Assembly: GCA_022736495.1 (NCBI GenBank)
Contig: DZCR01000123.1
Coordinates: forward strand, 1 to 10,070
Direction of reading: 5' to 3'
DNA: 10,070 nt
Origin: Desulfobacca acetoxidans
Lineage (GTDB): Bacteria > Desulfobacterota > Desulfobaccia > Desulfobaccales > 0-14-0-80-60-11
The position numbers and the translations under genes are program-made. Shown here piece after piece: positions 1 through 10,070 of the stretch. Positions within the stretch are counted from its first letter, which is position 1. The number at the start of each line of letters is the position of its first letter. The notes beneath the pieces were generated by a model that saw only the letters and a program-made list of their open reading frames with translations, was not told the DNA's origin and did not search any database.

Positions 1-1
1 C

Positions 2-2689
2 CGGTGGGGGGCGTTTGCGGGGTTGGTGTCAGGGTTTTGCCTCTGGGCTTATACTCTGGTCTTGCCCTATCTGATTGAAGCAGGTTGGTTTCCTCTCAGC
101 ATTTTAACCGCAGGCCCCTTCGGCCTGGATTTTCTCAAGCCCACCGCTTTTCTGGGACTGACGGGCCTGGATAAGCTCTCTCACGCCTTCTTCTGGTCCT
201 TGCTTTTCAATGTCGGCACTTTTGTGAGCGTTTCTTTATTGACGGCCCCCAGCCCGGTGGAGGAAGAACAGGCCCCGAGGTTTGTCGGAGTGTTCGAACG
301 GGACAGAGAGGCCCCTTTAGAGAAGCGCTATACGTACTTCCCGAGCCTGGAGGAATTGACCCACTTTATGGCCAAGCTTATCGGCCCCCGCAAGGCCGCA
401 GAAGCGCGTCGGAATTTTCTCCAGGAGGTGGTGATCCCTGAATCTGAGTGGGGGGACCGGGAAAAACTCCGGCTGGCGGATTTCGTAGAACGCACTCTGG
501 CCCGCTCCCTCGGACCGGCTGCGGCCCGGGTGCTCAAGGAAGGCTATCTCTCCGCCATGGGCACCCGCATGGAAGAGGTGTTCGATCTCTTCGGCCGGAT
601 CTCCAGTTCCCTGGAGGAAAGCGAACAACAACTGAAAAGGCGCGTGGCGGAACTCTCGGTGCTCTATGAAGCGGCCCGCAGATTGGCTTCTTCTCTTTAT
701 ATCCCCGATCTCCTGGAAGGGGTGCTGGGAGTGTTGGTGGAGCAGTTGGGGATAGAAAAATGTGCCGTGCGCCTGTTGGATGAAGATGGCTTGCTGCGTC
801 TGAAAGGCGTCCGGGGTTTACCGCCCGAGGCCCTGGAGATGGTGGTCAAACCTGAGCCGGAATCCCTTTTGGGCCAGTGTTTGCTTACTTCCCAGGCAAT
901 TTCCCTGGCAGATGCCTCCGCAGTTCCGGACCGCCTTCAGGGCCTTTCCGGGGAAGAAACAGCCGCCTCCGTGGTGCTGGCGCCCATTGCCACGGAAACC
1001 CTGACCTTGGGGGTATTGACCGCGGCCAGTAGCCAGAAGGGTTATTTTACCAAAGAACACGTGGAGTTCTTTCAATCGCTGGCTGGGCAATTGGGCCTGG
1101 CAGTGCGCAGCGCCAATATGGAGGAGGCCTTGCGCCTGGACGAGTCCCGACTCGAGGCGGTCTGGCGGTTGAGCCAAATGACCAAGGCAACCCTGAAAGA
1201 GATTACCGATTTCGCTTTAGAGGAGGGAGTCCGGCTCACCAAGAGCAAGATCGGTTACCTGGCTTTCACGAACCCCGGCGAAACGGTGCTCAAGATGCAA
1301 GCCTGGTCCAAGACTGCCATGCAGGAATGCGCCATTACCGATAAAACCTTTGAATATCCCCTGGAGACTACCGGGCTCTGGGGCGAAGCCGTGCGCCAGC
1401 GGCGGCCCATTATTACCAACGACTACGCCGTCCCCAACCCCTATAAAAAAGGCTACCCACCGGGCCATGTCGGGATAAACCGCCACATGAATATTCCGGT
1501 ATTTGACGGTGACCGCATCGTGGCCGTAGCCGGCGTAGGCAACAAGGATGATGATTATGATGAATCGGATGTCCGCCAGTTGACCTTGTTGATGAACGGC
1601 ATGTGGTGGCAGCTTAAGCGCAAACGGGCCGAAGAGGCCCTGACTGCGGAGCGCAAGCTCCTCATCCATACCTGCATGGATGGCATTCTGGCCCACGAGA
1701 TGTCCGGGACCCTTCTTATCTTTAACGACACCGCGGCCCGAATCCTGGGATATAATCCCGAGGAAGTCATCGGTAAACTGAATATCCGGGAACTTTATGC
1801 CCCAGGTCACCTGGATGAAATTATTGCTAAAATCCACGATCCGGCCTTTGGCGGAACCGGTATTTTAGAGAACTATGAAACCTTAATGCGCCATAAGGAT
1901 GGCACCCTCATCCCCATCTGGCTCTCGGCCCAAGTGCTCCATGAAGATGACCGGGAGATTGGCATTATGGGCCATTTTCGTGACCTGCGGGAACGCAAGC
2001 GTATGGAGGAGGAACTCCTGCGGAGTGAGCGCCTGGCCGTCCTGGGCAAGATGGCGGCCCATATCAGTCATGAAATCAAAAACCCGCTCATGCTCATCGG
2101 CGGATTCGCCCGGCAGGTCCTGAAAGATATTGAGAAAGAGCCTCAGAAAAATCTGGAAAAGCTCAAAATCATCGTGGATGAGGTCAAGAGGTTGGAAGAT
2201 TTCCTCGCCGAGGTGGGGGGGTATGCCAAATTTTCCGAGCCCCAAAAGCGCCCGGGCGACCTCAACGCCCTGATCCGGGAAACCTGCGAGCGCCTGGAGC
2301 CGAGTCTGCGGGAAAACAATATCGCGATCGTGAAAGAACTGGACCCCAACCTGCCGGAGATTCCCTTTGATCCTGGTCATCTGCGCCAGGTAATCCTGAA
2401 TATCGCCAAGAATGCCATTGAGGCCATGGGCGCCGGGGGCAGGCTGACCATTATCACCGGACGGCAAGGGGATCGAGTCTTCGTGCAAATTGCCGATACG
2501 GGAGAAGGGATATCCCCGGAAATTCGGGAACATATCTTCCAGCCCTTTTTTTCCTCCAAGCCCAAGGGAAGCGGCCTGGGGCTGGCTATTTCCCAGAGAA
2601 TTATCGAAGCCCACCAGGGAGAGATCGCCATAGCCAGCGAACCGCAAAAAGGCACGCGGGTGACCATCTTGCTGAAACCGAGTTCATGA
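2..2689 (+). CDS. SSS-family sensor histidine kinase (5' truncated by window edge)
   Basis: Membrane sensor kinase that would autophosphorylate on a histidine and pass the phosphate to an unidentified response regulator. The frame is open to the window edge, so the true start lies upstream; residues are counted from the TTG at 23. The N-terminal segment has two hydrophobic stretches (about 3-22 and 50-73) joined by a loop with GPFGLDFLKP and GLDKLSHAFFWSLL, which resembles the end of the sodium/solute symporter domain of CbrA-like kinases. A soluble linker (about 100-190, possibly STAC-like) and a coiled coil follow. GAF 1 is about 214-362 and GAF 2 about 380-535 (WGEAVRQRRPIITNDY, NIPVFDGDRIVAVAGVGNK). 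A PAS domain is at about 547-665. The kinase core has H-box H683 (HISHEIKNP), N-box N797 (NAIEAM), G1 D825 (DTGEGI) and G2 GSGLGL at 849-854, so it looks active. No regulator gene is adjacent downstream. The symporter part is only partly visible, so transport or ligand cannot be inferred. Confidence 0.9.
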   Translation, partial: RWGAFAGLVSGFCLWAYTLVLPYLIEAGWFPLSILTAGPFGLDFLKPTAFLGLTGLDKLSHAFFWSLLFNVGTFVSVSLLTAPSPVEEEQAPRFVGVFERDREAPLEKRYTYFPSLEELTHFMAKLIGPRKAAEARRNFLQEVVIPESEWGDREKLRLADFVERTLARSLGPAAARVLKEGYLSAMGTRMEEVFDLFGRISSSLEESEQQLKRRVAELSVLYEAARRLASSLYIPDLLEGVLGVLVEQLGIEKCAVRLLDEDGLLRLKGVRGLPPEALEMVVKPEPESLLGQCLLTSQAISLADASAVPDRLQGLSGEETAASVVLAPIATETLTLGVLTAASSQKGYFTKEHVEFFQSLAGQLGLAVRSANMEEALRLDESRLEAVWRLSQMTKATLKEITDFALEEGVRLTKSKIGYLAFTNPGETVLKMQAWSKTAMQECAITDKTFEYPLETTGLWGEAVRQRRPIITNDYAVPNPYKKGYPPGHVGINRHMNIPVFDGDRIVAVAGVGNKDDDYDESDVRQLTLLMNGMWWQLKRKRAEEALTAERKLLIHTCMDGILAHEMSGTLLIFNDTAARILGYNPEEVIGKLNIRELYAPGHLDEIIAKIHDPAFGGTGILENYETLMRHKDGTLIPIWLSAQVLHEDDREIGIMGHFRDLRERKRMEEELLRSERLAVLGKMAAHISHEIKNPLMLIGGFARQVLKDIEKEPQKNLEKLKIIVDEVKRLEDFLAEVGGYAKFSEPQKRPGDLNALIRETCERLEPSLRENNIAIVKELDPNLPEIPFDPGHLRQVILNIAKNAIEAMGAGGRLTIITGRQGDRVFVQIADTGEGISPEIREHIFQPFFSSKPKGSGLGLAISQRIIEAHQGEIAIASEPQKGTRVTILLKPSS

Positions 2690-2780
2690 ATTGGTAAAGA
2701 TAGGTGCCGAAAATTTTGCGATTTTTCTGGAGGGTTGCCGATCCGAACTCCATCTGCAAGGCAGTCCCATGATATTGGAA

Positions 2781-2996
2781 TTAAAAGTAACCCAACAGCC
2801 TGAGATCATTCATAATCGCTTCTTTCTCCTCACTTCTTCCCATCCGTTCGCTGCTATCCTCAGCACATTTTATAGTGCACGGAATGCAGCTAAGAGAGCG
2901 ATAGCCCTTATTATAGAGCTCGCAATATGGCAGTTCAAATGCGTGGATATAATCCCAGATATCCGCATCTCTCCCACGCCCCGGCCAACCCAGACT
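2781..2996 (-). pseudogene. C-terminal remnant of a CysD/PAPS-reductase-like protein
   Basis: A 71-codon minus-strand frame, opened by a TGA at 2997-2999 and closed by TAA at 2781-2783. It reads RDADIWDYIHAFELPYCELY, then NKGYRSLSCIPCT, then SERMGRSEEKEAIM, and ends LRLLGYF. This matches, from memory, the C-terminal end of PAPS reductase/sulfate adenylyltransferase subunit 2-like proteins: the D-x-W-x-Y-I motif, the Y-C-x-L-Y-x-K-G-Y-R-S-L stretch before a C-x-P-C-T motif, and a G-R-x-E-x-K-E tail ending in LGYF. These enzymes use adenylylated sulfur compounds. The nucleotide-binding N-terminal part of roughly 150-200 residues is absent: I find no continuation upstream in any minus frame, and there is no plausible start codon with a ribosome binding site. 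It converges on the kinase gene with a 91-bp gap. I read it as a decayed gene end. A frameshifted complete gene upstream is unlikely. Confidence 0.6.
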
Positions 2997-3389
2997 TCAG
3001 GCAGGAACAGGAAGTTCAGCTATCAGGCTGGACCCTGTTACCGACAGTGGCCCCTGGTGTTTCACTGCTTGCAACAGCTGAAGGGATTCAGCTACAAAAC
3101 GCCGGTAATGACATAGCCAATTGGTGCAGAGTCTCCCTATAAAAGGCGGTCAATTCTTTGCTCTGGAGTTTCAAGGCCGGGCAGTGGTGCAGCCCTCAGC
3201 CCAGTCACATCCCCGGATGAGCTGAGCTGGCTCAAGGCTGATGTGATGGCTCGACCGCCGGATCGCCCACCAGCCTGGACATACTCCCCACGAGTTTCAA
3301 GTCCTCGGCAGCCAGCGGGATGGTGCCGTCCGATGCGACTCAGGTGGAGGTTCACCAATGGCAGGCAGGCAAAGCTTTACCAAAAAATG
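2997..3389. other. Gene-poor stretch, no supported gene
   Basis: About 390 bp between the CysD-like remnant and the palindrome at 3390. The short frames on both strands (for example minus 3137-3358 and plus 3243-3509) have no recognisable motif, no convincing ribosome binding site and compositions typical of shadow frames. It may contain further decayed sequence from the upstream end of the remnant, but I could not recognise any. Confidence 0.5.
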
Positions 3390-3414
3390 GATTCCCAAGC
3401 TGAGCTTGGGAATC
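3390..3414. repeat. Palindromic dispersed repeat (TTCCCAAGCT family)
   Basis: Perfect 12-bp inverted repeat, GATTCCCAAGCT (3390-3401) and AGCTTGGGAATC (3403-3414), with one central base. The core TTCCCAAG/CTTGGGAA recurs in the palindrome at 5294-5320. Palindromes of this type are, to my knowledge, frequent between genes in several bacterial phyla and behave like REP elements. It lies 62 bp past the end of the PEP-CTERM-like gene and could also act as a transcript-end hairpin, although no T-tract follows it. Confidence 0.75.
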
Positions 3415-3475
3415 AGAGGGAAAAACAAGAAAGGCAAGGCCTTGGCTACCCCCAGACTTATGCCTTAATTGCTCA

Positions 3476-4165
3476 TCAACTCCAGGAAGCCAACTTGCGC
3501 CGCCGGTAGTTTGCCAGACACAAGAGACCAGCACCAAAAAGTAGCAGGGCGGAAGGGAGGGGAACCGGTGCCGCGGTATCAATCACTTGCCCTGTCACAG
3601 ACATAATGACGGTTTTATCAAAAGAGGTACTACCAGAACCATTTATTACCGGGATAACTATATCTCCATAGTCAAACCAAGCCCCACCATACCTGTAGCC
3701 GCCGTTAGCGATAAGATCGGCATCAGCAGACCCGTTTAAGATCGTGATTTCAGAGCCATTGTCAATCAGTTTAACATCCCAGCTAAGGTCAGTAAAACGG
3801 TTTGGTCCACTTTGGTCCAACGAACAAGAATAATTTGCTAACGTAACCCCTGGTAACGGGTAGTCACCATCGTAGAGAGGATAACCAGGAAACATTACGT
3901 AAAAAGTACTGTAGGACCCTTCAATGCGTGTAGTAATAGTAACTTGCTGGCTGAATGAACCTACCTCGGGATTAGGAAGATAGAAGGTATGTCCGAAGTG
4001 TCCTCCACTAGCACTCAGTGAAAAGGGCGCAGAAATCCCACGCTCCTCATTATAAAAAATGCCAACGCAATAAAAATCAAAGATTAAGGATGCCGCAGCA
4101 CCAGGCGCCCAAGAGAACACAAGCACCATTATCAAGCCCAACAAAAACCACCTCTGCCTTTTCAT
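3476..4165 (-). CDS. PEP-CTERM-like exported protein (VPLP variant)
   Basis: A 229-residue exported protein of unknown function. A signal peptide is clear: positive MKRQR, hydrophobic core at about 6-19, and a likely cleavage after AAA at about 23-25. The mature part is rich in G, S, T, Y and aromatic residues, like a beta-rich surface protein, and I recognise no catalytic motif. The C-terminus has the tripartite sorting signal of PEP-CTERM proteins: VPLP at 201-204 in place of VPEP, a hydrophobic span at 205-218 (SALLLFGAGLL), then basic RRRK at 221-224. Such tails are processed by exosortases, and the products go to the cell surface or extracellular matrix; no exosortase gene is in this window. 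The ATG has a GGAGAG ribosome binding site at 4171-4176, five bases away. Composition is clearly more AT-rich than the flanking genes. Its leader contains a GEMM-like riboswitch and terminator, so expression is probably ligand-controlled. It appears monocistronic. Confidence 0.85.
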   Translation of the reverse strand: MKRQRWFLLGLIMVLVFSWAPGAAASLIFDFYCVGIFYNEERGISAPFSLSASGGHFGHTFYLPNPEVGSFSQQVTITTRIEGSYSTFYVMFPGYPLYDGDYPLPGVTLANYSCSLDQSGPNRFTDLSWDVKLIDNGSEITILNGSADADLIANGGYRYGGAWFDYGDIVIPVINGSGSTSFDKTVIMSVTGQVIDTAAPVPLPSALLLFGAGLLCLANYRRRKLASWS

Positions 4166-4170
4166 AACCG

Positions 4171-4176
4171 CTCTCC
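4171..4176 (-). promoter_or_regulatory. Ribosome binding site of the PEP-CTERM-like gene
   Basis: GGAGAG on the minus strand, five bases before the ATG at 4163-4165. It fixes that start and lies just downstream of the leader terminator, so translation depends on readthrough of the terminator. Confidence 0.7.
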
Positions 4177-4192
4177 ATTAAATAAGATAATG

Positions 4193-4226
4193 AAAAAAGC
4201 CGAACTGCCATCTCAGGCAACCCGGC
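4193..4226 (-). terminator. Intrinsic terminator forming the riboswitch expression platform
   Basis: On the minus strand GCCGGGTTGCC (4226-4216) pairs over all 11 positions, three of them G-T wobbles, with GGCAGTTCGGC (4209-4199). The loop is TGAGAT and six T residues follow (4198-4193). It sits 27 bases before the ATG of the exported protein gene, so it would end the transcript before the gene. Its 5' arm is also the 3' strand of the GEMM-like aptamer, so aptamer folding and terminator folding exclude each other. The expected logic is ligand bound, terminator broken, gene ON. Confidence 0.75.
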
Positions 4227-4303
4227 TATCTGCTCTTCCTTGAAGAGACCCGTGGCTTTTTCCGTCCCCATCTTACGGTGGACTTGGCTTTTTGGTAAGT
4301 CTG
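4207..4303 (-). ncRNA. GEMM-family (cyclic dinucleotide) riboswitch aptamer
   Basis: Leader RNA resembling the GEMM family, which senses c-di-GMP (GEMM-I) or, in variants from Geobacter-like bacteria, 3',3'-cGAMP (GEMM-Ib). In order on the minus strand: a P2-like hairpin CCACC-GTAA-GATGG with a GNRA tetraloop and one C-A mismatch (about 4281-4268); the junction GGGACGGAAAAAGCC (about 4268-4254), close to the consensus GGGACGCAAAGCC; then P3 with ACGGG, an apical CTCTTC-AAG-GAAGAG hairpin (4247-4233), and a 3' strand TAGCCGGGTTGCC (4228-4216), close to the consensus TAGCGGGGTTACC. The GCC of the junction can pair with GGT of the 3' strand. The 5' segment is diverged from CAGGGCAAACC and I cannot assign the ligand-contacting base, so the ligand is not predicted. 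Identity rests on motif memory, not on a covariance search. Confidence 0.7.
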
Positions 4304-4658
4304 GGGCTAATCTATCCTTTTGCGTTCAGGAACCGGAACGGGGGGCTACCGCCTTCGCATGATGCTCAATCCCTGCAAAGTTTATCTAACGGGCCTCCGT
4401 GTTCCTACCGGTCTTCCTACTCATAAATTATCTGCATATATAATGCCATCTTCTTGAAAGCAAAAAAAACCCATATTGTTCAGTTTATTTAACATTGCAG
4501 GTTAGGTTCTTTAAATAATTATCTCCTTTGAATCAATACGTTTTTATAGAACTTCCTCTCTGACCATTCTGATTCTTTGTATTAAATTATTTTCTTAGGC
4601 TGTTCAATTATTTAAATTTTTATTTAATAATGAAACATATCCCAGCCCATAGGGTGCA
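4304..4658. other. Intergenic, AT-rich, no supported gene
   Basis: From the riboswitch to about 4400 the sequence holds the untranscribed or early-leader part of the exported-protein gene, where its promoter must lie; I see no confident -10/-35 pair. A short inverted repeat, CGTTC...GAACG at 4323-4340, is present. From about 4420 to 4640 it is strongly AT-rich with long A and T runs, unlike the GC-rich flanks, and no open frame of note is present. Confidence 0.5.
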
Positions 4659-4684
4659 GGTGGGAAAGCGCAGCGCATCCCGCC
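4659..4684. repeat. Palindromic dispersed repeat (GGTGGGA...TCCCGCC)
   Basis: Inverted repeat: GGTGGGA (4659-4665) against TCCCGCC (4678-4684), seven pairs with one T-G wobble, enclosing the palindromic core GCGC-A-GCGC (4668-4676). The wording AGGGTG...GGTGGGA...GCGC...TCCC resembles a widespread intergenic repeat family found in several bacterial phyla. Copy number in this genome cannot be judged here. Confidence 0.6.
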
Positions 4685-4775
4685 TTGAGCCTTATTCCAT
4701 TTCCAGACTCCGAACGTTATCATCCGCCGCCCCTAGCTAAATATTAAGGTAAAGCCCTCATATCCTTCCTCACCA

Positions 4776-4797
4776 GGTCAGGGGCGCCCCCCCGACC
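4776..4797. repeat. Imperfect palindrome, GGTC...GGGGCGCCCC...GACC
   Basis: GGTC at 4776-4779 and GACC at 4794-4797 enclose GGGGCGCCCC, itself a perfect palindrome, with three extra C on one side. It lies in a GC-rich gene-free stretch and could be a short protein-binding site or repeat. It has no T-tract, so it is not a terminator. Confidence 0.35.
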
Positions 4798-5293
4798 ACG
4801 CCCGCCCGAAAACCCCGTCATCCCTCCCAGCGCTTCTGGAGGCCGGCCCCATCCTGAGTTTATGATGCCCCCATGCCTTGCCGGAATAAAAGCGCCACAG
4901 TGTGGTCAACCCGTGGCAAACGAGACGGATTAAGCCGTTTCACCTGTGTCGCGTCCCGGCACAGACAGGCCCGTTCATCATGCATCACCTTGATATTCAT
5001 TACTAAATTTGGCGAGAACGGGATTTTACCCCCCGGCACAAGCCAGACACGACCGCGGCACAGGCTTGACCGCGTCGCGCCAACCACGCGGGTGCTGCCA
5101 GGGACGAGGGCGACAAGACCTCGCCATGGCCCGGCACGCGTCCCGGCCTTCCCCTGCTTACCCGGCACGCGGCCGGTCCTTTTCGGTGATTTTGGACGAT
5201 TTTTGGGCGATTTTTGGGGGCTAAATTGACGCGAAAACGAGGTTTATTTCCCTGTTTTTATGAAAACGTCGCCCCAGGCTTCATGCTTTCAAC
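4798..5293. other. GC-rich stretch, no supported gene
   Basis: Two opposed frames overlap here (plus 4873-5229, 118 codons; minus 4860-5168, 102 codons). Both are low-complexity in R, G, P and T, have no recognisable domain and no convincing ribosome binding site, so I do not call either. Visible elements are a short hairpin at 4922-4941 (GAGACGG/CCGTTTC with one wobble), five scattered CGGCAC hexamers (4957, 5034, 5056, 5132, 5163), and the 11-bp tandem array at 5188-5219. Confidence 0.5.
5188..5219. repeat. Three tandem GATTTTTGG units of about 11 bp
   Basis: Direct repeats GATTTTGGAC (5188-5197), GATTTTTGGGC (5198-5208) and GATTTTTGGGG (5209-5219). The 10-11 bp period puts the T-tracts on one face of the helix, which would favour intrinsic bending. 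No gene starts close by except the far end of yifB, so function is unknown. Confidence 0.6.
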
Positions 5294-5320
5294 TCGTTCC
5301 CAAGTTGCACTTGGGAACGA
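5294..5320. repeat. Palindromic dispersed repeat, copy 2 (TTCCCAAG family)
   Basis: Perfect 12-bp inverted repeat, TCGTTCCCAAGT (5294-5305) and ACTTGGGAACGA (5309-5320), with loop TGC. It shares the TTCCCAAG/CTTGGGAA arms of the palindrome at 3390-3414 and is followed after three bases by a second hairpin. Together they resemble a composite REP-like unit. It lies about 60 bp beyond the end of the yifB-like gene. Confidence 0.75.
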
Positions 5321-5323
5321 AAA

Positions 5324-5349
5324 TGACTGCCAAGCTCGGCTTGGCGTCA
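5324..5349. repeat. Second hairpin of composite palindromic repeat
   Basis: GCCAAGC (5329-5335) and GCTTGGC (5339-5345) with loop TCG, extended by TGAC (5324-5327) and GTCA (5346-5349) across a one-base bulge, giving 11 pairs. Adjacent to the palindrome at 5294-5320. It lies 28 bp past the yifB-like stop and could terminate that transcript, though it has no clear T-tract on the minus strand. Confidence 0.65.
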
Positions 5350-5377
5350 AGAGAGGGCGTTGAAAAAAATGCGGCTT

Positions 5378-6901
5378 TTAGAACTTCCGATCCATCGTCC
5401 TATACTGGATGGCTTCGGCGACGTGGGCGGGGGCGATGCCCCTCTCCCCTTCCAGGTCGGCGATGGTGCGGGAGATCTTGAGGATACGGTGGTAGGCCCG
5501 GGCGGAGAGCCCCAGGCGCTCCATGGCGGTCTCCAGCAAGCGCTGGGCCTCGGGGCCCGGGACGCAATGCTGCTTGATGAGCCGGGGCGGCATGTAGGCG
5601 TTGGCAAAGATGCGGGTTTTCTGAAAACGCTGGGTCTGAATCTCTCGGGAGATCACCACCTGGCCCCGCAGTTCGTTCGAGCCTTCGCCCGCCTCCGGCG
5701 CGGCCAGGTCTTTAAAGGGCACCGCGGGCACCTGTATCTGGATGTCGATCCGGTCCAGGAGCGGGCCGGAGATGCGGGAGCGGTAGGAGTTGATCTGGTT
5801 GGGGGTGCAGGTGCAAACCCGTTTGACGTCCCCGTAAAAGCCGCAGGGGCAGGGGTTCAGGGCCGCCACCAGCATGAAGCGGGCCGGATAGGTCAGCGAG
5901 GTGGCCGCCCGGGAGATGGTCACCTTGCCCTCTTCCAGGGGCTGGCGCAGGACCTCCAGGGTGGAGCGGCGGAACTCCGGCAGCTCGTCCAGAAACAGCA
6001 CGCCGTGGTGGGCCAGGCTGACTTCGCCGGGCCGGGGGATGGTGCCGCCGCCGATGAGGCCGGCGTCCGAGATGGTGTGGTGGGGCGAACGGAAGGGCCG
6101 CCGGGGCACCAGGGCCTGACCGGGCCTTAACCGCCCCGTGATGCTGTAAATCTTGGAGGTCTCCAGGGCCTCTTCGAAACTCCAGGGCGGCAGGATGGTT
6201 CTAAGGCATCGCGCCAGCATAGTCTTGCCGGCGCCGGGCGGGCCCACCATGAGGACGTTGTGGCTGCCTGCGGCGGCGATGAGTAAGGCCCGTTTCACCG
6301 GCTCCTGGCCCCGGACCTCCCGGAAGTCTTCCTCAAAACGGGGTGCCGGGGCCAAAAGCTCCGGCGTTTCCGGGACCATGGCCGCCAGGGGCTCCCGGCC
6401 GTTTAAGAACTCCACCACCTGGGAGAGGTGCTCGGCGGGGTAGATGGCAATCCCCTGGACCACCCCGGCCTCCTTGGCGTTGGCTTTGGGGATGATGAGG
6501 GCAAGACCCGCCTCCCGGGTGGCCAGGGCCATGGACAGCACCCCCCGGGTGGGCTTGAGGCGACCGTCCAGGGAAAGTTCGCCGTAGAGGAGATAATTCT
6601 CCGGGGCCTCCGGGGGCACCAGTCCCTGGGCGGTCAGGATACCCACCGCCGCGGGCAGGTCGAAGCCGGTGCCTTCCTTGCGAATGTCGGCAGGGGCCAG
6701 GTTGATGGTTACCCGGTTGCCGGGGAACTTGTAGCCGGAGTTTTTCACCGCGGCCTTGACCCGGTCTTTGCTCTCTTTGACTGCGGTTTCGGGCAGGCCT
6801 ACGGTGGTAAAGGCGGGCAGCCCCGGGGCCAGGTCCACCTCCACCTCGACGATGTAGGCATCCACCCCCAACAAGGCCCCGCTTTTTACTCTGGCCAGCA
6901 T
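5378..6901 (-). CDS. YifB/ComM-family Mg-chelatase-like AAA+ ATPase
   Basis: Complete 507-residue protein, the usual length for the family. ComM, the studied member, is a hexameric helicase that aids branch migration during integration of transformed DNA, while many homologues are uncharacterised. N-terminal ChlI/Lon-like fold: MLARVKSGALLGVDAYIVEV with VGLPETAVKESKDRVKAA and later KEGTGFDLPAAVGIL. AAA+ core: Walker A GPPGAGKT at 220-227 (K226) and Walker B VLFLDELPE with D305-E306. A cysteine-rich NPCPCGFYGD...CTCTP stretch leads into ISGPLLDRIDIQIQV, and the C-terminal helical Mg-chelatase domain ends near LSARAYHRILKISRTIADLE. The ATG has a GAGGAA ribosome binding site about five bases upstream. 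The gene follows the beta-flower gene after a 102-bp gap in the same direction. All catalytic motifs are intact. Confidence 0.95.
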   Translation of the reverse strand: MLARVKSGALLGVDAYIVEVEVDLAPGLPAFTTVGLPETAVKESKDRVKAAVKNSGYKFPGNRVTINLAPADIRKEGTGFDLPAAVGILTAQGLVPPEAPENYLLYGELSLDGRLKPTRGVLSMALATREAGLALIIPKANAKEAGVVQGIAIYPAEHLSQVVEFLNGREPLAAMVPETPELLAPAPRFEEDFREVRGQEPVKRALLIAAAGSHNVLMVGPPGAGKTMLARCLRTILPPWSFEEALETSKIYSITGRLRPGQALVPRRPFRSPHHTISDAGLIGGGTIPRPGEVSLAHHGVLFLDELPEFRRSTLEVLRQPLEEGKVTISRAATSLTYPARFMLVAALNPCPCGFYGDVKRVCTCTPNQINSYRSRISGPLLDRIDIQIQVPAVPFKDLAAPEAGEGSNELRGQVVISREIQTQRFQKTRIFANAYMPPRLIKQHCVPGPEAQRLLETAMERLGLSARAYHRILKISRTIADLEGERGIAPAHVAEAIQYRTMDRKF

Positions 6902-7003
6902 GGGGTTCCTCTAAAACTAAAAAGCCTGGGCCACCAACTTCTGGCTGCCTGGCATTCGGGGGAGTATGGCTGGTAGCGCAGGACTGCCTGGGCCACGGTA
7001 TGG

Positions 7004-7366
7004 TTAGCGCGGACCTTCCGCTTCCAGAAGATCTTCCAGATTTTTGTTGGAGTAGCCGTAACACAAGATCGGTTTGATCATCTGGGATTGTTTCTTCCCC
7101 TTGGCCGGTCTGAGATGTTTCTGGGACTTGAGCGGTTCCATCTCGGTGGCTATGGGGGATTTACTTTTAATAAAACCGGCCCGCAGGCCGTAGATATCAA
7201 AGATGGTGCCGTTATGAAACCAGCCCAGTTGTCGGCCATGCCAGCTGTAGACCTTGTCCTCGGAGAGATAGGCCACCGGGCGGCCATCCCAGAGATGGAT
7301 GGTCTTACCGTCATCGGCGATATAGGCTACCGGCTTGCCATTCTTGTTGAACAGGGTAATTTCCAT
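7004..7366 (-). CDS. Small four-repeat beta-flower-type protein
   Basis: A 120-residue protein of unknown function. The first two thirds are four short repeats with the pattern x-G-(K/R)-x-(V/L)-(A/G)-(Y/W/F): GKPVAYI, GRPVAYL, GRQLGWF and GLRAGFI, separated by DDGKTIHLWD- and SEDKVYSWH-like strands. This matches the 4-fold beta-flower fold, a compact four-bladed beta structure with no known activity. A lysine-rich tail and a helical end (NLEDLLEAEG) follow. No signal peptide or membrane segment is seen. I chose the ATG at 7364-7366 (MEITLFNKNG) because AAGGAG lies nine bases upstream (7376-7381) and the repeats begin there. A longer reading from the ATG at 7403-7405 adds 13 residues without clear homology. 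It lies between the CoA-binding and yifB-like genes and may be co-transcribed with them. Confidence 0.75.
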   Translation of the reverse strand: MEITLFNKNGKPVAYIADDGKTIHLWDGRPVAYLSEDKVYSWHGRQLGWFHNGTIFDIYGLRAGFIKSKSPIATEMEPLKSQKHLRPAKGKKQSQMIKPILCYGYSNKNLEDLLEAEGPR

Positions 7367-7375
7367 GTAATCCAG

Positions 7376-7381
7376 CTCCTT
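7376..7381 (-). promoter_or_regulatory. Ribosome binding site deciding the beta-flower start
   Basis: AAGGAG on the minus strand, nine bases before the ATG at 7364-7366. It lies inside the longer reading from 7405 and favours the shorter 120-residue protein. Confidence 0.6.
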
Positions 7382-7436
7382 ACCGGCAAACAGGTGGGCA
7401 TCCATTCAGGCTCATTGCCAAAGGGATTTTCAAGCA

Positions 7437-7503
7437 CCTCTCACCCCAACCCTTTCCCTCAAGAGAATCGGAAAGCAGAGGAAAAAACTTGAGGCAATCG
7501 CTC
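7437..7503. repeat. Degenerate dispersed repeat, copy A
   Basis: Fills most of the gap between the beta-flower and CoA-binding genes. The series CTCACCCCAACCCTTT, GAGAATC, GGAAA and GGCAATCGCT recurs in the same order and orientation at 8955-9018. The opening CTCACC-AACCCT block resembles a widespread intergenic repeat, with only one arm preserved. Confidence 0.5.
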
Positions 7504-7505
7504 TG

Positions 7506-7934
7506 TCACTGCTGATGGCGCTGGTAATGCTCGATTGTCATACAACGGTTCATGACCACGCTCAGGCCAGCCTGCCTGGCTTTGTGGGCCGCAGCCGGTT
7601 CTTCCAGGCCCTGCTGCATCCAGACTGCCTTGGCCCCCACCGCGATGGCCTCATCTACGATCCCGGGGATGGCCTCGACTTTGCGAAAGATGTCCACGAC
7701 CTCCACCGGGAATGGGATATCCCGGAGGGTGGCATAACACTTTTCTCCCAAAATCTCCCGGCAGGCGGGATTGACCGGCACGATGCGGTAACCGTGCTCC
7801 TGCAGATAGCGGGCTACTCGATAGCTGGGCCGGTCGGGATCGGCGGACAACCCCACCACCGCCACCACCCGGTGATTATCCAGAATGTCGGTAATTTCCG
7901 TGGCGCTGGCCTGAATCTCTGATGGTGTGGTCAT
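7506..7934 (-). CDS. CoA-binding protein, YccU-type
   Basis: A 142-residue stand-alone CoA-binding (Rossmann-fold) domain, like E. coli YccU and the N-terminal part of acyl-CoA synthetases. Its physiological role is unknown. The glycine motif VVAVVGLSADPDRPSY (about 23-38) is followed by RVARYLQEHGYRIVPVNP, the beta strand and nucleotide-contact end (VNP) typical of the family. The middle has EVVDIFRKVEAIPGIVDEAI and a VGAKAVWMQQGL strand, and the protein ends with the conserved NRCMTIEH motif (129-136). This is full length for the family. The ATG at 7932-7934 has a GAGGG ribosome binding site about six bases upstream. It follows the YkgJ-type gene after 76 bp, so co-transcription is likely. 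Confidence 0.9.
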   Translation of the reverse strand: MTTPSEIQASATEITDILDNHRVVAVVGLSADPDRPSYRVARYLQEHGYRIVPVNPACREILGEKCYATLRDIPFPVEVVDIFRKVEAIPGIVDEAIAVGAKAVWMQQGLEEPAAAHKARQAGLSVVMNRCMTIEHYQRHQQ

Positions 7935-8010
7935 GGCGGCCCTCGTGGCTCCTCAGGAAAACCTTGCGACAACAGGCAGGGAGAAAGGCTCCCGGCCCCG
8001 CCGGCAGGGT

Positions 8011-8808
8011 TCAGAAGGTCATGGTCGTGGCGCCGGGGCCAACCGGCTGCGCCAGATTCAGGGCATCCGCATCTGCGATCTTCAGGGCCATTCTGATGTA
8101 CTGATAGCCGAACTTCAGGAGTTCCTCGTCATCGTCCCAGATCTTCTCCCGGACATCCTCATCCACATTGAAGATGGTCAAAAAGCGGCTCTTGAAGACG
8201 AAGTTCCGGAACTGGTCCAGGTCATACATAACCATGGCAAAAAGCCGGTTGCCCCGCTCGTCGGTGACCGGCCCGCCATCTTCGGCCCGGCGCAGCATCA
8301 TAATCTTCCATTCCCGGTTCATCTCGTCATACTTATCCACGCCCTGGTCTTGCCGCCAGGTAGCGACGGTCCATTCCGCCTCCTCTTCGTACCCGCAGCA
8401 ATGTTCTTCCCGCACGAAGAAATAGAATTCATCCAGGCCTTCGTCGGTGATAAGGGTGCCCTGTCCGACCGGATAATAGCGGCAAGAGGCCGGGCGGTCG
8501 CTATAGACCGAGCAGCCAGCAACGGGTCGCACAAAGGGGCAGCGGTTTTCAAACCGGGGCATATCCATAATGACCATGGGGAGGCCCGATTTGTCATGGT
8601 TTTCCATCCGGGTATATTTGGCCAGAAAGTCCGCGGCCTTCATGTTGAGGCGGTTTTTCAGACGCAGGATATCATAGGGGGTGAGGATGATGGTGGTCTT
8701 GCCGCAGCACTCGGTGAAGCAAGATATCCCCGGATAACACCGGAATTTGAAGCGGCTCTCCGGGGTCAATTTCCGGGGCTCCACCACCCGCATATTCAAA
8801 TCTACCAT
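8011..8808 (-). CDS. YkgJ-family cysteine-cluster protein
   Basis: A 265-residue cytosolic protein of the YkgJ family (putative zinc- or iron-chelating, Fe-S-type cysteine cluster), whose biochemical activity is not established. Nine cysteines lie in the family arrangement: C24, C30 and the pair C34-C35 in FRCYPGISCFTECCG, then C90, C99 and C109 in RCPFV...GCSVYSDRPASCRYYP, and the pair C137-C138 in EEHCCGYEE. The hallmark LTPYDILRL follows the first group. The rest is an acidic alpha-helical tail of about 120 residues that is longer than in the shortest family members. Start ATG 8806-8808 has AAGGAG six bases upstream. It is the first gene after the qmo terminator and heads the group of four minus-strand genes. 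Confidence 0.88.
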   Translation of the reverse strand: MVDLNMRVVEPRKLTPESRFKFRCYPGISCFTECCGKTTIILTPYDILRLKNRLNMKAADFLAKYTRMENHDKSGLPMVIMDMPRFENRCPFVRPVAGCSVYSDRPASCRYYPVGQGTLITDEGLDEFYFFVREEHCCGYEEEAEWTVATWRQDQGVDKYDEMNREWKIMMLRRAEDGGPVTDERGNRLFAMVMYDLDQFRNFVFKSRFLTIFNVDEDVREKIWDDDEELLKFGYQYIRMALKIADADALNLAQPVGPGATTMTF

Positions 8809-8842
8809 GTTCTACTCCTTACGGTTTTTCTTGCCAATGACT

Positions 8843-8871
8843 ATCTTATCAAAATTTTGCCCAAATAAAAA
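8843..8871 (-). promoter_or_regulatory. Possible sigma-70-type promoter of the YkgJ-type gene
   Basis: TTTTTA (8871-8866), 17 bp, then TAAGAT (8848-8843) on the minus strand, in an AT-rich patch about 35 bp before the start codon. The -10 element is fair and the -35 poor, so this is only a plausible candidate. Confidence 0.25.
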
Positions 8872-8954
8872 TCTTATAATAAGGTTATGAACCGCGGACA
8901 TTTTCATCTTTTTGCTTAGTATCTTTGCCCGGCTTTCAGGTGAGGCCTCATTTT

Positions 8955-9018
8955 CCCTCACCATAACCCTTTCTCATCAGGGGGTAAGGAGAATCAGGAA
9001 AAATCTTGGCAATCGCTG
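8955..9018. repeat. Degenerate dispersed repeat, copy B
   Basis: Shares with copy A (7437-7503) the blocks CCTCACC, AACCCTTT, GAGAATC, GGAAAA and GGCAATCGCT, in the same order and orientation with different spacing. It lies between the qmo terminator and the YkgJ-type gene. Confidence 0.5.
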
Positions 9019-9063
9019 ATAATCTGTTACCGGCGTGATTTCAGCCAAGCCTTGGGTCGGCTC

Positions 9064-9090
9064 AAAAAAAATGGCCCCCCGAAGGGGGCC
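9064..9090 (-). terminator. Strong intrinsic terminator after qmoC
   Basis: On the minus strand GGCCCCC (9090-9084) pairs perfectly with GGGGGCC (9079-9073) around a TTCG tetraloop, followed by A and a run of eight T. It begins 28 bases past the qmoC stop. This ends the qmo operon and insulates the YkgJ group. Confidence 0.9.
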
Positions 9091-9118
9091 GGTTGCGTTT
9101 CGGATCCCTGAACTGCGG

Positions 9119-10070
9119 TTAGAAGCCCCGATCGGACATGCGGGCCTGAAGCATGGCCACGGTGCGATAGACGATGTGGGCCAGCTTGGTGTACGGGGCA
9201 TAGAAGAACAGCATGAAGACCGCGGTTAAATGGAGGAAGTACGTGGGATAGGCCAGAATCCGGATACCCACCAGGCGAAAGAGCCAGGCCAGGAGGCCGG
9301 TGACGCCCACGGCAAAGATCACATAGATCAGGAACCAGTCAAAGTAGGAGCCGTAGCCGGCTTTCTCGGCATTGGCCTGACGCTCTTTCAGGATGTTGTA
9401 GATGCCATAAAGCAAAGAGGCGGTCCCTACGATGGCCAGCAGCTTAATGGGCTCATAGATCGCGTAAGGCGAATCATGATGCAGGACCCATTCATTCAGG
9501 AAGCCCCAACTGGTGACAATCCCCAGGAAAATGAACCCAAACACCAGGAAAAGGTGGTTGGTGGAACGGTTATAGGTGACTTCACACTCCCTGAAGCGGT
9601 TGTGCATAATGATGTCTTGCAAGGTGGCGATGAGGTTCTTCACCAGGTTGCCCTCCACCTTGACCTTCCAGGGGTTGGCGGCATTAATATCCTGCCAGAA
9701 GGCCATGACGCCCTTGGCCAGCACCGCCACCGCGAAGAAGAAGGCGGGCACGAAGATGAAGTCTATCAGCAGCGTGGGGAACAGCTTGGAGAAGACGATG
9801 GGTCCCTCGGGGATGGCCCAGTGGCCCGTGATCTTTAAGGCCAGGTAAAAGAGCAGCATCGGGAAGGCGATGAGCAGCGGCAGGAACTTGGGGTCCCCCA
9901 CCGTCTTAGCCAGTATCGGCGGCGTGGCATACTTTTCGATGCACATCTTCCGCAGGGCTCCCAAGACCTCGCCGGGTTTGGCGCCCCGAGGACAGTAAAT
10001 GGTACAGTCGCTGCATTGGTGGCACAGCCAGATGTCCGGGTCCTGGAGCACTTCTTCCAAACCCCACGAC
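9119..10070 (-). CDS. qmoC: QmoC, quinone-interacting oxidoreductase subunit C (5' truncated by window edge)
   Basis: Membrane subunit of the QmoABC complex, which exchanges electrons between menaquinone and the AprAB APS reductase in dissimilatory sulfate metabolism. The frame is open to the window edge, so only about 317 residues of the roughly 390 expected are present; the start and first Fe-S cluster motif are outside. The visible part begins LEEVLQDPDIWLCHQCSDCT, then a second 4Fe-4S motif C-x2-C-x2-C-x3-CP (C13, C16, C19, C23 from the TTG at 10058-10060), with YCPRGAKPGEVLGALRK after it. About six hydrophobic segments follow (near 53-72, 92-116, 168-187, 201-223, 244-266, 272-300), with histidines such as those in FLHLTAVF and KLAHIVY that could bind heme b, as in the NarI/HdrE-like fold. 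Stop TAA is followed by a strong terminator. qmoA and qmoB are expected just beyond the right edge. Confidence 0.93.
   Translation of the reverse strand, partial: SWGLEEVLQDPDIWLCHQCSDCTIYCPRGAKPGEVLGALRKMCIEKYATPPILAKTVGDPKFLPLLIAFPMLLFYLALKITGHWAIPEGPIVFSKLFPTLLIDFIFVPAFFFAVAVLAKGVMAFWQDINAANPWKVKVEGNLVKNLIATLQDIIMHNRFRECEVTYNRSTNHLFLVFGFIFLGIVTSWGFLNEWVLHHDSPYAIYEPIKLLAIVGTASLLYGIYNILKERQANAEKAGYGSYFDWFLIYVIFAVGVTGLLAWLFRLVGIRILAYPTYFLHLTAVFMLFFYAPYTKLAHIVYRTVAMLQARMSDRGF

Follow-up and report, generated by a model that had tools for sequence, protein, structure and literature searches.

The pilM riboswitch of Geobacter metallireducens is described in the accessible text of PMC9262584 as a transcriptional ON switch for c-GAMP, and the same text treats the base at position 20 of the aptamer as one that influences ligand choice without acting as an absolute filter. 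In Desulfobacca acetoxidans, according to the available portion of PMC9481103, probed aptamers 1 and 2 strongly prefer c-di-GMP, aptamer 3, with a change in its pocket, has gained affinity for c-AMP-GMP, and ON switching is predicted for these aptamers. The authors of that work speculated on conductive pili, and the main text mentions neither PEP-C nor exosortase. In Methylophaga nitratireducenticrescens GP59, c-di-GMP riboswitches flank one VPLPA-CTERM gene and three PEP-CTERM genes (PMC12530212, available in part). Here we describe a leader on the minus strand of a 10,070-nt stretch of DNA, called the window throughout, in which a c-di-GMP-I match and a terminator share a strand; we put at roughly three in four the probability that c-di-GMP binding blocks this terminator and thereby turns on a PEP-CTERM gene.

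The leader (4303–4193, minus strand, to which all coordinates of the leader and its gene refer) matches the c-di-GMP-I (GEMM) family, in agreement with the initial annotation, which had proposed a GEMM-like riboswitch here. With gathering thresholds applied, the Rfam model RF01051 (c-di-GMP-I/GEMM) matches 4298–4213 over model positions 1–87 with 54.8 bits against a gathering threshold of 35 (E = 3.6e-10), and the family assignment is also favoured by compensatory changes, most of them in P2, seen across relatives. RF03167 (c-di-GMP-I-GGC) matches 4297–4212 with 57.4 bits (E = 1.1e-11), just missing its gathering threshold of 59. When the entire window is compared with 4227 Rfam families, RF03167 is the sole match listed at E ≤ 1, the tool having dropped two weaker hits within the same clan. 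The leader also folds more stably than its own shuffles (z = −2.65).

Within the aptamer (4298–4213), the cmscan alignment places P2 at 4287–4262, closed by a GTAA tetraloop of the GNRA type at 4276–4273, and P3 at 4257–4219, where 4257–4247 pairs with 4230–4219 below an apical part. P2 covaries in relatives, and the pairs of P3 are kept in them. The junction GGGACGGAAAAAGCC lies at 4268–4254, and TAGCCGGGTTGCC, the end of the P3-like stem, at 4228–4216; the GNRA-capped hairpin, the junction and the stem end on which the initial annotation had based its assignment were all located. The foot of P2 consists of C4287–G4262 and C4286–G4263, which makes the window copy a member of what we call the C-G subtype. 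That RF03167 is the top-scoring model would suit a member of the GGC variant class with a possibly altered ligand, but its score falls under gathering and the conserved G of the model's GCGAA, presumably the source of the GGC class name, is A in the window and in the displayed C-G-type relatives. We regard this class as highly improbable for the window aptamer and, with 57.4 bits lying below 59, set it aside. Upstream, a search for a second riboswitch (4290–4720, Rfam, E ≤ 10) gave just two chance-level matches, far under gathering, and the segment 4298–4440 folds no better than shuffles (z = 0.05).

The ligand-selectivity position of the window copy is G4288 in the alignments, which we take to be Vc2 G20, a numbering that agrees with the A found there in aptamer L209, and C4217 aligns with what is presumably Vc2 C92, equivalent to pilM C75. 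Both bases are present in the alignments to RF03167 and to RF01051. For the equivalent of A47, an A after P2 is present, with two extra A leaving its position ambiguous. With G at position 20, and by analogy with published probing of relatives, c-di-GMP is predicted as the ligand over cGAMP. We take the probed D. acetoxidans aptamers to be L163, L202 and L209, the last of which carries A at the selectivity position; the probing, as given in the accessible part of PMC9481103, supports a rule by which G or A at this position sets the ligand. The RF01051 scores of these three aptamers are 53.0–54.7 bits, and that of the window copy is alike at 54.8.

A cGAMP (c-AMP-GMP) switch of the GEMM-Ib type would account for the C-G P2 foot that the window has in common with copies L092, L095 and L097 of Geobacter sp. 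AOG1 (ACT / GG), and for the same shared-strand terminator layout, which these copies also display. The base that marks that type speaks against it, however: position 20 is A in L092, L095 and L097, as in GEMM-Ib generally, and G in the window. An A20G change converts a cGAMP aptamer to c-di-GMP (PMC6456294, accessible text), and G copies of the same order prefer c-di-GMP (PMC9481103, accessible part). We have set cGAMP aside on account of this G and consider such a switch very unlikely here. Elsewhere in the order, L212 is a C-G-type aptamer that does have A at the selectivity position and stands before a PEP-CTERM-like gene; from its sequence it is predicted to be a cGAMP-leaning copy.

Behind the aptamer, an intrinsic terminator hairpin is predicted at 4227–4198 (12 pairs, −17.6 kcal/mol), with a run of six T at 4198–4193. 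The first T of the run (4198) also closes the terminator stem, and 27 nt separate the last T from the ATG at 4165; the terminator, the six T and the spacing stand as first annotated, and the pair count is 12 rather than the 11 given there. The 5′ arm of the terminator (4227–4216) is the 3′ strand of P3 together with the joint behind P3, and C4217 is paired inside the hairpin. The arrangement is thus of the pilM type, in which one strand, ligand-pairing C included, serves both as the 3′ strand of the aptamer and as the 5′ arm of the terminator. Because the same nucleotides (4227–4216) build both, aptamer P3 and the terminator are mutually exclusive, and the terminator switch that the initial annotation had suggested is supported by this shared strand and by its recurrence in relatives. 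Binding of c-di-GMP would keep the 3′ strand within the aptamer; held there, the strand would be withheld from the terminator, and the PEP-CTERM gene would be turned on. Abundant c-di-GMP would then mean gene ON, by the kind of transcriptional ON control that has been published for pilM. The ON direction is likely, given the mutually exclusive pairing and the pilM precedent.

Folding of the growing transcript favours this reading in part: P3 pairing lasts to roughly 4203, and at 4200 and 4197 the most stable structure contains the terminator. When the transcript ends anywhere from 4194 to 4173, the most stable structure instead joins AAAAAGCC (4293–4286) to GGCTTTTT of the terminator and leaves the terminator open. 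Such pairing, by this copy of AAAAAGCC or by a second copy at 4261–4254, would make the element an OFF switch or a site of constitutive antitermination. It requires, however, that the T tract already be transcribed, and in the two longest transcripts folded the terminator is back in the best fold. We read the AAAAAGCC/GGCTTTTT fold in these models as a late alternative, though it counts against the simple picture, and find an OFF switch or constitutive antitermination barely credible.

The window copy nonetheless has peculiarities that bear on whether its aptamer still works. It alone has a run of five A at J2/3 (4261–4257), in 1 of 154 aptamers, the 153 others compared having four at most; this amounts to two extra A. 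P2 carries one C·A mismatch (4278/4271) and an A-to-G change in the AAA of its internal loop. In its canonical form P2 is 4.1 kcal/mol less stable than the best fold of its segment, which ranks the window 42nd of the 45 leaders of alignment A4 (described below), tied with L230, in a comparison whose energies are unreliable for rows that MAFFT may misplace (for example, L165 and L227). In the standard register, P1 has one pair in the window versus two to four in 43 of the 53 C-G-type relatives among the matches listed; a CAG at 4303–4301 might, speculatively, form P1 with the CTG at 4216–4214, which would leave a 12-nt J1/2.

These features invite the explanation that the aptamer has decayed: the terminator would work, the aptamer would bind poorly, and the gene would be mostly off or leaky, its control by c-di-GMP lost. 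The P2 mismatch with its preference for a misfold, an A run at J2/3 that is the longest of all compared and the single standard-register P1 pair, against two to four in most relatives, all speak for decay. Yet the G20 and C92 equivalents, the GNRA loop, GGGACGG and the P3 core are all retained, and the RF01051 score of 54.8 resembles the 53.0–54.7 of the D. acetoxidans aptamers taken as probed. On balance we consider decay unlikely and prefer the c-di-GMP ON switch.

Relatives of the leader were surveyed in the order to which the host probably belongs. The YifB encoded in the window is 89% identical to that of genome G029, and the best ten YifB genomes of 297 searched all come from one order, the likely order of the host. 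Scoring of 109 first-look candidates per genome gave at least 92 RF03167 matches, in 25 of the 29 genomes of this order. Subtypes were assigned from the 3′ base of the P2 foot pair, with L191 and L212 set by hand, and the matches listed split into 53 of C-G type and 39 of G-C type. To count as an overlapping terminator, a hairpin had to have 6 or more pairs, reach −8 kcal/mol or lower, start at least 8 nt inside the aptamer and be followed by a T tract. By this definition, 49 of the 53 C-G-type aptamers among the matches listed have one, versus 2 of the 39 G-C-type aptamers; shuffled-downstream controls gave 41/265 and 16/195, respectively. The overlapping terminator of the window, taken alone, is only moderately improbable against chance: when the 90 nt behind the aptamer were shuffled 500 times, 38 of the shuffles gave one of at least equal stability. 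It gains weight because 49 of the 53 relatives among the matches listed have such a terminator versus 41 of the 265 shuffled controls.

The genes behind the two subtypes also differ. Among the matches listed, a PEP-CTERM-like tail is carried by 20 of the 46 genes scored behind C-G-type aptamers, by none of the 26 behind G-C-type aptamers and by 3 of 272 other ORFs. PF07589 is found at E ≤ 0.01 in 10/46 and 0/26 of the same genes, and the products behind the G-C type include TadE (11 of 26), Tad (9) and Flp_Fap (4). The tail pattern is our own; its first version found 17, three were added by eye, and a widened pattern returned the same 20. The choice of ORF was mechanical, giving a scored gene for 46 of the 53 and 26 of the 39 aptamers; for the others, often located at a contig end, no ORF of at least 70 aa begins within 450 nt. 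The fetched stretch ends before the C-terminus in 7 of the genes behind C-G-type and 3 of those behind G-C-type aptamers, and these were counted as misses. Only 5 genomes contain all 20 genes with the tail, and an exosortase match occurs in four of these genomes; the Fisher's p of 2e-5 overstates independence because the tails are concentrated in this way. As for the three background tails, one sits inside the D. acetoxidans array and two beside yifB in L242. A wider phylum sample comprised 57 genes, nine of them Pfam-scanned, and among these nine L089 and L100 (Desulfoluna spongiiphila, G016) pass PF07589. In the likely order, the C-G subtype almost invariably overlaps a terminator, and the gene behind it is often PEP-CTERM-like.

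The survey yielded some further observations. L184, L188, L189, L192, L206 and L223 stand before similar proteins of 183–190 aa with a related C-terminus, all behind C-G-type aptamers. On contig 15 of G029 (46700–47060), L174 and L181 form a tandem of C-G-type aptamers; both have an overlapping terminator of their own, and the gene that follows them encodes a PEP-CTERM-like tail. Behind another aptamer, the ORF at L130:1633–2178 (plus strand) lacks the tail and a VPLP-like tail lies in another frame, possibly owing to an assembly error. As to conserved synteny, G029 shares window 5381–8880 and lacks the riboswitch region at the same place, where no orthologous leader was found; this counts against the proposed switch. 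A stretch of the window at 4659–4704 occurs twice, over 42–46 bp, in the related contig L241 (10930–10971 and 11787–11832, with 93% and 87% identity) and is a dispersed, REP-like repeat.

Comparative analysis of the leaders drew on alignment A4 (MAFFT), which holds 45 leaders in 44 distinct rows, namely the window and 44 of the 53 C-G-type relatives among the matches listed. It omits L173, L178, L188, L220, L225, L229 and L233, in which an overlapping terminator is absent or its T tract lies over 24 nt beyond the aptamer, and also L221 and L231. Across the 18 aptamer pairs, 96.7% of cells are standard versus 92.6% in shuffles. Cells changed on both sides number 31 versus 6.6 in shuffles, a count reached by 0 of 500; they fall mostly in P2 (5 of the 6 upper pairs), with 1 of 10 pairs in P3. 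The compensatory changes among relatives that the initial annotation had made a test of its proposed stems are thus present, mainly in P2. For the 12 terminator pairs, 88.5% of cells are standard versus 87.0%, and 12 cells are changed on both sides versus 4.1 (0/500); the terminator pairs changed on both sides number 4 versus 2.4, which 88 of 500 shuffles reach. Covariation of the terminator pairs is modest.

The gene behind the leader (4165–3476) encodes a 229-aa protein with the tail VPLPSALLLFGAGLLCLANYRRRK, preceded by GGAGAG at 4176–4171, a likely ribosome-binding site. PF07589 (Pfam PEP-CTERM) scores 23.1 bits over a cut-off of 20.7, in keeping with the PEP-CTERM-like protein first annotated, and TIGR03370 (NCBIfam VPLPA-CTERM) scores 16.8, under its cut-off of 25.35. 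The PEP-CTERM tail is likely a cell-surface sorting signal and, with a signal peptide judged by eye, the product is likely exported and exosortase-sorted. Exosortase matches occur in 9 of the 29 genomes of the order, among them the close relative G029, which has one, together with 7 GGDEF matches. The 229-aa protein has two database relatives, one of them nearly identical and encoded on a 42-kb JGI contig, which makes it likely that the window derives from a metagenome; within the order, only its C-terminal stretch is matched, in 5 of the 29 genomes. A single-gene unit, as already proposed, is likely because a terminator-like site of 11 pairs (3414–3390) follows the gene. No promoter-like site was found in 3300–5400, a point against the proposed switch. 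The predicted fold of the read-through RNA lets the U tract base-pair with GGAGAG, the likely ribosome-binding site (4197–4171), which may provide a second layer of control. On the plus strand, a gene for a large sensor histidine kinase with GAF and PAS domains (2–2689) converges on the PEP-CTERM gene.

The window probably holds a c-di-GMP ON switch, and the pattern seen at the level of regulons merits further attention. The P2 foot pair offers a simple sequence rule that separates two c-di-GMP RNA subtypes, and the genes behind them suggest a direct tie of c-di-GMP signalling to exosortase-sorted surface proteins in relatives of sulfate reducers. One joint reading of these observations, which we advance only tentatively and with some doubt, is that c-di-GMP governs two RNA-coded regulons in the order of Desulfobacca, split by the P2 foot pair. 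C-G aptamers with a strand-shared terminator would turn ON surface proteins sorted by exosortase; G-C aptamers, which have other platforms, would control Tad/Flp pili. The riboswitch logic cluster of D. acetoxidans, published but unexplained, would be the best-studied representative of the first regulon, and in the window member the enlarged J1/2 and J2/3 may have retuned the affinity.

Methylophaga is a gammaproteobacterium, unlike the relatives of Desulfobacca considered here. Strain GP59 nevertheless shares with the window the placement of c-di-GMP riboswitches beside VPLPA-/PEP-CTERM genes (PMC12530212, accessible part). The link between such a riboswitch and a VPLP-tailed protein, which the initial annotation had thought might be new, was therefore already in print, and relatives of the aptamer had been probed in D. 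acetoxidans (PMC9481103, accessible part). For relatives of Desulfobacca, no prior report of PEP-CTERM genes as riboswitch targets was found in the open-licence literature, as far as its text is available.

In mechanism the window resembles pilM, where the 3′ strand of a GEMM-I aptamer lies within a terminator that sequesters the ligand-pairing C (PMC9262584, accessible text). It differs from pilM in two respects: pilM senses c-GAMP, whereas the window copy has G at position 20 and is predicted to respond to c-di-GMP, and the window copy precedes a gene with a PEP-CTERM tail.

Finally, the D. acetoxidans cluster of AdoCbl, c-di-GMP-I and c-AMP-GMP riboswitches differs from the window in its tandem arrangement with AdoCbl riboswitches, the window having one aptamer and no other Rfam family above chance. 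In the D. acetoxidans stretch L255, Rfam finds four c-di-GMP-I and three cobalamin riboswitches, in line with the published cluster as described in the available text of PMC9481103. Seven plus-strand ORFs with VPxP tails lie among and behind these riboswitches (L255:1970–10051). None of the seven reaches a curated PEP-CTERM cut-off or has a Pfam match above cut-off, and six weakly match the tails of PEP-CTERM families. The cluster has in common with the window the same likely order, the C-G P2 subtype and a predicted ON direction (PMC9481103, accessible part). It lies among the VPxP-tailed ORFs, and the PEP-CTERM-like tails in which the ORFs among and behind its riboswitches end supply a plausible output for it.
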